In this document: one piece after another, positions 1 to 64,000 of the stretch
Position numbering within the stretch: position 1 is the first letter of the stretch
Layout: the number at the start of each line of letters is the position of its first letter
From: Rhodospirillales bacterium
GTDB taxonomy: Bacteria > Pseudomonadota > Alphaproteobacteria > Rhodospirillales > SHVQ01
DNA: 64,000 nucleotides
Direction of reading: 5' to 3'
Assembly (NCBI GenBank): GCA_009694195.1
Contig: SHVQ01000008.1
Coordinates: 1-64,000, forward strand
Notes under the pieces: generated by a model
What the model was told of the DNA's origin: nothing
Database searches by the model: none
The model's input: only the letters and a program-made list of their open reading frames with translations
Translations under genes and position numbers: made by a program

Positions 1-128
1 GAACAGCGCCGCTTGCTTCATCGCAAGCTCGCTGCCTAAGATCAACCAACCAGATGAGGCCAACCCTCCACTAATTTACAACCCAATCTGTCCCAAATGT
101 TCTGACGACGCACAGCCCTTGTTTCTAA

Positions 129-203
129 TGGTGGGCGCGGCTGGGATCGAACCAGCGACCCCTACGATGTCACCGTAGTGCTCTCCCGCTGAGCTACGCG
201 CCC
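129..203 (-). tRNA. tRNA-Val (anticodon GAC)
   Basis: The minus strand folds as a complete cloverleaf. The 7-bp acceptor stem GGGCGCG pairs with CGCGCCC, the anticodon stem CTACG/CGTAG encloses the loop GTGACAT with anticodon GAC, the T arm carries TTCGATC, and a 3' CCA is encoded. GAC reads the valine codons GUC and GUU. No intron or mismatch is visible in the stems. Confidence 0.97.
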
Positions 204-280
204 GAATGCCGGGACCGGATGTCGCCCGCGCGCGACGTGAACGCGGAATTGACGGGCGGGCGACCGCGAGACCGAGAAGG

Positions 281-309
281 GTTCTAAAGCCCGGCCGCGC
301 CCTTGGCAA
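281..309 (-). promoter_or_regulatory. Putative sigma-70 type promoter for tRNA-Val
   Basis: On the minus strand TTGCCA (304-309) and TAGAAC (281-286) are separated by exactly 17 bp. The -35 box matches 5 of 6 consensus bases and the -10 box 4 of 6. The boxes lie about 78 bp upstream of the mature 5' end of the tRNA, which leaves room for a 5' leader removed by RNase P. This is a pattern match only. Confidence 0.45.
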
Positions 310-452
310 GCCTCGCGGGGCGGGAACCCCGGCCTCAAATTAAGCGTTGCGCCCAGGCGCCGCCTCCGATAACACCGAGGCCGGTTCCGGGCGAAGGCCG
401 AGACGGACGCGCCTGCGTCACGCCCGCGGCCATGGCTCGACCAAAAGGAGCG

Positions 453-1370
453 ATGGGCCTGCCTCCGCTGAACGAAAGTCTGCAACAGTCTGACGTGCCC
501 CTCGACGTCGAGTTCGCGCCGTACAGCATTCTTGCGCCGCTCAAGCAGCGGGCGCCGCTCGTTTTCTCCTCGCCCCACAGCGGCCGCGCATACCCCCCCG
601 ACTTTCTCGCGCTCACGCGGCTTCAACCTGCCGCCATGCGGCGCTCGGAGGACGCGTTCATCGACGACGTCTTCGGCGCGGCGCCCGAGCTCGGCGCGCC
701 CCTTCTTCGCGCCCACTTCCCGCGCGCGTACGTGGACGTCAACCGGGAAGCTTATGAGCTCGATCCCACCATGTTCGCGGACCCGTTGCCGCCCCACGCC
801 AACACGACGTCGCCCCGCGTCGCGGCGGGTCTTGGAACCATTCCCCGCGTCGTCGCCACGGGGGAGGAGATTTACGGCCGCCCCTTGAGCCTCGCCGACG
901 CCGAGCGGCGCATCGAGAACTACTACATCCCCTATCACGAGGCGCTGAAAGGCCTGATCGACCGGACGGTCGCCCGCTTCGGCTGCTGCCTTCTCGTCGA
1001 TTGTCATTCGATGCCGTCGATCGGCGGCCCGATGGATACGGATTCCGGGTTGAAGCGATTGGACGCCGTTCTCGGCGATTGCCATGGATCTTCGTGCGCG
1101 CCGTTCGTCACGGATACCGCGGAGCGTGCCATGGCGGCACTCGGTTTCCGGGTCGCACGCAACAATCCCTATGCCGGCGGGTTCACCACCCGCCACTACG
1201 GCCGTCCGCAACGCGGCACGCACGCGCTCCAGATCGAATTCAACCGTGTCCTCTATATGGACGAGATCAAGATCGAGCCCAAAAGCGGACTGGACGAGCT
1301 CAAGTCCCGCGTGCGTCGGCTGATCGAGGCGCTGATGGCGATGGACACCCGGCGCCTGCTTCCCCTATGA
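453..1370 (+). CDS. N-formylglutamate amidohydrolase family protein
   Basis: About 305 residues. The family hydrolyses N-formyl-L-glutamate to formate and glutamate (last step of one histidine-degradation route); some members act on other N-formyl amino acids. Family features visible are the early segment VFSSPHSGRAYP, then FPRAYVDVNREAYELDP, the metal-site stretch LLVDCHSMPS and the late ALQIEFNRVLYMDE. No other hut gene is nearby, so a dedicated histidine pathway is not supported. An in-frame ATG at 432 is the main alternative start; ATG 453 is preferred because AAAAGGAG lies just before it, although the spacing is short. The stop overlaps the next start (ATGA), suggesting translational coupling. 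Confidence 0.88.
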   Translation: MGLPPLNESLQQSDVPLDVEFAPYSILAPLKQRAPLVFSSPHSGRAYPPDFLALTRLQPAAMRRSEDAFIDDVFGAAPELGAPLLRAHFPRAYVDVNREAYELDPTMFADPLPPHANTTSPRVAAGLGTIPRVVATGEEIYGRPLSLADAERRIENYYIPYHEALKGLIDRTVARFGCCLLVDCHSMPSIGGPMDTDSGLKRLDAVLGDCHGSSCAPFVTDTAERAMAALGFRVARNNPYAGGFTTRHYGRPQRGTHALQIEFNRVLYMDEIKIEPKSGLDELKSRVRRLIEALMAMDTRRLLPL

Positions 1371-1933
1371 CGGCCTCGACGTCCGGCCGGCGCCTGGATC
1401 CTGCCCAGATCACCATTCGGGATGTGGAGGACGGGGACTTGCCGGCTGTTCAGGCGATCTATGCGGGTCACGTTCTGAACGGGCTCGCGAGCTTCGAGGA
1501 GACGCCGCCCGATCTTGCGGAAATGCGTCGCCGCTATGCCGCGATCCGGTCGGGGGGCTATCCGTATCGCGCGGCGATTCTCGGCGGTGCTCTAAAAGGC
1601 TACGCCTATGCGGCGGCCTATCGGGCCCGACCGGCGTACCGCAATACGGTCGAAGATTCCATCTATGTCGCGCCAGAGGCCGTCGGCCGCGGGATCGGCC
1701 GCCTTCTGCTTGCCGACCTGATCGACCGCTGCACGGAGCGCGATTTCCGTCAGATCGTGGCGATCATCGGGGATTCGGCCAATCGGCCGTCCATCGACCT
1801 GCATGCCAAGCTGGGCTTCCGCAACATCGGCACGCTCCAAAGCTGCGGCTTCAAGTTCGGCCGCTGGGTCGACAGCGTCATCATGCAGCGGGACCTGGGC
1901 GCCGGCGACAGGACCCTCCCCTCGCGGCCATAA
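1367..1933 (+). CDS. GNAT N-acetyltransferase, phosphinothricin acetyltransferase-like
   Basis: 188 residues. Predicted cytoplasmic acetyl-CoA-dependent N-acetyltransferase. It has the order of the PAT subgroup: ITIRDVEDGDLPAVQAIYA at the N-terminus, an ASFEETPP segment, then the acetyl-CoA binding loop VGRGIGRLLL and the C-terminal stretch NRPSIDLHAKLGFRNIG. Natural substrates of the subgroup are often methionine sulfone or sulfoximine-type compounds or other amino acids, so the substrate is left open. It starts inside the stop codon of the preceding amidohydrolase and is followed by a terminator-like hairpin, so the two genes form a short operon. Confidence 0.88.
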   Translation: MTASTSGRRLDPAQITIRDVEDGDLPAVQAIYAGHVLNGLASFEETPPDLAEMRRRYAAIRSGGYPYRAAILGGALKGYAYAAAYRARPAYRNTVEDSIYVAPEAVGRGIGRLLLADLIDRCTERDFRQIVAIIGDSANRPSIDLHAKLGFRNIGTLQSCGFKFGRWVDSVIMQRDLGAGDRTLPSRP

Positions 1934-1940
1934 AAGAAAA

Positions 1941-1968
1941 GGGCCGCTAAGAATGCGGCCCGAGTTTT
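1941..1968 (+). terminator. Probable rho-independent terminator of the amidohydrolase-GNAT pair
   Basis: A perfect 7-bp stem (GGGCCGC at 1941-1947, GCGGCCC at 1955-1961) with a 7-nt loop is followed by GAGTTTT. It begins eight bases after the GNAT stop codon. The T run is short, so termination may be partial. Confidence 0.6.
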
Positions 1969-2200
1969 GGGAGGAAACATCCAAGAAACGCAGTCTGAAA
2001 ACGAAAAACCATCTCCATGCTGCGTTGTACACTCTAACGCGAAAACAGCAAGGATTCAACGGAAAGCTCCAAAATCAGTCATGTGTGTGCGCTTAAGGAC
2101 ACACTCGTGGCGGTTCTGATCCAGAGGGCTTCAGTGAGCGGATTGGCCCGCCCCTTGCATGATAGTGCTTGGGTTTGGGAACGGAGGCTTGGCGAAAGTT

Positions 2201-3136
2201 ATGCGGTATTGGGGGCTGTGGGCTGCGGCGCTGCTTGCCACCTGGGGCGGCGACGCTCTCGGCGCGCCGACGCAAGTTACTGAAAGTCCTTGGAGTTTGT
2301 GCCGGAAGGAAACGTCCAAGCTGGAGCGGTCCGAGGGCATTCCGATGCACTTGCTGACCGCCATCTCGCTCGCCGAATCGGGCCGCTGGGACGAGACCAG
2401 CCGGGCAAGCGCTGCCTGGCCGTGGACCGTCATGGCCGAAGGCGAGGGGCGCTTCTATGACACCAAGGAACAAGCGGTAGCCGAAGTGCGCAAGCTGCAG
2501 CGGCGCGGCGTCTCCAACATCGACGTCGGTTGCATGCAGATCAACCTTGGCTACCACGGGCAGCACTTTGCCAACCTGGAGCAGGCCTTCGACCCTGCCG
2601 CCAATACCCGCTACGCGGCCCAGTACCTGAAGCAGATGTACGGGACGGCCAAGGACTGGAATCAGGCCGCCGGCTTCTACCACTCGACGACCCCCGAACG
2701 GACCGAGCACTACAAGACGAAGGTCGCGAAAATCTGGGACAACGAGCGCCGGACGCCGACCGAGCAGCGGAGCGCGCCGGTCCAGACGACCGCCGAGCTG
2801 ATCGGCCGCAATTTCATCGACACCGCGAGGACCGCTTGGCTCAACCAGCAGTTCCGCACCGCCCGCGAGGCGGAACGGAAGACGGCGACAACGGCGGACC
2901 CCTCCGAAATCAGACGGAAGCAGATGAGCGCTTTCCGCGACGCCCGCACGAGCCTCGTCGCCGCCGCCGACCTCGCGGCCCGCCGCCGCGCAGAAGTGGA
3001 AAGCGAGCGGAAGCAAGTGCTCGATGCTCGCCTGCGGACGGAGGCTCAGAACCGTGTCGCGCAGCGCCGGCAAGTCGACCTTGAAAACTGGCGCCGCCGT
3101 GTGCAGGTAAGCGCGAGCGCCGCCGGAGAATCCTGA
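2201..3136 (+). CDS. Exported lytic transglycosylase (SLT fold)
   Basis: 311 residues. Predicted periplasmic enzyme that cleaves the MurNAc-GlcNAc bond of peptidoglycan. The N-terminus is a signal peptide (MRYWGLWAAALLATWGGDALGA) followed by a short mature start. The catalytic glutamate is in AISLAESGRWD and the family motif GCMQINL follows about 75 residues later. The last 100 residues are rich in Arg, Glu and Ala and look helical, possibly coiled coil. ATG 2159 would put 14 residues ahead of the signal peptide; ATG 2201 is chosen because it begins a normal signal sequence. It is convergent with the CoA-transferase, 10 bp apart. Confidence 0.85.
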   Translation: MRYWGLWAAALLATWGGDALGAPTQVTESPWSLCRKETSKLERSEGIPMHLLTAISLAESGRWDETSRASAAWPWTVMAEGEGRFYDTKEQAVAEVRKLQRRGVSNIDVGCMQINLGYHGQHFANLEQAFDPAANTRYAAQYLKQMYGTAKDWNQAAGFYHSTTPERTEHYKTKVAKIWDNERRTPTEQRSAPVQTTAELIGRNFIDTARTAWLNQQFRTAREAERKTATTADPSEIRRKQMSAFRDARTSLVAAADLAARRRAEVESERKQVLDARLRTEAQNRVAQRRQVDLENWRRRVQVSASAAGES

Positions 3137-3146
3137 CGCTCCGCCT

Positions 3147-4367
3147 CTAAATCACTCCCGATTGGCGCAGCCGATCAATCTCCGCCTGCGGCAAGCCAAG
3201 CAAATCCCGAAGCACCGTATCGGTCGCGTTCCCGAGCGGAGGACCGAGGTTTGTAACCCGCCCTGGCGTCTGTGAGAGCTTCGGCAGCACGTTCGGGATC
3301 ACCACGTCGCCCAAATCCTTGTCGTTGACCTCGACGAGAACCTCACGCGCGCGAAAGTGGGGATCGGCGAAGATATCGGCAATCGTATTGAGCGGCCCGC
3401 ACGGGACCTCGTTGGCGAGACAGATCTCCATCACGCGGTCGCGCGAGAGCGAGCCCGTCCATTCGCCGACCAGGCGATCGACCTCCGCCCGCGCCGCGAG
3501 CCGCTTCCGTTGAGGCCCGAACGCCTCCGGGCCCGCGAGCGACGGACGCCCCATCGCTTCCGCCAGACGCTGGAACATCTTGTCGGACGTGCAGGCGATC
3601 GCGATCCATTTGCCGTCCTCCGTGGAAAAATGGCCGTGCGGGCAAGCGTTCCGGGTGCCGATGCCTTCGCGCTCGCGGACGATGCCGTTCCTCGCGTAGG
3701 CGGGGGCGATCTCGTCGAGCACGCGGAAGATCGATTCGTAGAGCCCAACGTCGATCACCTGGCCGACGCCTGTCCGGTCGCGATGCCGGAGCGCCAGCAT
3801 GACGCCGAAGGCGCCGTGCAGGCCCGCGATGTAATCCGCGAGCGACGTCGAGCCGGGCGTCACCGGAGCCTCGCCGGGCATGCCCGCGAGATGGCTGAGG
3901 CCGCCGACCGCGTGCGCGATGCGGGCGAAGCCGGGACGGTCCTTGTAAGGGCCGGTCTGGCCATATCCGGAGATGCGGAGCAGGACGAGCCCCGGGTTGA
4001 CCGCGCTCAGTTCCTCCCAGCCGAGCCCCCATTTCTCGAGCGTGCCGGGCCGGAAGTTTTCGCAAACGACGTCGCTTTTCCGGACCAGATTCTTGAACAG
4101 AGCGGCTCCCTCAGGGACCCGCAAATTCAGCGTCACGGAGACCTTGTTTCGCCCTTCCGACAGCCACGCGAGTGTCGAATCCTTTCGCTCGGTCGGCGTT
4201 CCGAATTGACGGAACGGATCGCCCGTGCCCGGCTGCTCGATCTTGATCACCTCCGCGCCGAACTCGCCCAACATCCCGGCGGCATACGGGGCGGCGATGA
4301 AGGTCGCGGCGTCGAGCACGCGGATGCCCTGCAACGGCAAGGGCGACGGTTTCGCGGGCGACGTCAC
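3147..4367 (-). CDS. CaiB/BaiF family CoA-transferase (family III)
   Basis: 406 residues. Family III CoA-transferases move CoA between carboxylic acids through a covalent aspartyl intermediate. Visible hallmarks are [18 protein letters not shown] at the start, [24 protein letters not shown], and the central segment [16 protein letters not shown] with the family aspartate region downstream. A GTG at 4367 gives the expected family N-terminus; upstream ATG 4481 would add 38 arginine-rich residues that run into the preceding gene and is rejected. It lies 34 bp downstream of the hydratase gene on the same strand. Substrate is not readable from sequence, but this pairing recalls mesaconyl-CoA transferase/hydratase and itaconate-type clusters. 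Confidence 0.85.
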
Positions 4368-4401
4368 GGCGCCGCTTCCGCAACGGGACGCGCGCGGCTG
4401 C

Positions 4402-5256
4402 TCATCGCGGGCCCGCAAACCGCGCGTTCGCCGACATGGCGAGCGCCCCGTCCGGCCCCGCCGCCCACAGCTCCGCGCCATCGTCCTTCGGCGTCCCCGA
4501 GAGCGTGAACGGCTCCCCCGCGATCAAGGGACTGAGACCGCGGAACTCGAAATGCGTGAGCGCCCGCCCGCCCTCCCGCCGGCAGAGATCCATCAGAAGC
4601 GTTGCAATCAACGGGCCGTGGACGAGCAGTCCCCGATAGCCTTCGGTCCCGACCGCGTAAGGATGGTCGTAGTGGATGCGGTGGCCGTTCATCGTGAGCG
4701 CGGAATAGCGGAACAAGAGCACGGAGTCCGGACGAACCGTTCGCCGCCAGAGTCCGAATGACGGCGCCGGCTTCGGTGGCGGGAGCGCCGCGCCCGGCTG
4801 CGGCGCTTCGCGGTAGACGATGTCGTGTTCTTCGACCAGCGCGACGCCATCCGTCCCCGCGACCTCGTGACGGACGACGACGAAAATCATGGCGCCCGTC
4901 CGGCCCTCTTTCAACGTCACGTCGCGAATTTCGCTCGTCCGCGTCACCGCCTCGCCGATGCGGAGCGGGCGCGCGAATTCAAGCCTGCCGCCGGCCCACA
5001 TACGGCGCGGCAGCGGCACGGGCGGAAGAAAGCCGCCACGCTTCGGGTGCCCGTCGGGCCCCAGCTCCGATTGGCGCGCGGGTTCGAGGAAATAGAGCCA
5101 ATGCGCGCCCGGCGGCAGGGGATCGCCCGGAGCAGGAACCGAGGGCTCGTCATCGAGCAACGCGGAAAAGGCCCGCAAGGGCGCCGGAGTCAGGCTATCC
5201 GCGGATATCGATCGGCGGCCGATCCATGGGCGCAATTGATCGATGTCGACGTTCAT
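4402..5256 (-). CDS. HTD2/FAS1-type hot-dog acyl-CoA dehydratase, mesaconyl-C4-CoA hydratase-like
   Basis: 284 residues, the normal length for the double hot-dog MaoC-related family that includes 3-methylfumaryl-CoA (mesaconyl-C4-CoA) hydratase. The N-terminal half contains [20 protein letters not shown], typical of this family, and the C-terminal half has [16 protein letters not shown], the hydratase motif with Asp/His, followed by [16 protein letters not shown]. The predicted reaction is reversible hydration of an enoyl-CoA. It is the first gene of a two-gene minus-strand unit with the CaiB CoA-transferase. The precise substrate is inferred only from the partner gene. Confidence 0.82.
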
Positions 5257-5431
5257 ATGCTAAGAATTTGCGCACATCTTGGGTGCGTTATTCCTTCAGA
5301 ACCTGCGGGTGCACTCGCGCCAGAACGATCCCATACAGCGATTTCGAAAGCCATCTGAAAGAGGGCCGCGGCACCGAGATCAAAGTGTACAAACGGGCGA
5401 TTTTTTCGGCTCCGTGCTACCATTCCGTTCG

Positions 5432-5833
5432 ATGGCTATTTCTTCGGGCATGCTCGCCAACGCGCTCCTCGTGCTGCACGTCGGCATCGTTTTTTTCATC
5501 GTCGCCGGGCAGGCGATGATCCTTATCGGCTGGGCCGCGGGCTGGCGGTGGACCCGCAATGTCGCCTTCCGCCTGGCCCACCTCGGCACGATCGCAGTCG
5601 TCGTCGCGCAGACGTGGCTCGGACAGCTTTGCCCGCTCACCCTTTGGGAAAACGAGCTCCGCCGTGACGCAGGCGCGGAAGGCTACGGCGAGAGTTTTAT
5701 CGCCTACTGGCTTGCCCGCGGGCTCTACTGGTCCGTTCCCCATTGGATGTTCGTCGCCGCCTACAGCGCCTTCGGCGCGCTCGTGCTGCTGACGATGGTC
5801 GCCTATCCCGCGGGGAAAACGCGCCGTCAGTAG
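5432..5833 (+). CDS. DUF2784 family membrane protein
   Basis: 133 residues with about four hydrophobic segments. It matches the DUF2784 pattern: an N-terminal helix with LLVLHVGIVFFIVAGQAMIL, a central WLGQLCPLTLWENELRRDAG segment and GESFIAYWLARGLYW. Function is unknown; it is an inner-membrane protein. ATG 5432 is chosen because it starts directly before the first membrane helix; the reading frame is open to 5279 but that extension is arginine-rich and unlike the family. It is convergent with the acyl-CoA dehydrogenase gene, with a 7-bp overlap of the 3' ends. Confidence 0.85.
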   Translation: MAISSGMLANALLVLHVGIVFFIVAGQAMILIGWAAGWRWTRNVAFRLAHLGTIAVVVAQTWLGQLCPLTLWENELRRDAGAEGYGESFIAYWLARGLYWSVPHWMFVAAYSAFGALVLLTMVAYPAGKTRRQ

Positions 5834-6978
5834 GAGCGCGGTAGCTCGAGCACGTGCTCGGCGAGGTAGGCGAGGATCAGGTTGGTGGAGATCGGCGCCA
5901 CCTGGTAAAGGCGCGTTTCGCGGAACTTGCGCTCGACGTCGAATTCCTCGGCGAACCCGAAGCCGCCGTGGGTCTGCAGGCACATATCGGCCGCCTGCCA
6001 TGAGGCGTCCGCCGCCAGCAGCTTCGCCATGTTGGCCTCGGCCCCGCACGGCTCGTCCCGGTCGAACATTTGGGCCGCCTTCGCGACCATGAGCGCCGCC
6101 GCCTCGGATGCCGCGTAGGCCCGCGCGATCGGAAACTGAACGCCCTGGTTCTGCCCGATCGGGCGGCCGAACACGTTGCGCTCGCGCGCGTAGTCGCGGG
6201 CCTTCCGGATGAACCAACGCGCATCGCCGATGCACTCGGCCGCGATCAGGATGCGCTCGGCGTTCATCCCGTCGAGGACGTGACGGAACCCGCTGCCCTC
6301 CTCGCCGATCAGGCTCGTGGCGGGGATGCGCAGATCGTCGAAGAACACCTCCGTCGTCGCGTGATTGATCATCGCGCGGATCGGCTTGATGGTGAGGCCG
6401 CGGCCTTTCGCCGCCTGCATGTCGACGAGAAAGACGGACATCCCGAGGTGCGGCTTCTCCACCTGCTCGCGCGGCGTCGTGCGCGCAAGCAGGAGCATCA
6501 GGTCGGAGTGCTCGGCCCGCGACATCCACACCTTCTGGCCGCGGATGACGTACGCATCGCCGTCGCGCCGGGCGGTCGTGCGGATGCGGCTGGTATCGGT
6601 GCCGCTCGTCGGCTCGGTGACGCCGAATGCCTGGAGCCTCAGCTTGCCCGCCGCGATCTTCGGGAGAACGCTTTTCTTCTGCGCCTCGCTGCCGTGCCGC
6701 AGCAAGGTTCCCATCGTATACATCTGCGCGTGGCAGGCGGCGCCGTTTCCGCCGCTCTTGTGGACCTCCTCGAGGATCGCCGCAGCGGCCTCGACGCCGA
6801 GCCCGCTGCCGCCGTAGGCCTCCGGGATCAGCACCGCGAGAAAACCGGCTTCCGTCAGCGCCTGGACGAAGGCCTCGGGATAGGCGCGGTCGCGATCGAG
6901 CGCACGCCAGTATTCACCCGGAAATTTCGCGCACAGCGCGCGGACGGAATCGCGGATTTCGGGGAAGCTCTCGGCCAT
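5827..6978 (-). CDS. Acyl-CoA dehydrogenase
   Basis: 383 residues, the normal length of FAD-dependent acyl-CoA dehydrogenases that introduce a 2,3-double bond in an acyl-CoA and pass electrons to ETF. Visible signatures are [18 protein letters not shown] (FAD/substrate segment), [33 protein letters not shown] and, near the C-terminus, [20 protein letters not shown] followed by [11 protein letters not shown]. The chain-length class and catalytic base cannot be fixed by eye. It is on the same strand as the hydratase and CaiB genes but separated from them by the oppositely oriented DUF2784 gene. Confidence 0.9.
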
Positions 6979-7143
6979 GGCGGCCCTTTCCGAAGCAAGC
7001 GGCCTGAGCCCGACGTTGTAGCCGACCGGGAGCGGGGTTGGCCAGCACGGGATGCGACACCGCCCCTCGGTTGCCGTGCGGCACGGAGTGGGGCATCATC
7101 CGGCCGCGGCGCACACGACACTCTCTACGAAAGGTCCATTCCC

Positions 7144-7827
<684 letters not shown>

Positions 7828-7835
7828 CCCCGTCG

Positions 7836-8570
7836 TCACCCGACCACGAGCCCTGCCCCGCCCCGCTCGCGCAAGAACCGGAGCGCCTGCACGAACTCGA
7901 GTCCCGTGCGCGTCGCTTCCGCCGGCGGCGCCTCGCCGAACGCGAGGTAGTCGGCGCGGTTCGACGTGCGGAATGAAAGAGTATGCCGGTCGGAGAACGC
8001 GCGGCTCACGTTCTGCTTCCGGACCTGCAGCATCATGATGCGGTCGGAGATCGCGTGCAGCTTCGGGGGGATCAGCGCCCACAGCGACGCCAGGTGAAAC
8101 GCCGGCCGGAACAGGATCATGCTGCTGACGGCGGCAAAATTCTCGCCGTCCGCATCCTTGCAGCGCCCGAGCGGCGTCCCGTCGAGCCGGTGGAGATACC
8201 GGTGCGAGAAGCAGATCGCCGCCCCGGTCTCCCGGCGCAGCGCGACCAGCGATGCGAGGTGATCGGGCGCGTACCAGTGATCCGCATCGAGGTAGGCGAT
8301 CGCATCGTACCCTTGCCCGATGGCGCTCAAGGACCCGATGGCGCGCGGCGTGTTGCCGTAATCGGCGTGGCGAACCGGGAGGCGGATATGCTGCGCCGTC
8401 CAGCGGTCGACCTCGGCCATGGGCCGGCCGTCCGCCACCAACACGTGGGTTGCCGGGTGGGTCTGCGCTTGCACGCTCGCGTGGCATTGGCGCAGCCATT
8501 CCGGCGTGGTCGCGTAATAGGGCGTGACCACGGCGATGCATGCGTCGGACGTCTCTCCCCCTTCTGCCAT
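7836..8570 (-). CDS. Family 2 glycosyltransferase
   Basis: 244 residues. The GT-A fold start CIAVVTPYYATTPEWLRQC and the nucleotide-sugar/metal motif YLDADHWYAPDHL are clear, followed by a CFSHRYLHRLDG segment. Both sugar donor and acceptor are unknown. ATG 8570 is chosen over ATG 8645 because an AGGGGG ribosome site precedes it by four bases and because the GT fold starts soon after. No polysaccharide cluster adjoins it; manC, 27 kb away, is the only sugar-nucleotide gene in the window. Confidence 0.85.
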   Translation of the reverse strand: MAEGGETSDACIAVVTPYYATTPEWLRQCHASVQAQTHPATHVLVADGRPMAEVDRWTAQHIRLPVRHADYGNTPRAIGSLSAIGQGYDAIAYLDADHWYAPDHLASLVALRRETGAAICFSHRYLHRLDGTPLGRCKDADGENFAAVSSMILFRPAFHLASLWALIPPKLHAISDRIMMLQVRKQNVSRAFSDRHTLSFRTSNRADYLAFGEAPPAEATRTGLEFVQALRFLRERGGAGLVVG

Positions 8571-8736
8571 CGGGCCCCCTGGCCGCGCCTTTTGTCGTGA
8601 GGGTAAGGACAGGCTAAGCCGGAGTCGATATGCCGGCGAATTCATCCCGATTCACCGGCCGTTAACTCCTGCAGCCTATGATCGAGCGTGGGACCTGTGC
8701 TTGCGGCTCGCTCGGGCGGGCCAACGGAGCGAAGAA

Positions 8737-8835
8737 ATGACCTTCCTCAAAGCCTTGGCGGTGGCGATTCCGCTGATGTTGCTGTCTATCGCATTGATGG
8801 CGCCGCACGGCGTCTGGATGCCTTTCGCATTCTGA
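8737..8835 (+). CDS. Possible 32-residue single-pass membrane peptide
   Basis: A short frame with a purine-rich GGAGCGAAGAA directly before ATG. It encodes one strongly hydrophobic segment (LALAVAIPLMLLSIALMA is close to its core) with an N-terminal lysine. It lies in the otherwise empty 303-bp gap between the glycosyltransferase and the first MFS gene, 113 bp upstream of the latter and on the same strand. No family is recognised; it may be a small membrane protein or chance. Confidence 0.3.
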   Translation: MTFLKALAVAIPLMLLSIALMAPHGVWMPFAF

Positions 8836-8948
8836 TCGCGTCCCCGGCGGCGGCATGCGCCATTTGCGCTGCCCCTGCCGGCGTTCCAAGCTAAAGTAGC
8901 CTCGCCCGCAACGCGGCGTAACGTTGCCGCGAAAGGGGGAGGGCTCGG

Positions 8949-10136
8949 TTGCGCCATCTCCATGTTCCCGTCTGGCTCGACACCTCGAGCAAGTCCCGCG
9001 CCGCATTTGCCATCCTGTTCATGCTGGATGGGTTTACGCGGGCGGCCGTCGTCACGGTCATCCCGATCGAGGCGTACGCGCAGCTCCAGGACGTCCAGAA
9101 GGTAAGCCTGCTGTTCTTCGGCGCGAGCTGCATGGGCCTGATCGCGAGCCTTGGCGTCCCTTCCCTCGTCCATTACCTCACGCGCCGCTGGGTCTACAGC
9201 CTGGGCAACCTTCTGATGGTTGCGGCCGCGGCGTTCTTTTCGCTGGGAACGCTTCCCGGCCTGGCGACCGGCATGGTTCTCCAGGTCGTTGCCACGGCCT
9301 GTGTCGAGATTCCGCTCAACCTCTACCTGATGGACCACGTTCGCCGGCAGGACATGGGCCGATTTGAGCCCGTGCGCGTGTTCTACGCCGCGTTCGTGTG
9401 GGTGCTCGGTCCCGCGCTCGGCGTATTCCTGAAGACCCACGTCGCGCCGTGGGCCCCGTTCATCCTCGTGGCCGCGATGGCGATCTTCGCCGTCGGCTAC
9501 TTTTGGTTCCTCCGGCTGACGGACGATCCCGGCGTCACGTCGAAGCGGAGGCCGGCGCCCAACCCGCTCCGCTATCTCCCCCGCTATTTCACCCAGCCGC
9601 GCCTCAGGCTCGCCTGGATACTGGCCATGGGGCGCAACGGCTGGTGGACCATGTTTTTCATCTACGGGCCGCTCTACGTCGTGACGTCCGGGCTCGGCGA
9701 GCTCATGAGCGGGGCGATCATATCGATCGCCAACTGCTCCTATTTCCTGGTCCCTTTGTGGGGCTGGATCGGAAAGCGGTTCGGCATCCGCGCGCTTCTG
9801 ATAGGCGGATTCGGGATCGGAGGGGCGCTCACGCTCGCGGTGGCGGTTGTTGCCGGCGCGCCGTGGGCCGGGATCGCCGTTCTGATCTTCGCGGCCGTCG
9901 GTGCGAGCGCCGTCGACGGCGCCGGGAACGTGCCGTTTCTCCGCGCCGTTCACCCGTTCGAGCGGGGCGAGATGACGGCTGTCTTCACGACATACCGGCA
10001 CATCGGGCAACTTGGTGTTCCGGCGCTCTACTCGGCAATCCTGCAGGTATTCCATTTGCCGGCGGTCTTCGTGGCAAGCGGACTTTCCATGGTGGTACTC
10101 GCGTTCTATTCCCATTACATTCCCCGCCGCATGTAG
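8949..10136 (+). CDS. MFS transporter, tandem paralogue 1 of 4
   Basis: 395 residues with about 12 hydrophobic segments. It begins with TTG preceded by the purine-rich AAAGGGGGAGGG. The MFS character shows in paired transmembrane halves and in charged loops such as RRQDMGRFEP in the centre and GKRFGIRALL in the second half. Together with the three following genes it shares the signatures QPRLRLAW, VTSGLGE, FLRAV followed by ERGEMTAVF, and a C-terminal Y-x-P-R-R-M. No substrate can be assigned. The neighbouring gene follows after 42 bp. Confidence 0.85.
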   Translation: MRHLHVPVWLDTSSKSRAAFAILFMLDGFTRAAVVTVIPIEAYAQLQDVQKVSLLFFGASCMGLIASLGVPSLVHYLTRRWVYSLGNLLMVAAAAFFSLGTLPGLATGMVLQVVATACVEIPLNLYLMDHVRRQDMGRFEPVRVFYAAFVWVLGPALGVFLKTHVAPWAPFILVAAMAIFAVGYFWFLRLTDDPGVTSKRRPAPNPLRYLPRYFTQPRLRLAWILAMGRNGWWTMFFIYGPLYVVTSGLGELMSGAIISIANCSYFLVPLWGWIGKRFGIRALLIGGFGIGGALTLAVAVVAGAPWAGIAVLIFAAVGASAVDGAGNVPFLRAVHPFERGEMTAVFTTYRHIGQLGVPALYSAILQVFHLPAVFVASGLSMVVLAFYSHYIPRRM

Positions 10137-10178
10137 CTGAGCGTCGCCCCGTTCCCCCGGAGGCTCCGAAAAGATCCC

Positions 10179-11369
10179 GTGCGCCAACTTCACTCACCCG
10201 TGTGGCTCGACGTCGCGAGTCCGCCACAGACCTACCCGCTGGTGATCCTCTACGCGCTCGAGACGTTCTCCCGCACGATCCTGATGGCAGTCATCCCCGT
10301 GGAAGCGCTGGCGCTCCTGGGGCATGCGCAAGCCGTCAGTGTGCTGTTTTTTATGGGCGGCTTCGTCGGGCTGGTGTCCAACTTCGCCATCCCGCCTCTC
10401 GTCCGCCGCTTCAATCGCCGAGCCGTTTTCAGCCTCGGCGTGCTCTGCGCGCTCCTTGCGCAGATACTCTACCTGCAACACACGGCTCTGTTTCTCATGG
10501 CGGCGCTTCTCCTGCACGCATTCGCCGTCGCCTGCACGGACATCACGTTCAGCCTGTACACCATGGCGGCCATCCGAAGGCAGGACATGGGCCGATTCGA
10601 GCCGATCCGCATCTTCTTCGCCGCGATCGCGTTCATCATCGGCCCGTGGCTTGGGTCTTGGATGCGGGTGCAATTCACGCCGGAGCTGCCGTTTTGGGTG
10701 AGCGCGGGCACGCTCATCCTTCTCTGCGCGCCGTTCTGGTATTTCCGCTTGACCGATAACCCGGCCGTGTACGCAGGCCCAAGGAAGCCGCCAAACCCCC
10801 TGTCATCGGTTCCCCGGTTTTTTAGCCAGCCGCGCATGCGCCTCGCGTGGATGCTGGCGTTCGGGCGCAACTTCTGGTGGACCGTCCTCTTCATCTACGG
10901 CCCGATCTATGCCGTCACCTCCGGTCTCGGCGAAGTGGTCGGCGGCCTGATCGTTTCGCTCGCCAACATCTTCCTCCTGACGGTTCCGCTGTGGGGCCAG
11001 GTGGGACGCCGGTATGGGCTCCGACGGCTGTTGATCGTCGGGTACATCCTCACGGGGGTAACGGCGGTCGGCGCCGCGTTCGTTGCCGGCGTGCCGTGGC
11101 TCGCGGCGACGCTCCTGGTCTTCACGGCGGTGGGCGGCGCCGTCATCGACGGCGCGGGCAACGTGCCCTTCCTGCGCGCCGTGCGGCCCCTCGAGCGCGC
11201 CGAAATGACGGCGGTCTACGCCAGTTGGCGCCACGCAGGCCAGCTCGCCGCGCCGGGAATTTTCGCCGGCGTCCTCATGCTCTTCGAGCTTCCGGCCGTG
11301 TTCGTGATCGGGGGCGCGGTCGCGCTTGCGATGGCCTTCGTCTCGCGCTACGTGCCGAAACGGATGTAG
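10179..11369 (+). CDS. MFS transporter, tandem paralogue 2 of 4
   Basis: 396 residues, GTG start. The N-terminus (RQLHSPVWLDVASP) is close to that of paralogue 1 (RHLHVPVWLDTSS), so these two are probably the most recent duplicates. The central loop RRQDMGRFEPIRIFFAA and the later VTSGLGEVVGGLIVSLAN and DGAGNVPFLRAVRPLERAEM correspond position for position to those of its neighbours. It ends RYVPKRM. The ribosome site is uncertain: CCGGAGG lies about 14 bases upstream and GAAAAGA is nearer. Confidence 0.85.
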   Translation: MRQLHSPVWLDVASPPQTYPLVILYALETFSRTILMAVIPVEALALLGHAQAVSVLFFMGGFVGLVSNFAIPPLVRRFNRRAVFSLGVLCALLAQILYLQHTALFLMAALLLHAFAVACTDITFSLYTMAAIRRQDMGRFEPIRIFFAAIAFIIGPWLGSWMRVQFTPELPFWVSAGTLILLCAPFWYFRLTDNPAVYAGPRKPPNPLSSVPRFFSQPRMRLAWMLAFGRNFWWTVLFIYGPIYAVTSGLGEVVGGLIVSLANIFLLTVPLWGQVGRRYGLRRLLIVGYILTGVTAVGAAFVAGVPWLAATLLVFTAVGGAVIDGAGNVPFLRAVRPLERAEMTAVYASWRHAGQLAAPGIFAGVLMLFELPAVFVIGGAVALAMAFVSRYVPKRM

Positions 11370-11382
11370 CGCTCACAGCATC

Positions 11383-12573
11383 ATGGCATTTCCAGCATTG
11401 CCGGCATGGCTCGGGGCCCCCGGCCGCATCTCGATCGCCGCCTTCCTCATTCTCTTCTCGCTCGAGTCCGGCTGTCGCGCGATCGCCATCGCGGTCGTTC
11501 CCATCGAAGCCCTGAGCCGCCTCGGCGACGCACAGAAAGTGAGCCTTCTTTATTTCTGCGTCAGCTCCGGCGCCCTTTTTACCAGCTTGCTCACGTCGGC
11601 GTTCGTCCGCTGGATCGGCCGGCGCGGACTATTCAGCCTCGGCACCGTGAGCTTCATGGCGTCCGGTTTCCTTTACACCGTTCCCGGGGTCGCGCCCTTC
11701 GCAGCCGCCCTCGCTCTCCAGGTCTTCGCGACCCTTGCCATCGAGATGACCCTCAACCTGTTTCTCCTGGACAACGTGCGGCGCCAGGAGATGGGCCGGT
11801 TCGAGCCCTTGCGAATCTTCTGGATCGGGAGCTCGTGGATTGCCTGCCCCTGGCTCGGCATCTATTTGCAGAAAAACGTTCATGCGCTGGCGCCCTATGC
11901 AATTATCGGCGCCTCCGCGCTGCTGCTCCTCGCATTCTTTTGGATGTTGCGGCCGACCGAGAGCACCGTTCTCCCGGCCGAGGCACGCCCTCCCGTCAAT
12001 CCGATCGTCAACCTTCCCAGGTTCATCCGCCAGCCCCGCCTGGTTCTCGCCTGGGTGCTGGCCGTCGGCCGTCACGCTTTTTGGATCATGTTCTTCGTTT
12101 ACGCGCCGATTTACGCGGTCACGTCCGGCCTCGGCGAGCTTGCGGGCGGGCTCATCGTCTCGCTCGGGACGGCTTGGCTTGTGACCGTCCCCTTTCTCGG
12201 ACGGCTCGGCCGCAAACACGGCTTTCGCCGGCTCCTGATGCTGGGCTTCGTTCTGGCGGGAGTCTTCTCGATCGTCGCGGCGGCCGTCGCCGGACTGCCG
12301 TGGCTCGGGGCCGCGGCGCTCGTGGTGGCCGCGCTCGGCGGCATCATAATCGACTCCGGCGGCAACGTGCACTTCCTGCGCGCGGTGCACGCGCGCGAAC
12401 GGGCGGAGATGACGGCGGTGTTCGCCACGTTCCGTTATACGGCGCAACTGCTGCCACCCGGGCTCTTCTCGCTCATTCTTTTTGTCTATGAGCTTCCGGC
12501 GGTGTTCGTGCTCGGCGGGGTTTTGATGCTGGTCATGGCGTTCTATTGCCGCTACCTCCCGCGCCGGCTTTGA
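11383..12573 (+). CDS. MFS transporter, tandem paralogue 3 of 4
   Basis: 396 residues, ATG start 13 bp after paralogue 2. The frame is open upstream to 11326 inside the previous gene, but ATG 11383 aligns with the start of the other copies. Distinct features are DNVRRQEMGRFEPLRIFWIG in the central loop and GRLGRKHGFRRLLML in the second half; the glycine-rich DSGGNVHFLRAVHARERAEM replaces DGAGNVPF of copies 1 and 2. It ends RYLPRRL and its stop overlaps a possible TTG start of paralogue 4. Confidence 0.85.
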   Translation: MAFPALPAWLGAPGRISIAAFLILFSLESGCRAIAIAVVPIEALSRLGDAQKVSLLYFCVSSGALFTSLLTSAFVRWIGRRGLFSLGTVSFMASGFLYTVPGVAPFAAALALQVFATLAIEMTLNLFLLDNVRRQEMGRFEPLRIFWIGSSWIACPWLGIYLQKNVHALAPYAIIGASALLLLAFFWMLRPTESTVLPAEARPPVNPIVNLPRFIRQPRLVLAWVLAVGRHAFWIMFFVYAPIYAVTSGLGELAGGLIVSLGTAWLVTVPFLGRLGRKHGFRRLLMLGFVLAGVFSIVAAAVAGLPWLGAAALVVAALGGIIIDSGGNVHFLRAVHARERAEMTAVFATFRYTAQLLPPGLFSLILFVYELPAVFVLGGVLMLVMAFYCRYLPRRL

Positions 12574-12581
12574 GCAGGACC

Positions 12582-13769
12582 GTGCCCGTCCAGCCCAAAC
12601 AGACGTCCATCGATGGCGGCATCCGGCCGGTCATGGTCGGGTTCGCTGTCCTGCATTCGGCCGAAGCCTTCTGCCGTGCGCTTCTGCTCGCGGTCCTGCC
12701 GGTGCAAGCCCTGGCGCTCCTTGGCGACGCGCAACAGGTGAGCGTGCTCTTCTTCGCGACCAGCGCGCTCGGCATGCTCTTCAACTTCGCCGTCCCCACG
12801 GCCATTCACCGCGTCGGGCGCCGCTGGGTTTACACGTTCGGCGGACTCGCGAGCGTCGTGACGGCCTACCTCTTGTATCTGGAAATGCTGCCGGCGCTCG
12901 TGCTCGGCCTGATCCTCCAGGTCCTGGTGACCGCCGCGACGGAGATACCGCTCAATCTTTACGTGATGGATCACGTGCGTCGGCACGAGTTCGCGCGCTT
13001 CGAACCGCTTCGCGTGTTCTTCGTCGGCATGGCGTGGATCGTCGGCCCCGTGCTCGGGCCCTACCTGCGGACGAGCCTTGGCCACTCGGTTCCGTTCGCG
13101 CTCGTCGCTTTGAGCTCGGTCATTCTCCTCCTGCTGTTCTGGTTGCTGCGCCTTCGCGAGAGCCCGGCCGCCGTATCGACGCGGCCGCCGCTCAATCCCA
13201 TCCGATACATTCCGCGCTTCGTCGCGCAGCCGCGCCTGCGGCTTGCCTGGCTGCTCGCGCTTGGGCGCAACTGCTTCTGGAACGTCTTCTTCGTTTACGC
13301 CCCGATCTACGCGGTGACCTCGGGCCTCGGCGAAGTCATGAGCGGCGCCATCGTTTCCATGGGCACCGCGTTTCTCATGCTCATCCCGCTTTGGGGCTGG
13401 TTCGGCAGGCGGTACGGATTCCGGCGGATCCTGATGTGGGCCATCGTCGGGGCGGGGCTCTTCAACATCGCGGCCGCCACCTTCGCGGCATCGGCGTGGC
13501 TCGGGGCCGGCCTTCTGGTCGGAGCCGCGTTTTGCGGCAGCCTGATCGATGCGTCCGGCAACGCGCACTTCCTCCGCGCCGTTCGCGCCTATGAACGGCC
13601 GGAGATGACGGCCGTCTTCTGGACTCACCGCTACCTTGCCAATCTGGCGCCGCCCGGCGTGTTCGCGCTCGTTTTGAAGGCGTTCGAGCTTCCCGCCGTG
13701 TTCCTGGGCATGGGAGCTGCGCTTATCGTCGTCGGCTATTTCGCCCGCTACTTGCCGCGACGATTCTAA
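12582..13769 (+). CDS. MFS transporter, tandem paralogue 4 of 4
   Basis: 395 residues from GTG 12582; TTG 12570, overlapping the previous stop as TTGA, is the alternative. AGGA lies close before the GTG. It carries the same array of motifs (RRHEFARFEPLRVFFVG, YAVTSGLGEVMSGAIVSMG, DASGNAHFLRAVRAYERPEM, RYLPRRF) but differs most in the N-terminal 20 residues. All four copies are 395-396 residues long, none shows a frameshift, and spacing falls to 8-13 bp in the second half, so the set is very likely one transcript. Confidence 0.85.
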   Translation: MPVQPKQTSIDGGIRPVMVGFAVLHSAEAFCRALLLAVLPVQALALLGDAQQVSVLFFATSALGMLFNFAVPTAIHRVGRRWVYTFGGLASVVTAYLLYLEMLPALVLGLILQVLVTAATEIPLNLYVMDHVRRHEFARFEPLRVFFVGMAWIVGPVLGPYLRTSLGHSVPFALVALSSVILLLLFWLLRLRESPAAVSTRPPLNPIRYIPRFVAQPRLRLAWLLALGRNCFWNVFFVYAPIYAVTSGLGEVMSGAIVSMGTAFLMLIPLWGWFGRRYGFRRILMWAIVGAGLFNIAAATFAASAWLGAGLLVGAAFCGSLIDASGNAHFLRAVRAYERPEMTAVFWTHRYLANLAPPGVFALVLKAFELPAVFLGMGAALIVVGYFARYLPRRF

Positions 13770-13869
13770 GGGGGCGCCCCAAGCAGGGCTCTTCACCCGG
13801 CCTGGAGGGGCGGTCATAATGCCGGGGCAACGGCCCGCAATACCGGGCGGCAGCAACAGGGAGAATCCC

Positions 13870-14838
13870 ATGTCGGCAATCCTGCGCTCCATCGGCCTCG
13901 CGTGCGTTCTGACGCTCGCCGCGCTCAGTGGCGAGGCGTTCGCACAACCAAAGTCCATGACCATCGGGACCGCCTCGGTCGGCGGCACGTATTTCATCTA
14001 CGGCAGCGTCGTGGCTAACTTGCTCACCGAGAAGCTCGGCTTCAACGTCTCGACCCAGCAGACCCAGGGGCCGAACCAGAACATCATCCTCGTCGACGAC
14101 AAGCGGGTCGAGCTCGGGATGACCACGATGGGAATCGCGCTGCAGGCGTGGAACGGAACCGGCGATTGGACCAAGGGGAAGAAGTTCACGAACGTCCGCG
14201 CGCTGTTCCCGATGTACGACACCCCCTTCCACTTCATAGCAGCCGAGAAGAGCGGCATCACATCGGTCGCCCAGCTCAACGGCAAGACGGTCGGCGTCGG
14301 ACCCAAGGCGGGAACGCCCGGAACCTATTTTCCGCTCATGTTCGAGGCGCTCGGGCTAAAAGTGACCGTCCGCAACGGCAGCGCCAACGACATGGCGGGC
14401 CAGCTCGGCGACGGGCTCATCGACAGCTTCCCCTTCGCGGCCGGGCTTCCGATCGCGGCTTACACCGAGATAGAGGCCCAGCGGCCGGTGAAGTTCTTCA
14501 CGTTCACCGACGCTCAGATCAAAACCCTGCAGGCCAAGATGCCGGAGCTTTCCAACTCCCTCATCCCAAAAGGCACGTACAAGTCGATGACTGCGGATCA
14601 CAAGACGGTCGGGGTCTACAACTTCGCGATCGCGCACAAGGATATGTCGGTCGAGGACGCCTACAAGGTCACGAAGGCGATCCTGGAGAACAACGACTTC
14701 ATGGTCAAAGGCCACGCCGCCGCGAAGGAAACGGTGCTCGCCAATTGGGACCGCAATACGTTCCTGCCGTTCCATCCGGGGGCGGTGAAATACCTGAAGG
14801 AAAAGGGCATCAACGTCCCGGCGAACCTCAGCCAATAG
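13870..14838 (+). CDS. TAXI family TRAP transporter solute-binding protein
   Basis: 322 residues. Periplasmic receptor of a TAXI-type TRAP system. A signal peptide (SAILRSIGLACVLTLAAL, then GEAFAQ) precedes the mature start MTIGTASVGGTYFIYGS, the typical TAXI opening, and the later KTVGVGPKAGTPGTYFP and KMPELSNSLIPKGTYK are family-like. AGGGAG lies about 8 bases before ATG 13870, which decides the start over ATG 13819. The permease follows after 39 bp. TAXI ligands include glutamate and other dicarboxylates, but this one is not assignable. Confidence 0.92.
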   Translation: MSAILRSIGLACVLTLAALSGEAFAQPKSMTIGTASVGGTYFIYGSVVANLLTEKLGFNVSTQQTQGPNQNIILVDDKRVELGMTTMGIALQAWNGTGDWTKGKKFTNVRALFPMYDTPFHFIAAEKSGITSVAQLNGKTVGVGPKAGTPGTYFPLMFEALGLKVTVRNGSANDMAGQLGDGLIDSFPFAAGLPIAAYTEIEAQRPVKFFTFTDAQIKTLQAKMPELSNSLIPKGTYKSMTADHKTVGVYNFAIAHKDMSVEDAYKVTKAILENNDFMVKGHAAAKETVLANWDRNTFLPFHPGAVKYLKEKGINVPANLSQ

Positions 14839-14877
14839 CGGCGGGCAGCGTCAAACAAGAAACAACGACGGGGACGC

Positions 14878-16848
14878 ATGACGTCGCCACCGCCCCAGCC
14901 GCCATCGGTCGGCACGGTCGACTCGGACGCGCTTGAATTCCAAGGCCTGCGCCGGACGCTCGGTCCCTTCGAGAGGACGCTCTTCTATTGGGTGGGCGCG
15001 GCGTTCACGGCCTTCCATCTATTCATCCTGAACGTTCATCCGATCGACTCGATTCTGTTCCGTTCCATTCACCTGGCGTGGGGCAGCGTCCTCGGTTTCG
15101 CGTTGTTCGCCGTCGCCGCCGGACGGTCGGTTCACAAGATCCCCATCTACGACTGGGCGTTGATGGCGGCGGCGATCGCCTGCGCCATCTACATCGGCAT
15201 CAACATCGACGAGCTTCAGTTCCGCGCGGGCGCGCTCTACGAGCCAGGCGACGTGATCGCCGGCGTGGTCGGGACGATTCTCGTCCTCGAGTTCTCGCGC
15301 CGCACGGCCGGGCTCGCGCTCACGATCGTCGCCTTCGTTTTCCTTCTCTACGCCGTCGTCGGGCCATGGCTTCCGGGCGTGCTTTACCATAAGGGCTACA
15401 ATCTCGCGTTCATCTTCACGTACATCTTCAGCGACCAGGGGGTCTTCGGGCCGACCCTGGAAGTGTCCTCCACGTTCATCGTGATGTTCACCGCCTTCGC
15501 CGCGTTCCTCACGATGTCGAAAGCGGGCGACTACTTCAACGATCTCTCCATGTCGCTCATTGGCTGGGCGCGAGGTGGGCCGGCCAAAGGCGCCGTGCTC
15601 TCGGGCATCATGTTCGGCTCGATCAGCGGGTCCTCCGTCGCCAACGTGGTGGCATCGGGCTCCGTTACCATCCCGATGATGCGCCGCGTCGGCTACGACA
15701 GGCCGACCGCGGCCGCCATCGAGGCGACGTCCTCGACCGGCGGTCAGATCACGCCGCCGGTGATGGGGGCCGGCGCCTTCATCATGGCCGAAGTGACCGG
15801 CATCCCTTACGGCGACATCGCCTTCGCCGCGATCATCCCGTGCCTGCTGTTCTACATCGCGTGCTACGCCCACTGCGATCTGCACGCCGTGCGCAGCGGG
15901 CTTCGCGGTTACCCGCGCTCGGAGCTGCCGGCGCTCCGGCCGATGCTGTTCAAGCTCTACCTGTTGCTCCCGATCGTCGTGCTGGTGTGGGCGTTCGTCG
16001 AAGGTTACTCGGGCTTCCGCGCCGCCGGCCTCGGCATCGTTGCCTGCATTGCCGTGAGCTGGCTCGCGCGCGAGCATCGCATGGGCCCGCGCCGGGTGAT
16101 CGACGCCCTCGACATGGCCGCCCGCGACTGCATCCAGCTCGTCGCAGTGTGCGCGGCCGCCGGCATCATTGTCGGCGTCATCGCGCTGACCGGCATCGGC
16201 GGCCGGTTCTCCTCCCTCGTCCTCGCCATCGCCGGCAACAGCCAGATTCTCGCCATGCTGTTCACCATGGTCATCGTGACCATTCTCGGCATGGGAATGC
16301 CGACGACGGCCGCCTATGCGATCGCGGCGGCCGTGGTGGCGCCGGGATTGATCCGCATGGGAATCGCGCCGCTCGTCGCCCACATGTTCATCTTTTATTT
16401 TGCCGTCCTCTCCGCGATCACGCCGCCGGTCGCCGTCGCGTCCTTCGCGGCGGCCGCCATGGCCCAGGCGGATCCGTGGAAGACATCGTGGATCGCGGTC
16501 AAGCTCGGCCTTGCGACCTTTATCGTGCCGTTCATGTTCTTCGCCTCGCCGCTCCTGCTCGGCCAGGGCCCGCTTCTCGACGTTCTCGTTGTCTTCGTGA
16601 CCGCATCGATCGGCGTCGTTCTGCTCGCCGCCTCGACCGAAGGCTGGCTGCATGGCCCTCTAGCCATGCCGCCCCGCGCGATCCTTTTTGTCGCGGCCAT
16701 TTTGCTGGTGGCGCCGGAGCCGATCACCGACGGGATCGGCCTTGCCCTCGCGATTGCGGTCTGGCTCTGGCAGCGCCGCCAGCATGGGAGCGACCCCGCG
16801 TCCAAGGTCCCCGCCCGCCAAGCGGCGGCATCATTGTCGTCTAGTTAG
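14878..16848 (+). CDS. TRAP transporter fused permease (DctQM type, TAXI-associated)
   Basis: 656 residues with many membrane segments. The N-terminal 120 residues correspond to the small DctQ-like subunit and the rest to the large DctM-like subunit, the usual fused form in TAXI systems. Conserved DctM features are GSISGSSVANVVASGSVTIP, EATSSTGGQITPPVMGAGAF and, late, GMGMPTTAAYAIAAAVVAPG and SAITPPVAVASFAAAAMA. Uptake is driven by an ion gradient rather than ATP. It pairs with the binding protein just upstream and is convergent with the DAO oxidoreductase, 12 bp away. Confidence 0.93.
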   Translation: MTSPPPQPPSVGTVDSDALEFQGLRRTLGPFERTLFYWVGAAFTAFHLFILNVHPIDSILFRSIHLAWGSVLGFALFAVAAGRSVHKIPIYDWALMAAAIACAIYIGINIDELQFRAGALYEPGDVIAGVVGTILVLEFSRRTAGLALTIVAFVFLLYAVVGPWLPGVLYHKGYNLAFIFTYIFSDQGVFGPTLEVSSTFIVMFTAFAAFLTMSKAGDYFNDLSMSLIGWARGGPAKGAVLSGIMFGSISGSSVANVVASGSVTIPMMRRVGYDRPTAAAIEATSSTGGQITPPVMGAGAFIMAEVTGIPYGDIAFAAIIPCLLFYIACYAHCDLHAVRSGLRGYPRSELPALRPMLFKLYLLLPIVVLVWAFVEGYSGFRAAGLGIVACIAVSWLAREHRMGPRRVIDALDMAARDCIQLVAVCAAAGIIVGVIALTGIGGRFSSLVLAIAGNSQILAMLFTMVIVTILGMGMPTTAAYAIAAAVVAPGLIRMGIAPLVAHMFIFYFAVLSAITPPVAVASFAAAAMAQADPWKTSWIAVKLGLATFIVPFMFFASPLLLGQGPLLDVLVVFVTASIGVVLLAASTEGWLHGPLAMPPRAILFVAAILLVAPEPITDGIGLALAIAVWLWQRRQHGSDPASKVPARQAAASLSSS

Positions 16849-16860
16849 GGCCGCGCTGCC

Positions 16861-18027
16861 TTAAGCGGGCGGGCCGTGTTCGACGATGGGTGCGTTGTCG
16901 ACGACGCGCCGGTACGAGAAGCGGGAAAGATCGAGGGAGGCGAAGCGGCCTTCGAGCAGCAGCTCCGCCATCCCCCGCCCGACCGCCGGAGCGTGTTGGA
17001 GTCCGTGGCCCGAGAATCCGGCCGCGATGTGGAAGTTCTCGAGCCCGCCGACCCAGGGCCCGAGGATGGGCTGACTGTCGAGCTCGTTCTGATCGTAGTG
17101 GCCGGACCAGCTCCGTATCACCTTGAGCGCTTCGAACGCCTTCACCCGGTGGGCGAGCTTCGGCCACACGACCTCGTCGAACCACTCGTGATCCACGTCC
17201 CAATTGAAGCCGCGAGGCTCGTCCAACCGGGTCACGCCCGCGACGTAGCCCTGGCCTTCCGTGCGAAAGCTCAGGCCCCCGAAATCCCGGGTGACGCCGA
17301 AGGGGTGAAGCGTTTCGCGCACCTCGAAATAAAAGGTTTGCCGGCGCATGACCGCGATCGGGACCTTCATCCCGACCATCGCACAAACGTCGGGCGCCCA
17401 GCAGTTGGCGCAGTTGACCACGATCTTGGGAGTGAGCCTTTTCCCGGACTCGAGGAGAACCGTGCTAACGCGTTTTCCGCTCGTCTCCAGGTTCACCACA
17501 CGGTCCTGGATGTATTCGACCCCCAGGCTCCGGGCCTTGCGCCGGAATCCCATCAGCGCGGCGTGGGGATCGATCCAGCCGTCGTTCGGTGAATACAAGG
17601 CCGCGTCGACCTCGTCCACGTTGAGCGACGGGAAAAGCTGCCGGAGCCGCGCCCGATCCACGAGCTCGACGCCGGCGCCGAGCGACGTCTGCATGCGCCA
17701 ATTGGCCTCGGCGTGGGCGACCGCATCCTTGCCCCAGACCATGAATGTGTAGCCGCCCTTGCGGAAGTCCATGCCCGCGGGCTCGCCGTTGACCGCCATA
17801 TGCGTCGGAAACGCGCTGTAGAACGCGTGCCCGTAGCTGGACATCAGCACGTTCTCGGGCGTGCCGTGGACGTGGCGCACCGTGCCGACCGCCCGCGGCG
17901 TTGCCGCCCAGGCGTACGTGGGATCGGGTTCGATGACGGCAACATCACCCGCGCGTCCCGCGACCGCCAGGTGGTAGGCGATGCTGGAGCCGATGACGCC
18001 GCCGCCGATGACGATGATGTCTGGCAT
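16861..18027 (-). CDS. FAD-dependent oxidoreductase of the DAO family
   Basis: 388 residues. A Rossmann FAD-binding start PDIIVIGGGVIGSSIAYHLA and the C-terminal FAD contact GFSGHGLQHAPAVGRGMAEL mark it as a glycine oxidase/sarcosine oxidase/FOXRED1-like DAO enzyme that oxidises an amine or amino acid. It is the last gene of a minus-strand run with the aminotransferase, mmsA and the ABC ATPase (gaps 5, 9 and 12 bp), so its substrate is probably an amino compound handled by that operon. It is not the soxB homologue, which lies at 29957-31213. Confidence 0.85.
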   Translation of the reverse strand: MPDIIVIGGGVIGSSIAYHLAVAGRAGDVAVIEPDPTYAWAATPRAVGTVRHVHGTPENVLMSSYGHAFYSAFPTHMAVNGEPAGMDFRKGGYTFMVWGKDAVAHAEANWRMQTSLGAGVELVDRARLRQLFPSLNVDEVDAALYSPNDGWIDPHAALMGFRRKARSLGVEYIQDRVVNLETSGKRVSTVLLESGKRLTPKIVVNCANCWAPDVCAMVGMKVPIAVMRRQTFYFEVRETLHPFGVTRDFGGLSFRTEGQGYVAGVTRLDEPRGFNWDVDHEWFDEVVWPKLAHRVKAFEALKVIRSWSGHYDQNELDSQPILGPWVGGLENFHIAAGFSGHGLQHAPAVGRGMAELLLEGRFASLDLSRFSYRRVVDNAPIVEHGPPA

Positions 18028-18039
18028 TGGAACGGCTTC

Positions 18040-18801
18040 CTAGTGCGTGAGGATCTGGCTCATGAAGGCCTTGGTGCGCTCGTTCTTCGGTGCATCGAAG
18101 AATGTCGCGGTCGGCGCCTCCTCCACGATCTCGCCCCCGTCCATGAAGACGATCTTATCCGCCACCTGCCTCGCGAAGCCCATCTCGTGGGTGACGACGA
18201 CCATCGTCATGCCGTCGCGCGCAAGCTCCGCCATCACGTCCAGGACTTCCTTGATCATTTCTGGGTCGAGAGCGCTGGTCGGCTCGTCGAACAGCATGAT
18301 TTTCGGGCGCATGCAAAGCGATCGCGCGATCGCGACCCGCTGCTGCTGGCCGCCCGAAAGCTCGCTTGGATATTTATCGGCCTGTTCGGGGATGCGGACC
18401 CGCGCGAGGTAAAGGCGGGCAAGCTCTTCGGCCTCTTTCTTCGGCATCTTGCGGACGAGCAGAAGGGCGAGCGTGAGATTTTCGATCACCTTCAAGTGCG
18501 GGAACAGGTTGAAGGACTGGAATACCATTCCGACTTCGCTGCGGACCGTCTCGATGTTACGGGTGTCGTCGTTGAGCTCGATCCCGTCGACGACGATCGT
18601 GCCCTGCTGATGGGTCTCCAGGCGGTTGATGCAGCGGATCATCGTCGACTTGCCGGACCCGGAGGGGCCGCACACCACGACTTTCTCGCCGCGGCCGACC
18701 GCGAAGTTCACATCCTTCAGCGCCTGGAATTCGCCGTACCACTTGTTGACGCCCACGAGGCGGATGATGGGCGCGGTCGACTCCTGGCCCGGGCTCGACA
18801 T
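18040..18801 (-). CDS. Amino acid ABC transporter ATP-binding protein (GlnQ/HisP-like), without its permease
   Basis: 253 residues. Walker [20 protein letters not shown]-loop [16 protein letters not shown], signature [17 protein letters not shown] and Walker [16 protein letters not shown] are all intact, and the sequence follows the polar amino acid uptake ATPases closely. What is odd is context: no permease or periplasmic binding protein is encoded next to it or anywhere else in the window. It sits between mmsA and the DAO gene in one operon, so it may energise a permease encoded elsewhere. Confidence 0.92.
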
Positions 18802-18810
18802 CCGTTCGCC

Positions 18811-20316
18811 TCAGTGTTCGGCGCCGCTGCGGAAATGGAACTGGGCGCCGGTTCGAATGCCCGAAGGCCAGCGCGTCGTCACCGTCTTGAGCTTCGTATA
18901 GAAGCGCACGCCTTCCATGCCGTGCATGTGGTGATCGCCGAACAACGAGCGCTTCCAGCCGCCGAAGCTGTGATAGGCCACGGGCACGGGGATCGGAACG
19001 TTGACGCCGACCATGCCGATCTTCGCGCGACTGGCGAAATCGCGCGCCGCGTCGCCGTCGCGCGTGAAAATGGCCGTGCCGTTTCCGTACTCATGGTCGT
19101 TCACGAGCGTCAGCGCTTCTTCATAGTTCTTCGCGCGAACCACGCTGAGCACGGGGCCGAAGATCTCGTCCTTGTAGATGCTCATCCGCGGCTCGACCCG
19201 GTCGAACAGGCAGCCGCCGACGTAAAAGCCCTTCTCGTACCCCTGGAGCTTCACGCCGCGGCCGTCGACCACGAGCTCGGCTCCTTCGGCAACTCCCTTG
19301 TCGATGTAGCCGAGGATTTTCTTGTGCGCCTCGGGCGTCACGATCGGTCCCATCTCGGCCGCCGCGTCCGTGTAGGGGCCGATCTTCAAAGACCGCACGC
19401 GCGGAGCCAGACGCTTCACGAACGCATTGCCCGTCTCTTCGCCGACCGCAACGGCGACCGAGATGGCCATGCAGCGCTCGCCTGCCGATCCGTAGGCCGC
19501 GCCGACGGCTGCGTCCACGGCCTGGTCCATGTCGGCGTCCGGCATCACGACCATATGGTTCTTGGCGCCGCAGAGCGCCTGCACGCGTTTCCCATGCGCG
19601 CAGCCGGTCGAATAGATGTAGTGCCCGATCGCGGTCGAGCCGACGAAGCTGACGGCGCCGACGCGGGGATCGGTGAGCAGCGTATCCACCGCGACCTTGT
19701 CGCCGTTGACGACGTTGAGCACGCCCGCCGGCAGCCCGGCCTCGATCATGAGTTCGCCGAGGCGAAGCCCGCACGACGGGTCCTTCTCCGACGGCTTCAA
19801 GACGAACGTGTTGCCGCAGGCGAGCGCCATCGGGAACATCCACATCGGCACCATGGCCGGGAAATTGAACGGCGTGATCCCGGCGCAGACGCCAACCGGC
19901 TGGCGCGTGGCGAACGTGTCGATGCCGCCGGCGACATTTTCAGAGAATTCGCCCTTAAGGAGCTGCGGAATGCCGCAGGCGAACTCGACAACCTCGAGCC
20001 CGCGGGTGACGGAGCCCTTGGCATCGGCGAGGGTCTTCCCGTGCTCGGAGGAGACAAGCTCGGCGAGCTCGTCCAAGTTCCGATAAATGAGGTCGCGAAA
20101 CTTGAACAGGACTTGCGCGCGCTTGGCAGGCGGCGTCGCGGCCCAAGCCGGGAGCGCCGCGTCGGCCGCCGCGATGGCGGCTTCAACCTCGCCTTTGCTC
20201 GCCAACGGGACCTTCTTCGTGACCTCGCCCGTCGCCGGGTTGTAGACGTCGCCGAACCGGCCGCTCGCGCCCTTGATCTTTTTTCCACCGACGAAGTGTT
20301 GCAGTTCCTTCGTCAT
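18811..20316 (-). CDS. mmsA: CoA-acylating (methyl)malonate-semialdehyde dehydrogenase
   Basis: 501 residues, standard MmsA length. The enzyme converts malonate semialdehyde or methylmalonate semialdehyde with CoA and NAD to acetyl-CoA or propionyl-CoA plus CO2. MmsA-type features visible are ITPFNFPAMVPMWMFPMAL, VGSTAIGHYIYSTGCAHGKR, the catalytic cysteine in GSAGERCMAISVAVAVG and GVNVPIPVPVAYHSFGGWK. It is co-transcribed five bases downstream of the omega-aminotransferase; together they form the beta-alanine to acetyl-CoA route. Valine or inositol genes that would suggest other roles are absent here. Confidence 0.93.
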   Translation of the reverse strand: MTKELQHFVGGKKIKGASGRFGDVYNPATGEVTKKVPLASKGEVEAAIAAADAALPAWAATPPAKRAQVLFKFRDLIYRNLDELAELVSSEHGKTLADAKGSVTRGLEVVEFACGIPQLLKGEFSENVAGGIDTFATRQPVGVCAGITPFNFPAMVPMWMFPMALACGNTFVLKPSEKDPSCGLRLGELMIEAGLPAGVLNVVNGDKVAVDTLLTDPRVGAVSFVGSTAIGHYIYSTGCAHGKRVQALCGAKNHMVVMPDADMDQAVDAAVGAAYGSAGERCMAISVAVAVGEETGNAFVKRLAPRVRSLKIGPYTDAAAEMGPIVTPEAHKKILGYIDKGVAEGAELVVDGRGVKLQGYEKGFYVGGCLFDRVEPRMSIYKDEIFGPVLSVVRAKNYEEALTLVNDHEYGNGTAIFTRDGDAARDFASRAKIGMVGVNVPIPVPVAYHSFGGWKRSLFGDHHMHGMEGVRFYTKLKTVTTRWPSGIRTGAQFHFRSGAEH

Positions 20317-20321
20317 CGCGA

Positions 20322-21635
20322 TTACAGGTCCTTCAGCACGTTCCGCACGATCGAAACCATTTCGTCGATGTGTTTCTTCTCGGAGATCAAAGGCGGCGAG
20401 AACATGCCGGCGTCGCCGGTAAATTTCAGGTGCACGCCGGCCCAGAAGAGCTTCTTCTGCACCTCGGTCCCCCGAACGCCTGGACCGCCTGTAGGCGCCA
20501 GTTCGATCGCCGCGATCAGGCCATAGCCGCGAATGTCGGTGATGATCTTGAGGTCGCGGAGAGCGAAAACCGCGTCGAGGAAGTAGGGCGAGAGCGCGGC
20601 CGCCTTCTCGAACACCTTTTCCTTCTCATAGATATCGAGAGTTGCGAGTGCCGCCGCGCATGCCGCCGGATGCGCCGAATAGGTGTAGCCGTGGAAGAAC
20701 TCGATCGCCTTCTCGCTGGCCGCGGCATTGGTAACGGTGTCGTAGATCTCTTCTTTCACCGCCACCGCGCCCATCGGCTGGGCCGCATTGGTGATCGCCT
20801 TCGCCATGGTCATGATGTCGGGCGTTACGTTGAAGGCTTGCGCGGCGAACGCCTTCCCGAGCCGCCCGAACCCGCAGATCACCTCATCGAACACGAGAAG
20901 AATGCCGTGCTTCGTGCAGGTTTCGCGCAGCCGTTCGAGGTAGCCCTTGGGCGGCACGAGAATGCCCGTCGAGCCCGCGATCGGCTCGACGAAACAGGCC
21001 GCGATGGTGCCGGCGCCGTAGAGATCGCAAAGGCGTTGCAGATCGTCCGCAAGCTCCGCCCCCTTCTCCGGCTGGCCTCTCACGAACCGGTTCTCCGGCA
21101 GCCACGTGTGCCGCATGTGCACGACGTTCGGGATGATCGCACCGAACGCCTCACGGTTCCGCATGAGGCCGCTGAGCGACGTTCCGCCGATCCCGACGCC
21201 ATGATAGGCGCGCTCGCGTGAGACGAAACGCGTCCGCTGCCCTTCGCCGCGCGCGCGGTGATAGGCCATGGCGATTTTGAGCGCGGTATCGACGGCCTCG
21301 GAGCCGGAATTGGCGAAAAAGACGCGGTTGAGGCCCTCCGGCGTGAGTTGCGCAACCCGGCGCGCGAGCTCGAAGGACGACGGATGTCCCATCTGGAAGT
21401 GGGGCGTGTAGTCGACCTCCATGAGCTGGCGGCCGACGGCATCGGCGATTTCCTTCCGACCGTGACCGAGGGCCGAGCAGAAGAGACCGGCGGTCGCGTC
21501 GATTACCTTCCCGCCCTTGTGATCCCAGTAATAGACCCCTTCCGCACGCACGATCAGGCGGGGGTCCGCCTTGAAATCGCGGTTGGCGGTGAACGGCATC
21601 CAGTGATGCTCGAGGGTGTTGCCTTGATATTTCAT
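20322..21635 (-). CDS. Omega-amino acid:pyruvate aminotransferase (beta-alanine type)
   Basis: 437 residues, class III PLP aminotransferase. The N-terminal HHWMPFTANRDFKADPR is characteristic of the BauA/omega-APT group that transfers the amino group of beta-alanine to pyruvate, giving malonate semialdehyde and alanine. PLP-site elements are FFANSGSEAVDTALKIA, VFDEVICGFGRLG and the lysine in MTMAKAITNAAQPMGA. The downstream mmsA supports the beta-alanine role. Because xsc and ald lie nearby and no canonical taurine:pyruvate aminotransferase is visible, it may also act on taurine; that is inference. Confidence 0.9.
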   Translation of the reverse strand: MKYQGNTLEHHWMPFTANRDFKADPRLIVRAEGVYYWDHKGGKVIDATAGLFCSALGHGRKEIADAVGRQLMEVDYTPHFQMGHPSSFELARRVAQLTPEGLNRVFFANSGSEAVDTALKIAMAYHRARGEGQRTRFVSRERAYHGVGIGGTSLSGLMRNREAFGAIIPNVVHMRHTWLPENRFVRGQPEKGAELADDLQRLCDLYGAGTIAACFVEPIAGSTGILVPPKGYLERLRETCTKHGILLVFDEVICGFGRLGKAFAAQAFNVTPDIMTMAKAITNAAQPMGAVAVKEEIYDTVTNAAASEKAIEFFHGYTYSAHPAACAAALATLDIYEKEKVFEKAAALSPYFLDAVFALRDLKIITDIRGYGLIAAIELAPTGGPGVRGTEVQKKLFWAGVHLKFTGDAGMFSPPLISEKKHIDEMVSIVRNVLKDL

Positions 21636-21773
21636 GGGGGTTGCTCCGTTCCGGTCAGCCGCGTGCGCGCCCGCAGAGGGGCGTCATCCCTTGTCCGCTT
21701 TGGCGAAACACCGTAATCTCTCGCGCACGCTCACTCCAGAGCCAATTTACGGATTTCGCCGGGCCAAGCCCCA
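21636..21773 (+). promoter_or_regulatory. Divergent control region between the aminotransferase operon and the MocR regulator gene
   Basis: 138 bp separate the two divergent start codons, a usual position for MocR binding sites. I see no clear -35/-10 pair and no copy of the TGGACCT motif found upstream of ald. The stretch from about 21735 to 21760 is less GC-rich than its surroundings. Regulatory role is inferred from position only. Confidence 0.35.
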
Positions 21774-23264
21774 ATGCGCGACGCCCTCTTCCACCTGCGC
21801 CGGGAAGAGACCGAGAGCATCCAATCCCAAATCCGCAAGATGCTCGTCTCGGCCATCCTCGACGGCCAGCTTCCGACGGGCGATCCGCTTCCGTCGAGCC
21901 GCCAACTCGCGCGCTCGCTCGGCGTCTCCCGCAACACCGTCGTCCTCGCTTACCAGGGCCTCGTTGACGACGGCTACCTCACGGCCCGCGAGCGGAGCGG
22001 GTTCTTCGTCAACAGCGAGATTCTCGCCGGACGCGTGCACTCCGGAGACGCCTTCAACGAGGCGCCCGCGCGAGGGCCGGCCCCGGCACCCGATTGGGCA
22101 AAGCTCTTCAAGCTGACGCCCTCCCGCCAGCGCAACATCCGAAAACCTCCGAACTGGCACACCTACCCCTACCCGTTCATTTACGGTCAGGTGGACCGGG
22201 ATCTGTTCCCGATCGCGGAATGGCGCGAGTGCTCGCGTCAGGCCCTCGTCAAGAAGGCGATGGACTCATGGACCGGCGATACGCTCGGCCGCGACGATCC
22301 CATGCTGGTCGAGCAGATCCGCACGCGCCTTCTACCGCGCCGCGGAATTCGCGCGGGCGATGACGAGATTCTGATCACGCTCGGCGCTCAGAACGCGCTC
22401 TATCTCGTCGCCAGCCTGCTCATCGACGAGAGCACCCGCATCGCGATCGAGGACCCGGGCTACCCGGACGTGCGCAATATCGCCTTGCTGAAGACCCGGC
22501 GGGTGGATCCGATTGCGGTGGACGAAGGCGGACTTCCCGTGGACGGACGCCTCGACGGTTGCGATCTCGTCTTCGTGACGCCCTCGCATCAGTTTCCGAC
22601 GACCGTCACCATGCCGATCGAACGCCGCCAGGCGCTTCTCGATCGGGCCGCCGCGAGCCGGCTCCTCATCATCGAAGACGATTACGAGTGCGAGACAAAC
22701 TACGTGCGCGAGCCGACGCCGGCGCTGAAGTCCCTCGATACCGAGAATCGGGTGATCTACGTCGGCAGCCTTTCCAAGACCTTGTTCCCGGGGCTTCGGC
22801 TGGGTTACTTGGTGGGATCGCGCGAGCTTATCCGGGAGGCGCGCGCGCTCCGGCGCCTCATGCTGCGCCACCCGGCCTCCAACAATCAGCGCACGACCGC
22901 GCTCTTTCTCGCGCTCGGCCACCACGACGCGCTCGTCCACCGCCTGCATCGCGCCTACCGGGCCCGTTGGGAGCAGATGGGCGAGTCCCTCGCGCGGCAT
23001 CTGCCCTATTCGTTCCAGGTGCCGACGTTCGGCGGCACCAGCTACTGGGTCGAGGGACCGGAGGCTCTGGACGCCGATCGGCTGGCTGAGGAAGCGCTCA
23101 AGGACGGCGTCGTCATCGAGCCCGGACGCGTGCACTTCGCCGCCGAGGATGGGCCGTCCAACTGCTTCCGTCTCGGGTTTTCATCGATCGCCGTCGAGAA
23201 GATCGATCCGGGCATCAAGCGTCTCGCCGCCCTCATCGAGCGGCACATGGTGGGGCGGAGCTAA
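21774..23264 (+). CDS. MocR-family transcriptional regulator, TauR-like
   Basis: 496 residues, the usual MocR size. The N-terminal GntR winged helix (about residues 12-80) contains GDPLPSSRQLARSLGVSRNT and YQGLVDDGYLTARERSGFFV; the rest is a fold-type I aminotransferase domain with the PLP lysine region YVGSLSKTLFPGLRLGYLVG. MocR proteins use PLP and an amino compound as effector. Position divergent to omega-aminotransferase/mmsA and near ald-xsc makes it the likely regulator of both sets; TauR of Rhodobacter, a MocR protein controlling tpa and xsc, is the best-known parallel. Its 3' end overlaps the convergent TPR gene by 4 bp. Confidence 0.88.
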   Translation: MRDALFHLRREETESIQSQIRKMLVSAILDGQLPTGDPLPSSRQLARSLGVSRNTVVLAYQGLVDDGYLTARERSGFFVNSEILAGRVHSGDAFNEAPARGPAPAPDWAKLFKLTPSRQRNIRKPPNWHTYPYPFIYGQVDRDLFPIAEWRECSRQALVKKAMDSWTGDTLGRDDPMLVEQIRTRLLPRRGIRAGDDEILITLGAQNALYLVASLLIDESTRIAIEDPGYPDVRNIALLKTRRVDPIAVDEGGLPVDGRLDGCDLVFVTPSHQFPTTVTMPIERRQALLDRAAASRLLIIEDDYECETNYVREPTPALKSLDTENRVIYVGSLSKTLFPGLRLGYLVGSRELIREARALRRLMLRHPASNNQRTTALFLALGHHDALVHRLHRAYRARWEQMGESLARHLPYSFQVPTFGGTSYWVEGPEALDADRLAEEALKDGVVIEPGRVHFAAEDGPSNCFRLGFSSIAVEKIDPGIKRLAALIERHMVGRS

Positions 23265-23899
23265 GGCTTCGGCTTCGAAAGACTCTGGATCGCCCGCGCC
23301 CGCTGCTCGATGGGCTCGGCTTCCTTGCCTCGCCCCTGACCGCGGTAGACATCTGCGAGAGCGATGAGCGGCCGCACCAGCTCCGGGTGATCCGGCCCTA
23401 GAACCTTCTCCCAGATCGCAACGGTGCGGCGTTGCGGCGCTTCGGCGTCTGCATAGCGGCCTTGCTCGCGGTAGAAACCTGCCAGCGCAGCAAGCTCACT
23501 TGCGACCTCCGGGCTGTCGCGCCCGAGGGCCTTCTCCCAAATCGCGAGCGCCCGCATATAGAGCGGCTCGGCGTCCTTATAGCGGCGCTGCTCGTGGTAG
23601 ATGCGGGCCAGTCCCTCGGCGACCCGCGCGACAAACGGATGTTCTCGTCCGAAGGCGCGCTCGCCGGTCGGAAGCGCACGTGCGTAGAACGTCTCGGCGT
23701 CCCGATTGCGCTCTTTCTCCTGGTAGAAGCCGGCGAGGTCGGCAAGAGCGACCGCGACGTCCGGATGATCCGGGCCGCCGGTCCGTTCCGCCGCTTCAAG
23801 CGCCCGCTTGTAGGATTCTTCGGTGTGAACAGCGGGGACGGCCGCCGCGAGGAGAAATACTGCCGCCGCAAGCGAGAACAGCCGCAAAAATACTTGCAC
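23261..23899 (-). CDS. Exported tetratricopeptide-repeat protein
   Basis: 212 residues. A signal peptide (MQVFLRLFSLAAAVFLLAAA) is followed by about four 42-residue repeats of the kinesin-light-chain TPR type, recognisable by recurrent ALADLAGFYQEKERNRDAE-like units and by G-x-DHP-x-V/L linkers (GGPDHPDVAVA, GPDHPELVRP). No enzymatic domain is present, so it is probably a periplasmic protein-interaction module. It is divergent from ald with a 212-bp gap. Any link to the sulfonate genes is positional only. Confidence 0.85.
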   Translation of the reverse strand: MQVFLRLFSLAAAVFLLAAAVPAVHTEESYKRALEAAERTGGPDHPDVAVALADLAGFYQEKERNRDAETFYARALPTGERAFGREHPFVARVAEGLARIYHEQRRYKDAEPLYMRALAIWEKALGRDSPEVASELAALAGFYREQGRYADAEAPQRRTVAIWEKVLGPDHPELVRPLIALADVYRGQGRGKEAEPIEQRARAIQSLSKPKP

Positions 23900-23943
23900 G
23901 TCCGCTCTCCCGTCCTACTGTGATCCGGTTCGAATCACGCTCA

Positions 23944-24012
23944 AGGTCCATCCTATCACATCGGCTGACGGCGCTTTGCCTGGCATACCGAAATCGCCTG
24001 ATCTGGACCTAG
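23944..24012 (+). promoter_or_regulatory. Candidate TauR/MocR operator upstream of ald
   Basis: CTGGACCTAG at 24003-24012 matches nine of ten positions of the TauR half-site as I recall it (CTGGACYTAA). The core TGGACCT recurs inverted as AGGTCCA at 23944-23950, 53 bp away. Both lie in the 212-bp gap upstream of ald and the TPR gene. The assignment rests on a remembered consensus and on the nearby MocR gene. Confidence 0.35.
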
Positions 24013-24111
24013 TAATTTGCGAATCAACCGCCTAATCAACGACTTGGTGCAAAAACCGCAGCTTGATAAACGAGCGGCGGACAAAACCAATTCTACCGGA
24101 GGAAAATTGAA

Positions 24112-25230
24112 ATGCACGTTGGCGTTCCGAAGGAGATCAAGACCGACGAGAACCGTGTCGGCATGGTGCCGTCGAGCGTGCGGGAATTCGTCCACCATGG
24201 CCACACCGTCTTCGTGGAAACAAACGCAGGTGCCGGCATCGGCGTCTCTGACGCCGACTACGAGAACGCCGGCGCAAAAATCGCGATGTCGGCGAAGGAC
24301 GTTTTCGCCGACGCCGAGATGATCGTGAAGGTCAAGGAGCCCCAGGCCCAGGAGCGCGCTTGGTTGAAGCCTGGCCAAATCCTATTCACGTATCTCCACC
24401 TCGCACCCGATCCCGACCAGACGCGCGACCTGGTCAAGAGCGGCGCCGTTTGCATCGCCTACGAGACGGTGACCTCGCCCCACGGCGGGCTCCCGCTGCT
24501 GGCGCCGATGTCGGAAGTCGCCGGCCGCATGTCGATCCAGGCCGGCGCCCATTGCCTGGAAAAAAAGGCGGGCGGGCGTGGCGTGCTGCTGAGCGGCGTC
24601 ACCGGCGTTCCGCCGGCCAAGGTCGTCGTGCTGGGCGGCGGGGTCGTCGGCACCAACGCCGTCTTCGTCGCCCTCGGCATGGGCGCCGACGTGGTCGTTC
24701 TCGACCGCAACGTGGGCGTGCTGCGCCGCCTGGGCGAGCAGTTCGGCGCCGCCCTCAAGACTGAATTCTCGACCCGCGAGTCGGTGACCGAGCACGTCCT
24801 GCAGGCCGATCTCGTCATTGGCGGGGTGCTTATCCCCGGTGCGGCCGCACCGCGACTCGTCACCAAGGATATGTTGAAACGCATGAAACCGGGCGCGGTG
24901 CTGGTGGATGTGTCGATCGACCAGGGCGGATGCTTTGAGACCTCGCGCGCGACCACGCATTCGAAGCCGACCTATATCGTCGACGGCATCGTTCACTACT
25001 GCGTCGCCAACATGCCGGGCGGAGTTCCCAGGACCTCGACCTTCGCGCTCAACAACGTGACGTTGCCGTTCGCGCTCGCCATCGCCGGCAAGGGATACGC
25101 GAAGGCGCTCAAGGATGACGCGCACCTGCGCGCCGGGCTCAACGTCTGTCGGGGCAAGGTGACCAACAAGCCGGTGGCGGACGCGCTCGGGTATCCTTTC
25201 GTCGAGCCGAACGAGACGCTCGCGGCCTGA
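24112..25230 (+). CDS. ald: Alanine dehydrogenase
   Basis: 372 residues, full length. NAD-dependent oxidative deamination of L-alanine to pyruvate and ammonium. Family signatures are the start MHVGVPKEIKTDENRVGMVP, the substrate region IVKVKEPQAQE, HLAPDPDQTRDL and the NAD fold VVLGGGVVGTNAVFVALGMG, then DVSIDQGGCFETSRATTHS. A good CGGAGGA ribosome site precedes ATG 24112. It is 34 bp upstream of xsc on the same strand. In taurine-degrading bacteria this enzyme regenerates the pyruvate consumed by the aminotransferase, which fits the neighbours. Confidence 0.95.
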   Translation: MHVGVPKEIKTDENRVGMVPSSVREFVHHGHTVFVETNAGAGIGVSDADYENAGAKIAMSAKDVFADAEMIVKVKEPQAQERAWLKPGQILFTYLHLAPDPDQTRDLVKSGAVCIAYETVTSPHGGLPLLAPMSEVAGRMSIQAGAHCLEKKAGGRGVLLSGVTGVPPAKVVVLGGGVVGTNAVFVALGMGADVVVLDRNVGVLRRLGEQFGAALKTEFSTRESVTEHVLQADLVIGGVLIPGAAAPRLVTKDMLKRMKPGAVLVDVSIDQGGCFETSRATTHSKPTYIVDGIVHYCVANMPGGVPRTSTFALNNVTLPFALAIAGKGYAKALKDDAHLRAGLNVCRGKVTNKPVADALGYPFVEPNETLAA

Positions 25231-25264
25231 GAGCCGTCGCTTCATTAAGGAAGGACTCAACGCC

Positions 25265-26977
25265 ATGACCCGGATGACCCCCAGCGAGGCGTTCGTCGAA
25301 ACGCTGGTCGCCCAGGGCGTAACGCACGTCTTCGGCATCGTCGGCTCGGCCTACATGGACGCGCTCGATCTCTTCCCGGCGGCGGGCATCCGCTTCGTCT
25401 CGGTCGCCCACGAGCAGGGCGGCGGGCACATGGCCGACGGCTATTCGCGCGTCAGCGGCCGCGCGGGCGTCTGCATCGCGCAGAACGGACCCGGGATCAC
25501 CAATTTCGTCACCGCGATCGCGGCCGCCTATTGGGCCCATTCGCCGGTTGTCTGCATCACGCCGGAGACGGGATCGGGCACCCAGGGCTTGGGCGGCTTT
25601 CAGGAGACGGAGCAGCTCCCGTTCTTCGAGAAGATCACAAAGTACCAGGCCCACGTGAACCGGCCCGACCGCTTGGCGGAGTTCACCTCCCGTTGCTTCG
25701 ATCTCGCCCTCGCCGAACGCGGTCCGACCCAGCTCAACATCCCACGCGACTACTTTTACGGCGACATCGACGTGGAGATCCCGAAGCCCAACCGGATCGA
25801 GCGCGCGCCCGGCTCGCCCCGGAGCCTCGACGAGGCGGCGGCGGCGCTCGCGGGTGCCCAGTTCCCGGTTATCATCGCGGGCGGCGGCGTCGTGATGTCG
25901 GGCGGCGTCGCCGAGGCGGCGGCGCTTGCCGAACACCTGTCGGCGCCGGTGGTCGCAAGCTACCTCCACAACGACGCCTTTCCGGCGAGCCATCCGCTGG
26001 CCTGCGGGCCGCTCGGCTATCAGGGCTCCAAGGCGGCGATGAAGATCATCGCCCAGGCGGACGTGGTGCTCGCGCTCGGCACGCGCCTCGGCCCCTTCGG
26101 GACGCTGCCCCAGCACGGGATCGAATATTGGCCGAAGAACGCCAAGATCATCCAGGTGGACAGCGACCACCGGATGCTCGGCCTGGTGAAACGGATCGAC
26201 GTCGGCGTCTGCGGCGATGCCAAGGGTGCCGCCGCCGAAATTCTCACGCGACTCCGCACCATGAATATCAAAGTCGCGGCCCACGCGAACCGGGAGAAGC
26301 GCCTCGCCGAAGTCAAAAGGCAGAAGGACGCGTGGGAAGCCGAGCTCAATACCTGGGGCCAGGGCAACGGAACCCCCATCGCGCCCCGGCGGGCGCTCCG
26401 CGAGCTCGAAAAGGCGATGCCGAAGAACGCCATGGTGACGACCGACATCGGCAACATCTGCTCGGTCGCCAACAGCTATCTCCGCTTCGAGAAACCCAAC
26501 AGCTTCTTCGCGGCGATGAGCTTCGGCAACTGCGGGTACGCGTTCCCGACCGCGATCGGGGCCAAGGTCGCTTCCCCCGACCGGCCGGCGGTCGCCTACG
26601 TCGGCGACGGCGCCTGGGGCATGAGCTTCGGCGAGACGCTGACCTGTGTGCGCGAGAACATCCCCGTCACGGCGGTCGTCTTCAACAACCAGCAATGGGG
26701 CGCCGAGAAGAAGAACCAGGTCGACTTCTACAGCGACCGCTACGTCGGCACCAACCTCACGAACCCGAGCTTCGCGGCGATTGCCAAGGCCATGGGCGCC
26801 GACGGCATCCGCGTCGATCATCCGGACCAGGTCGGCGACGCCCTCGGCAAGGCGACGCGCTCCGGCAAAGTGACGGTCATCGAGATCATGGTGACGCAGG
26901 AGCTCGGCGATCCCTTCCGCCGCGACGCCCTCAAGAAGCCCGTCCGCACGCTCGCCAAGTACAAGGATTACGTTTAA
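25265..26977 (+). CDS. xsc: Sulfoacetaldehyde acetyltransferase
   Basis: 570 residues. ThDP- and Mg-dependent desulfonation of sulfoacetaldehyde with phosphate, giving acetyl phosphate and sulfite. It is separated from acetolactate synthase-like relatives by Xsc-typical stretches: AAYWAHSPVVCITPETGSGT, GGFQETEQLPFFEKITKYQA and LNIPRDYFYGDIDVEIPKPN. The ThDP motif is YVGDGAWGMSFGE followed about 20 residues later by FNNQQWGAEKKNQVDFY. Xsc is the common endpoint of taurine, isethionate and sulfoacetate degradation. Starts at 25265 and 25274 (second Met) are both possible; AAGGAAGG lies upstream. It is the key marker of organosulfonate use here. Confidence 0.94.
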   Translation: MTRMTPSEAFVETLVAQGVTHVFGIVGSAYMDALDLFPAAGIRFVSVAHEQGGGHMADGYSRVSGRAGVCIAQNGPGITNFVTAIAAAYWAHSPVVCITPETGSGTQGLGGFQETEQLPFFEKITKYQAHVNRPDRLAEFTSRCFDLALAERGPTQLNIPRDYFYGDIDVEIPKPNRIERAPGSPRSLDEAAAALAGAQFPVIIAGGGVVMSGGVAEAAALAEHLSAPVVASYLHNDAFPASHPLACGPLGYQGSKAAMKIIAQADVVLALGTRLGPFGTLPQHGIEYWPKNAKIIQVDSDHRMLGLVKRIDVGVCGDAKGAAAEILTRLRTMNIKVAAHANREKRLAEVKRQKDAWEAELNTWGQGNGTPIAPRRALRELEKAMPKNAMVTTDIGNICSVANSYLRFEKPNSFFAAMSFGNCGYAFPTAIGAKVASPDRPAVAYVGDGAWGMSFGETLTCVRENIPVTAVVFNNQQWGAEKKNQVDFYSDRYVGTNLTNPSFAAIAKAMGADGIRVDHPDQVGDALGKATRSGKVTVIEIMVTQELGDPFRRDALKKPVRTLAKYKDYV

Positions 26978-27002
26978 CCGCCCTCAGCCCACGGAGGTCC
27001 CG

Positions 27003-27611
27003 ATGAAGCTCTATTACACTCCCGGCGCCTGCTCGCTCTCCCCGCACATCGTGCTGCGCGAGGCCGGCCTGACGTTCGATCTGGAGAAGGTCGACCTCGG
27101 CACCAAAAAAACCCAGGACGGCGGCGATTACCTCAAGATCAATCCCAAGGGCCAGGTGCCCGCGCTCAAGCTGGACGACGGCTCGGTTCTGACGGAAGGA
27201 CCCGCGATCGTCCAATACATCGCGGACAAGAACCCCGGCTCCGGTCTCGCGCCGGCCAACGGCTCGATCGGGCGCTATCGCCTGCAGGAGCTATTGAATT
27301 TCATTTCGACGGAAATACACAAAGGCTTCAGCCCGCTGTTCAAGCCGAACACCCCCGACGCCTATAAGGCGATCGCCAAGGAGAATCTTGCCGCACGGTT
27401 CGCCCTCGTCGATGCGCAGCTTTCGGGCAAGCAGTACCTGATGGGCGACAAATTCACCGCCGCCGACGCCTACCTGTTCACGGTGGTCAACTGGACGAGG
27501 TTTCACAAGATCGACCTCGCGCCGTGGCCCAACCTCAAGGCCTTCATGGAGCGGGTCAAGGCCCGCCCGAAGGTGCAGGAGGCGATGAAGGCCGAGGGCC
27601 TCCTCAAGTAG
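27003..27611 (+). CDS. Glutathione S-transferase, bacterial beta class
   Basis: 202 residues. Thioredoxin-fold N-terminal domain with the beta-class catalytic cysteine at position 10 (YYTPGACSLSPHIVLREAG), the cis-proline motif KGQVPALKLDDGSVLTEG, and a helical C-terminal domain with the active-site histidine region FISTEIHKGFSPLF. CGGAGGT precedes ATG by five bases. It follows xsc after 25 bp, so it is probably co-transcribed. A role with sulfite or reactive aldehydes produced by Xsc can be imagined but nothing in the sequence shows it. Confidence 0.93.
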   Translation: MKLYYTPGACSLSPHIVLREAGLTFDLEKVDLGTKKTQDGGDYLKINPKGQVPALKLDDGSVLTEGPAIVQYIADKNPGSGLAPANGSIGRYRLQELLNFISTEIHKGFSPLFKPNTPDAYKAIAKENLAARFALVDAQLSGKQYLMGDKFTAADAYLFTVVNWTRFHKIDLAPWPNLKAFMERVKARPKVQEAMKAEGLLK

Positions 27612-27619
27612 GCTTCCGA

Positions 27620-28615
27620 TCACGCGCGCGCGAGGGCGATGGCGGCGGAGGCCACGATGTCGTCCACCGTGGCGCCGCGCGAAAGATCGCTGATCGGTTT
27701 TGCGAAACCCTGCAGAACGGGGCCGATCGCCTGCGCGCCCGCCAGGTACTGCGTCAGCTTGTAGCCGATGTTGCCGGCGTCGAGGTCGGGGAAGATCAAG
27801 ACGTTCGCCCGCCCGGCGACCGTGCTTTCGCCCTTCACCTTGCGCGCAGCCACGCTCGCGACGAGCGCCGAGTCGGCCTGGAGCTCGCCGTCAAACGCGA
27901 TCTCGGGCGCCCGCTCCCGCGCGATGGCGAGCGCGCGTGTAACTTTGTCGACGCGGGGGTGTTGGGCGCTGCCCCGCGTCGAGAACGAAAGAAACGCCAC
28001 GCGCGGCTCATCTTCGAGGAGCTTCCGGGCGCTCGCCGCCGACGCAAGCGCGATGTCGGCAAGCGCCTCCGCCGTCGGCTCCACGTTGACCGCGCAGTCG
28101 GCGAAGATGAGCGGCACGTCGCGTTGGCTCTGAAACTCCGGGATCACCATCAAGAAGAAGCTCGACGGCGTGTTGATGCCGGGGGCGAGCCCGACCGTCA
28201 GAAGGCCGGCCTCGATCACGCGACGGGTCGGGTTGGCGGCGCCGCCGATCATGGCCGCGGCCTCTCCCTGTCGCACCATCATGCCGCCGAAATAAAGGGG
28301 CTTTTGGACGAGCCGCCGCGCGACCTTCGCGTCCACGCGCTCGCGCCCGGCCGCATAGGACGCGGCGTACGAGTCGATGCGCGCGTCGGTCTGGGGGTCG
28401 ATAAGCGTAAGTCCGTCGAGCGACACGCCCGCGCGCGCCGCGGCCGCGGATATGCTTTCTTCCGAGCCGAGAAGGATCGGCTCTGCGATGCCCCCGTCTT
28501 GGAGCCGGCGCGCCGCGAGGAGAATGCGCGCTTCGGTGCCTTCCGGAAGCACGACGGGCAAGCGGCGGCGAGCTGCCGCGGTCACGATCCGATCGACAAT
28601 ACTCTCCACGCTCAC
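27620..28615 (-). CDS. pta: Phosphate acetyltransferase
   Basis: 331 residues, the short single-domain form. It converts acetyl phosphate and CoA to acetyl-CoA and phosphate. It has the start [20 protein letters not shown], the region [18 protein letters not shown] with the family glycine run, [25 protein letters not shown] and the late [20 protein letters not shown]. It is convergent with gst and divergent from the citrate synthase gene, so it is not in the ald-xsc transcript, but metabolically it uses the product of Xsc. No ackA is present. Confidence 0.93.
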
Positions 28616-28722
28616 GGCGCAACCCTAGTGACAGCATTTCCGGTTGTAAATGCGTTCCCCGTCTTGCCAGTCGGGAGGCGCTTTGAGACGATGACCGCCG
28701 CGCCGATAGGGAGACCCGAGCC

Positions 28723-29868
28723 ATGGAGAACGAAGGCGAGCCGATCAAGATCCACCGCGGCCTGATGGGCGTCTATTTCGACCGCTCGCCCACCACCTTC
28801 ATCGACGGCAAGGCAGGCGAGTTGCGTTACCGCGGCTACTCGATCCACGACCTGGCCCAGCACTCGAGCTTCGAAGAGACGGCTTACCTGCTGCTCCGGG
28901 ACGAGCTTCCGACCCGCGCGCAACTGGACACGTTCACGGGCGAGCTGAGCGCCGCCCGCGCGCTGCCGCCGGCGATCTACGACCTCATCGGCGCGATCGG
29001 GAACGCGCATCCCATGGACGTGTTGCGCACGGCTGTTTCCGCCCTCTCTGCCTTCGATCCGGAAACGGCCGACAATTCCCGCGCGGCGACGATCCGCAAA
29101 GGCATCCGCCTGACGGCGCAAGTGCCGGGGATCGTGACGGCCCACCATCACATCCGGCAGGGCCGGGCGCCGGTTCGGCCCCGCCCGGACCTCGGCCACG
29201 CCGCCAACTTTCTCTACATGCTGACAGGCGAGGCGCCGAGCGCCGGGGCCGCGCGTCTTTTCGATACCGACATGCTGCTCCACGCCGAGCACGGCTCGAA
29301 TGCGTCGGCCTTCGCGGCCCGCGTGGTCACTGGGACGCAGGCGAACCTGCATGCCGCCGTGACGGCCGCGGTCGCCGCGCTCTCGGGACCCGCCCACGGG
29401 GGCGCCGCCGAGGACGTGATGCGCATGGCCGAAGAGATCGGCGATGCCGCCAACGCGGCCGACTACGTGAAACGGAAGCGCAAGGCGGGTGAGCCGATCA
29501 CCGGCTTCGGCCACCGCGTCTACCGGACGGAGGACCCGCGCGCGCGCCACATGCGGGACGGCGTGAAGCGCCTCTCCCGGGAGATGGGCGAGCCCAGGTG
29601 GTTCGCGATCCTGGAGGCCGTCGTCGAAGCGATGAAACCCTACGCCCGCCACGGCGTGAGCGTGAACGTCGATTTCTATTCGGGCGTCATTTACTACCTG
29701 CACGGCATCCCGCGCGATCTGTTCGTGCCGATTTTCGCCGTCGGGCGGGTCCCCGGCTGGACCGTGCAGATACTGGAGCAGTCCGAGAACAACATTCTGA
29801 TCCGCCCCCTCCTGCAATACACGGGGCCGGACCTCCGCCCGTACCTCCCGATCGACCGGCGAGCGTGA
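28723..29868 (+). CDS. Citrate synthase (type II fold, citrate/2-methylcitrate synthase)
   Basis: 381 residues. Condenses acetyl-CoA (or propionyl-CoA) with oxaloacetate. The catalytic set is visible: HAEHGSNASAFAARVVTGTQ, FGHRVYRTEDPRARHM and the aspartate of VNVDFYSGVIYY. Length and sequence fit the smaller citrate/methylcitrate synthase group rather than the 430-residue NADH-regulated form. It could be a second, pathway-linked enzyme feeding acetyl-CoA from Xsc/Pta into the TCA cycle; whether the genome also has a housekeeping gltA cannot be seen here. Confidence 0.92.
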   Translation: MENEGEPIKIHRGLMGVYFDRSPTTFIDGKAGELRYRGYSIHDLAQHSSFEETAYLLLRDELPTRAQLDTFTGELSAARALPPAIYDLIGAIGNAHPMDVLRTAVSALSAFDPETADNSRAATIRKGIRLTAQVPGIVTAHHHIRQGRAPVRPRPDLGHAANFLYMLTGEAPSAGAARLFDTDMLLHAEHGSNASAFAARVVTGTQANLHAAVTAAVAALSGPAHGGAAEDVMRMAEEIGDAANAADYVKRKRKAGEPITGFGHRVYRTEDPRARHMRDGVKRLSREMGEPRWFAILEAVVEAMKPYARHGVSVNVDFYSGVIYYLHGIPRDLFVPIFAVGRVPGWTVQILEQSENNILIRPLLQYTGPDLRPYLPIDRRA

Positions 29869-29956
29869 CGGCCGGTCTCCGTCCTCCCGGCAGTCGCGTC
29901 TCGCAATTGGCGGGCCGCTTGTGTATCCTCCGGCGCTCTGAACGTGAGAGCGTCGC

Positions 29957-31213
29957 GTGACCCGCTATTCGATCTTCAGCCTTGCCCGCAATGCGTTGAG
30001 CCATCACGAGCGCTGGCCGCTCGCTTGGCGGAGCCCCGAGCCGAAACCCGCTTACGACGTCGTCATCATCGGCGGCGGCGGCCACGGTCTGGCGACCGCC
30101 TATTACCTCGCGAAGGAGCACGGCATCACCAACGTCGCCGTGCTGGAGAAAAGCTGGCTCGGGCTCGGAAACACCGGCCGCAACACGACGATCGTGCGCT
30201 CGAACTACATGATCGAGCCGAACGCACACTTCTACGAGCATTCGCTCAAGCTCTGGGAAGGCTTGAGCCAGGACCTCAACTACAACGTGATGTTCAGCCA
30301 GCGCGGCGTCATCAACCTCGCCCAATCGGACGCCCAGGTCGATGCCATGCAGCGGCGCGGAAACGCCATGCGCCTCAACGGAATCGACGCCGTATGGCTC
30401 AGCCGCGACCAACTGAAGGCGATGGTGCCGCTCCTCGACTGTTCCGACCATCCGCGATACCCGATCCTGGGCGCTCTCCTGCAGCCCCGCGGCGGCACGG
30501 CCCGGCACGACGCGGTCGCCTGGGGTTACGCGCGGGCGGCGGATGCGCGCGGGGTCGATATCATCCAGGACTGCGAGGTCACCGGGTTCCGCATCGATCG
30601 CGGCCGCGTTACGGCCGTCGAGACGACGAAGGGCCTGATCGCCGCCGGGAAGATCGGCGTCGCGGTCGCCGGCCATTCGGGCCACGTGATGGCGCTTGCC
30701 GGCCTTCGGCTTCCGATCGAAACCCACCTCCTGCAGGCGATGGTCTCGGAGCCGGTGAAGCCGTGTTTCGATACGGTCATCTCGTCCGGCGCGACCCACT
30801 GTTACGTCAGCCAGTCGGACAAAGGCGAGCTTGTTTTCGGCGGCAGCCTCGACGGGTACAACTCCTATGCCCAGCGCGGCAATTTCCCGGCGATCAGCCA
30901 CGCCGCGACCGGGCTGATTTCTCTGTTCCCGAGCTTCAGCCGCTTGAAGCTGATGCGCACCTGGGGCGGCGTCATGGACATGACGATGGACGGGAGCCCG
31001 ATCATCGGGAGGACGCCGATCGACGGCCTCTATCTCGACGGCGGATGGTGCTATGGCGGATTCAAGGCGACCCCGGGCTCCGGATGGGTGTTCGCCTACA
31101 CGATCGCCCGCGACCGCCCGCATGCGCTCAACGAAGCCTTCTCGCTCGACCGCTTCCAGCGCGGCTTTGCGCTCGACGAGAAAGGCATGGGCCCGACGAC
31201 GGGCCTGCATTGA
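29957..31213 (+). CDS. soxB: Sarcosine oxidase beta subunit family (SoxB; NMG dehydrogenase MgdA possible)
   Basis: 418 residues, GTG start. Catalytic flavoprotein subunit of the heterotetrameric enzyme that demethylates sarcosine to glycine. It has the family N-terminus YSIFSLARNALSHHERWPLA, the FAD fold YDVVIIGGGGHGLATAYYLA, and GLGNTGRNTTIVRSNYM. The C-terminal GWCYGGF-type motif appears as DGGWCYGGFKATPGSGWVFA. First gene of soxBDAG. Homologous subunits form N-methylglutamate dehydrogenase (mgdABCD) in methylamine users, so the substrate is not settled; see the mgs-gmaS operon at 53.8-58.6 kb. Confidence 0.92.
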   Translation: MTRYSIFSLARNALSHHERWPLAWRSPEPKPAYDVVIIGGGGHGLATAYYLAKEHGITNVAVLEKSWLGLGNTGRNTTIVRSNYMIEPNAHFYEHSLKLWEGLSQDLNYNVMFSQRGVINLAQSDAQVDAMQRRGNAMRLNGIDAVWLSRDQLKAMVPLLDCSDHPRYPILGALLQPRGGTARHDAVAWGYARAADARGVDIIQDCEVTGFRIDRGRVTAVETTKGLIAAGKIGVAVAGHSGHVMALAGLRLPIETHLLQAMVSEPVKPCFDTVISSGATHCYVSQSDKGELVFGGSLDGYNSYAQRGNFPAISHAATGLISLFPSFSRLKLMRTWGGVMDMTMDGSPIIGRTPIDGLYLDGGWCYGGFKATPGSGWVFAYTIARDRPHALNEAFSLDRFQRGFALDEKGMGPTTGLH

Positions 31214-31223
31214 GGAGCCGGCG

Positions 31224-31490
31224 ATGATGTTGATTCCCTGCCCCTGGTGCGGCGAGCGCGCGCAAGTCGAGTTCGCTTACGGCGGCGACGCGACGGTGAA
31301 GCGCCCCGCCGATCCTGCCTCGGCGAGCGACCGGGAGTGGCACGACTACGTGTTCGTTCGCGACAATCCCAAAGGGCCGCTCGACGAGCTTTGGTATCAC
31401 GCCGCAGGCTGCCGCCGGTACTTCAGGGTCCGGCGCGACACCGTCACGCACGCGATCCTCGCTTCCACGCCCCTTCCGGAGATAACGTGA
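31224..31490 (+). CDS. soxD: Sarcosine oxidase delta subunit family
   Basis: 88 residues. Small zinc-binding subunit: MMLIPCPWCGERAQVEF supplies a C-x-x-C pair, and REWHDYVFVRDNPKGPLDEL with WYHAAGCRRYF supplies the His/Cys side. GAGGAG lies just after the soxB stop, upstream of two adjacent ATG codons (31224 and 31227). Its stop overlaps the soxA start by one base (TGATG). Length and motif order match the family fully. Confidence 0.93.
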   Translation: MMLIPCPWCGERAQVEFAYGGDATVKRPADPASASDREWHDYVFVRDNPKGPLDELWYHAAGCRRYFRVRRDTVTHAILASTPLPEIT

Positions 31491-34400
31491 TGGCGGGCCA
31501 GCCATTCCGCGGCGACGAAGGCGGCCTCATCGACCGCGAGCGGCCGATCGCTTTCACCTTCAACGGCGAGCGCCTTCAGGGGTATGCCGGCGACACGCTC
31601 GCCTCCGCCCTTCTCGCGAACGGCATCCGGCTCGTCGGCCGCAGCTTCAAGTACCACCGCCCGCGCGGCATCGTCTCGGCCGGCGCCGAGGAACCGAACG
31701 CCCTGGTCCAGCTTGCGGTCGGCGCCCGCACCGAGCCCAACGCGCGGGCGACCCAGGTCGAGCTGTTCGAGGGGCTGGAGGCGGAGAGCCAGAACTGCTG
31801 GCCGGGGGTCGGGTTCGACGTCGGCGCCCTCAACGGCGTCTTCTCGAGCTTGTTCCCCGCAGGCTTCTACTACAAGACATTCATGTGGCCGGCCAGTCTC
31901 TGGATGACCTACGAGCACTGGATCCGCAAGATGGCCGGGCTGGGCCGCGCCCCCGTGCAGCCCGACCCCGACCGTTACGAGCACCGCTTTGCCCACTGCG
32001 ACGTGCTGGTCGCGGGCGGCGGGCCGGCGGGGCTCGCGGCGGCACTCGCGGCGGCGCGCTCGGGCGCGCGCGTGATCCTGGCCGACGAAGGCGCCGACTT
32101 CGGCGGCGCATTGCGGGGGCTGCGGGCCACGATCGAGGGACGGCCGGCGATGAACTGGGTTCGGGCCGCGGTCGCCGAGCTCGCCGCGATGCCCGATGTC
32201 GTCCTCCTCCGCCGGGCGACGGTCGCCGGATACTATGACCACAATTCGTTCGTCGTCAGCGAGCGGCCGGCCGAGCATATGGCGGTGCCGGCACCCTTCC
32301 AAGCACGCGGCCGCCTCTGGTCCGTGCGCGCGAAGGAAGCCGTACTGGCGACGGGGGCCATCGAACGGCCGCTGGTGTTCGGCAACAACGACCGCCCGGG
32401 TGTCATGCTCGCCTCGGCCGCGCAGGCTTACGCGAACCGATTCGCCGTCCGTCCGGGCTCACGCGCCGTCGTCTTCACCAACAATGATTCGGCCTACGAA
32501 GCCGCGCTCGATTTGGCGCGCGCGGGCGTCTCGGTCGCCGCCGTGATCGACGCGCGCGAGGACCCCGGGCCCGCCGCCCGCCGCGTGCGCGAAGCCGGAA
32601 TTGAATCCATTCCAGGCCATGCCGTCATCAATGTCCAAGGGGGCCGGAAGCTGAAAGCGGCCGAAGTGATGGCGATCAACGGCGACGGAACGGCGTGCGC
32701 CGGCGGCGATTGGCGCGCGATCCCGTGCGATCTGCTGGCCGTATCCGGCGGCTGGAACCCGGCCGTGCATCTCTTTTCCCAGTCTCGAGGCAAGCTCCGC
32801 TTCGACGATCGGATTGCCGCGCTGGTGCCGGGCGAGTCCTTCCAACGCGAGCGTTCCGCCGGCGCGGCGCGGGGGACGTTCACGCTCAGAGGATGTCTCG
32901 CGGAGGGCTTCCGCGCGGGCGCCGTCGCCGCGCGCGCGGCCGGCTTCGATAAAGCCGGGGAGCCACCGGTCCCGGATTGCGACACGCAGGCGGAAACTCC
33001 CCTCCGGCCCCTGTGGGTCGTCCCGCTGCCCAAACACACCCGGCTCAAGCGTTTCGTCGACCTCCAGAACGACGTGACCGCCGAGGATGTCGCGCTCGCC
33101 TTGCGCGAGGGATACGACAACGTCGAACACTTGAAGCGCTACACGACGCTCGGCATGGGCACGGATCAGGGGCGGACGTCCAACGTGAGCGGGCTCGGCA
33201 TCCTCGCGGGCTTGCGCGGCAAGAGCATCCCGAGTCTCGGCACCACCACGTTCCGCCCGCCCTACACGGCGATTCCGTTCGGCACCATCGCGGGGCGCGA
33301 GATCGGCCATCACTTCGCGCCGACCCGGCGCTCGGCCATGCACGCCTGGCACGAACAGGCGGGCGCCTCTTTCATCCCCGCCGGGCTGTGGTTCCGCCCG
33401 CAGGTCTATCGCCGCCCGGGCGAAGGGATGATGGACGCCATCTACCGCGAGACCAAGAGCGTTCGCACCACCGTCGGCATGATCGACGTCTCCACCCTCG
33501 GCAAGATCGACATCCAGGGGCGCGACGCCGCTCTTTTCCTCGACCGCGTCTACACCAATAATTTCCGCAAGCTCCCGGTCGGCAAAGCCCGCTACGGCCT
33601 CATGTTGCGCGAGGATGGAATGGTGTTCGACGACGGCACCACGACGCGCATCGGCGAGAGCCGCTACCTCATGACGACGACGACCGCGCGCGCGGGCGAA
33701 GTCATGCGGCACCTGGAATATTGCTTGCAAGTTTTGTGGCCGGAGCTCGACGCCTACGCCGTCTCCGTCACCGAGGAGTGGGCGGCGATCGCTCTCGCCG
33801 GTCCCGCAAGCCGCAGCGTGCTCGAGCGCGTGGTCGGCGGCGTCGACGTGAGCAACGAAGGCCTGCCCTACATGGGCTACCGCGAGGGCACGGTCGCGGA
33901 AGTCCCGGCCCGCATCTTCCGCATCAGCTTCTCCGGCGAGCTCGCTTACGAGATCAACGTGCCGGCGGACTACGGGGCCGCCGTGTGGGAGGCGATTCAC
34001 ACCGCCGGCCGGTCGTTCGACATCATCCCCTACGGCACCGAAGCGCTCTCCATCCTCCGGATCGAGAAGGGGCACGTAGTATCGGGCGAGCTCAACGGCC
34101 GCACCACGGCGGATGACCTCGGGTTTTCCGCCTTCCTCAGCAAGGAGAAAGATTTCATCGGCAAGCGCTCGCTCGCCCGCGAGGGCCTGTGGCGGCCGGA
34201 CCGGAAGCAACTCGTCGGCCTGATCCCGGTCGACAAAAAGACGCGGGTTCCGCGCGGGGCCCAGATCGTCGAAGACCCGGACCGCGAGACGCCCGTCCCC
34301 ATGCTCGGCGAGATCACATCCCAGTGCTACAGCCCAAATCTCGGCCATCCCATCGCGCTTGGCATCGTCGCGGGCGGCCGCGCGCTGCATGGCCGGACGC

Positions 34401-34495
34401 TGCACGCCCTTTCGCCCGTGACGGGCGAGCGGGTGCCGGTGACGGTGACACCCAACGTCTTCATCGATCCGAAGGGAGAGCGCCTCCGTGGCTAA
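31490..34495 (+). CDS. soxA: Sarcosine oxidase alpha subunit family
   Basis: 1001 residues, the normal SoxA length. Domains in order: an N-terminal ferredoxin-like fold (about 20-110, PIAFTFNGERLQGYAGDTLA, RSFKYHRPRGI), a Rossmann NAD/FAD region (from about 165, CDVLVAGGGPAGLAAALAAA), a middle oxidoreductase part, and a C-terminal aminomethyltransferase (GCV_T) domain from about 615 that receives the methyl group on tetrahydrofolate (GMIDVSTLGKIDIQGRDAAL, then EWAAIALAGPASRSVL). The reading frame is open upstream through soxD, but ATG 31490 fits the family start and the TGATG overlap. No glyA or purU lies beside the cluster. Confidence 0.95.
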   Translation: MAGQPFRGDEGGLIDRERPIAFTFNGERLQGYAGDTLASALLANGIRLVGRSFKYHRPRGIVSAGAEEPNALVQLAVGARTEPNARATQVELFEGLEAESQNCWPGVGFDVGALNGVFSSLFPAGFYYKTFMWPASLWMTYEHWIRKMAGLGRAPVQPDPDRYEHRFAHCDVLVAGGGPAGLAAALAAARSGARVILADEGADFGGALRGLRATIEGRPAMNWVRAAVAELAAMPDVVLLRRATVAGYYDHNSFVVSERPAEHMAVPAPFQARGRLWSVRAKEAVLATGAIERPLVFGNNDRPGVMLASAAQAYANRFAVRPGSRAVVFTNNDSAYEAALDLARAGVSVAAVIDAREDPGPAARRVREAGIESIPGHAVINVQGGRKLKAAEVMAINGDGTACAGGDWRAIPCDLLAVSGGWNPAVHLFSQSRGKLRFDDRIAALVPGESFQRERSAGAARGTFTLRGCLAEGFRAGAVAARAAGFDKAGEPPVPDCDTQAETPLRPLWVVPLPKHTRLKRFVDLQNDVTAEDVALALREGYDNVEHLKRYTTLGMGTDQGRTSNVSGLGILAGLRGKSIPSLGTTTFRPPYTAIPFGTIAGREIGHHFAPTRRSAMHAWHEQAGASFIPAGLWFRPQVYRRPGEGMMDAIYRETKSVRTTVGMIDVSTLGKIDIQGRDAALFLDRVYTNNFRKLPVGKARYGLMLREDGMVFDDGTTTRIGESRYLMTTTTARAGEVMRHLEYCLQVLWPELDAYAVSVTEEWAAIALAGPASRSVLERVVGGVDVSNEGLPYMGYREGTVAEVPARIFRISFSGELAYEINVPADYGAAVWEAIHTAGRSFDIIPYGTEALSILRIEKGHVVSGELNGRTTADDLGFSAFLSKEKDFIGKRSLAREGLWRPDRKQLVGLIPVDKKTRVPRGAQIVEDPDRETPVPMLGEITSQCYSPNLGHPIALGIVAGGRALHGRTLHALSPVTGERVPVTVTPNVFIDPKGERLRG

Positions 34496-35096
34496 GCCCG
34501 CCGAACGACGCTCGGCCTTGGCCGAGGTCTATTCGCCCGGCACCTACGGAGCCGCAACTCCGGACGGGCCCGGCGTCACGCTGGCCGAGCGCCGAGGGCT
34601 CACGCTCGTTCACCTCGCGGGCGAGGCGGCCACCCTCAACGAGGGGGTGCGAAAGGCGACGGGTCACGATCTCCCGATCACGCCCAACACCGTCATCGGG
34701 GACGACCGGGGCGGCGCTCTTTGGCTTGCCCCCGACCGCTGGCTCATCGTCTCCGCACGCGAGGAGTCGGAGCGCCTGGAGCGGCGGCTGGCGGCCGGGA
34801 TCGGTTCGGCGGGCGCCGCGACTGACGTGAGCTCGGGTCGCACGGTCGTCCGCATCGGCGGCGCCAATGCGCGCGACCTCCTCGCCAAAGGATGCCCGCT
34901 CGATTTGCACCCGCGCGCGTTCGCGGCCGGCCATTGCGCGCAAAGCCTGATCGCCCAGGTGAACGTCCTTCTCCACGCGGTCGACGAGTCCCGCGTCGAT
35001 CTCTACGTCGCGCGCGGATTCGGGCTCACCATGTGGGAGTGGCTCACCGACGCGGCGGCCGAATTCGGCTGCCGAATCAACGCGCCGGAAGGGTAA
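34488..35096 (+). CDS. soxG: Sarcosine oxidase gamma subunit family
   Basis: 202 residues, GTG start overlapping the end of soxA by 8 bp, which is usual for this operon. It is related to the tetrahydrofolate-binding fold: LWLAPDRWLIVSAREESERL, then ATDVSSGRTVVRIGGANARDLLAKG-type sequence and CPLDLHPRAFAAGHCAQSLI. It completes a BDAG set, so the heterotetramer is intact at the sequence level. It is convergent with the HigA-like antitoxin gene, 22 bp downstream. Confidence 0.92.
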   Translation: MAKPAERRSALAEVYSPGTYGAATPDGPGVTLAERRGLTLVHLAGEAATLNEGVRKATGHDLPITPNTVIGDDRGGALWLAPDRWLIVSAREESERLERRLAAGIGSAGAATDVSSGRTVVRIGGANARDLLAKGCPLDLHPRAFAAGHCAQSLIAQVNVLLHAVDESRVDLYVARGFGLTMWEWLTDAAAEFGCRINAPEG

Positions 35097-35118
35097 AGCG
35101 CGGGGCTTGAGGCCTAGA

Positions 35119-35430
35119 TCACGCCGCCCTTGGCCGGATCGCCGCAATTTGCGATCCGATCTCACGCCGCCGCTCCATCAGGTCGTAATCGACCTGTAGG
35201 CCCATAAAAAACCCCTCGGAAACGCCGAAGTACCGGGCTAGCCGGAGATCGGTGTCCGCCGTGACTGCACGCTTGCCGTGAACCAGTTCGTTGACCCGCC
35301 TCGGCGGCACCTGAATGGCACGTGCGAGGGCATTCTGGCTGATGCCGAGGGGCTTCATGAAGTCTTCCCACAGGATTTCGCCCGGATGGGGATTGGGAAG
35401 ACGCCTACGCTTCAGTCCCATTCTCACCAT
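35119..35430 (-). CDS. HigA-family antitoxin, no adjacent toxin seen
   Basis: 103 residues from ATG 35430 (ATG 35421 also possible). HTH regulator of the HigA/VapI type: RLPNPHPGEILWEDFMKPLG, recognition region SQNALARAIQVPPRRVNELV, HGKRAVTADTDLRLARYFGV and SEGFFMGLQVDYDL. HigB normally precedes HigA in the same transcript, but the 152 bp upstream hold only repeat-like sequence and the 3' end of manC. It is therefore an orphan antitoxin or a solitary regulator. Confidence 0.88.
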   Translation of the reverse strand: MVRMGLKRRRLPNPHPGEILWEDFMKPLGISQNALARAIQVPPRRVNELVHGKRAVTADTDLRLARYFGVSEGFFMGLQVDYDLMERRREIGSQIAAIRPRAA

Positions 35431-35540
35431 GGTATCAATAAACTTTCTGTAATCGTCATGGCCGTGCTTGTCCAAGGGGGCCTTCTTGCGGGGGAGTCCC
35501 CCGCAGACCCCTGTGCCATCCACGTCTCTGACCTCGTTGA

Positions 35541-35577
35541 AGGCGTGGATGCCCGGCATAAAGCCGGGCATGACGTA
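35541..35577. repeat. Intergenic palindromic repeat, ATGCCCGGC/GCCGGGCAT type
   Basis: A perfect 9-bp inverted repeat (ATGCCCGGC at 35549-35557, GCCGGGCAT at 35563-35571, 5-nt loop) flanked by GCGTGG and GACGTAC. The same GTGGAT...ATGACG frame occurs in the fuller element at 51942-52027. It fills most of the gap between manC and the antitoxin gene and could also act as a transcript-end hairpin for manC. Confidence 0.7.
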
Positions 35578-35582
35578 CTCGG

Positions 35583-37010
35583 TTATGTCCTTCCGTACAA
35601 ATCTTCCAGGCGGACGATGTCGTCCTCGCCGAGGTAATCGCCCGACTGCACTTCGATCAGGTGCAGCGGCGTCTTGCCGACGTTCTGCAGCCGGTGCTTG
35701 GCGCGGACCGGGATGAACGTCGATTGGTTCTCTTCCAGGACGAACTGTTCGTCGTCGCGCCACACCTTCGCCCGGCCGGCGACGATGATCCAGTGCTCGG
35801 CACGGCGGCGGTGATATTGCAGGCTCAGCGCGGCGCCCGGCTTCACGGTGATCTGCTTCACCTGAAAGCGGTCGCCCCGCTTGAGCGTGCGGTAGCTGCC
35901 CCACGGCCGGTGCACGGTGACGGCGGAGAAGACGGCGCCGGCCTCGTCCTTCTCGGCAAGCTCGGCGACCCGGCGCACCTCTTCGGCGCGGGCGCGGGGC
36001 GCCACGAGCACCGCGTCCTCGGTCGCGACCACGACCATGTCGTCGAGCCCGACGACGGCCAGTGTGAGTGCGTCGCTGTGGAGATAGGAGCCCTTCACGT
36101 CGTGGGTCTTCACGTTGCCGACGCGGACGTTGCCGGCGGCGTCCTTGCGGCCGGATTCCCAGATGGTCACCCAGGAGCCCGCGTCGGTCCAATCCATATC
36201 CACCGGCACCACGGCCGCGCGGCTCGTGCGCTCCATCACGAGCACGTCGATGGAGCCGGACGGGCAGCGCTGAAACGCCTTCTTGTCGAGCCGGAAGAAG
36301 TCCAGGTCCCGCGCGCCCTTGGAGAAGGCCTTGCGGCAGGCCGCGAGCACCGCCGGCGCATGGCGAGCCAGTTCCTCGAGGTAACTGGGCGCCCGGAAGA
36401 GAAAGATGCTGGCGTTCCAAAAATATTTGCCGCCGGCGACGTAGGCCATAGCTTTCTTCAAGCTCGGCTTCTCGACGAACGCGGCGGCGCGGAAACAGCC
36501 GTCAGCGTGGGCAACTGCTTTTCCCTTGCGGATGTAGCCGTAGCCGGTATGCGGCCCGTTCGGCGCCACACCGAGGCAGACGAGAAAATCCCGCTCGGCG
36601 GCCGCCCGCGCGCGCCGGACGGCGGCGAGGAAACGAGCGGGGCGCTTCACGATGTGATCGGAGGCCAAGAGCAGCATGAGCGCGCCGGGTTCTTTCTCCA
36701 CGATCGCGAGCGCGGCGACAGTGGCGGCGGCGGCCGTGTTGCGCCCGACGGGCTCCAGGATCACAGCGCGCGGGCGCACGCCAATCTCGCGGAGTTGCTC
36801 GGCGACGAGAAAGCGGTGCTCCTGATTGCAGATGATGATGGGAGCCGCAAAGCCGGGGCCCGACACCCGGCGGATCGTGTCCTGAAACAAGCTCCGTTCG
36901 CCGCCGAGCGGCAGAAATTGCTTCGGCCGCGCCGGCCGCGACATCGGCCAGAGACGCGTACCGGAACCACCGGAAAGAATAACGGGGACGATGAGGGACG
37001 GTTTTTTCAC
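35583..37010 (-). CDS. Mannose-1-phosphate guanylyltransferase / mannose-6-phosphate isomerase
   Basis: 475 residues, bifunctional type II form (ManC/CpsB/XanB). The N-terminal nucleotidyltransferase has VPVILSGGSGTRLWPMSRPA and PKQFLPLGGERSLFQDT; the C-terminal cupin isomerase starts near residue 355 with TVHRPWGSYRTLKRGDRFQV and LSLQYHRRRAEHWIIVAGRA. Product GDP-mannose serves polysaccharide or O-antigen synthesis. No manB, glycosyltransferase or export genes adjoin it, so it stands alone here between a repeat and the SDH-like flavoprotein gene. Confidence 0.95.
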   Translation of the reverse strand: MKKPSLIVPVILSGGSGTRLWPMSRPARPKQFLPLGGERSLFQDTIRRVSGPGFAAPIIICNQEHRFLVAEQLREIGVRPRAVILEPVGRNTAAAATVAALAIVEKEPGALMLLLASDHIVKRPARFLAAVRRARAAAERDFLVCLGVAPNGPHTGYGYIRKGKAVAHADGCFRAAAFVEKPSLKKAMAYVAGGKYFWNASIFLFRAPSYLEELARHAPAVLAACRKAFSKGARDLDFFRLDKKAFQRCPSGSIDVLVMERTSRAAVVPVDMDWTDAGSWVTIWESGRKDAAGNVRVGNVKTHDVKGSYLHSDALTLAVVGLDDMVVVATEDAVLVAPRARAEEVRRVAELAEKDEAGAVFSAVTVHRPWGSYRTLKRGDRFQVKQITVKPGAALSLQYHRRRAEHWIIVAGRAKVWRDDEQFVLEENQSTFIPVRAKHRLQNVGKTPLHLIEVQSGDYLGEDDIVRLEDLYGRT

Positions 37011-37057
37011 GCGCCGGACCCTAGCACGGGAAGGCCGCGTGTCAACGCGGGGCTACC

Positions 37058-38779
37058 CTACGCAGCCGACTCTTTGACCAACGTCTGGCCGGGTCGCACG
37101 CGGGCAAACTGCACGCTTTCGGTCGCGACGCAAGCAAGGTCGCCGTCCATCCGAACGCGGGTCGAGTAGGCCGGATCCTTGGCCGCCGGGTTCGAGAAGT
37201 CGGAGCGGAAATGGGCGCCGCAGGAATCCCGGCGCGCGGCCGACGACGCGACAATGGCGCGGCTCACCAGGATCAAATTCTTGAGGTTGAGCCAGTCGTG
37301 CCAAGTGAGGTTATAGGCGAGGTTGTCGGCGGAAACCCCCACTTGATCCAGCTCCCGCTCCAGGGCTTCGAGACCCGTCTCCGCCCGGTGGAGAGAATGG
37401 GAGTCGCGGATGATGCCCGCGTCCTCCCACATGAGCTCGTAAAGGCGCTCGCGGACGGATTCCAGGTTAGCCGGCGGCCGCTTGAGGGGCGCCCGGCATC
37501 GTTCGAGGGCGCTCTCGATCGCGGCCTCGTCGGGCTCGCGCACGGCGCCCTGCTCCGCGACCCAGCGGGCCATGGTGTCGCCGGCGATGCCGCCGAACAC
37601 GGTCGAGTTGGCGACCCCGTTGCCGCCGAGCCGATTCGCCCCGTGGACGCCACCCGTGTCCTCGCCCGCCGCGAACAAGCCCGTCAAGGCGGTCGCGCAG
37701 TCCGGCTGGAAGACCAAGCCGCCCATCATGTAATGCGCCGTCGGCACCACTTCGACCAAGCCGTGCACCAGATCGAACCCGTAGTCCGCGCAGCGCTCGA
37801 CCATGCCTTTGAAGTTCATCCGCACCTGGTCGTGGTCGAGGTGGCGCATGGTGAAGTAGACGCCGCCGTTGGCACTCGTGTTGCCCTTCCGCATCTCCTG
37901 GAACATGGCGCGACTCACGATGTCGCGGGTCGCGCGGTCGGCGCGCGGATCGTAGTCGAGCATGAAGCGGCGCTCCTCGCCGTCGAGCAGGTAGCCGCCG
38001 AATCCGCGAAGGCCCTCTTCGATGACCGTGCCGGTGATGCGGGTCTCCGGGCCGGCGAGCAGGCCGGTCGGGTGGAACTGCACCATCTCCATATCGCGCA
38101 AGGTCAACCCGGCCCGGAGCGCCATGGCGAGCCCGTCGCAGCTCTTGTCGCCGGAGGGCGTGTGATACCTGTACATGGTCGGGCCGCCGCCGGTCGCCAG
38201 CAACACCGCCTTCGCCCGGACGAATAGGAATTCTCCCGTGCTCATCTCCATCATGAGGACACCGGCGACGGCGTCTCCGGACGGCGTCTTGATCAGGTCG
38301 ACCGCGCGGGTGTCTTCGAGGCGATGGATGTCGCGGACCCACACCTGCTCGGCGAGCCGGTTGATGATCTCGATCCCCGTGAGATCGCCCTTGTGGACCG
38401 TGCGGTCGAAGGTCTGACCGGCGAATGCCTTCTGGTGGATGCTGCCGTCCGGATTGCGGTCGAAGAAGCAGCCGAGCTCGTTTTCGAGCTCGCGCACCCG
38501 CTCGGGCGCGGTCGCGACCAGGGTCCAGGCGAGGTCCTGGTCGTTGATCCAGGCGCCGCCTTCGATCGTGTCCATGAAGTGGCGCTCGACCGAGTCGCCC
38601 TTGACGAGGGCGACGTTGTAGCCCCCCTGCACCATGCGCGTGCATCCGCACTTTCCGAGCAGGCCTTTGACGGCGATGGTGATGGAAAGGCTGGAATTGG
38701 CCGCGTGGGCGTGGAGGGCCGCAAACAGGCCGGCGCCGCCGGCGCCGAGAATCAGGATATCGGTGTCGAGCCCCCTCAC
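37058..38779 (-). CDS. Succinate dehydrogenase/fumarate reductase-like flavoprotein subunit lacking the covalent-FAD histidine
   Basis: 573 residues from GTG 38779, whose GTGA overlaps the stop of the upstream fumarase beta gene. Catalytic elements of SDH/FRD are present: MVQFHPTGLLAGPE, IEEGLRGFGGYLLDGEERRF, DRATRDIVSRAMFQE (active-site Arg), VPTAHYMMGGLVFQ and GVHGANRLGGNGVANSTVFG. The N-terminal motif reads CTRMVQGG, so the position of the histidine that binds FAD covalently in SdhA/FrdA (HTVSAQGG in E. coli) is Cys46 here. FAD is therefore probably bound non-covalently, as in thiol:fumarate reductase and L-aspartate oxidase. It is the last gene of the long operon. Confidence 0.88.
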   Translation of the reverse strand: MRGLDTDILILGAGGAGLFAALHAHAANSSLSITIAVKGLLGKCGCTRMVQGGYNVALVKGDSVERHFMDTIEGGAWINDQDLAWTLVATAPERVRELENELGCFFDRNPDGSIHQKAFAGQTFDRTVHKGDLTGIEIINRLAEQVWVRDIHRLEDTRAVDLIKTPSGDAVAGVLMMEMSTGEFLFVRAKAVLLATGGGPTMYRYHTPSGDKSCDGLAMALRAGLTLRDMEMVQFHPTGLLAGPETRITGTVIEEGLRGFGGYLLDGEERRFMLDYDPRADRATRDIVSRAMFQEMRKGNTSANGGVYFTMRHLDHDQVRMNFKGMVERCADYGFDLVHGLVEVVPTAHYMMGGLVFQPDCATALTGLFAAGEDTGGVHGANRLGGNGVANSTVFGGIAGDTMARWVAEQGAVREPDEAAIESALERCRAPLKRPPANLESVRERLYELMWEDAGIIRDSHSLHRAETGLEALERELDQVGVSADNLAYNLTWHDWLNLKNLILVSRAIVASSAARRDSCGAHFRSDFSNPAAKDPAYSTRVRMDGDLACVATESVQFARVRPGQTLVKESAA

Positions 38780-39387
38780 CCGCGGACCCCGATGGATTTG
38801 AGCGCAGCCGCCCGGCGATCGGCCGCCCGGCCCTGCACGTCGGCGTAGAGGCTCGCCCCGTGCGAATCCATGCCGACAAGGAGCGGCCCGAACCCCCGGA
38901 CCCTGAACTTCCAGAGGCTCTCCGGGTTGAGATCGTCGAGATCGACGTCCTCGATCCGCTCGATCCACGTGGTTTCGAGCGCGGCCGTGCCGCCGATCAC
39001 GGCGAGGTAGGCGCCGCCCAAGTCGCGGAAAGCTTTCGAAGTCTCCGGCCCGAGGCCGCCCTTGCCGATGATGAGCCGGACGCCGTGACGCTCCATCAGC
39101 GGGCGGGTGAACCGCTCCATGCGGGCGCTCGTCGTCGTGCCGATGCAAAGGGGGGCGTAGCCGGCCGGGTGCTCGGCCGACGGCGGGACCTTTTTCGCGC
39201 CCGGCGCCGTGTGAAGCACGGCATGGTCCCGGAGATCGAAACGGGTCGTGCGGCCGCGGTCGAACATGTGGATGAGCGTCGCGTCCCGGATGCCGAACAG
39301 CGTCCCTTCCAACGTAACGCGATCGCCGACGCGGAGCTTGCGAACGTCCGCTTCGGAACAGGGCAGGCGAAGCGTAAGCTCCGTCAT
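38776..39387 (-). CDS. Class I fumarate hydratase, beta (C-terminal) subunit
   Basis: 203 residues. Homologous to the C-terminal half of FumA and to TtdB. Visible are GDRVTLEGTLFGIRDATL, the conserved CIGTTTSARMERF and IGKGGLGPETSKAFRDLGGA, and VIGGTAALETTWIERIEDVD. With the alpha subunit at 39854-40729 it forms a two-subunit iron-sulfur hydratase for fumarate/malate or tartrate. The two subunit genes are usually adjacent; here a TA relic lies between them. Its stop overlaps the start of the flavoprotein gene. Confidence 0.93.
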   Translation of the reverse strand: MTELTLRLPCSEADVRKLRVGDRVTLEGTLFGIRDATLIHMFDRGRTTRFDLRDHAVLHTAPGAKKVPPSAEHPAGYAPLCIGTTTSARMERFTRPLMERHGVRLIIGKGGLGPETSKAFRDLGGAYLAVIGGTAALETTWIERIEDVDLDDLNPESLWKFRVRGFGPLLVGMDSHGASLYADVQGRAADRRAAALKSIGVRG

Positions 39388-39390
39388 GGC

Positions 39391-39750
39391 CTACTCCCGG
39401 AGAGCCCGCATGACTGCTTTGGGATCGCGATCAATCGCCACCAGCAAGGCACGCGCAGGACCCTCTGGTACGCGGCGGCCCTGTTCCCAATTCCGCAATG
39501 TGTGAGCGCTGATGCGGAAGGCGCGCGCGAACCGATCCTGCGAGAGCCCGGTCTTTCCCCGAATCGCCGCAACGTCCAGCGGCTTAACGACGCGCAGCGT
39601 GCCGTCTTTTAGGGCAGCCCTAAGATCAATGGATGCCGTCGAGGTGTCATCCTCCGCCGCGTGCCGAGCAATATCCGATTCTGTGGTCCTCGCCACGATC
39701 CTGCGCCGGACGCGCGCCTTCCAGCGTGCCCGATCAACCGAATACTTCAT
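39391..39750 (-). CDS. HTH antitoxin of a BrnT-type toxin-antitoxin module
   Basis: 119 residues. The N-terminal half (KYSVDRARWKARVRRRIVAR, then a segment rich in Asp/Glu) and the C-terminal XRE helix-turn-helix (GKTGLSQDRFARAFRISAHT, LRNWEQGRRVPEGPARALLV) match HTH proteins that replace BrnA downstream of brnT. ATG 39750 overlaps the stop of the BrnT remnant (ATGA). It ends 3 bp before the fumarase beta start codon, so transcripts of the fumarase operon run through it. The toxin partner is broken, leaving the antitoxin solitary. Confidence 0.8.
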   Translation of the reverse strand: MKYSVDRARWKARVRRRIVARTTESDIARHAAEDDTSTASIDLRAALKDGTLRVVKPLDVAAIRGKTGLSQDRFARAFRISAHTLRNWEQGRRVPEGPARALLVAIDRDPKAVMRALRE

Positions 39751-39806
39751 GATAAACCTCGCGCGCGAAGATTGGCCTCGCTCTTCGTGTCGTCCCACTC
39801 AAACAT
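39747..39806 (-). pseudogene. BrnT toxin remnant, only the first 19 codons retained
   Basis: ATG 39806 opens MFEWDDTKSEANLRARGLS and then a stop. This is the typical start of BrnT toxins (M-F-E-W-D-x-x-K-x-x-x-N-L-x-x-H/R-G), which are normally about 90 residues long. The stop TGA overlaps the antitoxin ATG exactly as in intact modules, so the body of the toxin seems to have been deleted while the translational coupling was kept. It now reads as a leader peptide for the antitoxin. Confidence 0.72.
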
Positions 39807-39811
39807 GGTTG

Positions 39812-39848
39812 ACTATAAGCCATTGACTTATATAGGTCAATGGCTTAT
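39812..39848 (-). promoter_or_regulatory. Promoter inside a perfect palindrome, TA operator
   Basis: A perfect 13-bp inverted repeat, ATAAGCCATTGAC (39815-39827) and GTCAATGGCTTAT (39836-39848), with an 8-bp AT-rich spacer. On the minus strand TTGACC (39835-39840) and TATAGT (39812-39817) are 17 bp apart, each 5 of 6 to consensus, so the promoter lies within the palindrome. The transcript would begin at or within a base or two of the BrnT-remnant ATG (39806), that is, leaderless. Autorepression by the downstream HTH antitoxin is the natural reading. Confidence 0.75.
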
Positions 39849-39853
39849 GTCGC

Positions 39854-40729
39854 CTAAAATCCCAGCTCCACGCCCTTCGGTGTGAAGGTGGCGGTCGCGC
39901 GCCTGGCCGAGTGGCATTGAATGTTGACGGCGACCGGGTTCATGGTGATGTGGGTCGCCGCCGTCTCCACATGCACGGCGAAGGCGGTCGCGTTGCCGCC
40001 CAAGCCCTGCGGCCCGATGCCGAGGCTGTTGACGGCCCGGCTCAGCTCCTGTTCCAGCTTCGCCCCTTCGGCGTCCGCGCAGCGGGACCCGAGTGCCCGC
40101 GTCGCCGCGATCTTGGCCAGGTGCATGCAGAGGTCCGCCGTGCCGCCGACCCCGACGCCGACGATGGTCGGCGGGCACACGCGGCCGCCCGCCTCGATCA
40201 CCTTGTCGACGACGAAGGTCTTGATGGCGTCGACGCCCTCGGCCGGGATCGCCATCTTGAGGAAGGAGCCGTTCTCCGAGCCCGATCCCTTCGGGATCAT
40301 CTCGATCGTGAGCGTCTCATCCTCGGCCGAGAAGTCGATGTTGATGACGGGGATGCGCTCACCCGAGGACGTATGCGCGTTCACCCGCGTGATCGGATGC
40401 ACGATCGAGGAGCGGAGCGGATGCTCCCGCGTCGCGCGCTCGCAGCCCTTGATGATCGCTTCCTTGAGGGCATGACCGTCCACCTGCACGCGCCTCCCGA
40501 TGGTCACGTTGTAAATGGGAATTCCGGTATCCTGGCAGAGGAGATTGTTGGTCTTCTCGGCGACCCCGATGTTCTCGATCATCGTCTTGAGGATGCTCTT
40601 GCCGGTCGGATCGGTCTCGGCCGCATCGAGGCGCTTGAAGCCCTCCTTGATATCCGGCGGCAATATCTTCAGCGCCCGGATGTAGAGAAGCTTCGCGGTT
40701 TCCTCGACGGCAGCGAGATCGACGATCAT
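39854..40729 (-). CDS. Class I fumarate hydratase, alpha (N-terminal) subunit
   Basis: 291 residues. Homologous to TtdA/FumA N-terminal domain. Cysteines for the 4Fe-4S cluster are visible in NNLLCQDTGIPIYNV and in GGRVCPPTIVGVGVGGTADLC (Cys at both ends); SGSENGSFLKM and GPQGLGGNATAFAVHVE are conserved family stretches. It catalyses reversible hydration of fumarate to malate, or of a related dicarboxylate such as tartrate. It follows the small membrane-anchor gene by 47 bp; the partner beta subunit comes after the antitoxin gene. Confidence 0.93.
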   Translation of the reverse strand: MIVDLAAVEETAKLLYIRALKILPPDIKEGFKRLDAAETDPTGKSILKTMIENIGVAEKTNNLLCQDTGIPIYNVTIGRRVQVDGHALKEAIIKGCERATREHPLRSSIVHPITRVNAHTSSGERIPVINIDFSAEDETLTIEMIPKGSGSENGSFLKMAIPAEGVDAIKTFVVDKVIEAGGRVCPPTIVGVGVGGTADLCMHLAKIAATRALGSRCADAEGAKLEQELSRAVNSLGIGPQGLGGNATAFAVHVETAATHITMNPVAVNIQCHSARRATATFTPKGVELGF

Positions 40730-40776
40730 GCTAGGTTTCCCTCTGCTGTAGGCCCCATCCGTGGGCAGGTCGAAGC

Positions 40777-41118
40777 TCAGGATGCGACGAGAAAGAACGC
40801 GAGTCCGACGAGCACGCTCAGCCCCCCGGCGGCGGCGACGAGGGTCTTCTGCCAGTCGCGCCAGGGAAGAAATTCAACGGCGAGCACGCGGAGGCCCCCC
40901 GTCAGGTGCGCGGCAAGCAGCACGATCAGGAGCGCCTCGGCGATCTTGACCGGCGGCTGAGCCGACCACCGGAGAAAGCCGTCGAGCGCGGCCTCGCCCT
41001 CGATGGCGAACGCGAGGACATAGAAATGCACGGGCAAAAAGAGAGCGAGCGCGAGGCCGGAGACGCGGTGAAGGACGAACGCCCAATAGGTCGGGTGGTT
41101 GCGGTGCCCGCTCGCCAT
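40777..41118 (-). CDS. Membrane anchor/cytochrome b-type subunit of the SDH/FRD-like complex (SdhC-like)
   Basis: 113 residues, three membrane helices. WAFVLHRVSGLALALFLPVH holds the HR-x-SG quinone-site motif and a histidine, and LLAAHLTGGLRVLAVEFLPW carries the second conserved histidine, a candidate haem ligand. Its ATG 41118 overlaps the stop of the other anchor gene (ATGA). It probably binds quinone and anchors the iron-sulfur and flavoprotein subunits to the inner membrane. Confidence 0.83.
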   Translation of the reverse strand: MASGHRNHPTYWAFVLHRVSGLALALFLPVHFYVLAFAIEGEAALDGFLRWSAQPPVKIAEALLIVLLAAHLTGGLRVLAVEFLPWRDWQKTLVAAAGGLSVLVGLAFFLVAS

Positions 41119-41462
41119 CAGGCTGCCCCGTAAAGGCCCCACGCGGCCCGGAATCCCAGCGCCAAAATCAACCCGGCGGTGGCAACGGCGAGTCCGTCCA
41201 CGACGCCCCGCCGGAGCGCAGTCATTTCGTGGAGGATCGTACGAATTCCGATCGGCCCGTGCACCGCGACGGCGGCGACGAACAGGCTGTAGAACGCCAG
41301 CCAAGCGCCGCTGCCGCGGACGCGCGCGAGAATCTCGGCGCCGGTCAATCCGCCTTGCACCGCGACGATAATGGTCGCGAGATGGACGATGACGCAAAGC
41401 CCAAGCACGGCGGCGCTTCCCCGCTGGGCGACCCACAGCAGAACTTGGCCGCGCGGCGTCAT
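41118..41462 (-). CDS. Second membrane anchor subunit of the SDH/FRD-like complex (SdhD-like)
   Basis: 114 residues, three hydrophobic segments. Conserved points are AQRGSAAVLGLCVIVHLATI (first helix with histidine) and AVAVHGPIGIRTILHEM (second histidine). It starts within the stop of the iron-sulfur subunit gene and ends within the start of the SdhC-like gene, both ATGA overlaps, so the three are translationally coupled. Function is inferred from position and histidine pattern, as sequence in these anchors is poorly conserved. Confidence 0.8.
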   Translation of the reverse strand: MTPRGQVLLWVAQRGSAAVLGLCVIVHLATIIVAVQGGLTGAEILARVRGSGAWLAFYSLFVAAVAVHGPIGIRTILHEMTALRRGVVDGLAVATAGLILALGFRAAWGLYGAA

Positions 41463-42175
41463 ATCTGGCCCTTGAGAGCCGCCCAGGCCGCCGCCCGCTT
41501 GAGGCCGGCGATCGAGGCCGTCGGGTTCAAATGCTTCGGGCAGTGCTCCTGGCAGCTTTGGTGCGAGTGGCAGGCGTGGCAGCCCGCGTCGCCGGCGACC
41601 GCGGCGAGGCGCGTCGCCTGCCCGCCGTCGCGCGTGTCGCTAAAGAGCGTCCACGCGCGATTGAGCGCGGCGGGGCCGAGGTAGTCCCGGTTCCATGCGA
41701 CCACGTCGCACGCCGCATGGCAAACCCCGCAGCCGATGCATTCGATCCCGGCGTCGGCCTGCTTGCGCGCAGCCGAGTCGGGGCGCACCACGGCAAAGCC
41801 GTCCCGCCGGCTCGCGGTCGGCTGGAACTGCCCCTTCGCACGCGCCCATTTGTCGAAGAACTCCCGCATGTCGACGGCGAGATCCTTGATCACCGGAAGA
41901 TTTCGAAGCGGCGCAATGGTGAGGTCGCCGTTTTTCGCGACGCGGTCGACGTGGGTGCGGCAGGTCCAGCGCGGCCGGCCGTTCACCGTCATCGCGCAGG
42001 AACCGCACATGCCGACCCGGCAGGCGAACCGATAGCTCAAGGAGGCATCGATCCTTCGCTGGATGTGGGTCACCACGTCGAGCACGGTTTGGCTCGCGCG
42101 GCGCGGCACCGAATAGGCGACGAACGCGCCCCGCTCGCTGCCCCGCCAGACTTGCACGCTCAACGTCTCGGTCAT
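41459..42175 (-). CDS. Succinate dehydrogenase/fumarate reductase iron-sulfur subunit
   Basis: 238 residues from ATG 42175; ATG 42226 would add 17 residues without homology. The N-terminal plant-type ferredoxin domain binds the 2Fe-2S cluster through CRVGMCGSCAMTVNGRPRWTC-like spacing (first C to last C, 21 positions). The C-terminal domain has CIGCGVCHAAC and CHSHQSCQEHCPKHLNP for the 4Fe-4S and 3Fe-4S clusters. All cluster cysteines appear present. It transfers electrons between the flavoprotein and the membrane quinone site. Confidence 0.92.
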   Translation of the reverse strand: MTETLSVQVWRGSERGAFVAYSVPRRASQTVLDVVTHIQRRIDASLSYRFACRVGMCGSCAMTVNGRPRWTCRTHVDRVAKNGDLTIAPLRNLPVIKDLAVDMREFFDKWARAKGQFQPTASRRDGFAVVRPDSAARKQADAGIECIGCGVCHAACDVVAWNRDYLGPAALNRAWTLFSDTRDGGQATRLAAVAGDAGCHACHSHQSCQEHCPKHLNPTASIAGLKRAAAWAALKGQI

Positions 42176-42182
42176 GTCGGGA

Positions 42183-42992
42183 TCATAGGCGGTCGAGCGC
42201 CGGGCTGCCACGCCCGCCGTCTTCACGGCGCAGCGCCGGCAGCATGAACATCACCATGCCGATCGCAGCGGCAGCAAAAACGTGCTTCAGCGTGTGGCCG
42301 CTCACGACACCGCCGAGCGCGGCGAACACGGCGTGGTCGCCAACTTCGAGCAGCTTGGCGACACCGTAGAGGACGAAGACCCAAATGATGTAAGGGACTT
42401 TCGTGTACCGCGCGCGCGGGAACAGCCAGCAGATCACCGGCATCCCGAGCATCGGGAGAAACTGGACGATGCCGTAGGGGCGGAGATCGCCGCGCCCGTT
42501 GTGTTCGGTCCATGCCCAATAGCCGACGCTCGCGACGCCGATGAGCACGAAGCCGGCGAGCACATGGGCCGCGGCCTGCCGATCGATACGGTCGGTCACG
42601 ATGGCGGCGAGAAAGGACATGAAGGCAACCGTCATCGGCAGCCGGTCCCAGATGAGCGTCCCGTTGCCGGGAGCCCAGTGATAGTACGCGGATCCGAGGC
42701 CTATTCCGATCGCGGCCAGGAAAAAGAGCGCGTAGGGAGCCGCCTCCTCAGGCGTGTCGAAACCACCGCCTCGGAGCGAGCGCCGGACGGCCAGGAGGCC
42801 GAGCGCGCCGGCCGCGGCGAACGCCACATTCGACAATACGTTCGCCGCGTTGGGAACGCCGAGCCAGCCGCGGGCGTCGGCGAATTCGTGGTACGCGGGC
42901 GGCTGCGGGACGGGCGGGAACATTGCGAAAACGGCCGCGGCCGCGACCACGAAGTAGCCGACGACGGCGCCGATTCGAGTGTGGAAGGTCAT
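42183..42992 (-). CDS. Ceramidase-like (CREST superfamily) integral membrane hydrolase
   Basis: 269 residues with seven or more membrane helices. It has the alkaline-ceramidase pattern: a serine/His pair in GLGSAYYHWAPGNGTLIWDR with the following LPMTVAFMSF, and late histidines in VSGHTLKHVFAAAAIGMVMF. Members of this superfamily are predicted zinc-dependent amidases or hydrolases of the membrane. Its place between the CoA-ligase and SDH-like genes, with gaps of 7 and 9 bp, is odd; no lipid gene is near. Substrate unknown. Confidence 0.8.
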   Translation of the reverse strand: MTFHTRIGAVVGYFVVAAAAVFAMFPPVPQPPAYHEFADARGWLGVPNAANVLSNVAFAAAGALGLLAVRRSLRGGGFDTPEEAAPYALFFLAAIGIGLGSAYYHWAPGNGTLIWDRLPMTVAFMSFLAAIVTDRIDRQAAAHVLAGFVLIGVASVGYWAWTEHNGRGDLRPYGIVQFLPMLGMPVICWLFPRARYTKVPYIIWVFVLYGVAKLLEVGDHAVFAALGGVVSGHTLKHVFAAAAIGMVMFMLPALRREDGGRGSPALDRL

Positions 42993-43001
42993 CGGCGTCC
43001 T

Positions 43002-43871
43002 TCAGGCCAAGGCTTCGGCGAGCGCGGCGCCGACATCGTTCGGCGTCGCCAGCACGCGGACTCCGGCGCGCTCAAGGGCGCGGCGCTTGGACGCATAGCT
43101 TCCCTTGTCGCCGACCACGATCGCGCCGGCATGACCCATCTTGCGGCCTTCGGGCGCGGCACCGCCGGCGATCAGCGCGACGACGGGCTTCTTCATCGTG
43201 ACCGCGTATTCGGCCGCTTCCTCTTCCATGGTGCCGCCGATCTCGCCGACTATGACGACAGCTCGCGTGCCCGGGAACGTGTCCAAGGCTTCGAGCGCTT
43301 CGCGCGTGGTGGTGCCGATGACCGGATCGCCGCCGATCCCGACGAACGCCGATTGGCCGAAGCCCGCCTGGCAGATGCTGAGGCAGACGAGCGTGCCCAA
43401 GCTGCCGCTCCGGGAGACGACGCCGACCGCGCCCGGGCGGACGATCTTCGCGTTGAAGGCGGGCATGAAGCCTGCGAAACATTCGCCCGGCGTGACCGTA
43501 CCGGCCGTGTTGGGTCCGAGCACGCGCGTCCCGGCCTCCTTCGCCGCGGCGAGGATATACATGGTGTCCTGCACCGGCACGTGTTCGGTTAACACGACAA
43601 GTCCCTTGGCGCCTGCTTCGATGGCGTCGAGCGCAGCCTCCTTGACGCCGAGCGGCGGAATGAACAGTACGGAGACATCGAAGCCGTTTCCTTTCATGGC
43701 GGCCTTGGCGCTCGCGTAAACCGGGAGGCCCAAGTGCGTCTCGCCCCCTCGCTTCGGATTGACGCCGCCCATGATGGCCGTGCCGTACTCCCGCATGCGT
43801 TCGGCCCAGAACGTTCCTTGTTTTCCGGTGATTCCCTGGATCAGCACGCGATCGGGTCGCCTGAGAATCAT
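43002..43871 (-). CDS. ADP-forming CoA ligase alpha subunit (SucD family)
   Basis: 289 residues. CoA-binding Rossmann start RVLIQGITGKQGTFWAERMR, then VLGPNTAGTVTPGECF, SRSGSLGTLVCLSICQAGFG and the phosphohistidine motif KMGHAGAIVVGDKGSYASK. Enzymes of this family make succinyl-CoA, malyl-CoA or, in some sulfonate degraders, sulfoacetyl-CoA. ATG 43871 overlaps the stop of the beta gene (ATGA). The acid it activates is not shown by sequence; the next genes upstream suggest a carboxylate that is then reduced to an aldehyde. Confidence 0.87.
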   Translation of the reverse strand: MILRRPDRVLIQGITGKQGTFWAERMREYGTAIMGGVNPKRGGETHLGLPVYASAKAAMKGNGFDVSVLFIPPLGVKEAALDAIEAGAKGLVVLTEHVPVQDTMYILAAAKEAGTRVLGPNTAGTVTPGECFAGFMPAFNAKIVRPGAVGVVSRSGSLGTLVCLSICQAGFGQSAFVGIGGDPVIGTTTREALEALDTFPGTRAVVIVGEIGGTMEEEAAEYAVTMKKPVVALIAGGAAPEGRKMGHAGAIVVGDKGSYASKRRALERAGVRVLATPNDVGAALAEALA

Positions 43872-44989
43872 CGCGCCGCCTCCACCGCGGCCTTGCAGGC
43901 GAGCGCCATGGTCGGGAAGGGATCGAGGCCGAGGCGCTTCTTCAGAATGGCGATCGCCTCCACGTCGCCGGTGCCGTCGATCGAGAAGAAGATCGGGACC
44001 GAAGGCTTCAGCTCCTGCCACGCCGCCGCGACGCCTTCCATCATCACGTCGCAGCGCGCGAAGGCGCCGCAGAAGTTGACGACCAGGCTTTTGACGTGCG
44101 GATTGGCGAGCACGAGCTCGAGCGCGGGCTTGGCGCGCGTATACGACTCGCCGCCGATCTCGAGAAAGTTGGCGGGCCGCCCGCCCCAGTGACGGACCAT
44201 GTCCATGGTCGCCATGGTGAGCCCGGCGCCGTTGGCGAGCACGCCGACGTTGCCGTCGAGCTCGATGAATTTGAGCGCAAGGTCCTTGCCCCGCTGTTCG
44301 AGCGGCGACAGCGTCTCCGGCGTGCCGCGGGCGGCAAGCTCGGCGTGCCGGGGAGCGGCAGAATCGTCCATGACGAACTTGCAGTCGAGCGCGACCGGGC
44401 CGGACGCCGTCAACGCGAGCGGGTTCACTTCCAGGAGCTCGGCGTCGTGGCGGCGATAGACGCTGTAGAGGCTTACGAGAAACTTGGCGACGGCCGGCTC
44501 GTGATCTCCCAGATCCAGTCCCCGCACCAGCGCGCGGGCCGCTTCATCGGCAAGGCCTGATCGGATGTCAACATGGTGTCGCCGCACGCGCTCGGGTCTG
44601 GCGGCGGCGATCTCCTCGATATCCATCCCGCCTTCGGTGGAGAAGAGGACGAGCGGTTGGCGGGCGGCGGCGTCGTTGAGAACCGCCGCGTAAAGCTCGC
44701 GCTCGATCGCGACCTGCTCTTCGACGAGCACGCGCGCGACCGCGTGGCCGCCGATCGCCATGCCGAGAATCCCGCGCGCCGCAGATTCGGCCTCTTCCGG
44801 CGTCTGGGCCCGCCGGATGCCGCCCGCCTTGCCGCGCTTTCCTGCCGGCACCTGCGCCTTGACCACCACCGGCCCAAGCGCGCGGGCGGCGGCGGCGGCT
44901 TCCTCGGACGTCGTTGCGAGGCGGCTGCGGGGGACCGCGATCCCCGCTTCCGCGAGCAGCGGCTTCGCCGCGCATTCCTCGAAATTCAT
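43868..44989 (-). CDS. ADP-forming CoA ligase beta subunit (SucC family, ATP-grasp)
   Basis: 373 residues. ATP-grasp domain in the N-terminal 220 residues (VVVKAQVPAGKRGKAGGIRR, LVEEQVAIERELYAAVLND, LLEVNPLALTASGPVALDCK) followed by the ligase/CoA domain with VGVLANGAGLTMATMDMVRH and KSLVVNFCGAFARCDVM. Pairs with the SucD-like subunit. Starts six bases after the aldehyde dehydrogenase stop. Length and motifs are complete. The 2-oxoglutarate dehydrogenase genes that accompany housekeeping sucCD are absent, which favours a pathway-specific ligase. Confidence 0.87.
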   Translation of the reverse strand: MNFEECAAKPLLAEAGIAVPRSRLATTSEEAAAAARALGPVVVKAQVPAGKRGKAGGIRRAQTPEEAESAARGILGMAIGGHAVARVLVEEQVAIERELYAAVLNDAAARQPLVLFSTEGGMDIEEIAAARPERVRRHHVDIRSGLADEAARALVRGLDLGDHEPAVAKFLVSLYSVYRRHDAELLEVNPLALTASGPVALDCKFVMDDSAAPRHAELAARGTPETLSPLEQRGKDLALKFIELDGNVGVLANGAGLTMATMDMVRHWGGRPANFLEIGGESYTRAKPALELVLANPHVKSLVVNFCGAFARCDVMMEGVAAAWQELKPSVPIFFSIDGTGDVEAIAILKKRLGLDPFPTMALACKAAVEAAR

Positions 44990-44994
44990 GCAGC

Positions 44995-46419
44995 TTACTT
45001 GCCGTATTTCGCCCAGTAGGCGCCGAACAGCGCCTCCTCGGACGGCTTGTCCTCGGGGATGACGGTCACGAGATGGGTCACGTTGATGAAGTGCCGGTAG
45101 TTGAGATTTTCGCTGATCGAGTTTCCGCCCCAGGTGCCGCACCCCATGCTGAGGGTGAAGTTGAGGCCGTTGTCGAAGCTGCCGCCGTTGCCGAACGCGT
45201 GGGCCTGGTTGACGAGCACGCGGACGACGTCGAGCTCCTCGGCGAGCCGCCTCGCGTTGGCCATGGCCTTCGTATGGATGCCGACGGAGTGTCCGCGGCC
45301 GACGAAATCGAGCACGGCCCGCACCTGGGCGACCGCGGCGTCGAAGTCTTTCGCTTTGTAGAGGGTGAGCACGAGCGCGAGCTTCTCGTCGGAAAACGGA
45401 CGATCGGGCCCGGCGCCTTCGTCCTCGACCATGAAGAACTTGGCGTTCCCCGCGGCCTCGGGGAGCCCGGCCTCGCGGGCGAACACGGGCGCATCCTTGG
45501 CGATGACCCGCCGGTTGAGCTTGCCGCCGACCCAGAGCGTCTGCTCGACCTTTTTCTTCTCCTCCGGCGAGCAGAGATAGCCGCCCGCCGCCTGCAAGGC
45601 CCCGAGCGCCCGGTCGTACACATCCGCAAGGATGGTGACCGAGTTCTCGGACGAGCACGAGGTCGCGTTGTCGAAAATCTTGGACGCGCAAATCTTATCG
45701 GCCGCGTCCTTGACGTCCGCCGTCGAATCGACGATGACGGGCACGTTGCCGGTGCCGACGCCGATCGCGGGCGTGCCGCTCGAATAGGCCCGGCGCACGT
45801 TGTCCTGGGAGCCCGTCACCACCACGAGATCGGCGGCCTCCATCAGCGCCTGGGTGAGCGCCTTGTCCACCGGCTCCGGCAACACTTGCACCAGGTCCTC
45901 GGGGGCGCCGATCCGCCGGAGCTCGCTTTGCATGTGCTCGACCGTGCGGGCGGTCGTCCGGTACCCCGCGGGCGAGGGCGCAACGACAATCGCGTTGCGG
46001 CCCTTGACCGCCATCATCGCCTTGTTGACCGGCGTGGCGGCGGGGTTGGTCGCGGGCACGACGGCGGCGACGACGCCGACCGGCTTCGCGTACTTGACGA
46101 TGCCCCGCGCCCGGTCCTCCTCGATCACGCCGACGGTCTTGACGCGCAACAAGTCGCGCAGCGTGCCGAACGTCTTCCGCTGGTTCTTGACGATCTTGCT
46201 CGCGACGTTCCCGAGACCGGTGTCGGCGGCGGCAAGCTCGGCCAGCTCACGCGCGCGCTCCGGCTTGTAGATCGACCAGGCGAGCGCGGTCACCGCCTCG
46301 TCGACCCGCGCCTGGTCGGCATTCGCGAACGCTGCCATGGCGGCGCGCGCCCGCGCGATCAGTCCGGGGATGGCGGCGGCGGGACCGGTTTCCGGCTCCG
46401 CGCGCGAGATGGCGGTCAT
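44995..46419 (-). CDS. CoA-acylating aldehyde dehydrogenase, sulfoacetaldehyde dehydrogenase (SauS)-like
   Basis: 474 residues, EutE/acylating ALDH class. The catalytic cysteine is in FDNATSCSSENSVTI, the nucleotide part contains YAKPVGVVAAVVPATNPAAT, and the C-terminal half has GTWGGNSISENLNYRHFINV. This class converts an acyl-CoA to its aldehyde or the reverse with NAD(P). The ...CSSENS...GGYL...GGKLNRRVIAKDA region resembles SauS, which acts on sulfoacetyl-CoA; malonyl-, succinyl- or acetyl-CoA reduction are alternatives. It stands directly upstream of a two-subunit CoA ligase, the expected partner for carboxylate to aldehyde conversion. Confidence 0.85.
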   Translation of the reverse strand: MTAISRAEPETGPAAAIPGLIARARAAMAAFANADQARVDEAVTALAWSIYKPERARELAELAAADTGLGNVASKIVKNQRKTFGTLRDLLRVKTVGVIEEDRARGIVKYAKPVGVVAAVVPATNPAATPVNKAMMAVKGRNAIVVAPSPAGYRTTARTVEHMQSELRRIGAPEDLVQVLPEPVDKALTQALMEAADLVVVTGSQDNVRRAYSSGTPAIGVGTGNVPVIVDSTADVKDAADKICASKIFDNATSCSSENSVTILADVYDRALGALQAAGGYLCSPEEKKKVEQTLWVGGKLNRRVIAKDAPVFAREAGLPEAAGNAKFFMVEDEGAGPDRPFSDEKLALVLTLYKAKDFDAAVAQVRAVLDFVGRGHSVGIHTKAMANARRLAEELDVVRVLVNQAHAFGNGGSFDNGLNFTLSMGCGTWGGNSISENLNYRHFINVTHLVTVIPEDKPSEEALFGAYWAKYGK

Positions 46420-46495
46420 CGGTCGGGGCTCTCCATGGTTTTGGCGGCGGTTGCCGCCACTATAACACCGGAGCCTCCGTCGTGGAGATGGCCGG

Positions 46496-47440
46496 TTAGC
46501 GCGGGAGACTGTCGAGGTGCCGTTTGACCGTGCGGTGAAAGTCGATGACCGTCGTCATGGCATTCTCCGGCGGCTCTTTCCGGATGCACGTGTAGGTCCT
46601 CACGCAAAAAACACCCCAGTCCGTCGTTTGGAGAGCCTTGTCGAAGACGCCGGTCAGCGCGCGAATGCGATCTCCAGGCGTTCCCGCCCGCACGACGAGA
46701 GCGCGGAAATTATAGAGGTTGCCGACGTCGATCCCGAGCTCCTGCGACGTGGTCACGGTCGGAAACGCATAGTGGCGTACGTCGTCGAACACGACGAGGG
46801 GCCTAAGTTGGCGCGCCGAGACGTACCGGGTGACGTCGCCCGGCTCCTCATACAGAGCATCGGTCTCGAGATCGACCGTCGATCGATAACGCTCGACCGG
46901 ATTTGGGAACGGGATGTTGACCATCGGATAGCCGAGCGACGCCAGCGACCGGAGGGCAACGTCGTCGTCGGTCCCGAATCCTGAAGTCGCGACCTTGAGG
47001 GCCCGCGGGTTCGCCTTGGCATGCCCGAGCAGGTCCTGGATGGTGGCGAACGGGCTTTGTCTCGGGACGAACAGCATCGAGGGCGAATTCTGCGCCCAGG
47101 CCACGATGGCAAAATCGTCGGGCTTTGCGGCACCGAGACCGGCCGCCCAGGACGCGACCGAGAGCCCCACCAGGGTTGCCACCGTGTAGCCGTCGGGGGG
47201 CCGCCCGGTGAGCTTCCCGAGGCCTTCGTTGCCGGAGGCGCCGGCGACGTTCGAAACACGGATCGGAACACCCAGCAGAGGCTCGGCCAGTCTCGCCAGC
47301 GTCCGCGCCATCAAGTCGGCGCCGCCCCCCGGCCCGAAGGTGACGATCAGATCGATCGGCCGCGCGGGAAACGGCTCCTGGGCTTCGACCGGCCCGGCGG
47401 CGAGCCACCCGGCGAGAATCCCGGCGACGATGCGGAGCAT
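46496..47440 (-). CDS. Tripartite tricarboxylate transporter (TctC/Bug family) substrate-binding protein
   Basis: 314 residues. A signal peptide (MLRIVAGILAGWLAAGPVEA) precedes FPARPIDLIVTFGPGGGADL, the characteristic Bug opening, then VSNVAGASGNEGLGKLTGRP and PDGYTVATL. Bug proteins bind carboxylates in the periplasm. No tctA/tctB permease genes are adjacent, as is common for Bug receptors. It is the first gene of the minus-strand run, 76 bp upstream of the acylating aldehyde dehydrogenase. A cysteine pair near the C-terminus (VFCVRTYTC) is unusual and may form a disulfide. Confidence 0.88.
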   Translation of the reverse strand: MLRIVAGILAGWLAAGPVEAQEPFPARPIDLIVTFGPGGGADLMARTLARLAEPLLGVPIRVSNVAGASGNEGLGKLTGRPPDGYTVATLVGLSVASWAAGLGAAKPDDFAIVAWAQNSPSMLFVPRQSPFATIQDLLGHAKANPRALKVATSGFGTDDDVALRSLASLGYPMVNIPFPNPVERYRSTVDLETDALYEEPGDVTRYVSARQLRPLVVFDDVRHYAFPTVTTSQELGIDVGNLYNFRALVVRAGTPGDRIRALTGVFDKALQTTDWGVFCVRTYTCIRKEPPENAMTTVIDFHRTVKRHLDSLPR

Positions 47441-47541
47441 GCCCCCTCCCGTGCTGCCGGGATCAGCATATGCCGCCGCGCGTTCTCAGGAAATAGACTG
47501 GCCGGGGACCCTGGGTGCAAGCATAAGATGGGCGGGGACCC

Positions 47542-48276
47542 ATGGCAGACACCGCGCCCGTCCAGCCGTTTGCGAGCGAGGCCGATGCCTTTCGTCACGG
47601 CCTCCGGGACGCGCTCGGGCTCCCCGCGCTCGTGCTCCTCGCGAGCATGACCGGGTTCGGTTCGCTCGCGCGCGAAAGCGGCTTCACGGCGCTGATCGCG
47701 GTTCTGTCATCGGCGGCCGTGTGGGCGCTGCCGGGGCAAGTCGTGATGGCCGAGCTCTACGCGGCGGGCGCGCCGCTCCTCGCGATCGCCGTGGCCGTGG
47801 CCGGCGCGAATGCGCGCTTCCTCCCGATGACGGTCGCGTTGATCCCGCAGTTCCAACAGGCCCGCACGAGCTGGCGCTGGCGTTATCTCCTGGCCCAGAT
47901 GATCTCCGTCAACACGTGGGCCTTGGCGATGCGCCGAGGGCCGTCGCTGCCGCCGGAGCAGCGCGCGCCTTACTTCTCGGGCGTCTCGCTCGTGTGCATG
48001 GGGTCGGGCGTGATCGGAACCGCCTGCGGCTTCGTGCTGGCCGGCGCGCTTCCCCGCGTCGTCACCCTCGGCCTCGTGTTCCTCAACCCGGTCTACTTCG
48101 CGCTTCTGTTCGCGGGCGTCCGCCACCGCGCGGGCGTGCTCGCCCTCCTGATCGGCGCCGCGCTCGGGCCCACCATCCACCTCGCGTGGCCGCGCTGGGG
48201 ATTGCCGATGACCGGCCTCCTCGCCGGCACCATCGCCGTCCTCCTCGACCGGGCTTGGGAGAAGCGCCGTGGATGA
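47542..48276 (+). CDS. azlC: AzlC family branched-chain amino acid exporter, large subunit
   Basis: 244 residues, several membrane helices. Typical AzlC start FRHGLRDALGLPALVLLASM, then SAAVWALPGQVVMAELYAAG and AGANARFLPMTVALIPQFQQ. With the small AzlD partner it exports branched-chain amino acids or analogues. It is divergent from the Bug receptor gene with a 101-bp gap. Its 3' end overlaps azlD by 8 bp. Confidence 0.9.
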   Translation: MADTAPVQPFASEADAFRHGLRDALGLPALVLLASMTGFGSLARESGFTALIAVLSSAAVWALPGQVVMAELYAAGAPLLAIAVAVAGANARFLPMTVALIPQFQQARTSWRWRYLLAQMISVNTWALAMRRGPSLPPEQRAPYFSGVSLVCMGSGVIGTACGFVLAGALPRVVTLGLVFLNPVYFALLFAGVRHRAGVLALLIGAALGPTIHLAWPRWGLPMTGLLAGTIAVLLDRAWEKRRG

Positions 48277-48601
48277 GCCGTCGCTCTGGATCGTGCTCGC
48301 GGTCGCGACGGGCGCAACCTATCTCTGGCGCGGGCTCGGCGTCGCGGTCGCGAGCCGCATCAGCCCCGAAGGCGACTTTGCGAGTTGGATGTCCTGCGTC
48401 GCCTACGCGATGCTGGCGGGCCTGATCGCGCGGATGATTCTCTTTCCCGCCGGAGTCCTCGGCGAAACCCTGCTCGAAGACCGCCTGGCCGCGACCGCGG
48501 CCGGCCTCTCCATCTTCTTCATATTCAAGAGAAATCTACTTCTTTCGACGGTTGCGGCGACGGTGCTTTTCATCGCGATCATTGCCGTCCGCGGGGCCTA
48601 G
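48269..48601 (+). CDS. azlD: AzlD family small transport subunit
   Basis: 110 residues with about four membrane segments, the usual AzlD size. GATYLWRGLGVAVASRISPE and SWMSCVAYAMLAGLIARMIL are family-like. Start inside the end of azlC (GTG at 48269) implies coupled translation. An inverted repeat TTGTAC/GTACAA at 48617-48633 lies just downstream in an AT-rich 80-bp gap and could mark the end of both convergent transcripts. Confidence 0.88.
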   Translation: MDEPSLWIVLAVATGATYLWRGLGVAVASRISPEGDFASWMSCVAYAMLAGLIARMILFPAGVLGETLLEDRLAATAAGLSIFFIFKRNLLLSTVAATVLFIAIIAVRGA

Positions 48602-48682
48602 AGGCGCACGCCCGGTTTGTACGTTTTGTACAATTTGTTACCGGATTCAAAAACGATATGTTTTACGTACCACGCCGTACCG

Positions 48683-49747
48683 TCAGGCAGCGCCGAGAAC
48701 GTACACCGCGGCGTCGACCGGATCGCCCTTCTCGAAGCGGAGCACGCAATCCCGGCGCGCCCGCACAGCGAAGCCGGCGCGCGAGGCCTCGGCCGCCACA
48801 TAGGCGGCGCCGTGCCGGTAGTGCCCGGACGGCGCGAGGCCGTACCCCGGCCCCGGACCCCGCTCGACCGTGAACGCGAAATGGCCGGGCGGGCGGAGCA
48901 CGCGGCGGACCGCCGCATAGAGCGGCGCAAGGTCGCCGATATAGATCAGCACGTCGCCCGCAAGGACGAGGTCGTAGCGCGCGCTCATGCGCGCCAGCGT
49001 CTCCGCCACCTCGCCGACCGTGAGCGCGGCGTAGATTGCCTTCTCGCGCGCCTTGGCAATCATGCCCGGCGACAAATCGACGCCGTCGATGCGGCGCGCG
49101 AGCGGGTGGAACGCGGCGCCGCAGAGCCCGGTGCCGCAACCGGCATCCAGGATGTCGAGGTTCTGCGCGCGCTGGCCGAGGACGCCCTGCACCGCGTCGA
49201 GAAGAAACCCGGGGCCCCCGTACTTGAGGCTCTGAACGAGGTCGGCTTCGAATTTTTCCGCATAGACGTCGAAAAGCTCGACGACGAGCTGCCGGGGCGC
49301 CTGCGCCGGCACCTCGGCCGCGCCGAGAGCGCTCAGGTAATAGCGGGCGCCGCGCGCGCCCGGATCGAGATCGACACATTTCTGGTACTCGACGATCGCG
49401 GCCGCGTGATCGCCGCGCTGCTGGAGCGCGTGGGCCAGCGCGAAACGGGCCGCGGCCGACCGAGGCTCCGCGGCCACCTTGCGGCGCGCTTCCGAGACGG
49501 CCTTGTCGAGCTTCTCGTTGAGCTTCGCTCGTTCCAAGGCGCGTCGCAGGGTGCCGGCGCCCGGGGCGCCGCTATCGAGCTCGGCCGTTATTCTGGTGAA
49601 ATCGGGCGCGACCGGCGCGACCTCGCCCGCATGGGCCATGAGCGCCGCGCTCACGCTCGCCGGCCGGCCCGGCCGGGGGCCGGAGAGACCGGACCTGCGG
49701 CCACGCGGGCCGGACGGTGGCTTGTTGCGCGATTTCGCCATGGCCAT
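48683..49747 (-). CDS. SAM-dependent methyltransferase with N-terminal TPR region
   Basis: 354 residues; ATG 49741, two codons later, is an equal start. The N-terminal 40 residues are basic and Gly/Pro-rich. A TPR pair follows around residues 85-140 (AARFALAHALQQRGDHAAAI), then a class I methyltransferase domain from about 180: motif I LDILDAGCGTGLCGAAF, then RRIDGVDLSPGMIAKAREKA and DLVLAGDVLIYIGDLAPLYA. Substrate unknown. The first 25 codons and the upstream junction are duplicated 710 bp away (see the direct repeats), so the 5' end was part of a rearrangement. Confidence 0.87.
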   Translation of the reverse strand: MAMAKSRNKPPSGPRGRRSGLSGPRPGRPASVSAALMAHAGEVAPVAPDFTRITAELDSGAPGAGTLRRALERAKLNEKLDKAVSEARRKVAAEPRSAAARFALAHALQQRGDHAAAIVEYQKCVDLDPGARGARYYLSALGAAEVPAQAPRQLVVELFDVYAEKFEADLVQSLKYGGPGFLLDAVQGVLGQRAQNLDILDAGCGTGLCGAAFHPLARRIDGVDLSPGMIAKAREKAIYAALTVGEVAETLARMSARYDLVLAGDVLIYIGDLAPLYAAVRRVLRPPGHFAFTVERGPGPGYGLAPSGHYRHGAAYVAAEASRAGFAVRARRDCVLRFEKGDPVDAAVYVLGAA

Positions 49748-49790
49748 GCATATTTTACCGGACCGCTTCGGCGTTTAACACCCTGCCCCC
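49678..49790. repeat. Direct repeat copy 1, PNPO-methyltransferase junction
   Basis: About 113 bp nearly identical to 50388-50497 (mismatches and one small indel). It spans the last codons of the PNPO frame, the gap and the first 20 or so codons of the methyltransferase gene. Shared stretches include GTTGCGCGATTTCGCCATGG and CGGCGTTTAACACCCT. This copy is attached to the intact methyltransferase. Confidence 0.85.
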
Positions 49791-49904
49791 CGGCCGCACG
49801 AACGCCGCCCGCCGGGGGCCGTCCGGATTGAGATAGAGCCACTCCAGGCGCTCGACCGCAACCTCGATGACGGTGAACTTGCGGAAGGCGGGACCGCTTT
49901 CCAT
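49755..49904 (-). pseudogene. Detached C-terminal fragment of a pyridoxamine 5'-phosphate oxidase-like gene
   Basis: The minus frame reads SGPAFRKFTVIEVAVERLEW, then LYLNPDGPRRAAFVRPGGR and VLNAEAVR before a stop. This is the usual C-terminus of PNPO-family proteins (F-V-V-I-E-V-x-V-x-R-L-E-W-L-x-L-x-x-x-G-H-R-R-A-x-F). The matching N-terminal part is at 50492-51010, where exactly this segment is missing. The DUF488 gene lies between the two parts. Confidence 0.78.
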
Positions 49905-49916
49905 GCGGCGCACCGG

Positions 49917-50270
49917 CTATCGATGCGCTCCAAGATATTCCGCGAGGACCAGTGCCTGATTGTGCGCCACATCGCGCGCCGAGTAGAGCAATGTGACCGG
50001 CCCGCGTACGCATATGGCGCGTAGCTTTGCAATTGCATCGGGATTGCGGTCGAGCTCTGCCGCGTAGCGAGCGCAGAATTGCTTCCAGCGCTCGGGGCGA
50101 TGATTGAACCATTTCCGCAATTCCGTGCTTGGGGCGACGTCCTTGAACCAAACTACGTCGCCGAGCTTCTCCTTGCTGATCCCGCGCGGCCAAACACGGT
50201 CTACCAGAACGCACAGCCCGTCGTCCGAGGAGCGCCGCTCATAAACTCGCTTGATCTGCGGATTTGCCAT
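49917..50270 (-). CDS. DUF488 family protein
   Basis: 117 residues from ATG 50270; the frame is open to 50330 but the extension is basic and unlike the family. Typical DUF488 points are QIKRVYERRSSDDGLCVLVD, RVWPRGISKEKLG, WFNHRPERWKQFCARYAAEL and VTLLYSARDVAHNQALVLAE. Function is unknown; some members are linked to stress or metal genes. It is bracketed by two copies of the PNPO-methyltransferase junction, and its codon use looks less GC-biased than its neighbours (several A/T third positions), suggesting insertion. Confidence 0.88.
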   Translation of the reverse strand: MANPQIKRVYERRSSDDGLCVLVDRVWPRGISKEKLGDVVWFKDVAPSTELRKWFNHRPERWKQFCARYAAELDRNPDAIAKLRAICVRGPVTLLYSARDVAHNQALVLAEYLGAHR

Positions 50271-50317
50271 GCCTCTTCGTGCATTTTTTACGGTGTCCCG
50301 TTTGCGACGCATCTTCG

Positions 50318-50458
50318 TCATCGCACGCACATGATCGCAAGGCGCTGGTCATACGCCAAGACGGCGCAGTCGGGCCAATCCGGCCGGCGGCCGGAGCCTG
50401 GAGGACCGGACCTGCGGCCACGCGGGGCGGACGGAGGCTTGTTGCGCGATTTCGCCAT
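50318..50458 (-). pseudogene. Duplicated 5' fragment of the methyltransferase gene
   Basis: The minus frame opens MAKSRNKPPSAPRGRRSG, matching MAKSRNKPPSGPRGRRSG of the intact gene, then diverges into unrelated sequence (RPDWPDCAVLAYDQRLAIM) and stops after 46 codons. It marks one edge of the rearrangement around DUF488 and is not expected to be functional. Confidence 0.75.
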
Positions 50459-50497
50459 GGCCGCGCAGATTCTACCGGACCGCCTCGGCGTTTAACA
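50388..50497. repeat. Direct repeat copy 2, PNPO-methyltransferase junction
   Basis: Second copy of the 49678-49790 sequence in the same orientation. On the PNPO side it is joined to the truncated PNPO gene; on the other side it ends in the methyltransferase fragment. The repeat pair with DUF488 inside looks like the outcome of a segmental duplication with insertion. Confidence 0.85.
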
Positions 50498-51010
50498 CCC
50501 TTCCCCCAGGGCAACGGCGAAGTCCTGGAACGCGGGATCGCTTTCCTCCGCGCTCGGCAACCGCCCGATGTACGCGGCCGGAAATCCCCCGGTCGGCACA
50601 GCCGACGGCGTTCCCGGCACGTCTTCGCCCATGTAGGCCCGGCGGACGGGCGGCACGGTCGCGGCCCAGGCGGCGCGGTCGCGCGCGTCGCCGCGGCGCA
50701 CCGTTGCCGTGCCGGTCGCGCGGATTTGCACGTTCTCTTGCGGGTGATGGAAGACGACCTGCACGCGGGGCTCGGCCGTGATCTCCTGGACCTTGGCCGA
50801 GCGCGCGTCGGTGTGGACCTGGAGCGTCCGGCGCTCCGCGTCGACCGCGCGGAGGATGACGGTGCGCACGGCGGGCGCACCGTCCAGGCCCGTCGTCGCC
50901 AGCACGGGCGTGCGCAAGGGCGACTCCCGCTTCGCCTGGCCGTCCTGCATCAACGCCCACGCGTGGGCGGCCTCCAGGTCCGCGTAGTGGTCGGGCTTCG
51001 GCCCGGCCAT
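50492..51010 (-). CDS. Pyridoxamine 5'-phosphate oxidase family protein, C-terminally truncated
   Basis: 172 residues. FMN-binding split-barrel protein: PVLATTGLDGAPAVRTVILR, DARSAKVQEITAEPRVQVVF and RAYMGEDVPGTPS are family features. Normal members run to about 195-200 residues and finish with an R-L-E-W motif and strand; here the frame leaves homology after SDPAFQDFAVAL and stops six codons later. The missing piece survives as a separate fragment at 49755-49904. FMN binding may persist, but the lost C-terminus normally contributes to the active site and dimer. ATG 51010 overlaps the DUF4864 stop (ATGA). Confidence 0.82.
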   Translation of the reverse strand: MAGPKPDHYADLEAAHAWALMQDGQAKRESPLRTPVLATTGLDGAPAVRTVILRAVDAERRTLQVHTDARSAKVQEITAEPRVQVVFHHPQENVQIRATGTATVRRGDARDRAAWAATVPPVRRAYMGEDVPGTPSAVPTGGFPAAYIGRLPSAEESDPAFQDFAVALGEGC

Positions 51011-51435
51011 CAGATCTTCGGCAACGGCACGAGGGCGCAGCCGTCGATCCGCCAGCTTCCGTCCGGCATCCGCATCATCGGATAGAGCGCCATGAAGGCG
51101 TCGCCGTCGGCACCGACGATGGTCGCGCGCTGGATCAGGCGGCCGTCGTCCTCGACCAGCTCGAGAAAGGTGACGCTCTTCGGCCTGTACACCGGCGGGT
51201 AACCGGAGATCACCATCTGCATGAAGATCTCCGGCGAGCGGAATTGGGTCTGGATGTTGGGCGAGGCAAAGGAGAAGGCGAGCTTGCCGTCGTCCTTCTT
51301 GAAGGCGTCGAGCTGCCGCTCGATCACCTGGACAATCTGGGCCCGCTGCTCGGCGCGCGGATCGGCGCGGGCCGGCAGGGGGAACAGGAGTGCGGCGAAC
51401 AGGAGTGCGGCGAGGACGAGAGCAACGGCGCGCAT
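51010..51435 (-). CDS. DUF4864 family exported protein
   Basis: 141 residues. Signal peptide with a hydrophobic core containing a doubled LLFAAL segment; at DNA level this is a 15-bp tandem duplication around 51387-51417. The mature part RAQIVQVIERQLDAFKKDDG, LAFSFASPNIQTQFRSPEIF and DGSWRIDGCALVPLPKI matches DUF4864, a small cystatin-like/NTF2-like fold family of unknown role. Its stop overlaps the PNPO start, so they are one transcript. Confidence 0.88.
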   Translation of the reverse strand: MRAVALVLAALLFAALLFPLPARADPRAEQRAQIVQVIERQLDAFKKDDGKLAFSFASPNIQTQFRSPEIFMQMVISGYPPVYRPKSVTFLELVEDDGRLIQRATIVGADGDAFMALYPMMRMPDGSWRIDGCALVPLPKI

Positions 51436-51447
51436 GAGATGTCTCCC

Positions 51448-51924
51448 TTAGTTGCGGCGCGAACGGGTTCGGCGCGCACGCGCGGGCCGCGCCGGTCTGC
51501 GGGTGGAGGGGACGCGCTTCTTGCGCTTTTTGGGCGCATCGACCTTGGCCGCCCACGCCTCGATCTCGACCAGGTACTCAGGGTGCGGCAGCGCGGTGAC
51601 CGTGATGAGCGTGCTTGCCGGCTTCTCGCCGCCGAGCATGCGGTTGCGCGCCGCCTGGAAACCCGCGCGGTCCTCAGCTCTCGGCATGAAGATGGTGACG
51701 GCGACCAGGTCCTCCGCGCTCATGCCCGCGTGCGCGAGCACGGCGAAGATGTTGAGCCACACGCGCTCGGCCTGGGCCTCGATGCCCTTGGGAATGGTGC
51801 CGTCCGGATTGACCGGGACTTGGCCGGAGAGGCGGAGCCAGCGCGCGTTCGGCGGGATCTCGACCGCGGCGGAGAAATGCGCGCCGGGCGCGGCGATGGT
51901 GGGCACGTTGAAGCGCTTGATCAT
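51448..51924 (-). CDS. RidA/YjgF family protein with basic C-terminal tail
   Basis: 158 residues from ATG 51924. The Rid fold is visible: WLRLSGQVPVNPDGTIPKGI, QAERVWLNIFAVLAHAGMSA, DLVAVTIFMP and the late YLVEIEAWAAK. Archetypal RidA hydrolyses reactive enamine/imine intermediates, but the catalytic Arg context here differs, so a divergent Rid subgroup is likely. The last 27 residues are almost all Arg, Lys, Pro and Ala, an extension absent from typical family members. Confidence 0.87.
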   Translation of the reverse strand: MIKRFNVPTIAAPGAHFSAAVEIPPNARWLRLSGQVPVNPDGTIPKGIEAQAERVWLNIFAVLAHAGMSAEDLVAVTIFMPRAEDRAGFQAARNRMLGGEKPASTLITVTALPHPEYLVEIEAWAAKVDAPKKRKKRVPSTRRPARPARARRTRSRRN

Positions 51925-51941
51925 GATGAAGCTCCCCCGTC

Positions 51942-52027
51942 CGTCATGCCCGCACTTGTTGCGGGCATCCACGACTTGGCTCACAGCATCAAGAGCGTGG
52001 ATCGCCGGGTCAAGCCCGGCGATGACG
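51942..52027. repeat. Intergenic two-hairpin repeat (CGTCAT...ATGACG bounded)
   Basis: Two hairpins, ATGCCCGC/GCGGGCAT and CGCCGGG/CCCGGCG, are separated by a 30-bp linker that begins CCACGACTTGG and ends GAGCGTGG. The element starts CGTCAT and ends ATGACG, so its ends are inverted. The same building block occurs as one hairpin at 35541-35577. It occupies the gap between the RidA and EamA genes. Confidence 0.75.
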
Positions 52028-52038
52028 CAAGAAGGATA

Positions 52039-52905
52039 TCAATGGCCGGAGAGTACCGCGACGCCGCCGAAGATCAGCGCCATCCCGCCCCATTGGGCCG
52101 GCGTGATCGTCTCCTTGAGGAAACCGCGGGCCCAAAGAGCGGCGACGGCGCCGAATCCGGAGGCGATCACCGCGGCGATCTCGCCCCCGTCGCCGTGCCC
52201 GGCCGTGAAAAGCGCGAGGTAGGCGCCGGCGTCCAGCAATCCCTGCAACAGCAGGGCGGGGACCAGGGATGCGGAAAACCGGAGCTTGTAGCGCGGGAGG
52301 AGAAAGAGCGGCAGGAGCGCGAGAAGGCCCACGATGCGCGAGGCCCAGACCGTCTGAACCTCGCCGAACATCGGCGTGGCCGCCTGGCCGGCGACGATGC
52401 TCAGGGCAAAGAAGAACGCCGCCGCGCCGGCATAGAGGAGCGTCCGCCGGATGCCGCCCGGCGGCTCCGGCTCTCCTTCCGCGTCCTCGGCCTTGGCCGC
52501 GCGGCCGACCACCGCGACGCCCGCCATGACGACAGCCATGGCGATCCATTGGAGCCAGCCCGGCCGGGCGCCGAGAGCGACCGCGATGAGAAGGACGAGC
52601 GCCGGATAGGCGCCGACGACCGGCGCGACCACGCTCACGGGGCCGCGCGCGAGCGCGTTGTAGAGAAAGAGCGTCGGCACCATCACCAGGACGCCGGTCG
52701 CCAGCAGAAGCCAGGCGCCCGGCCACTGCCAGACCAAGGGCTCGCCGGCGGCGAACATCCATGCGGTGAGCGCGACCGAGCCGACGGCGAGCATGCCGAA
52801 GAGGGAGCTGGCGGAACCGATCCCGCGGCTCGTGAAGCGGGCGACGAAGTCGGCGGTGCCCCAGGCGAAGGCCGCCGCGATTCCGAGCAATACGGGGTTC
52901 ATCAT
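52039..52905 (-). CDS. EamA/DMT family transporter
   Basis: 288 residues, ten membrane helices in two EamA halves. The first half starts MNPVLLGIAAAFAWGTADFV and has FLYNALARGPVSVVAPVVGA, the second LLYAGAAAFFFALSIVAGQA and ends TPAQWGGMALIFGGVAVLS. Family members export amino acids and other metabolites; substrate unknown. A 25-residue insert rich in Glu and Pro links the halves. Confidence 0.9.
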   Translation of the reverse strand: MMNPVLLGIAAAFAWGTADFVARFTSRGIGSASSLFGMLAVGSVALTAWMFAAGEPLVWQWPGAWLLLATGVLVMVPTLFLYNALARGPVSVVAPVVGAYPALVLLIAVALGARPGWLQWIAMAVVMAGVAVVGRAAKAEDAEGEPEPPGGIRRTLLYAGAAAFFFALSIVAGQAATPMFGEVQTVWASRIVGLLALLPLFLLPRYKLRFSASLVPALLLQGLLDAGAYLALFTAGHGDGGEIAAVIASGFGAVAALWARGFLKETITPAQWGGMALIFGGVAVLSGH

Positions 52906-52950
52906 GGGCGGCGATCATGCTCCGCCGGCCGCCGCCCGGCAACCGCCGAG

Positions 52951-53005
52951 CCTTTCGACAGGCTCACCCTTCGACAGGCTCACCCTTCGACAGGCTCAGG
53001 GTGAG
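52951..53005. repeat. Three tandem copies of a CCTTCGACAGGCTCA unit
   Basis: CCTTTCGACAGGCTCA, CCCTTCGACAGGCTCA and CCCTTCGACAGGCTCA follow each other at 16-17 bp spacing and end in GGGTGAGG, which can pair with the CCTCACC-type part of the unit read on the other strand. This motif is a widespread proteobacterial intergenic repeat. It sits 48 bp upstream of the XRE-cupin regulator gene. Confidence 0.8.
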
Positions 53006-53052
53006 GCGCGCGCGTGTGATACGATGCGAGCGCCGTTCGGGGGACCGTTCCG

Positions 53053-53703
53053 ATGAAAAAGCGTTCCAAGCCGCGCCGCACGCCGCCCAAGTTCCAGGAC
53101 CCCCACGCCCTCGCGGGGAGCCGCGACGGCTCGCTCGAAGTCGCGATCGGCGCCGAGGTGCGCGCGTTCCGCCGGAAGCAGAACATGACCGTCGCCGAAC
53201 TCGCGAAGCGGGCGGCGCTCTCGACGGGGATGCTGTCGAAGATCGAGAACGGCGTCACGTCGCCCTCCCTCGACACGCTGCGGTCTCTCTCGAAGGCGCT
53301 GCACGTGCCGGTGACGGCCTTCTTCCGCCGTTACGAAGAAGAGCGCGACGCGACGTTCGTCCACGCCGGACACGGCCTCAAGATCGAGCGGCGCGGCACG
53401 CGCGCCGGGCACCAGTACCAGCTCCTCGGCCACACGACGGGGAAGCGCCTGGTGGTCGAGCCGTATCTCATCACGCTCACCGAGGAGTCGGACGTCTTCC
53501 CCCTCTTCCAGCACTCCGGCGTCGAGTTCCTGTACATGCTGGAGGGCGAGGTCGAGTACCGGCACAGCAACAAGACCTATCGCCTGACGCCCGGCGACTC
53601 GCTCTTTTTCGACGCCGACGCGCCGCACGGGCCGGAAGAGCTGACGCGGCTCCCCATCCGCTTCATTTCCGTCATTTGCTACCCGCGGGCGGACGAGGAC
53701 TAG
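53053..53703 (+). CDS. XRE-family regulator with C-terminal cupin domain
   Basis: 216 residues. HTH at about residues 33-90 (AFRRKQNMTVAELAKRAALS, TGMLSKIENGVTSPSLDTL) and a cupin sensor at about 135-210 (FQHSGVEFLYMLEGEVEYRH, SLFFDADAPHGPEEL). Regulators of this type are commonly found beside glxBCD/glnT genes, and it lies 111 bp upstream of glxB on the same strand. The most likely target is the mgs-gmaS operon and its own promoter; the ligand is unknown. Confidence 0.9.
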   Translation: MKKRSKPRRTPPKFQDPHALAGSRDGSLEVAIGAEVRAFRRKQNMTVAELAKRAALSTGMLSKIENGVTSPSLDTLRSLSKALHVPVTAFFRRYEEERDATFVHAGHGLKIERRGTRAGHQYQLLGHTTGKRLVVEPYLITLTEESDVFPLFQHSGVEFLYMLEGEVEYRHSNKTYRLTPGDSLFFDADAPHGPEELTRLPIRFISVICYPRADED

Positions 53704-53718
53704 GGCCTTTCCTTTCCG

Positions 53719-53733
53719 TTTCCCTTGGGGAAA
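53719..53733. promoter_or_regulatory. Candidate operator palindrome ahead of glxB
   Basis: TTTCCC and GGGAAA form a 6-bp inverted repeat with a 3-nt loop in the most AT-rich stretch of the 111-bp gap between the regulator and glxB. Further on, CGATCCGAT occurs twice between about 53764 and 53800. Either could be a site for the XRE-cupin protein. Evidence is symmetry and position only. Confidence 0.3.
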
Positions 53734-53814
53734 ATAAGTTTACCCGGGCCTTGAACCCCATCAGCCGATCCGATACGGTCGCGACAACGATCCGATCCCC
53801 GGAGGACATGATCC

Positions 53815-54714
53815 ATGTGCGGCATCGTCGGCCTCTACCTGAAGAACAAGAAGCTCGAAAAACACTTGGGCAAGCACCTGACGGCCATGCTGGTCGGGAT
53901 GAGCGACCGCGGGCCGGACTCGGCAGGGATGGCCGTCTATCGGAACCCGGCACCCAAGGGCTCGGTCAAGCTTTCGCTCTTCCATCCGGACCCCACGTTC
54001 GCTTGGAAGAAGCTCGCATCCCAGGTGCGGAAGGCGTTCGGCGGCAAGGCCAAAGGCGAGGTGCGCGGGAGCCACTACGTGCTCGTCGCCAAGGGGTCGC
54101 CTGAGCGCCTCAGGAAATGGATTCCCGAGCACTTCCCGACCGTCCGCATCATGGGCATCGGCGACATCATCGAGATTTATAAGGAGAAGGGCCGGCCCGA
54201 GCAGGTGGCCCAGCGCTTCCGGCTGCACGAGCTCACGGGCACCCACGCCATCGGCCACACGCGGATGGCAACGGAGAGCGCGGTGACGACCGAGCACTCG
54301 CACCCCTTCTCCACCGGCCAGGACCTCTGCCTCGTCCACAACGGCTCGCTCTCCAACTACAATCGCCTCCGCCAGTGGCTGCAGCGCCATGGCATCCAGT
54401 TCCAGACCGACAACGACACGGAAGTGGCGGCCGGCTATTTCGCCTTTCGCCTGCAGCAAGGCGACAGCCTGAAGGAGGCGTTGAAGGCCGGGCTCGTCGA
54501 CCTCGACGGCTTCTTCACCTTCGCCGTCGGGACCCGCGACGGGTTCGCGGTGGTCCGCGACGGGATCGCCTGCAAGCCCGCCGTGCTGGCGGAAAACGAC
54601 GACTGGGTCGCGATGGCGTCCGAGTATCGATCGATCGCGCATCTGCCCGGCGCGGAGAAGGCGAAGATTTGGGAGCCCGCCCCCGCCACCATCTACACCT
54701 GGGGCAACGCTTAA
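53815..54714 (+). CDS. mgsA: Class II glutamine amidotransferase subunit (GlxB / N-methylglutamate synthase MgsA)
   Basis: 299 residues. Begins MCGIVGLYL with the nucleophile Cys2 required for glutaminase activity, and carries MSDRGPDSAGMAVYR, GTHAIGHTRMATESAVTTEH and SHPFSTGQDLCLVHNGSLSN, all amidotransferase features. It corresponds to the glutaminase part of glutamate synthase as a separate protein. GGAGGA precedes the ATG by about ten bases. In the N-methylglutamate pathway it works with MgsB and MgsC; older names are glxB in rhizobia. Confidence 0.92.
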   Translation: MCGIVGLYLKNKKLEKHLGKHLTAMLVGMSDRGPDSAGMAVYRNPAPKGSVKLSLFHPDPTFAWKKLASQVRKAFGGKAKGEVRGSHYVLVAKGSPERLRKWIPEHFPTVRIMGIGDIIEIYKEKGRPEQVAQRFRLHELTGTHAIGHTRMATESAVTTEHSHPFSTGQDLCLVHNGSLSNYNRLRQWLQRHGIQFQTDNDTEVAAGYFAFRLQQGDSLKEALKAGLVDLDGFFTFAVGTRDGFAVVRDGIACKPAVLAENDDWVAMASEYRSIAHLPGAEKAKIWEPAPATIYTWGNA

Positions 54715-54724
54715 AGGTCCAGCC

Positions 54725-55411
54725 ATGATCACCGTCGATTTGGAGACCGCGGGCGGCGTGCGCGCGCTGAATGACCGCCTGCACAAGCTGCCGCACGATA
54801 CCAACGAAACCGCCTGGAAGGTTCTCAACCCGATGGGGGCGCACGCGGTCGCCGTCGGCGTGAACGCGCCGATCCAGGTCGAGATCGACGGCCACGTCGG
54901 CTACTACTGCGGCGGCATGAACACGGACGCGACCATCACCGTCAACGGCCACGCCGGCCCCGGGCTGGGCGAGAACATCATGTCCGGCACGATCCGCGTG
55001 AAGGGAAACGCCTCCCAGTCCGCGGCCGCCACCGGGCGCGGCGGCCTCGTGGTGATCGAAGGGAGCGCGAGCTCGCGCTGCGGGATCGCCATGAAGGGCG
55101 TCGACATCGTGGTCGGCGGCGACGTCGGCCACATGAGCGCCTTCATGGCGCAGGCCGGGCATTTGGTCGTCTGCGGCGACGCGGGCTCGAGCTTGGGCGA
55201 CTCGATTTATGAAGCGATCCTCTACGTGCGCGGCCAGGTCGAGAGCCTCGGCGCCGATTGCATCGAGAAAGAGATGACTCCCGAGCACCTGAAGACGGTC
55301 GAAAGCCTGCTCAAGCGGGCGGGCGTGAAGGCCGATCCGAAGGCGTTCAAGCGCTACGGCTCGGCCCGCAAGCTCTACAATTTCAAGATCGACAACGCGG
55401 CGAATTACTAG
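54725..55411 (+). CDS. mgsB: GXGXG-domain subunit (GlxC / N-methylglutamate synthase MgsB)
   Basis: 228 residues, equivalent to the C-terminal beta-helix (GXGXG) domain of glutamate synthase. The repeating GHVGYYCGGMNTDATITVNG, HAGPGLGENIMSGTIRVKGN and VVGGDVGHMSAFMAQAGHLV pattern shows the right-handed helix. It follows mgsA by 10 bp. In a normal cluster mgsC comes next; here 571 bp of repeat-bounded DUF559 sequence intervene. Confidence 0.92.
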   Translation: MITVDLETAGGVRALNDRLHKLPHDTNETAWKVLNPMGAHAVAVGVNAPIQVEIDGHVGYYCGGMNTDATITVNGHAGPGLGENIMSGTIRVKGNASQSAAATGRGGLVVIEGSASSRCGIAMKGVDIVVGGDVGHMSAFMAQAGHLVVCGDAGSSLGDSIYEAILYVRGQVESLGADCIEKEMTPEHLKTVESLLKRAGVKADPKAFKRYGSARKLYNFKIDNAANY

Positions 55412-55453
55412 ATGACAGCGCGCTGGCCGGAACACGTTTCCACGGACATCGAA

Positions 55454-55481
55454 GCCCCTCTCGCGCGCGAGCGGGAGAGGG
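55454..55481. repeat. Left inverted hairpin arm of the DUF559 element
   Basis: GCCCCTCTC, then CGCGCGAGCGGGAGAGGG with one central difference from the right arm. It is itself a hairpin (CCCTCTC/GAGAGGG with GCG core) and is the inverted copy of 55935-55962, 27 of 28 bases matching. Further inside, GGGTGAGGGCTATT mirrors AATCACCCTCACC near the right arm, so the symmetry extends beyond the core. Confidence 0.88.
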
Positions 55482-55531
55482 TGGCGAACCCGCGGGATTG
55501 GCCTGCGGGGAGCCGGGTGAGGGCTATTCCG

Positions 55532-55870
55532 TCAGCCCCGACGAGGGCGACTCAGGACGCGCAAGATGGTCCCTTGCACCGCATCAATGTTGGTCAGAAT
55601 GTCGGTGTTCCAAAAGCGCAGCACCTTCCAGCCATGGCGCTTGAGCCAAGCGGTTCGGCGTTGGTCGTCGGTGCATCCGGAGTGCTGACCGCCGTCGGCC
55701 TCGATCACAAGGCAGTATTCAATACAGGCAAAATCGACCACGAACGGCCCCAGCGGATGCTGACGGCGAAATTTGTATCCTCGCAGCCGCTGTCCACGCA
55801 GCGCCGACCACAGCCGGCGTTCGGCATCTGTCATTGTCGCCCGCAAGCGGAGTGCCGTGCGGTTGGGCAT
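55532..55870 (-). CDS. DUF559 endonuclease-like protein inside an inverted-repeat element
   Basis: 112 residues from ATG 55870; the frame continues upstream into the right repeat arm but that part is translated repeat. The DUF559 (Vsr-like, PD-(D/E)xK) core is complete: TDAERRLWSALRGQRLRGYK, FRRQHPLGPFVVDFACIEYC, VIEADGGQH, then RRTAWLKRHGWKVLRFWN. The acidic D, E and Q/H positions expected for metal binding are present. It is antisense to the surrounding mgs genes and sits between 28-bp inverted hairpins, so it looks like a mobile or selfish unit. Activity is not shown. Confidence 0.88.
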   Translation of the reverse strand: MPNRTALRLRATMTDAERRLWSALRGQRLRGYKFRRQHPLGPFVVDFACIEYCLVIEADGGQHSGCTDDQRRTAWLKRHGWKVLRFWNTDILTNIDAVQGTILRVLSRPRRG

Positions 55871-55934
55871 CGTCGGCAGGATAGCACGAGTGTAAATCAC
55901 CCTCACCTTCCCGGCCCTGAAGGGCCGGGTCCCT

Positions 55935-55962
55935 CCCTCTCCCGCTCGCGCGGGAGAGGGGC
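55935..55962. repeat. Right inverted hairpin arm of the DUF559 element
   Basis: CCCTCTCCCGCTCGCGCG, then GGAGAGGGGC; reverse complement of the left arm with one mismatch. A second hairpin, CCCGGCCCT/AGGGCCGGG, lies just inside at about 55911-55929. The arm ends 20 bp before the mgsC start codon, so the mgsC ribosome-binding region is next to or part of the element. Confidence 0.88.
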
Positions 55963-55982
55963 TGTTCCGGAGTGAAAGCACA

Positions 55983-57305
55983 ATGTCGGTCGATCCGCGC
56001 AATCTCAGGGACTCGTACACGTACTCGCCCGATGTCATCGGCGAGATCCAGCGGGCGGCAAAGGAAGGGATCTATTCGATCCGCGGCGCCGGGGCCAAAC
56101 GCAGGCTGCCGACGTTCGACGATCTCGTGTTTCTGGGCGCCTCGGTCTCCCGCTATCCGCTCGAAGGCTACCGCGAAAAGTGCGCGACCGATGTCGTGCT
56201 CGGCACGCGCTTTGCGAAGAAACCCGTCCACCTGAAAATCCCGATCACCATCGCCGGCATGAGCTTCGGCGCGCTCGGGGTGAACGCGAAGCAGGCGCTC
56301 GGCATGGCCGCCTCGCAAATGGGAACGTCCACCACGACGGGCGACGGCGGCATGGTCGAGGAGGAACGGCAGGCCTCGAAGACCCTCGTCTACCAGATCC
56401 TGCCCTCCCGCTACGGCGTCAATCCGGATCACTTGAGACGCTCGGACGCGGTCGAGGTCGTCATCGGCCAGGGAGCCAAGCCCGGCGGCGGCGGCATGCT
56501 GCTCGGCCAGAAGATCACCAAGCGGGTCGCCGGCATGCGCACGCTGCCGGAGGGCATCGACCAGCGGAGCGCGTCCCGCCACCCCGACTGGACGGGGCCC
56601 GACGATCTGGAGATCAAGATCAATGAGCTCCGCGAGCTCACGGATTGGGAGAAGCCGATCTACGTCAAGGTCGGCGCGACGCGCACGTATTACGACACCG
56701 CGCTTGCCGTGAAAGCGGGCGCCGACGTGGTCGTGGTCGACGGCATGCAGGGCGGCACGGGTGCCACCCAGGACGTGTTCATCGAGAACGTCGGAATCCC
56801 GACGCTTGCGGCGGTTCGCTTGGCCGTAAAGGCACTGCAGGAGCTGGACATGCACCGGAAGGTGCAACTGATCGTGTCCGGCGGCATCCGCTCAGGCGCG
56901 GACGTGGCGAAAGCAATTGCCATGGGGGCGGACGCCGTTTCCATCGGCATGGCATCGCTCATCGCGCTCAATTGCAACGCGCCGCTCTATCTCGAAGACT
57001 ACGAGAAGCTCGGGACGGCTCCCGGCTTCTGCCACCATTGCAACACCGGGCGCTGTCCGGTCGGCGTGACGACCCAGGACCCGGAGCTGGAAAAGCGCCT
57101 GGATCCCGAGCAGGGTGCCCGGCGCGTCCGCAATTATCTCTCCACGCTGGTGATGGAAGCGCAGACCCTGGCCCGCGCCTGCGGCAAGTCGCACATACAC
57201 AATTTGGAGCCCGAGGACATGGTGGCGCTCACCATCGAGGCCGCCGCGATGGCGGGAATTCCGCTCGCCGGCACCGACTGGATTCCCGGAAGGAATCCGC
57301 TGTAG
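55983..57305 (+). CDS. mgsC: FMN-binding glutamate synthase-type subunit (GlxD / N-methylglutamate synthase MgsC)
   Basis: 440 residues, equivalent to the central FMN/synthase domain of glutamate synthase. Features are KIPITIAGMSFGALGVNAKQ, TGDGGMVEEERQAS, KPGGGGMLLGQKITKRVAGM, VDGMQGGTGATQDVFIENVG and the cluster motif CHHCNTGRCPVGVTTQDPEL. Transfers ammonia from MgsA to an acceptor; in the methylamine pathway it makes N-methylglutamate from gamma-glutamylmethylamide and 2-oxoglutarate. No Shine-Dalgarno is obvious (GGAGTGAAAGCACA precedes ATG). Confidence 0.92.
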   Translation: MSVDPRNLRDSYTYSPDVIGEIQRAAKEGIYSIRGAGAKRRLPTFDDLVFLGASVSRYPLEGYREKCATDVVLGTRFAKKPVHLKIPITIAGMSFGALGVNAKQALGMAASQMGTSTTTGDGGMVEEERQASKTLVYQILPSRYGVNPDHLRRSDAVEVVIGQGAKPGGGGMLLGQKITKRVAGMRTLPEGIDQRSASRHPDWTGPDDLEIKINELRELTDWEKPIYVKVGATRTYYDTALAVKAGADVVVVDGMQGGTGATQDVFIENVGIPTLAAVRLAVKALQELDMHRKVQLIVSGGIRSGADVAKAIAMGADAVSIGMASLIALNCNAPLYLEDYEKLGTAPGFCHHCNTGRCPVGVTTQDPELEKRLDPEQGARRVRNYLSTLVMEAQTLARACGKSHIHNLEPEDMVALTIEAAAMAGIPLAGTDWIPGRNPL

Positions 57306-57340
57306 GCTTTGCCGCCACGTAAAAACAGGGGGGATCAGGG

Positions 57341-58648
57341 ATGAGCACGGACCTGGAAAAAATCGCCAAAAGCCGGAAGATCAAATACTTCCTGATAAGC
57401 TTCGTCGACATGTTCGGCGTGCTCCGGGCGAAGCTCGTGCCCGCCCGCGCGATCGGCATGATGCAGCGGGACGGCGCCGCGTTCGCAGGCTTCGCCACCT
57501 GGCTGGACATGACGCCCGCACACCCCGATATGTTCGCCAAGCCCGATCCCGATAGCCTCATCGTGCTCCCGTGGAAGCCCGAGGTCGCCTGGCTCGCGGC
57601 CGACCTCTGGATGGACGGCAAGGAAGTGGAGGCCTCGCCCCGCGTCCTCTTGAAGCGCCAGCTCGAGCGGGCGGCGAAGCTCGGCTACCGGATGAAGACG
57701 GGCGTCGAGTGCGAATACTTCCTCATCAACCCGGACGGCACCGCGATCTCGGATGCGCGCGACGTGCAGCCGAAGCCCTGTTACGACCAGACGGCCTTGA
57801 TGCGCCGCTACGATGTGATCTCGGAAATCTGCGACGCCATGAACCTGCTCGGCTGGTGCCCTTATCAGAACGACCACGAGGACGCCAACGGCCAGTTCGA
57901 AATGAACTGGGACTATGACGACGCGCTCCGGACCGCCGACAAGCACGCGTTCTTCAAGTACATGACCCGCACGATCGCCGAGATGCACGGGCTCCGCGCG
58001 ACGTTCATGCCGAAGCCTTTCCTCGGCCTCACGGGCAACGGCTGCCATGCGCACGTTTCGGTCTGGGATTCCGCGGGGAAGAAAAACCTGTTCCTCGATG
58101 CGAAGGGCGAGCTCGGCCTTTCCAAGCTCGCCTACAGCTTCCTCGGCGGCATCATCCACAACGCGGAATCGCTCTGCGCGTTCTTCAATCCCACGATCAA
58201 CAGCTTCAAGCGGATCAACGCCCCGGTGACGGCTTCCGGCGCCACGTGGTCGCCCAACACGATCACTTACAGCGGCAACAACCGCACGCACATGATCCGC
58301 ATCCCGGAGGCCGGCCGGTTCGAGCTCCGGCTGATGGACGGCGCGGTCAACCCCTACCTCGGGCAGGCGGGCGTGCTCGCCGCCGGCTTGGACGGCGTCA
58401 AAAACAAGCGCGATCCGGGGAAGCGCCTGGACATCGACATGTACGCCCTCGGGCACACGGTGAAGGGCGCGAAGAAGCTGCCCTTGAACATGCTCGATTC
58501 CGTTCGCTTCGCCGACCAGAGCAAGGTGCTCCGCGACGCCTTCGGGAACGCGTTCATGGACAGCTACGTGAAGCTAAAAATGCGCGAGTGGGCCAGCTTC
58601 AACAGCGCGCTCACGCCGTGGGAGCGCGACAACACGTTGGATTGCTGA
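57341..58648 (+). CDS. gmaS: Type III glutamine synthetase family, gamma-glutamylmethylamide synthetase (GmaS/GlnT)
   Basis: 435 residues. Glutamine synthetase fold: VECEYFLINPDGTAISDARD, ENDxxEDANGQFEMN-like stretch (NDHEDANGQFEMNWDYDDAL), GNGCHAHVSVWDSAGKKNLF and NSFKRINAPVTASGATWSPN. It lies 35 bp after mgsC. With mgsABC this arrangement matches the N-methylglutamate pathway of indirect methylamine oxidation, where GmaS ligates glutamate and methylamine using ATP. An alternative reading is the rhizobial glnT-glxBCD cluster; both are homologous and the names differ by study. Confidence 0.9.
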   Translation: MSTDLEKIAKSRKIKYFLISFVDMFGVLRAKLVPARAIGMMQRDGAAFAGFATWLDMTPAHPDMFAKPDPDSLIVLPWKPEVAWLAADLWMDGKEVEASPRVLLKRQLERAAKLGYRMKTGVECEYFLINPDGTAISDARDVQPKPCYDQTALMRRYDVISEICDAMNLLGWCPYQNDHEDANGQFEMNWDYDDALRTADKHAFFKYMTRTIAEMHGLRATFMPKPFLGLTGNGCHAHVSVWDSAGKKNLFLDAKGELGLSKLAYSFLGGIIHNAESLCAFFNPTINSFKRINAPVTASGATWSPNTITYSGNNRTHMIRIPEAGRFELRLMDGAVNPYLGQAGVLAAGLDGVKNKRDPGKRLDIDMYALGHTVKGAKKLPLNMLDSVRFADQSKVLRDAFGNAFMDSYVKLKMREWASFNSALTPWERDNTLDC

Positions 58649-58663
58649 AGGGCGGGAATCCAG

Positions 58664-58831
58664 CCCCTCACCCTTCCCTCTCCCCCAGATGGGGGAGAGG
58701 GTTGCTCAGGGTCTGCGGGGAATCCCCGCAAGTGTCCCCTTGGGTTGGCGCGGCGTCAGCCGCGCCTTACCCGCCTGCGGGGCCGAAGCCCCTGCGGCGC
58801 GGCGAAGGCCCGGAGCTGGGTGAGGGGGTGA
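58664..58831. repeat. Composite intergenic repeat, copy A (CCCCTCACCC...GGGTGAGGGG)
   Basis: 168 bp bounded by CCCCTCACCC and GGGTGAGGGG. Inside are the hairpin CTCTCCCCC/GGGGGAGAG and the palindromic core GGCGCGGCGTCAGCCGCGCC, with a GC-rich extra segment of about 70 bp not present in copy B. It fills the gap between gmaS and the M20 peptidase gene. Confidence 0.85.
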
Positions 58832-58847
58832 CGATGGGCGTCGGCCG

Positions 58848-60098
58848 TTACCGCTTCAGATAATCGTAGGCGGTCATCGCGATCGTGCGGAACACGCGAT
58901 GCACGTCCTCGACTGCGACCGCCTCGTCGGGGCCGCCCAGGTTGTGGGCGTTCGGCCCGCAAAGGATCGCCGGCATTCCCGCCCGGCGGTAGAACCGGCA
59001 ATCGGAATAGCCGAGCCGGTAGTTGAGGTGGACGTCCTCGCCCGATGCCTCGGCGGCGTTCTTCAGCGCCAGCCGCACGATCGGATGATCGGGATCGGTC
59101 CACGCCGGCTCGAACGACGACATGATCGTGAAGGAGACCCCGGAAACGCTCGTGAGCCGGCCCGCGATCCGCTTCTGCATTTCGGCGACCGAGAGCCCGG
59201 CCGGAATGCGGACGTCGAGGCGGGCCAGCGCCCGGCCGGCGACCAGGTTGAAGGCCTCGCCGCCTTCGATGACGCCGACGTTCACGGTGACGGCGGTGAG
59301 ATTGCGGATTTCACCCGAGTCCGCGCCCGCGCGCGCGCCCGCCGCATCGACGGCCGCGCGAACCTGCGCCGGCACCTCCGGAGCGGGCCCCTCCAACGTT
59401 TTGATCGCGGTGATCGCCCGGATCAACGCATCGATCGCGCTGACGCCCTTGTGCGGGTGCGCGCCGTGACTTGCGCGTCCTTCCGCCTGGAGCTCGATCC
59501 AGAGATAGCCCTTCTCGCCGAAGCGGAGCACGGTCGGCGAGCCCGCATCGGCGTTGAGCACGGCATCGCCGCGGGCCTCCGGCACGTTCGCCACCAGATA
59601 GCCGGTGCCGAAGCTGCCCCCGGTTTCCTCGTCGCCGACGAGGGAGAGCACGATCCGGCCGCCGAGCTGCCCCCGCGCCGCGGCGAGGGCCCGCACCGCG
59701 AGGATCTCGCAGGCGACCCCGGATTTCATGTCGGCGACGCCGCGCCCCAACAGGCGGCCGTCCTTCAAGGTGCCTTCGAGGGGCGGCACCGTCCACGTCC
59801 CTTCGTCGCCGACGGGGAACGTGTCGAGATGGCCGTTGAACACGAGGGTCGGGCCGGGCGCGCCCAAGTCGATGATACAGTTGAGATTGATGCAGTCGGG
59901 CTTGGGCTCGATGCGCGCGACCCGGAGCCCCTCGATGCCGTCCAGCTGCTTGAGACAAAAGGCGGCGGCGGCAACCGTGTTCCCGGGGGGATTGATCGAC
60001 GGAATCCGGAGGAGAGCCTGAACGAGCGGGATCAAATTCTTTTCGTCGGCCGCGAGCCGTTTCTTGAATGCAGACCGTGCATCGCTCTCCGCCGACAC
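58848..60098 (-). CDS. M20 family metallopeptidase, ArgE/DapE-like deacylase
   Basis: 416 residues from GTG 60098; upstream ATG codons lie within the transporter gene and would add unrelated sequence. Dinuclear zinc ligands are visible in VFNGHLDTFPVGDEG, GRGVADMKSGVACEI, LVGDEETGGSFGTGYLV and the C-terminal CGPNAHNLGGPDE; a lid/dimer domain with RASHGAHPHKGVSAID lies between. Hydrolyses an N-acyl bond of an amino acid or similar. It begins 8 bp downstream of the MFS gene on the same strand, suggesting uptake followed by hydrolysis of the same compound. Confidence 0.9.
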   Translation of the reverse strand: MSAESDARSAFKKRLAADEKNLIPLVQALLRIPSINPPGNTVAAAAFCLKQLDGIEGLRVARIEPKPDCINLNCIIDLGAPGPTLVFNGHLDTFPVGDEGTWTVPPLEGTLKDGRLLGRGVADMKSGVACEILAVRALAAARGQLGGRIVLSLVGDEETGGSFGTGYLVANVPEARGDAVLNADAGSPTVLRFGEKGYLWIELQAEGRASHGAHPHKGVSAIDALIRAITAIKTLEGPAPEVPAQVRAAVDAAGARAGADSGEIRNLTAVTVNVGVIEGGEAFNLVAGRALARLDVRIPAGLSVAEMQKRIAGRLTSVSGVSFTIMSSFEPAWTDPDHPIVRLALKNAAEASGEDVHLNYRLGYSDCRFYRRAGMPAILCGPNAHNLGGPDEAVAVEDVHRVFRTIAMTAYDYLKR

Positions 60099-60106
60099 CG
60101 TCCACC

Positions 60107-61372
60107 TCAGGCAGTCGCCGGACGCAGGCGTCCGGCGCGGGTCATCTGGACGAGCATCGCGATGATCGTGAGGTTGGTGATGTTGAACGCGATCCCGATG
60201 GCAAATGCATATGTGTAGCCCCCCGTGAGGTCGAAGGCGTAGCCGCCGACCCAGCCGCCGAGCGCCATGCCGAGGCCGGCGAACAGGTCGATCTGCGCGT
60301 AGCGGCGGCCGACCTCGTGGACCGGCATGTATTCGCGGGCGATGGCGATGTTGCTGGGTCCGATGCCGCCCCACCCGAGCCCGAACAGAACGGCGACGAC
60401 GTAGAAGGTCCAGAGACTATCGATCGCCATGAACAGGCAAAGACCGATCACCTGCGCGGCCGAAAACATGAGCAGCGTCGGCAGCCCGCCGAACCGCTCG
60501 ACGACGGGCCCGAAGACGAGCAGGCGCGTGACCAGGCTCGCGGCCAGCATCAGCGAGAGGACTTCGGCGGCCCTGACGGCCGGATACCCGATGTCCGTCG
60601 CGTAGGCCACCACATGAGCGTGCGGGATCGCCATGGCGACGCAACACCCGATGACCCCGAGGGAGAGCGCGACCTGCAGGACCGGCGTCGAGAGGACGGG
60701 CCCGGTCGCGGCCTCGACCTGGCGGCGGGGGGTTTCGCCTGAGCGGACGTACGTTTCCCCGCGACCCGCCTCAGCCGCGGGCGTCCTCCGCATGAGGATG
60801 AAGCTCAGCGGCACCATGGTCGCAAGCGCGAAGACGCCGTACCAGAAGAACGTCTCCCGCCACCCGATGGTGTCGTTGAGGTAGCGGAAGATCGGCGGCA
60901 AAATGATTCCGCCCAGGCTCTGGCCGCTTGAAACGATGCCGATGGCAAGACCGCGGCGGCGGTCGAACCAATGCGTCACGTTGGCGCTGAGCGGCGCATA
61001 GAGGCTGGCGACCCCGAGCAAGCCCATCATCACGCCGAACGCGACATAAAACTCCCATTGGCTCGTGGCCGTGCTGGCGAAGATCGCGCCGGAGCCGATC
61101 ATCACCGCACCGATCAAGGACGGCCCGAACATCCGGCGCGAACGGTCCATCCAGGCGCCCATCGCGATCGCGCCGAACCCGCCGCCGATGAAACTGAGCG
61201 CATAGGCCGTCGAGGGAACTGTCCGCGGCCAGTCGAAGTCCTGGGAAATGCTCTTCAGCATCACGACGAGAGCGAACTGACCGCCGAGCCCGATCAAGAG
61301 AAGCGCGACCGAAGCGAAGAGCACGGCAAACCGGTAGTTGCGGTCGATGCTGTCGCGGACGGATCGCAACAC
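60107..61372 (-). CDS. MFS transporter, oxalate/formate antiporter-like
   Basis: 421 residues, GTG start, 12 predicted helices. MFS signatures include GGFGAIAMGAWMDRSRRMFG (loop 2-3), WFDRRRGLAIGIVSSGQSLG with IILPPIF, and GLGWGGIGPSNIAIAREYMP. This subgroup (also called monocarboxylate/OFA-like) carries small organic acids. It is unrelated in sequence to the four-copy array at 8.9-13.8 kb. It forms a two-gene unit with the M20 peptidase. Confidence 0.88.
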   Translation of the reverse strand: MLRSVRDSIDRNYRFAVLFASVALLLIGLGGQFALVVMLKSISQDFDWPRTVPSTAYALSFIGGGFGAIAMGAWMDRSRRMFGPSLIGAVMIGSGAIFASTATSQWEFYVAFGVMMGLLGVASLYAPLSANVTHWFDRRRGLAIGIVSSGQSLGGIILPPIFRYLNDTIGWRETFFWYGVFALATMVPLSFILMRRTPAAEAGRGETYVRSGETPRRQVEAATGPVLSTPVLQVALSLGVIGCCVAMAIPHAHVVAYATDIGYPAVRAAEVLSLMLAASLVTRLLVFGPVVERFGGLPTLLMFSAAQVIGLCLFMAIDSLWTFYVVAVLFGLGWGGIGPSNIAIAREYMPVHEVGRRYAQIDLFAGLGMALGGWVGGYAFDLTGGYTYAFAIGIAFNITNLTIIAMLVQMTRAGRLRPATA

Positions 61373-61437
61373 TGAAGGCCTCCCGGGTCGATCCTGCGAG
61401 AGTACCCTCGAACGCTTCGCGCCGTCAGCTTATTGAA

Positions 61438-61535
61438 TCACCCCCTCACCCAGCTTCGGGTAGAGCGCGGCTGACGCCGCGCCAACCCTACACAACCCTC
61501 TCCCCCGTATAGGGGGAGAGGGAAGGGTGAGGGGG
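61438..61535. repeat. Composite intergenic repeat, copy B, inverted relative to copy A
   Basis: 98 bp whose reverse complement follows copy A: CCCCTCACCCTTCCCTCTCC, a GTATA-type loop, GGGGGAGAGGGTTG, then GGGTTGGCGCGGCGTCAGCC, GCTGGGTGAGGGGGTGA. The A-specific 70-bp segment is missing. Copies A and B therefore flank the M20-MFS pair as mirror images. It fills most of the 169-bp gap before the RND gene. Confidence 0.85.
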
Positions 61536-61541
61536 CGTACA

Positions 61542-64000
61542 CTATTCCGCCGGTTGCGGATGCTTCTGCGCGGCCCCGGCGGGAAGCGGCTTCGGCTTGC
61601 GGCCGCGGATGACCGTGTAGACGCTCGGAATGACGAAGAGCGTAAAGAAGGTTCCGACCAGCAGGCCGCCGACGATCACCCAGCCGATCTGCTTCCGGCT
61701 CTCCGCTCCGGCGCCCGTCGAGAGCGCCAGCGGGATGGCGCCGAGGACCATCGCGCCCGTGGTCATCAGGATCGGGCGAAGCCGGAGGACGGTCGCCTCG
61801 ATGACGGCCTCGACCGGCGACTTCCCGGCCTCCCGCATCTGGTTCGAGAACTCGACGATGAGAATGCCGTGCTTGGTGATCAGGCCGATGAGCGTGACGA
61901 GGCCGACCTTGCTGTAGACATTGAGCGTGCCGCCCGTGAGATGGAGCAGCAGAAGCGCTCCCGCCATCGAGAGCGGCACCGTCAGCATGATGATGAAGGG
62001 GTCGATGAAGCTTTCGAACTGGGCGGCGAGCACCAGGTAGATGAACGCGAGCGCGAGCAGGAACATGACGAAGATGTCGGCGCTCGACGTCTTGAACTCC
62101 CGGGAGGGGCCCGCGTAGTCCGTGCGCGCCCACGCCGGCAGCACCTCCTTGGCGGCGGCCTCGACGGCCTGAAGGGCGTCGCCGAGGGCGTAGCCCGGCG
62201 CCACGTTGGCCGTGAGGGTGACGGAGCGAAGCTGGTTGAAGTGATTGAGCTCCCGCGGCGCCACGGTCTCCGTCACCCGGATCAGGTTGGCGAGCGGAAT
62301 CATTTCGCCCCCTGGGGCGCGCACATAGATCTTGTGAAGGTCGTCGGGGTTGCGCCGGTCGACGTCGCCGATCTGGACCACCACGTCGTATTGCTTGCCC
62401 TCGCGCTTGAAGCGGGTGACCTCGCGGCCGCCCAACATCGTCTCAAGCGCCCGGCCGAGGGTCTCGACCTCGAGCCCGAGCGTCGCCATCTTGTCGCGGT
62501 CGACGGCCACCTTGAGCTGCGGCGTATTCAGCTTGAGGTCGGTTTCGATGTTGAGGAGCGTCGGGTTCCCGTCGAGCTTGGCGATCAGCCGATCAGCCAT
62601 CTGCTGAAGCTCGAGATAGGGGTGCGACGTGAGCACCACGAACTGCAGCGGCTTGTCGCGGACGCTCTGGCCGAGCGGCGGCGGGTTGACGGGGAAGGCC
62701 AGGATGCCCGGGATCTTGAACATCTCCGGCGCGATCGAAGCGGCGATCTCCTGCTGCGTCCGCGTGCGCTCGCCCCACGGCTTGACGCGGACGAAGGAAA
62801 TCCCCTGCGCCACGGTCGGGAACCCGGAGACGACGAAGTATTTGTTCACCTCCGGCACGGCGGCGAAGATCTTTTCCAGTTCGCGCGCGTAGCTGTCCGT
62901 ATAGGTGATCGTCGAGCCTTCCGGCGCGATGAAGATGCCGACGATGACGCCCTGGTCCTCGAAGGGCGCGAGCTCCGACTTCAAGAGCTTGAAGAAATAG
63001 ACGCTGCTGCCGGCGACCGCGAGGCCGAGGAGGATGACGAGGACGCGCGCCCGCAACGCGCGGGTGAGCACGAACCGGTAGCCCTGGGTCAACCGGTCGA
63101 GACCCCAGCCGACGGCGCGGGAGAGCGGGTTCGGGCGCGCGTGATGGCGGAGCATCTTCGAGCACATCATCGGCGAGAGGGAGAGCGCGACGAATCCGGA
63201 GACCAGCACCGCACCGGCGAGCGTCCAGGCGAATTCGGCGAACAGCCGCCCGGTGCCGCCGGTCATGAACCCGATCGGCGCATAGACGGCAGCCAGCGTC
63301 AGCGTCATCGCGACCACCGCGAAGCCGATCTCGCGGCTACCGCGCTTGGCGGCCTCCATCGGCGGCATCCCGGCCTCCACGTGCCGGTGAATGTTCTCCA
63401 GCATCACGATCGCGTCGTCGACGACGAGCCCGATCGCGAGCACGAGAGCCAGGAGCGTCAGCGTGTTGATCGTGAACCCGCAGACGTACATCAGCGCGAA
63501 CGCGCCGATCAGGGAGACCGGGATGGTGACGAGCGGGATCATCGTCGCCCGCACCGAGCGCAGGAAGATGAAGATGATCAGCACGACCAGCCCGGTCGCC
63601 TCGAAGATCGTGCGGTTCACGTTCTTGATCGATTCCTCGATGAAGACGGACTTGTCGTAAGCGACCTCGGAATTCATTCCCTGCGGCAGGCCCTCGATGA
63701 TGCGCGGCAGCTCCTCGCGGATGGCGCGCGAGACCTCGAGCGGGTTCGCCGTCGCCTGCTTGACGATGCCGAGCGCGATCGCGTTGCGCCCCCGGTAGCG
63801 GGCGATCCGGCGCTCGTCGCGGGCGGCGAGCTCGGCGTGACCGACGTCCGAGAGCCGCACCAGGTAGCCTTTGTCATCCTTGAGGATGAGGCGGTTGAAA
63901 TCCTCGGGCGTGCGCATATCGGTTTCCGAGAGCACCGTGAACTCGCGGCGCGCACTTTCGATGCGCCCCGACGGCACCTCGACGTTCTGGCGCCGCAACG
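61542..64000 (-). CDS. RND multidrug efflux permease (HAE1/AcrB family), N-terminal part outside the window
   Basis: At least 818 residues; the reading frame is still open at the window end, so roughly the first 200 residues are missing. Membrane helices and porter domains of AcrB-type pumps are clear: VAYDKSVFIEESIKNVNRTI, the proton-relay helix LVLAIGLVVDDAIVMLENIH with paired aspartates, GGTGRLFAEFAWTLAGAVLV, and in the second half YLVLAAQFESFIDPFIIMLT and GLVTLIGLITKHGILIVEFS. It ends with a short Pro/Lys-rich tail. The adaptor protein would be upstream, beyond 64000. Drug or substrate unknown. Confidence 0.95.
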   Translation of the reverse strand, partial: LRRQNVEVPSGRIESARREFTVLSETDMRTPEDFNRLILKDDKGYLVRLSDVGHAELAARDERRIARYRGRNAIALGIVKQATANPLEVSRAIREELPRIIEGLPQGMNSEVAYDKSVFIEESIKNVNRTIFEATGLVVLIIFIFLRSVRATMIPLVTIPVSLIGAFALMYVCGFTINTLTLLALVLAIGLVVDDAIVMLENIHRHVEAGMPPMEAAKRGSREIGFAVVAMTLTLAAVYAPIGFMTGGTGRLFAEFAWTLAGAVLVSGFVALSLSPMMCSKMLRHHARPNPLSRAVGWGLDRLTQGYRFVLTRALRARVLVILLGLAVAGSSVYFFKLLKSELAPFEDQGVIVGIFIAPEGSTITYTDSYARELEKIFAAVPEVNKYFVVSGFPTVAQGISFVRVKPWGERTRTQQEIAASIAPEMFKIPGILAFPVNPPPLGQSVRDKPLQFVVLTSHPYLELQQMADRLIAKLDGNPTLLNIETDLKLNTPQLKVAVDRDKMATLGLEVETLGRALETMLGGREVTRFKREGKQYDVVVQIGDVDRRNPDDLHKIYVRAPGGEMIPLANLIRVTETVAPRELNHFNQLRSVTLTANVAPGYALGDALQAVEAAAKEVLPAWARTDYAGPSREFKTSSADIFVMFLLALAFIYLVLAAQFESFIDPFIIMLTVPLSMAGALLLLHLTGGTLNVYSKVGLVTLIGLITKHGILIVEFSNQMREAGKSPVEAVIEATVLRLRPILMTTGAMVLGAIPLALSTGAGAESRKQIGWVIVGGLLVGTFFTLFVIPSVYTVIRGRKPKPLPAGAAQKHPQPAE

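Follow-up and report, generated by a model that had tools for sequence, protein, structure and literature searches.

A gene for a small nuclease of the DUF559 family lies between inverted copies of a BoxC-type repeat inside an operon of a Rhodospirillales bacterium, and DUF559 genes in many other genomes lie next to repeats of the same class, in a preferred orientation. Gene and repeats are present or absent as a whole unit at several sites, they co-occur in genomes, the repeat subtype is coupled to the enzyme lineage, and the gene is under purifying selection. We consider it probable that these elements form a repeat system resembling REP/RAYT but run by a Vsr-type nuclease in place of a Y1 transposase, with positions 55453-55963 of the analyzed DNA (hereafter the window, 64,000 nt) as an autonomous member. 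Both partners were previously known separately. We found no report of a DUF559-repeat link in the open-access literature, and on that basis the link would be new.

The layout of the locus is given in Table 1. A preliminary description, made from sequence alone, had proposed the order mgsB, inverted-repeat arm, antisense DUF559 gene, mirrored arm, mgsC, and both the repeat search and the Pfam matches confirmed it. The arms are separated by 447 nt that enclose the antisense open reading frame, and the 28-bp arms with 27 matching bases described earlier are real, forming a sub-stretch of the 32-nt arms. In both arms the hairpin is followed by a second small hairpin and then by a GGTGAGGG block directed at the gene. 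The DNA fold of the left unit has −24.4 kcal/mol (z −2.5) and that of the right unit −26.1 kcal/mol (z −5.3). A type III glutamine synthetase gene comes next after mgsC.

Table 1. Genes and repeat units at the mgs locus and further repeat units in the window
Feature	Position	Strand	Evidence and remarks
mgsA, N-methylglutamate synthase operon	starts 53815		
mgsB, gene upstream of the insert, interrupted operon	54725..55411	+	GXGXG PF01493 2.7e-11; FwdC-like
Left inverted arm, hairpin CCCTCTC..GAGAGGG	55453..55484	+	Repeat search; 32 nt, 94% complementary to right arm
Left TM unit, long-linker subtype, with a hairpin, a small second hairpin and the third block GGGTGAGGG	55458..55525	+	Unit scan, spacer up to 50; third block directed at gene
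DUF559 (YcjD family) gene, Vsr-like PD-(D/E)xK nuclease, 113 aa	55532..55873	-	Pfam PF04480 4e-37
Right TM unit, long-linker subtype, mirrored	55898..55958	-	Unit scan; third block directed at gene
Right inverted arm	55932..55963	-	Repeat search
mgsC, gene downstream of the insert, interrupted operon	55983..57305	+	Glu_synthase PF01645 4.7e-96
Solitary strict TM unit, repeat class of the DUF559 arms	58662..58698	-	Unit scan, spacer 12 or less
Long-linker TM unit, half of a tail-out dimer	61440..61519	-	Unit scan
Strict TM unit, dimer partner of 61440..61519	61499..61536	+	Unit scan

The mgsABC genes had been said to be normally contiguous, and in a survey of 150 genomes of the order Rhodospirillales mgsC lies directly 3' of mgsB in all 10 of 10 orthologues (mgsB identity ≥60%). 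As read from the junction sequences of these ten relatives, mgsC begins at most about 70 bp downstream, and the gap contains no TM (triplex-motif repeat, see below) and no DUF559. Because all ten mgsB orthologues adjoin mgsC directly, the DUF559 gene between mgsB and mgsC is, on sequence comparison, best read as a derived insertion, and the objection that it could be a fixed ancestral feature of the locus fails, all ten gaps being empty. Since the host genome, a draft of 2.5 Mb, is the sole sampled member of its family, the mgsB-mgsC junction has no base-exact empty site for comparison.

The window arms belong to the BoxC / PIT / intrastrand-triplex-motif (TM) class, in a long-linker subtype. 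BoxC/TM repeats have been known in E. coli since the 1990s and were counted in more than 260 genomes; E. coli MG1655 has 23 TM copies, its TM loci are highly rearranged and its TM sites unstable, and triplex formation in vitro was demonstrated for the E. coli motif only (PMC4666352). The DUF559-flanking repeats resemble this class in being multi-copy and in combining a hairpin with a mirror third block, but a nuclease gene is linked to them in cis, whereas no mobility gene was reported near TMs (PMC4666352), and the window arms have a linker of about 20-35 nt and a second hairpin. The window arms form the pyrimidine/purine-arm hairpin of the class, and the third block was found in them only when spacers of ≤50 were allowed, not at the short spacing (loops of few nt) of the strict definition (9-nt arms, spacer ≤12, mirror third block), which the units at 58662 and 61499 satisfy. 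The third block mirrors the purine arm: asymmetric blocks near DUF559 fit the mirror in 168 cases vs the direct repeat in 56, with 242 ties, overlapping registers being counted. A search of the window for hairpins of the form CCCTCTCCC-N(3-20)-GGGAGAGGG gave 3 matches, compared with 0.00 expected from 100 shuffles. Two further sites of the arm class, placed earlier at 58664-58831 and 61438-61535, proved real and correspond to the units at 58662-58698, 61440-61519 and 61499-61536, all with terminal GGGTGAGGG. A Rfam search gave one sub-threshold match, due to chance. We also observed that both sites contain a palindrome block of the GGCGCGGCGTCAGCCGCGCC type in their interior and end in CCCTCACCC / GGGTGAGGG, and that they look like short non-autonomous elements.

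The association was assessed in a separate collection of 80 DUF559 loci from named genomes, picked by protein similarity alone and drawn from Alpha-, Beta- and Gammaproteobacteria, Syntrophia, Desulfobacteria and one Chloroflexi MAG. Arm scores ≥20 were found around DUF559 at 53 of 77 usable loci, whereas 0 of 1,466 controls taken elsewhere on these contigs reached that score (locus L057, whose score of 96 was a run of N, was left out of the count). In the order Rhodospirillales, 25 loci had complete flanks; the arms of 17 of these scored 15-132, against a control maximum of 15. Strict TMs lie within 300 bp of DUF559 at 96 of 111 loci; there are 2.0 per locus where the contigs themselves would predict 0.035, a 58-fold excess. 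The third block of the nearest TM points toward the gene in 135 cases and away in 23, and outer units often face away, which gives an out-in-gene-in-out plan. At three loci (L035, L044 and L061) the TMs are present only as long-linker units, and a DUF559 copy on a P. aeruginosa plasmid (L213) has no TMs. The earlier expectation that DUF559 genes elsewhere would have flanking hairpins is borne out by these counts, and the proposed link of DUF559 to the repeats holds outside the window in terms of arms, TM proximity, tail-in orientation and co-occurrence; that the enzyme acts on the repeats we infer.

The host genome has a second DUF559 gene between carA and carB, flanked by 76-bp arms that are 97% complementary. 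The E. coli gene ycjD is also a DUF559 gene, with a strict TM at 5205-5239 of locus L033 and a degenerate TM beside the ycjD 3' end; one group of E. coli lineages carries ycjD, and others have the eef operon in its place (PMC12817139). TMs adjoin DUF559 in Neisseria gonorrhoeae, Deinococcus, Synechocystis and S. meliloti as well. The extension of the link to E. coli ycjD, Neisseria, Deinococcus and cyanobacteria goes beyond the preliminary description, as do the identity of the repeats as the known BoxC/TM class and of their tail as a third strand-like block. In two Deinococcus plasmids (L204, L205), DUF559 and TMs occupy two distinct positions within the hpa operon for aromatic degradation, and in L205 the inverted repeat extends about 20 bp past the TMs. 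In Pseudanabaena (L208), the TMs are replaced by an unrelated CCCCCTAAATCCCCC-type hairpin family (CCCCCTAAATCCCCCAATTCTGGGGG) flanking DUF559 with an inverted-repeat score of 59.

The relationship also holds at the level of whole genomes. In the 150 genomes of the order, with DUF559 presence defined as a match of ≥50 bits, the median TM-pattern count was 25 in the 34 genomes with DUF559 compared with 0 in the 111 without (p = 6e-17), and the difference is significant with p = 5e-5 by permutation within families. With two simpler hairpin patterns (A and B), 30 of 34 genomes with DUF559 possessed ≥5 hairpins compared with 19 of 111 without (p = 4e-14 by Fisher's exact test); TMs can therefore persist without the gene. 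B-type hairpins are commoner where DUF559 has B-type arms (GGGGGAGG) than where it has A-type arms (p = 0.0006), with three exceptions (G055, G101 and G125). One 99% complete genome (G059) contains 131 A-type hairpins and no DUF559, and the other two sampled members of its genus carry the gene. In drafts, DUF559 often lies within a few hundred bases of contig ends (G001:C37, G112:C126, G109:C26, G047:C12, G145:C96, G023:C103, G006:C404), which would follow from assemblies breaking at the flanking repeats, and draft DUF559 counts may be too low.

Occupied and empty versions of the same site were found at other operons. Between leuC and leuD, genome G101 contains a 552-bp TM-DUF559-TM insert, whereas its closest sampled relative (G156) has an 11-bp gap; the flanks of the two are uniformly similar up to the junction (identity 0.91-1.0), where no target-site duplication is readable. 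The site is empty in 12 of the 14 readable species of the genus, and occupied in G125 as well as in G101. In another genus the metF-metH site is occupied in two genomes (G093, G070) and is a 7-8 bp gap in three species, and carA-carB is a recurrent DUF559 site in several genomes, with the gene in either orientation. The empty sites at mgsB-mgsC, leuC-leuD and metF-metH contain no TM at all. An A. brasilense copy of DUF559 is fixed in 7 records, with no empty site among them. Presence or absence at any single site could reflect loss, or recombination or exchange of operon segments. Only 3 of 50,697 phages and 55 of 72,556 plasmids carry DUF559, a rarity that speaks against a transposon borne on plasmids.

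In the metF-metH gaps of loci L235-L247, gene-less inverted-repeat families differ by species (CACAGAGGCACAGAG, CACGGATGGACACGGAT), and gaps such as this one look like shared insertion hot spots. The carA-carB gaps of other genomes contain PDDEXK_3 (GxxExxY) nuclease genes or remnants (L157, L165, L168, L170, L147, L158), and L255, from the host genome, is another such gene or remnant. Inverted repeats of the ACCACGAAGGCACGAAGG / ACCACAGAGGCACAGAG type lie close to most of the carA-carB copies, which have no TMs; this suggests a second nuclease-repeat pair. We speculate, tentatively and with more doubt than conviction, that small stand-alone PD-(D/E)xK nucleases could generally run mobile systems that need no transposase, with every family spreading an interspersed structured repeat of its own (DUF559 the triplex-forming BoxC repeats, PDDEXK_3 those of the ACCACGAAGGCACGAAGG type).

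The window protein matches PF04480 with 126.8 bits against a curated cut-off of 20.6. The residues E13, D42, E53, D55, G56, H59 and D65 are invariant in 32 DUF559 sequences, with little or no variation among the acidic residues of the core and in the GGQH motif. An AF2 model (pLDDT 87.6, built from a sequence set with the E. coli row left out) gave Foldseek matches to 3hrl, 3r3p and 1vsr, the first being the gonococcal DUF559 protein NGO0050, 48% identical to the window protein. The dN/dS ratio between close DUF559 pairs is 0.07-0.17, a level that shows purifying selection and a maintained function. PDB profile matches to enterotoxin B chains (E ~0.5) are due to chance, and a defence-system reading was rejected, PADLOC giving only weak matches to large defence proteins and to Vsr. 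The Caulobacter DUF559 protein VsrA causes an SOS response when the methyltransferase ScmA is absent and was proposed to be a mismatch-repair nuclease (PMC12907096); this fits a nicking enzyme but provides no evidence for action on TMs.

Enzyme lineage and repeat subtype are coupled. The DUF559 tree, built from 103 columns only and with many forks unresolved, requires 26 TM-subtype changes compared with ≥31 in 300 shuffles and with ≥29 when shuffling was done within taxonomic class. The window protein clusters with those of L012, L030 and L035, and the long-linker TM subtype is common to all. Identity is mostly about 47-62% between paralogues of a single genome, but mostly 57-79% between these and their best relatives elsewhere. 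When TMs were swapped among paralogues of one genome, the observed protein-TM correlation was reached in 0 of 500 permutations. The overall Mantel correlation is weak (0.165) and borderline by unrestricted permutation (23 of 500), probably owing to the differing lengths of the TMs. DUF559 lineages thus appear to have their own TM subtype as a tendency, even among paralogues in one genome. The coupling signifies that gene and arms stay together and is also expected under mere joint inheritance of the two; recognition does not follow from coupling alone.

The scenario that we favor is a two-part system in which DUF559 would act as an endonuclease of the Vsr/I-Bth0305I type and the flanking TMs, each a hairpin with a third block that could fold back into an intrastrand triplex, would be its cognate DNA ends. 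The nuclease may recognize and nick TM DNA, and the cut may start copying or insertion, such that the gene and its inverted TM arms would insert as one unit into short intergenic gaps such as mgsB-mgsC; the many TM monomers and dimers of that genome that enclose no gene would be non-autonomous relatives. The comparison with RAYT made in the preliminary description, with a Vsr-like domain in place of the transposase, stands in terms of anatomy and genome-wide co-occurrence, and the Vsr fold is recovered by Foldseek. As in REP/RAYT, a small, conserved, low-copy and mostly chromosomal nuclease gene lies between inverted copies of a multi-copy intergenic palindrome, the repeat subtype tracks the enzyme lineage, and gene-less dimers are found elsewhere in the genome. 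The enzyme is however a PD-(D/E)xK nuclease rather than a Y1/HUH tyrosine transposase (PMC3733652, PMC6006769, PMC8266576), and a GGGTGAGGG-type tail or third mirror block replaces the GTAG-type tag at the hairpin foot of REP. Because enzyme and tag differ, the DUF559 system is not a member of REP/RAYT. Vsr, the very short patch repair endonuclease, has a similar fold (Foldseek TM-score 0.64-0.67) and belongs to the same PD-(D/E)xK superfamily (PMC1189080), but DUF559 differs from it in being flanked by repeats and in occurring as several divergent lineages in one genome.

The closest characterized fold is that of I-Bth0305I, an EDxHD/Vsr-like homing endonuclease and likewise a small stand-alone nuclease (TM-score 0.70), and the DUF559 gene could accordingly be a homing-type passenger that cuts its way into pre-existing TM dimers and is not the source of their spread, gene-less TM dimers in both orientations being the possible empty sites. 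We regard this as unlikely: DUF559 has no intron, intein or allelic cognate site, is bounded by inverted repeats, and lies in intergenic positions that are repeat-free in relatives, as at mgsB-mgsC, leuC-leuD and metF-metH, where the TMs were gained or lost together with the gene; moreover, TM subtype tracks the DUF559 lineage and not the genome. The Vsr fold, the purifying selection, the SOS link and proposed mismatch-repair role of Caulobacter VsrA (PMC12907096), and the instability of E. coli TM sites (PMC4666352) would also suit a host repair nuclease, either VSP-like or processing replication-stalling TM structures, that is kept where TMs are abundant and whose own TMs would be accidental or regulatory. 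Such a role would not lead one to expect that the gene, at new operon sites, has an inverted TM arm on either side, or that paralogues sharing a genome show subtype coupling, and we consider it distinctly improbable.

It is very improbable that the hairpins, although stable and located on both sides of the reading frame, are mere transcription terminators or insulators of a horizontally acquired small gene. The same sequence class occurs in many gene-less intergenic copies, termination needs neither the third block nor mirror symmetry, earlier studies, as cited in PMC4666352, saw no terminator activity of PIT/BoxC elements, and the controls elsewhere in the same contigs gave 0 of 1,466. TMs are multi-copy, and an abundant repeat could overlap an abundant gene by chance, but the 58-fold excess and the strong orientation bias refute this by comparison with the controls and make it scarcely credible.

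Returning to the nuclease-run repeat system, we propose that DUF559 may be what spreads the BoxC/TM repeat family, because enzyme and repeats co-occur widely and the package is sometimes inserted in an essential operon. E. coli K-12, which has both ycjD and about 23 TMs, allows the question to be tested directly. If the proposal is true, the BoxC/TM repeats would gain a candidate engine and the widespread DUF559 family a function, and a Vsr-type nuclease would do the job of RAYT with different chemistry.
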